Positions 1 through 5,328 of a stretch of DNA of 5,328 nucleotides are shown in pieces (within the stretch, counting starts at the first letter, position 1; each line of letters opens with the position of its first letter). Origin of the DNA: Elusimicrobia bacterium HGW-Elusimicrobia-2 (GTDB lineage: Bacteria; CG03). The notes under the pieces are model-generated. The model searched no databases. It saw nothing but the letters and a program-made list of their open reading frames with translations, and was not told where the DNA came from. Where the stretch lies: contig PHAM01000089.1 of the NCBI GenBank assembly GCA_002841685.1, positions 1 through 5,328 on the forward strand. Reading direction: 5' to 3'. A program made the position numbers and the translations under genes.

Positions 1-738
1 GACATAACGGGTTTTTTCGCCGCCACTTTCATGAGAGGGATTGATTTTATACAGATCCCGACTTCGCTTCTGGCTATGGTGGACGCCTCGATAGGAGGGA
101 AGACCGGCGTGGATCTCAAAGAGGGCAAGAATCTGGCGGGCGCTTTCAAGATGCCGCTGGCGGTCATAATAGATACGGCTTTCGTCGGCACTCTGCCGTC
201 TGAGGAAATGAGGAACGGTTTCGGCGAGATCGTCAAATATGCCCTGATGGATGAAAAATTCTATGGGTTTTTATCGCCCCGCGCGGGTCAGATAAGATCC
301 CCAGGAAGTAAATTTCTGAAAGATGTGATAAAAAAATCCGTAAAGATCAAAGAGGACATTGTCAGGAGCGATTACCTTGAAGGAGGGCCTCGCCGTGTTC
401 TTAATCTGGGCCACACCTTCGGTCACGCCATAGAGACGGCGCTCGCTTACCGGAATATCAGCCACGGCGAAGCCGTGGCATCCGGCATGATCGACGCTGT
501 TGATCTGAGTTTTTATCTCAGGCTCTGCGGGAAAGATGAACGGGAAAAAGCCCTTTCGCTGATTATGCGTGCGGGTTTTAAAAAAATAAAGATAGACAAC
601 GGTAAGCTCTTGAAACTCATTATGTCCGACAAGAAAGTGATTGACAGAAATCCGGTATTTGTATTAATAAAAAGGGCCGGCAAACCCGTGATAAAAGAGG
701 TGCCGGTAAAGGTGCTGCAAAAATGGCTGAAACATTAG
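1..738 (+). CDS. aroB: 3-dehydroquinate synthase, C-terminal part (5' end outside window)
   Basis: Shikimate-pathway enzyme that converts DAHP to 3-dehydroquinate using NAD+ and a divalent metal; cytoplasmic. The frame is open from base 1, and codons before the first ATG (31) encode DITGFFAATF, which matches the conserved AroB segment before RGIDFIQIPT. That ATG is therefore internal and the true start lies upstream. About 245 residues are present of a usual ~350-360, so roughly the first 110 (most of the NAD-binding domain) are missing. Visible family motifs are VDASIGGKTGVD, KNLAGAF, GFGEIVKY, LNLGHTFGHAIE and SHGEAV. By family comparison the three metal ligands are Glu (codon 226-228), the first His of HTFGH (412-414) and the His of HGE (463-465); all are intact. 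The 3' end overlaps the next gene by 16 bp, which implies co-transcription. The identification is secure. Confidence 0.96.
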   Translation, partial: DITGFFAATFMRGIDFIQIPTSLLAMVDASIGGKTGVDLKEGKNLAGAFKMPLAVIIDTAFVGTLPSEEMRNGFGEIVKYALMDEKFYGFLSPRAGQIRSPGSKFLKDVIKKSVKIKEDIVRSDYLEGGPRRVLNLGHTFGHAIETALAYRNISHGEAVASGMIDAVDLSFYLRLCGKDEREKALSLIMRAGFKKIKIDNGKLLKLIMSDKKVIDRNPVFVLIKRAGKPVIKEVPVKVLQKWLKH

Positions 739-1964
739 TTAAGAAGATCATCTCATCCCGGACAGGGAAGGAAGTGCGCACGGGCGAGATCGTGATAATG
801 CCCGTTGACAGGGCTTTCTGCCAGGACGGCACGGGGCCGCTTTCCATAGACGGCATAAACAAGCTCGGAATAGGGCTTAAAAATCCCGTTAACTGTTATT
901 TTTTCATAGACCACGCCGTGCCGCCGCCGAGAGCGGAGCTGGCGAACGCTCACAAGAAAATCAGGGATTTCGCTTCCTCCAGCAAGGCCAACTGCATAAT
1001 GAGGGGCGTGTGCCATCAGATAATGGTTGAGGATTTCTCATCGCCTTACGAGGTGATAGTGGGGGCTGATTCTCACACTCCCACATCAGGCGCCCTCGGG
1101 GCTTTCGCGGCGGGTTTCGGCTCAACGGATGTGGCGGCGGCCATGTTGTCAGGTTCCGTCTGGCTGAAGGTGCCGGAGAGCCTGGGTATTGAAATAAAGG
1201 GAGAGCTCAACAAGGGCGTAGCCGCCAAAGATGTAATCATAGATATCATCGGAAAAATAGGCGCGGACGGGGCCACATACAAGGTGATGGAATTTTTCGG
1301 CGAGGGTTTGAAAAACCTTCCGATGGACGGACGCTTCACAATATCCAACATGACCATAGAGGCCGGCGCGAAAACCGGCATATTCCCCGCCGACGAAATC
1401 GTGAGGGAATATCTCAAATCCCGCGGAAGAGAAGGTGATTTCCGGGAACTTCCCGCATCCGTTGCCTCCGCTTACGAGAATATGATAAGCGAGGATATGC
1501 GCAAAATAGTTCCTATGGTGTCCTGTCCTCATCAGGTGGACAATGTCTCACCGGCCTCGGAACTGGGGGATGTTAAAGTGGATGTCGTGCTGATAGGCAC
1601 ATGTACAAACGGCCGTTTTTCCGATTACGAGGCGGCTTATGAGATACTGAAAAAAGCGAAGAGCCTGAAAACGACTCTCATCATCGCGCCCGCCTCAAAC
1701 ACGGTGCTCAAGCGGCTCGCGGAAAGCGAGATGTTCCGTAAATTCGTGGATCTGGGCGCCAGCATCATCCCGCCCGGCTGCGGGCCCTGCTGCGGCGTGC
1801 ACGCGGGCATCCTCGCCGACGGCGCCACGGCTCTTTCAACAGCCAACAGGAATTTCAAGGGCAGGATGGGCAATCCCGAATCTTTTGTTTATCTGGCATC
1901 GCCCATGACCGCCGCGGCAACCGCTGTGACGGGCAGAATAAGCGACCCGAGGGAGTTTTTATGA
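723..1964 (+). CDS. leuC: LeuC/homoaconitase/aconitase-family dehydratase, large [4Fe-4S] subunit
   Basis: Large, iron-sulfur-bearing subunit of a two-chain hydro-lyase that isomerises a 2- to a 3-hydroxy-tricarboxylate or dicarboxylate by dehydration and rehydration. It is 413 aa, the usual size of the LeuC2/HacA type (bacterial LeuC1 is ~465). Motifs in order are DHAVPPP (63-69), GADSHT (114-119), SNMTIEAGAKTG (208-219), GTCTNGR (292-298), PGCGPCCG (351-358) and NRNFKGRMG (375-383). The expected cluster ligands are Cys294, Cys353 and Cys356; Cys357 is an extra adjacent cysteine. The start ATG lies inside the end of aroB (16-bp overlap) and has a purine-rich SD, AAAGGTG, at 708-714, spaced 8 bp. 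The stop overlaps the small-subunit start in ATGA. The symbol marks the family only. With an isocitrate dehydrogenase-like gene downstream, aconitase activity on citrate is more likely than isopropylmalate isomerase; homoaconitase remains possible. Confidence 0.9.
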   Translation: MAETLVKKIISSRTGKEVRTGEIVIMPVDRAFCQDGTGPLSIDGINKLGIGLKNPVNCYFFIDHAVPPPRAELANAHKKIRDFASSSKANCIMRGVCHQIMVEDFSSPYEVIVGADSHTPTSGALGAFAAGFGSTDVAAAMLSGSVWLKVPESLGIEIKGELNKGVAAKDVIIDIIGKIGADGATYKVMEFFGEGLKNLPMDGRFTISNMTIEAGAKTGIFPADEIVREYLKSRGREGDFRELPASVASAYENMISEDMRKIVPMVSCPHQVDNVSPASELGDVKVDVVLIGTCTNGRFSDYEAAYEILKKAKSLKTTLIIAPASNTVLKRLAESEMFRKFVDLGASIIPPGCGPCCGVHAGILADGATALSTANRNFKGRMGNPESFVYLASPMTAAATAVTGRISDPREFL

Positions 1965-2449
1965 TAAAGGGAAAAATACACATGTTCGGCGACGGCGTTT
2001 CCACTGACCTGATATGCCCTGGGAGATATTATCATCTCCGGGGGGATCTGCCGGAACTGGCCAAACACGCGCTTGAAGACGCGGATAAGGATTTCGTGAA
2101 AAACATGAAGCAGGGCGACATCGTGGCGGCGGGCGAGAACTTCGGCTGCGGCTCGTCAAGGGAACACGCGGCGATCGTTATAAAACTTGCCGGCGCCTCA
2201 TGCGTGATAGCGAAACAGTTCGCCAGGATATTTTTCAGGAACTGCATAAACATAGGGCTTCCGGCCATAGAGATAGACACCTCCGGTTTTGAATCGGGCG
2301 ACGAGACGGAAGTGGATCTCAAATCCGGCATCGTGAAAAATCTGACGAAAGGGATAGAAAGGCGTTTCCCCCAGCTTCCCGAAAAGATGATAGCCATCTT
2401 GAACGCGGGAGGGCTTGTGAATTACATTAAGGAGAACAGCGGATTATGA
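1961..2449 (+). CDS. leuD: LeuD/homoaconitase/aconitase-family dehydratase, small subunit
   Basis: Swivel-domain partner of the upstream large subunit; together they form the active hydro-lyase. It is 162 aa, typical of the short LeuD2/HacB type. Visible motifs are DGVSTDLICPGRYY (11-24), GENFGCGSSREHA (58-70), whose SSREH segment contributes substrate-carboxylate contacts in this superfamily, and FARIFFRNCINIGLP (87-101). The substrate-specificity loop that follows GR reads Tyr23-Tyr-His-Leu-Arg27-Gly-Asp29. Studies of archaeal homologues associate YLRT in this loop with homoaconitase and YLV-type loops with isopropylmalate isomerase. The Arg here argues for a substrate with an additional carboxylate (citrate or homocitrate) over isopropylmalate, but the loop matches neither pattern exactly. 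The start is set by the ATGA overlap with the large-subunit stop and by a GAGGGAG SD at 1949-1955. A 4-bp ATGA overlap also links it to the dehydrogenase gene. Confidence 0.9.
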   Translation: MIKGKIHMFGDGVSTDLICPGRYYHLRGDLPELAKHALEDADKDFVKNMKQGDIVAAGENFGCGSSREHAAIVIKLAGASCVIAKQFARIFFRNCINIGLPAIEIDTSGFESGDETEVDLKSGIVKNLTKGIERRFPQLPEKMIAILNAGGLVNYIKENSGL

Positions 2450-3510
2450 AACACAGGATAACACTTCTTCCGGGAGACGGCATAGGCCCGGAGATAACGG
2501 AAGCGGCAAAAAGGGTGATAGCCGCAACAGGCGCGGAGATAGAATGGGAAGAAATGCCGGCCGGCGAGAACGTTATGGAGAAATACGGCACGCCCATACC
2601 GGATGAGACGCTCGAGAGCATAAGGAAGAACAAGGTCGCCCTGAAAGGGCCGATAACCACTCCCGTCGGCGGAGGGTTCAGGAGCGTCAATGTCCACATA
2701 AGAAAGGTGCTGGACCTCTATTCCTGCCTGAGGCCCTGCAAGAGCTACGGCATCAAGGATGTGCCGTTCCCCGATCTGGATCTCGTCGTCGTGCGGGAAA
2801 ACACAGAGGATCTCTACGCGGGTATTGAATTTAAGAAAGGCGACCCGAAGATACAGGAGCTCGGCAAACTCACGGGGCATAAGTTTTCCGCCACCACCGG
2901 TATATCCATAAAACCCATATCCGAAGAGGCGTCAAGGCGCATAATAAAATTCGCTTTTGATTACGCCGTGAAAAACGGCAGAAAAAAAGTGACGGGCGTC
3001 CACAAGGCCAACATAATGAAACACAGCGACGGTATTTTTCTGGAAGTTTTCCGCGCCGTCGCCGCGGAATATCCTTCAATAGAGTCGGAAGACAGGATAG
3101 TGGATAACATGACCATGCAGCTGGTCAAAAAACCCCAGCTCTATGATGTGATGGTTTTGCCCAATCTCTACGGCGATATAATTTCCGACCTCTGCGCGGG
3201 ACTTGTCGGGGGACTGGGCATAGCGCCCGGCGCGAACATAGGCGATGACATGGCCGTTTTTGAGCCGACTCACGGCTCGGCGCCGAAACACGCCGGTAAA
3301 AACCGCATAAATCCCATATCCATGATCCTTTCCGGCGCGCTGATGCTCAATCACATCGGCGAAAACGGAGCCTGCGAAAAAATAGAAAAAGCCGTCAGAC
3401 AGATCATAAAAGAGGGCGGCACTCTCACCTATGATTTCGGCGGAACATCAAGCACCTCCGATGTCGGCGAACGCCTTGCGGAAATAATCTCTAATGGGCC
3501 CGGATACTGA
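2446..3510 (+). CDS. icd: Isocitrate dehydrogenase-like beta-decarboxylating dehydrogenase (short type)
   Basis: Member of the isocitrate/isopropylmalate dehydrogenase family: it oxidises a 2-hydroxy acid with NAD(P)+ and decarboxylates it, most likely isocitrate to 2-oxoglutarate. It is 354 aa, shorter than E. coli Icd (416) and close to NAD-IDH/IPMDH lengths. Motifs are LLPGDGIGPEI (7-17); FRSVNVHIRKVLDLY (78-92), in which Ser80-x-Asn82 is the isocitrate-type signature and Arg86 and Arg96 are substrate arginines; VVRENTEDLYAG (115-126) with Arg117 and Tyr124; HKANIMK (186-192) with Lys187; Asp220, Asp244 and Asp248 as metal ligands; and HGSAPKHAG (276-284). The catalytic set is complete. 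The cofactor loop has Lys281-His282, nearer to the Lys-Tyr of NADP enzymes than the Asp-Ile of NAD enzymes, so cofactor choice is unclear. An SD, AAGGAG, lies at 2429-2434 (11-bp spacing), and the start overlaps the previous stop. Homoisocitrate is the main alternative substrate. Confidence 0.92.
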   Translation: MKHRITLLPGDGIGPEITEAAKRVIAATGAEIEWEEMPAGENVMEKYGTPIPDETLESIRKNKVALKGPITTPVGGGFRSVNVHIRKVLDLYSCLRPCKSYGIKDVPFPDLDLVVVRENTEDLYAGIEFKKGDPKIQELGKLTGHKFSATTGISIKPISEEASRRIIKFAFDYAVKNGRKKVTGVHKANIMKHSDGIFLEVFRAVAAEYPSIESEDRIVDNMTMQLVKKPQLYDVMVLPNLYGDIISDLCAGLVGGLGIAPGANIGDDMAVFEPTHGSAPKHAGKNRINPISMILSGALMLNHIGENGACEKIEKAVRQIIKEGGTLTYDFGGTSSTSDVGERLAEIISNGPGY

Positions 3511-3528
3511 CATTGAAAAAATAGGGAA

Positions 3529-3603
3529 ATGCCCTTCTGGCGGCCGGATATAATTTCAGCTTGTCTACTCGCTTGCGCTCTCGCTTTTTTCGGGACCGGA
3601 TGC
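3529..3603 (+). other. Signal peptide / degenerate lipobox of the fusion protein
   Basis: The first 25 codons encode a short leader with one Arg (residue 5) and one Asp, a hydrophobic stretch IISACLLACALAFF (8-21), then Gly-Thr-Gly-Cys25 and Arg-Arg. A small-residue run before Cys suggests signal peptidase II processing, but canonical lipoboxes carry Leu/Val/Ile at -3 and this one has Gly. Cleavage by signal peptidase I or retention as a membrane anchor are alternatives. Export is supported by the C-terminal L,D-transpeptidase domain, whose substrate is outside the cytoplasm. Confidence 0.65.
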
Positions 3604-4809
3604 CGGCGGAGTGCGGAGGATGAGGATTTTTCCATGATGAGAAAAAATATGGTGAGGGAGCAGATAGCCGCACGGGGCGTTACGGATCCGGCGGTTCTCG
3701 CCGCCATGGAAAAGGTGCCGCGGCATCTTTTCATCGATGAAAAATATACCGCTGTTGCCTACGACGATCATCCTCTGCCAATAGAAGAAGGACAGACAAT
3801 TTCGCAGCCCTACATCGTGGCTCTCATGACGGAGCTACTCTCTGCGTCAAAGGATGACAGGATTCTTGAGATAGGCACGGGAAGCGGTTATCAGGCCGCG
3901 GTGCTGGGCGAGATAACGAAGGAAGTTTTTTCGGTGGAAATAATACCGTCTCTCGCTGAAAGCGCGGCGGAGCGCCTGAAAAATCTGGGATATAAAAATG
4001 TCAGGGTGAGGGCCGGCGACGGATTTCTCGGATGGGAGGAGCACGCCCCCTACGACGGGATAATCGTCACCTGCGCGCCTAAGGATATACCTGGGCCCCT
4101 CATCGCCCAGCTCAGGGAAGGCGGACGCCTTGTCATACCCGTGGGCGAAGGTTTCCAGGAATTAAAACTGGGTGAAAAGAAAAATGGTGAATTCACCGTC
4201 AGGGATATTATACCAGTGCGCTTTGTGCCGATGACAGGCATGGCCGGGGAGAAGGCTTCGGAATCCGCGCCTTCCTTTGACCCAAGCGGATGTCTGGATA
4301 AATGGGGAAAAATCTTCGGCAAAAATATCAATACGGGCGTCGCGGTCAGCGTGTCAAAACAGAGAATTTATTTTATTGAAAAAGGCGCCGTCCGGAAAAA
4401 TTTTCCGGTTTCCACTTCCAAATACGGTATCGGTTCGCTCTCGGGCAGTAGCAAAACGCCTTTAGGAACGCACACCATATACAAAAAAACCGGTGAGGGG
4501 GCGGAAGAGGGCATAATATTCAAGTCTCTCATAAACACGCGCAGGAAAGCCCGTATCTATAAGGATCCTGTCGATGTGCCGGAAGATTTTGTGACCACGA
4601 GGGTGATTTCGCTGGCTGGAATGGAAAAAGGACTGAACAAAGGCGGCGATAGGGACTCTCTAAGCCGTCGCATTTACATACACGGCACGCCGGAAGAGGG
4701 GCTCATAGGCCGTCCGGCATCACACGGCTGCGTCAGAATGAAAAACAGCGATGTCATAGAGCTTTTTAACCTCGTTTCGGAAGGCATGCCGGTTGAAATA
4801 TTAGAATAA
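3529..4809 (+). CDS. pcm: Exported PCMT - L,D-transpeptidase (YkuD) fusion, putative lipoprotein
   Basis: A 426-aa two-enzyme fusion. Residues 1-25 form a signal-peptide-like leader (hydrophobic ~8-24) ending in FGTGC; Cys25 may be lipidated, although Gly at -3 makes the lipobox imperfect. Residues ~36-241 are a full protein-L-isoaspartate O-methyltransferase: MVREQIAARGV (41-51), TISQPYI (90-96), SAM motif LEIGTGSGYQAAVLG (113-127), acidic Glu137, AGDG (162-165), YDGIIVTCAP (175-184) and LVIPVG (201-206). After a linker of ~27 residues, ~269-426 is an L,D-transpeptidase domain with HGT (385-387) and SHGCVRM (398-404); Cys401 is the expected nucleophile, with His399 and Arg403. PCMT methylates isoaspartyl (and D-aspartyl) carboxyls for repair, while YkuD enzymes form 3-3 peptidoglycan cross-links or attach lipoproteins to it. 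The frame is uninterrupted. An in-frame stop at 3514 makes 3529 the first ATG; AGGGA at 3523-3527 is only 1 bp from it, so its SD is poor. An internal ATG at 3634 is better placed. The gene lies 18 bp after the icd-like stop, so it is probably the same operon. Confidence 0.93.
   Translation: MPFWRPDIISACLLACALAFFGTGCRRSAEDEDFSMMRKNMVREQIAARGVTDPAVLAAMEKVPRHLFIDEKYTAVAYDDHPLPIEEGQTISQPYIVALMTELLSASKDDRILEIGTGSGYQAAVLGEITKEVFSVEIIPSLAESAAERLKNLGYKNVRVRAGDGFLGWEEHAPYDGIIVTCAPKDIPGPLIAQLREGGRLVIPVGEGFQELKLGEKKNGEFTVRDIIPVRFVPMTGMAGEKASESAPSFDPSGCLDKWGKIFGKNINTGVAVSVSKQRIYFIEKGAVRKNFPVSTSKYGIGSLSGSSKTPLGTHTIYKKTGEGAEEGIIFKSLINTRRKARIYKDPVDVPEDFVTTRVISLAGMEKGLNKGGDRDSLSRRIYIHGTPEEGLIGRPASHGCVRMKNSDVIELFNLVSEGMPVEILE
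3615..3636 (+). promoter_or_regulatory. pcm: Possible internal ribosome-binding site with alternative ATG (3634)
   Basis: GGAGGA (3615-3620) and GAGGA (3622-3626) precede an in-frame ATG at 3634, the second with 7-bp spacing. This ATG sits exactly where the PCMT domain begins and beyond the leader, so initiation here would give a 391-residue protein without a signal peptide. The same bases encode an acidic Glu/Asp linker, and GAG/GAT codons produce SD-like strings by chance, so the site is only a candidate. Confidence 0.35.
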
Positions 4810-4828
4810 TAGTGTCCATAATAGTGTC
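4806..4828. repeat. 11-bp tandem direct repeat at the operon/AT-rich junction
   Basis: ATAATAGTGTC occurs at 4806-4816 and again at 4818-4828, separated by one base (12-bp period). The first copy includes the TAA stop of the fusion gene and the TAG just after it. The repeat lies where base composition drops, so it may be part of an insertion-element end or a small insertion scar; a chance duplication is not excluded. Confidence 0.6.
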
Positions 4829-4910
4829 TGAAGTTTTGCCATAAGGAAATTTAAAGTTCAGAGGTCTTAGCAAACCGCCAGCTTTTTTCAAATCCGTCAA
4901 AAATGTTTTG
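4829..4910. other. Short non-coding spacer between convergent genes
   Basis: This AT-rich spacer contains no reading frame of note. A run of six T (4883-4888) follows CCGCCAGC, but I find no convincing stem just upstream, so I do not call a plus-strand terminator for the operon here. Confidence 0.5.
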
Positions 4911-4931
4911 TGGGGTCGCTATATGACCCCA
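4911..4931 (-). terminator. Hairpin over the stop codon of the transposase-like gene, possible terminator
   Basis: TGGGGTC (4911-4917) pairs perfectly with GACCCCA (4925-4931) around a 7-nt loop. On the minus strand the hairpin contains the last codons and the TAG stop (4919-4921), and is followed by CAAAACATTTTTG, whose T5 begins 7 nt past the stem. The stem is GC-rich but short and the T-tract is displaced, so termination may be modest. The plus-strand side lacks a T-tract, which favours action on the minus-strand transcript. Confidence 0.5.
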
Positions 4932-5328
4932 TACTGTATAGGCAAACAAAATTTATCCAAAGAGCGCGGCTTCATTTTGTTTAACTCATCGCAGAGTTCT
5001 CTGGCGGCATAATCAATCTCAGCATTTTTAAATCTTCTTAATTGAACTGTTAATTTTCCAGACTGCAATTTTACATAGGCGCCTCTTCTAACAATCATGG
5101 CCAGAGCCGGCCGGATTTCTTTTTTCTTGTCGTAATAATTGGAAAGAAACTCACACATCTTTTTTTCCATGTGGTATGTAAATATTTTGATACAATCTAA
5201 AAATCGTTTCTTCTCATAATTCAGCTCAACCAATTTTTTCCCGTCATGCGCATCATCAAATCTTATCTCTTGCGGAAGTTTGTCAATATTCTGTCCCAGC
5301 AATGTTATTTGCGAACGAATACCGACTA
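4919..5328 (-). CDS. Transposase-like protein, C-terminal fragment (5' end outside window)
   Basis: The minus-strand frame is open from the window edge to a TAG at 4919-4921 (136 codons plus stop). Upstream of the TTG at 5302 it continues without a stop as VGIRSQIT, so the start is outside the window. The segments DGKKLVELNYEKKRFLDCIKI, SGKLTVQLRRFKN and AARELCDELN resemble, from memory, the C-terminal part of a group of DDE-type IS transposases with the pattern LTVRLHHLAN...LCEELN. The catalytic core is not in the window, so family and activity cannot be judged. The protein is Lys/Arg-rich (for example YDKKKEIR) and its gene is much more AT-rich than the operon, which fits acquired DNA. It converges on the fusion gene. 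The mobile-element assignment rests on remembered similarity and context, not on a search. Confidence 0.6.
   Translation of the reverse strand, partial: VGIRSQITLLGQNIDKLPQEIRFDDAHDGKKLVELNYEKKRFLDCIKIFTYHMEKKMCEFLSNYYDKKKEIRPALAMIVRRGAYVKLQSGKLTVQLRRFKNAEIDYAARELCDELNKMKPRSLDKFCLPIQYGVI

Follow-up and report, generated by a model that had tools for sequence, protein, structure and literature searches.

Isoaspartyl methyltransferases of the PCMT family (PIMTs) bind isoaspartate through Thr60 and Ser62, in the numbering of the complex I PIMT, and SAM through Asp134-Gly135, and the Paracoccus complex I PIMT, which is without the isoaspartate- and SAM-binding residues, has been judged inactive (PMC11522691). 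Among enzymes with a YkuD domain, ElsL is a cytoplasmic L,D-carboxypeptidase whose substrates are tetrapeptides (PMC8649774). E. coli Pcm has neither a leader nor a C-terminal wall enzyme. The protein described here has both, and a search of the literature on PCMT with export and PCMT with L,D-transpeptidases, mainly open-access, returned no exported PCMT and no such fusion by title or abstract.

The window, which is the whole 5,328-nucleotide stretch of DNA that was analysed, makes up an entire contig of a 1.78-Mb genome (G000) that is 96% complete. Reading-frame analysis found an uninterrupted ATG-to-stop frame at positions 3529-4809 of the forward strand, encoding 426 amino acids plus the stop. 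As the initial annotation had read it, this single frame joins a leader (aa 1-25, 3529-3603), a complete PCMT domain (aa 38-237, 3640-4239) and, behind a variable linker (4240-4338), a complete YkuD domain (aa 271-424, 4339-4800), all on the forward strand; the PCMT and YkuD matches each cover almost the whole Pfam model. Upstream of the fusion gene lie genes which we take, from reading their sequences, to be aroB, leuC, leuD and a leuB-like gene. The congeners G002 (locus L034, 11890-12198) and G003 (L035, 3608-3913) have a small gene between leuB and PCMT, read as ATL/MGMT-type alkyltransferase-like, which is absent from the window. Downstream, a Transposase_29 fragment (4919-5326, reverse strand) runs off the contig end and probably explains why the assembly breaks there. 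A search of the genome found the fusion protein to be its sole YkuD and its sole full PCMT; a second match to the PCMT family scores 24 bits across 103 positions, and we attribute it to a different methyltransferase.

The PCMT half passes the cut-offs of PF01135 (220.6 bits against 20.3; E 2.5e-65), NF001453 (252.7 against 188) and TIGR00080 (232 against 159), and shares with Pcm/PIMT a full domain over curated cut-offs, 48% identity to E. coli PIMT in a structural alignment, and the catalytic and SAM residues. Thr90 and Ser92, corresponding to the isoaspartate contacts of PIMTs (residue roles from PMC11522691), lie in a GQTISQPY motif (3790-3813), and Asp164-Gly165 are kept, as are the SAM-binding motif LEIGTGSGYQ (aa 113-122, 3865-3894) and 44 of the 46 columns conserved in leaderless cytosolic PCMTs. 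The domain was modelled separately (pLDDT 86.5), the full-length prediction being poor for PCMT with only two alignment rows covering it, and the model has the PIMT fold (E. coli PIMT, 3lbf_A, Z 33.6, rmsd 1.5, 207 aligned). The PCMT half would be expected to be active on isoaspartyl peptides.

The YkuD half scores 87.9 bits against PF03734 (cut-off 23.4; E 1.3e-24), and its model (pLDDT about 95) has the YkuD fold (B. subtilis YkuD, 4a1i_A, Z 16.5, rmsd 2.5, 116 aligned). It shares with B. subtilis YkuD and the classical L,D-transpeptidases this fold and the HGT...SHGCxR active site, but the sequence similarity is found only around the active site and the window protein is without an accessory wall-binding domain. 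In alignment with relatives, the HGT of the active site (aa 385-387) falls at 4681-4689 and SHGCVR (aa 398-403), with the catalytic cysteine C401, at 4720-4737; these motifs are intact, like that for SAM, and both domains look active by this measure, as first noted. In the order of NCBIfam models the half is ElsL-like, the best being L,D-carboxypeptidase ElsL (NF040925) at 110.3 bits under a cut-off of 270, so it is not a member of that family. ElsL too is a single YkuD domain without LysM or peptidoglycan-binding module, but it is leaderless and cytoplasmic, whereas the window YkuD stands behind a leader-bearing PCMT (comparison with PMC8649774). The initial name, L,D-transpeptidase, is therefore kept as regards a YkuD domain with an intact active site and dropped as regards the activity: the half may be either an L,D-carboxypeptidase or a transpeptidase, since sequence cannot separate trimming from cross-linking. 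Exported M23-YkuD proteins of the phylum (G010-G013 and G015) resemble the window protein in a YkuD about 50% identical, a leader and a multidomain build, but have an endopeptidase in place of PCMT at the N-terminal side. This pairing of an M23 endopeptidase with an ElsL-like YkuD is Pfam-confirmed at L039 (4089-5429) and L042 (5157-6575), and homologues of similar size occur in three other genomes from the phylum.

The same fusion is present in the congener G002 (L034, 12188-13453), an independently assembled genome, where it lies in the middle of an 18-kb contig and is 80% identical over the whole protein. Between the two, PCMT has a dN/dS of 0.118 and YkuD one of 0.098, whereas identity is only 41% in the linker and 48% in the leader. 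This strong and similar constraint on the two domains, set against a drifting leader and linker, indicates that both are selected for in one frame, and the frame across the junction is still open after some 0.7-0.9 synonymous changes per site.

We found the fusion in 2 of 386 genomes (329 genera), those of the window and G002, and in no further case among 80 YkuD loci with their flanks (L054 is G002). Wide occurrence, which the initial annotation had named as grounds for abandoning its reading, is thus rejected, the fusion having been found in one genus only. DNA matching the window extends to base 4812 in G002 and stops at 4244, the end of PCMT, in the unfused congeners G003 and G001, neither of which has frameshifted YkuD remnants downstream of PCMT (the G001 contig ends about 176 bases past it). 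In G003 the PCMT core is 96% identical to that of the window, and directly after the unfused gene come one for an unrelated YcbB-type L,D-transpeptidase, on a chain of its own, and one for an M15/DUF882 peptidase. G003 groups next to the window on the PCMT tree, with G002 outside, and whole-locus identity to the window (95.7% for G003 versus 84.8% for G002) agrees. The simplest history is that the fusion arose before the window, G002 and G003 split and was then lost in G003; transfer or two independent gains are the alternatives.

Within the family, L,D-transpeptidase-type (YkuD) genes occur only in G000, G002 and G003, always at the PCMT locus; no YkuD was found in the genomes of G001, G005, G006 and G007, which have the same PCMT. 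Three congeners thus have such a gene at this locus, encoding enzymes of two unrelated kinds. This may be a sign that a wall function is useful there, although three related genomes are no proof. PCMT has no partner domain in G006 and G001. In G005 and G007 the leader-bearing PCMT is joined to a SagB-type dehydrogenase (TIGR03605; L036, 4362-5747; L038, 5598-6872); these fusions have the PCMT clade, the leader and the C-terminal fusion point in common with ours, but the partner is a SagB-family nitroreductase-fold enzyme and not YkuD. A PCMT-YkuD operon was rejected as a general association, with a single case in 80 loci, which chance could account for on a rough estimate. That case, in Omnitrophota (L090, 1079-3606), comprises a leader-bearing PCMT, an HtrA-like protease and a leaderless ElsL-like YkuD.

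The leader of the fusion protein is a hydrophobic stretch ending in Cys25 (FFGTGC), and both stretch and cysteine are kept in all four congeners. The lipobox is imperfect, with G at -3, a residue found there in none of six lipoprotein-like leaders from a 20-contig sample of the window genome, and the leader in G002 is short and has no basic residue ahead of the hydrophobic stretch. Since the window genome has three D,D-transpeptidase-domain genes and a signal peptidase II gene, peptidoglycan and lipoprotein processing are expected in the organism. Leaders are frequent in relatives of each half. About 22 of the 64 PCMT genes sampled bear one, and in several of these the lipobox is clear (LGSC, LSAC, LPAC). 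The count comes from a simple hydropathy rule and was corrected by hand, the window and G002 being added and one false call struck out. Leader-bearing PCMTs cluster on the PCMT tree, requiring 8 changes against a shuffled mean of 18.4 (0 of 500 shuffles as low), and several genomes have one leader-bearing and one leaderless copy. Among unfused YkuD relatives, a rule assigned leaders to 72 of 84, the nearest included, and another three look leader-bearing on inspection; some ElsL-like YkuDs are leaderless.

The reading that we favour, with a probability of roughly 0.55, is that of a single chain delivered to the envelope, where the PCMT half would repair isoaspartyl damage in exported proteins and the YkuD half would act on wall peptides, the two sharing an address and not a substrate. 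The N-terminal leader, probably lipoprotein-type, would take the polypeptide across the inner membrane; a putative route would bring SAM to the envelope, and the PCMT half would there methylate isoaspartyl residues of aged exported proteins, initiating their repair. The YkuD half would use its cysteine to act on peptidoglycan tetrapeptides, either as an L,D-carboxypeptidase or as a transpeptidase. We infer the membrane sidedness, both activities, the SAM supply and the lack of functional coupling between the halves. Of the options offered in the initial annotation, this was the simpler one, envelope protein repair with the two domains co-delivered, and it is the best fit to the canonical PCMT residues and to the leaders common in relatives of both halves. 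The swapping of partners (YkuD, SagB dehydrogenase or none) on a well-conserved PCMT also favours modular co-delivery. Further points in favour are the conservation of the whole fusion in G002 with constraint on both domains, the M23-YkuD proteins of the phylum, the YcbB-type enzyme that follows PCMT in G003, and the D,D-transpeptidase-domain and signal peptidase II genes. The atypical lipobox, the weak G002 leader, the need for SAM outside the cytoplasm, the cytoplasmic location of ElsL and the leaderless ElsL-like YkuDs count against it.

In an alternative that we consider unlikely, the protein never leaves the cytoplasmic face of the membrane, its leader being weak or a membrane anchor. PCMT would then use ordinary SAM to repair proteins of the cytosol, and YkuD would serve as an ElsL-like recycling L,D-carboxypeptidase. 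The cofactor problem would vanish, the genome has no other full PCMT, the YkuD half scores best against the NCBIfam model of a cytoplasmic enzyme (PMC8649774), the leader charge and lipobox are weak, most of all in G002, and a relative in G006 is leaderless. This is opposed by the conservation of the hydrophobic stretch and cysteine across the four congeners, the clear signal peptides or lipoboxes of leader-bearing PCMTs in many lineages, the leaders of the nearest YkuD relatives, and the unfused neighbour in G003, a YcbB-type enzyme that bears a leader by eye.

We also regard it as improbable that the fusion arose by a near-neutral accident, the loss of intervening DNA, and that the single chain brings no benefit. 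Its restriction to one genus, its loss or lack of gain in G003 (the homology ends at 4244) and the unconstrained linker speak for such an accident, but the frame has stayed open across the junction through the synonymous divergence given above, and the sole YkuD of three congeners is located at the PCMT locus. A shared substrate is less probable by far. The initial annotation had suggested, from a chemical resemblance to the D-isoglutamyl residue, that PCMT might modify or edit stem peptides. In the form considered here, PCMT would methylate the free alpha-carboxyl of stem-peptide D-isoglutamate and thereby modify or gate the YkuD reaction, an idea for which one could also cite the recurrence of a PCMT/L,D-transpeptidase neighbourhood in G000, G002 and G003. 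It finds no support here and is very unlikely: fusion to YkuD leaves the PCMT core unchanged (96% identical fused and unfused), the residues that contact isoaspartate are canonical, leader-bearing PCMTs with no YkuD partner are common, and four genomes of the family have the same PCMT with no YkuD found. Finally, that an assembly or frameshift artefact joined two genes, for which one could cite a window consisting of one short contig with a transposase fragment at its end, is ruled out for practical purposes by the 80% identical fusion in mid-contig in the separate assembly of G002, and the junction is genuine.

Under the favoured reading of delivery to the envelope, the cofactor has to be accounted for. 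SAM-dependent enzymes are thought to function inside the cell, and the initial annotation had pointed to a cofactor and topology problem. The problem is genuine, but it is not peculiar to the fusion: with so many leader-bearing PCMTs, it applies to a whole broad class of enzymes. In six genomes (for example at L048, 5017-7359; L050, 7157-9562; L051, 2349-4763; and L140 in G033), the gene that immediately follows a leader-bearing PCMT encodes a membrane protein of about 800 aa with weak similarity to spermidine synthase. Such a neighbour accompanies 6 of 20 leader-bearing PCMTs and 0 of 44 leaderless ones, in genomes that are partly related, and a link to SAM supply is possible. As a SAM supplier for the present protein it was rejected, the window genome having only weak partial matches.

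More broadly, and tentatively, since we would put it at somewhat less than even odds, leader-bearing PCMTs may represent a widespread, overlooked extracytoplasmic isoaspartate repair that uses a SAM pool outside the cytoplasm, and the wall enzyme joined to PCMT in this genus would then be a natural marker showing that the protein works in the envelope. A PCMT and a wall enzyme on one chain, in a lineage rich in leader-bearing PCMTs, makes envelope isoaspartate repair and its source of SAM directly testable.
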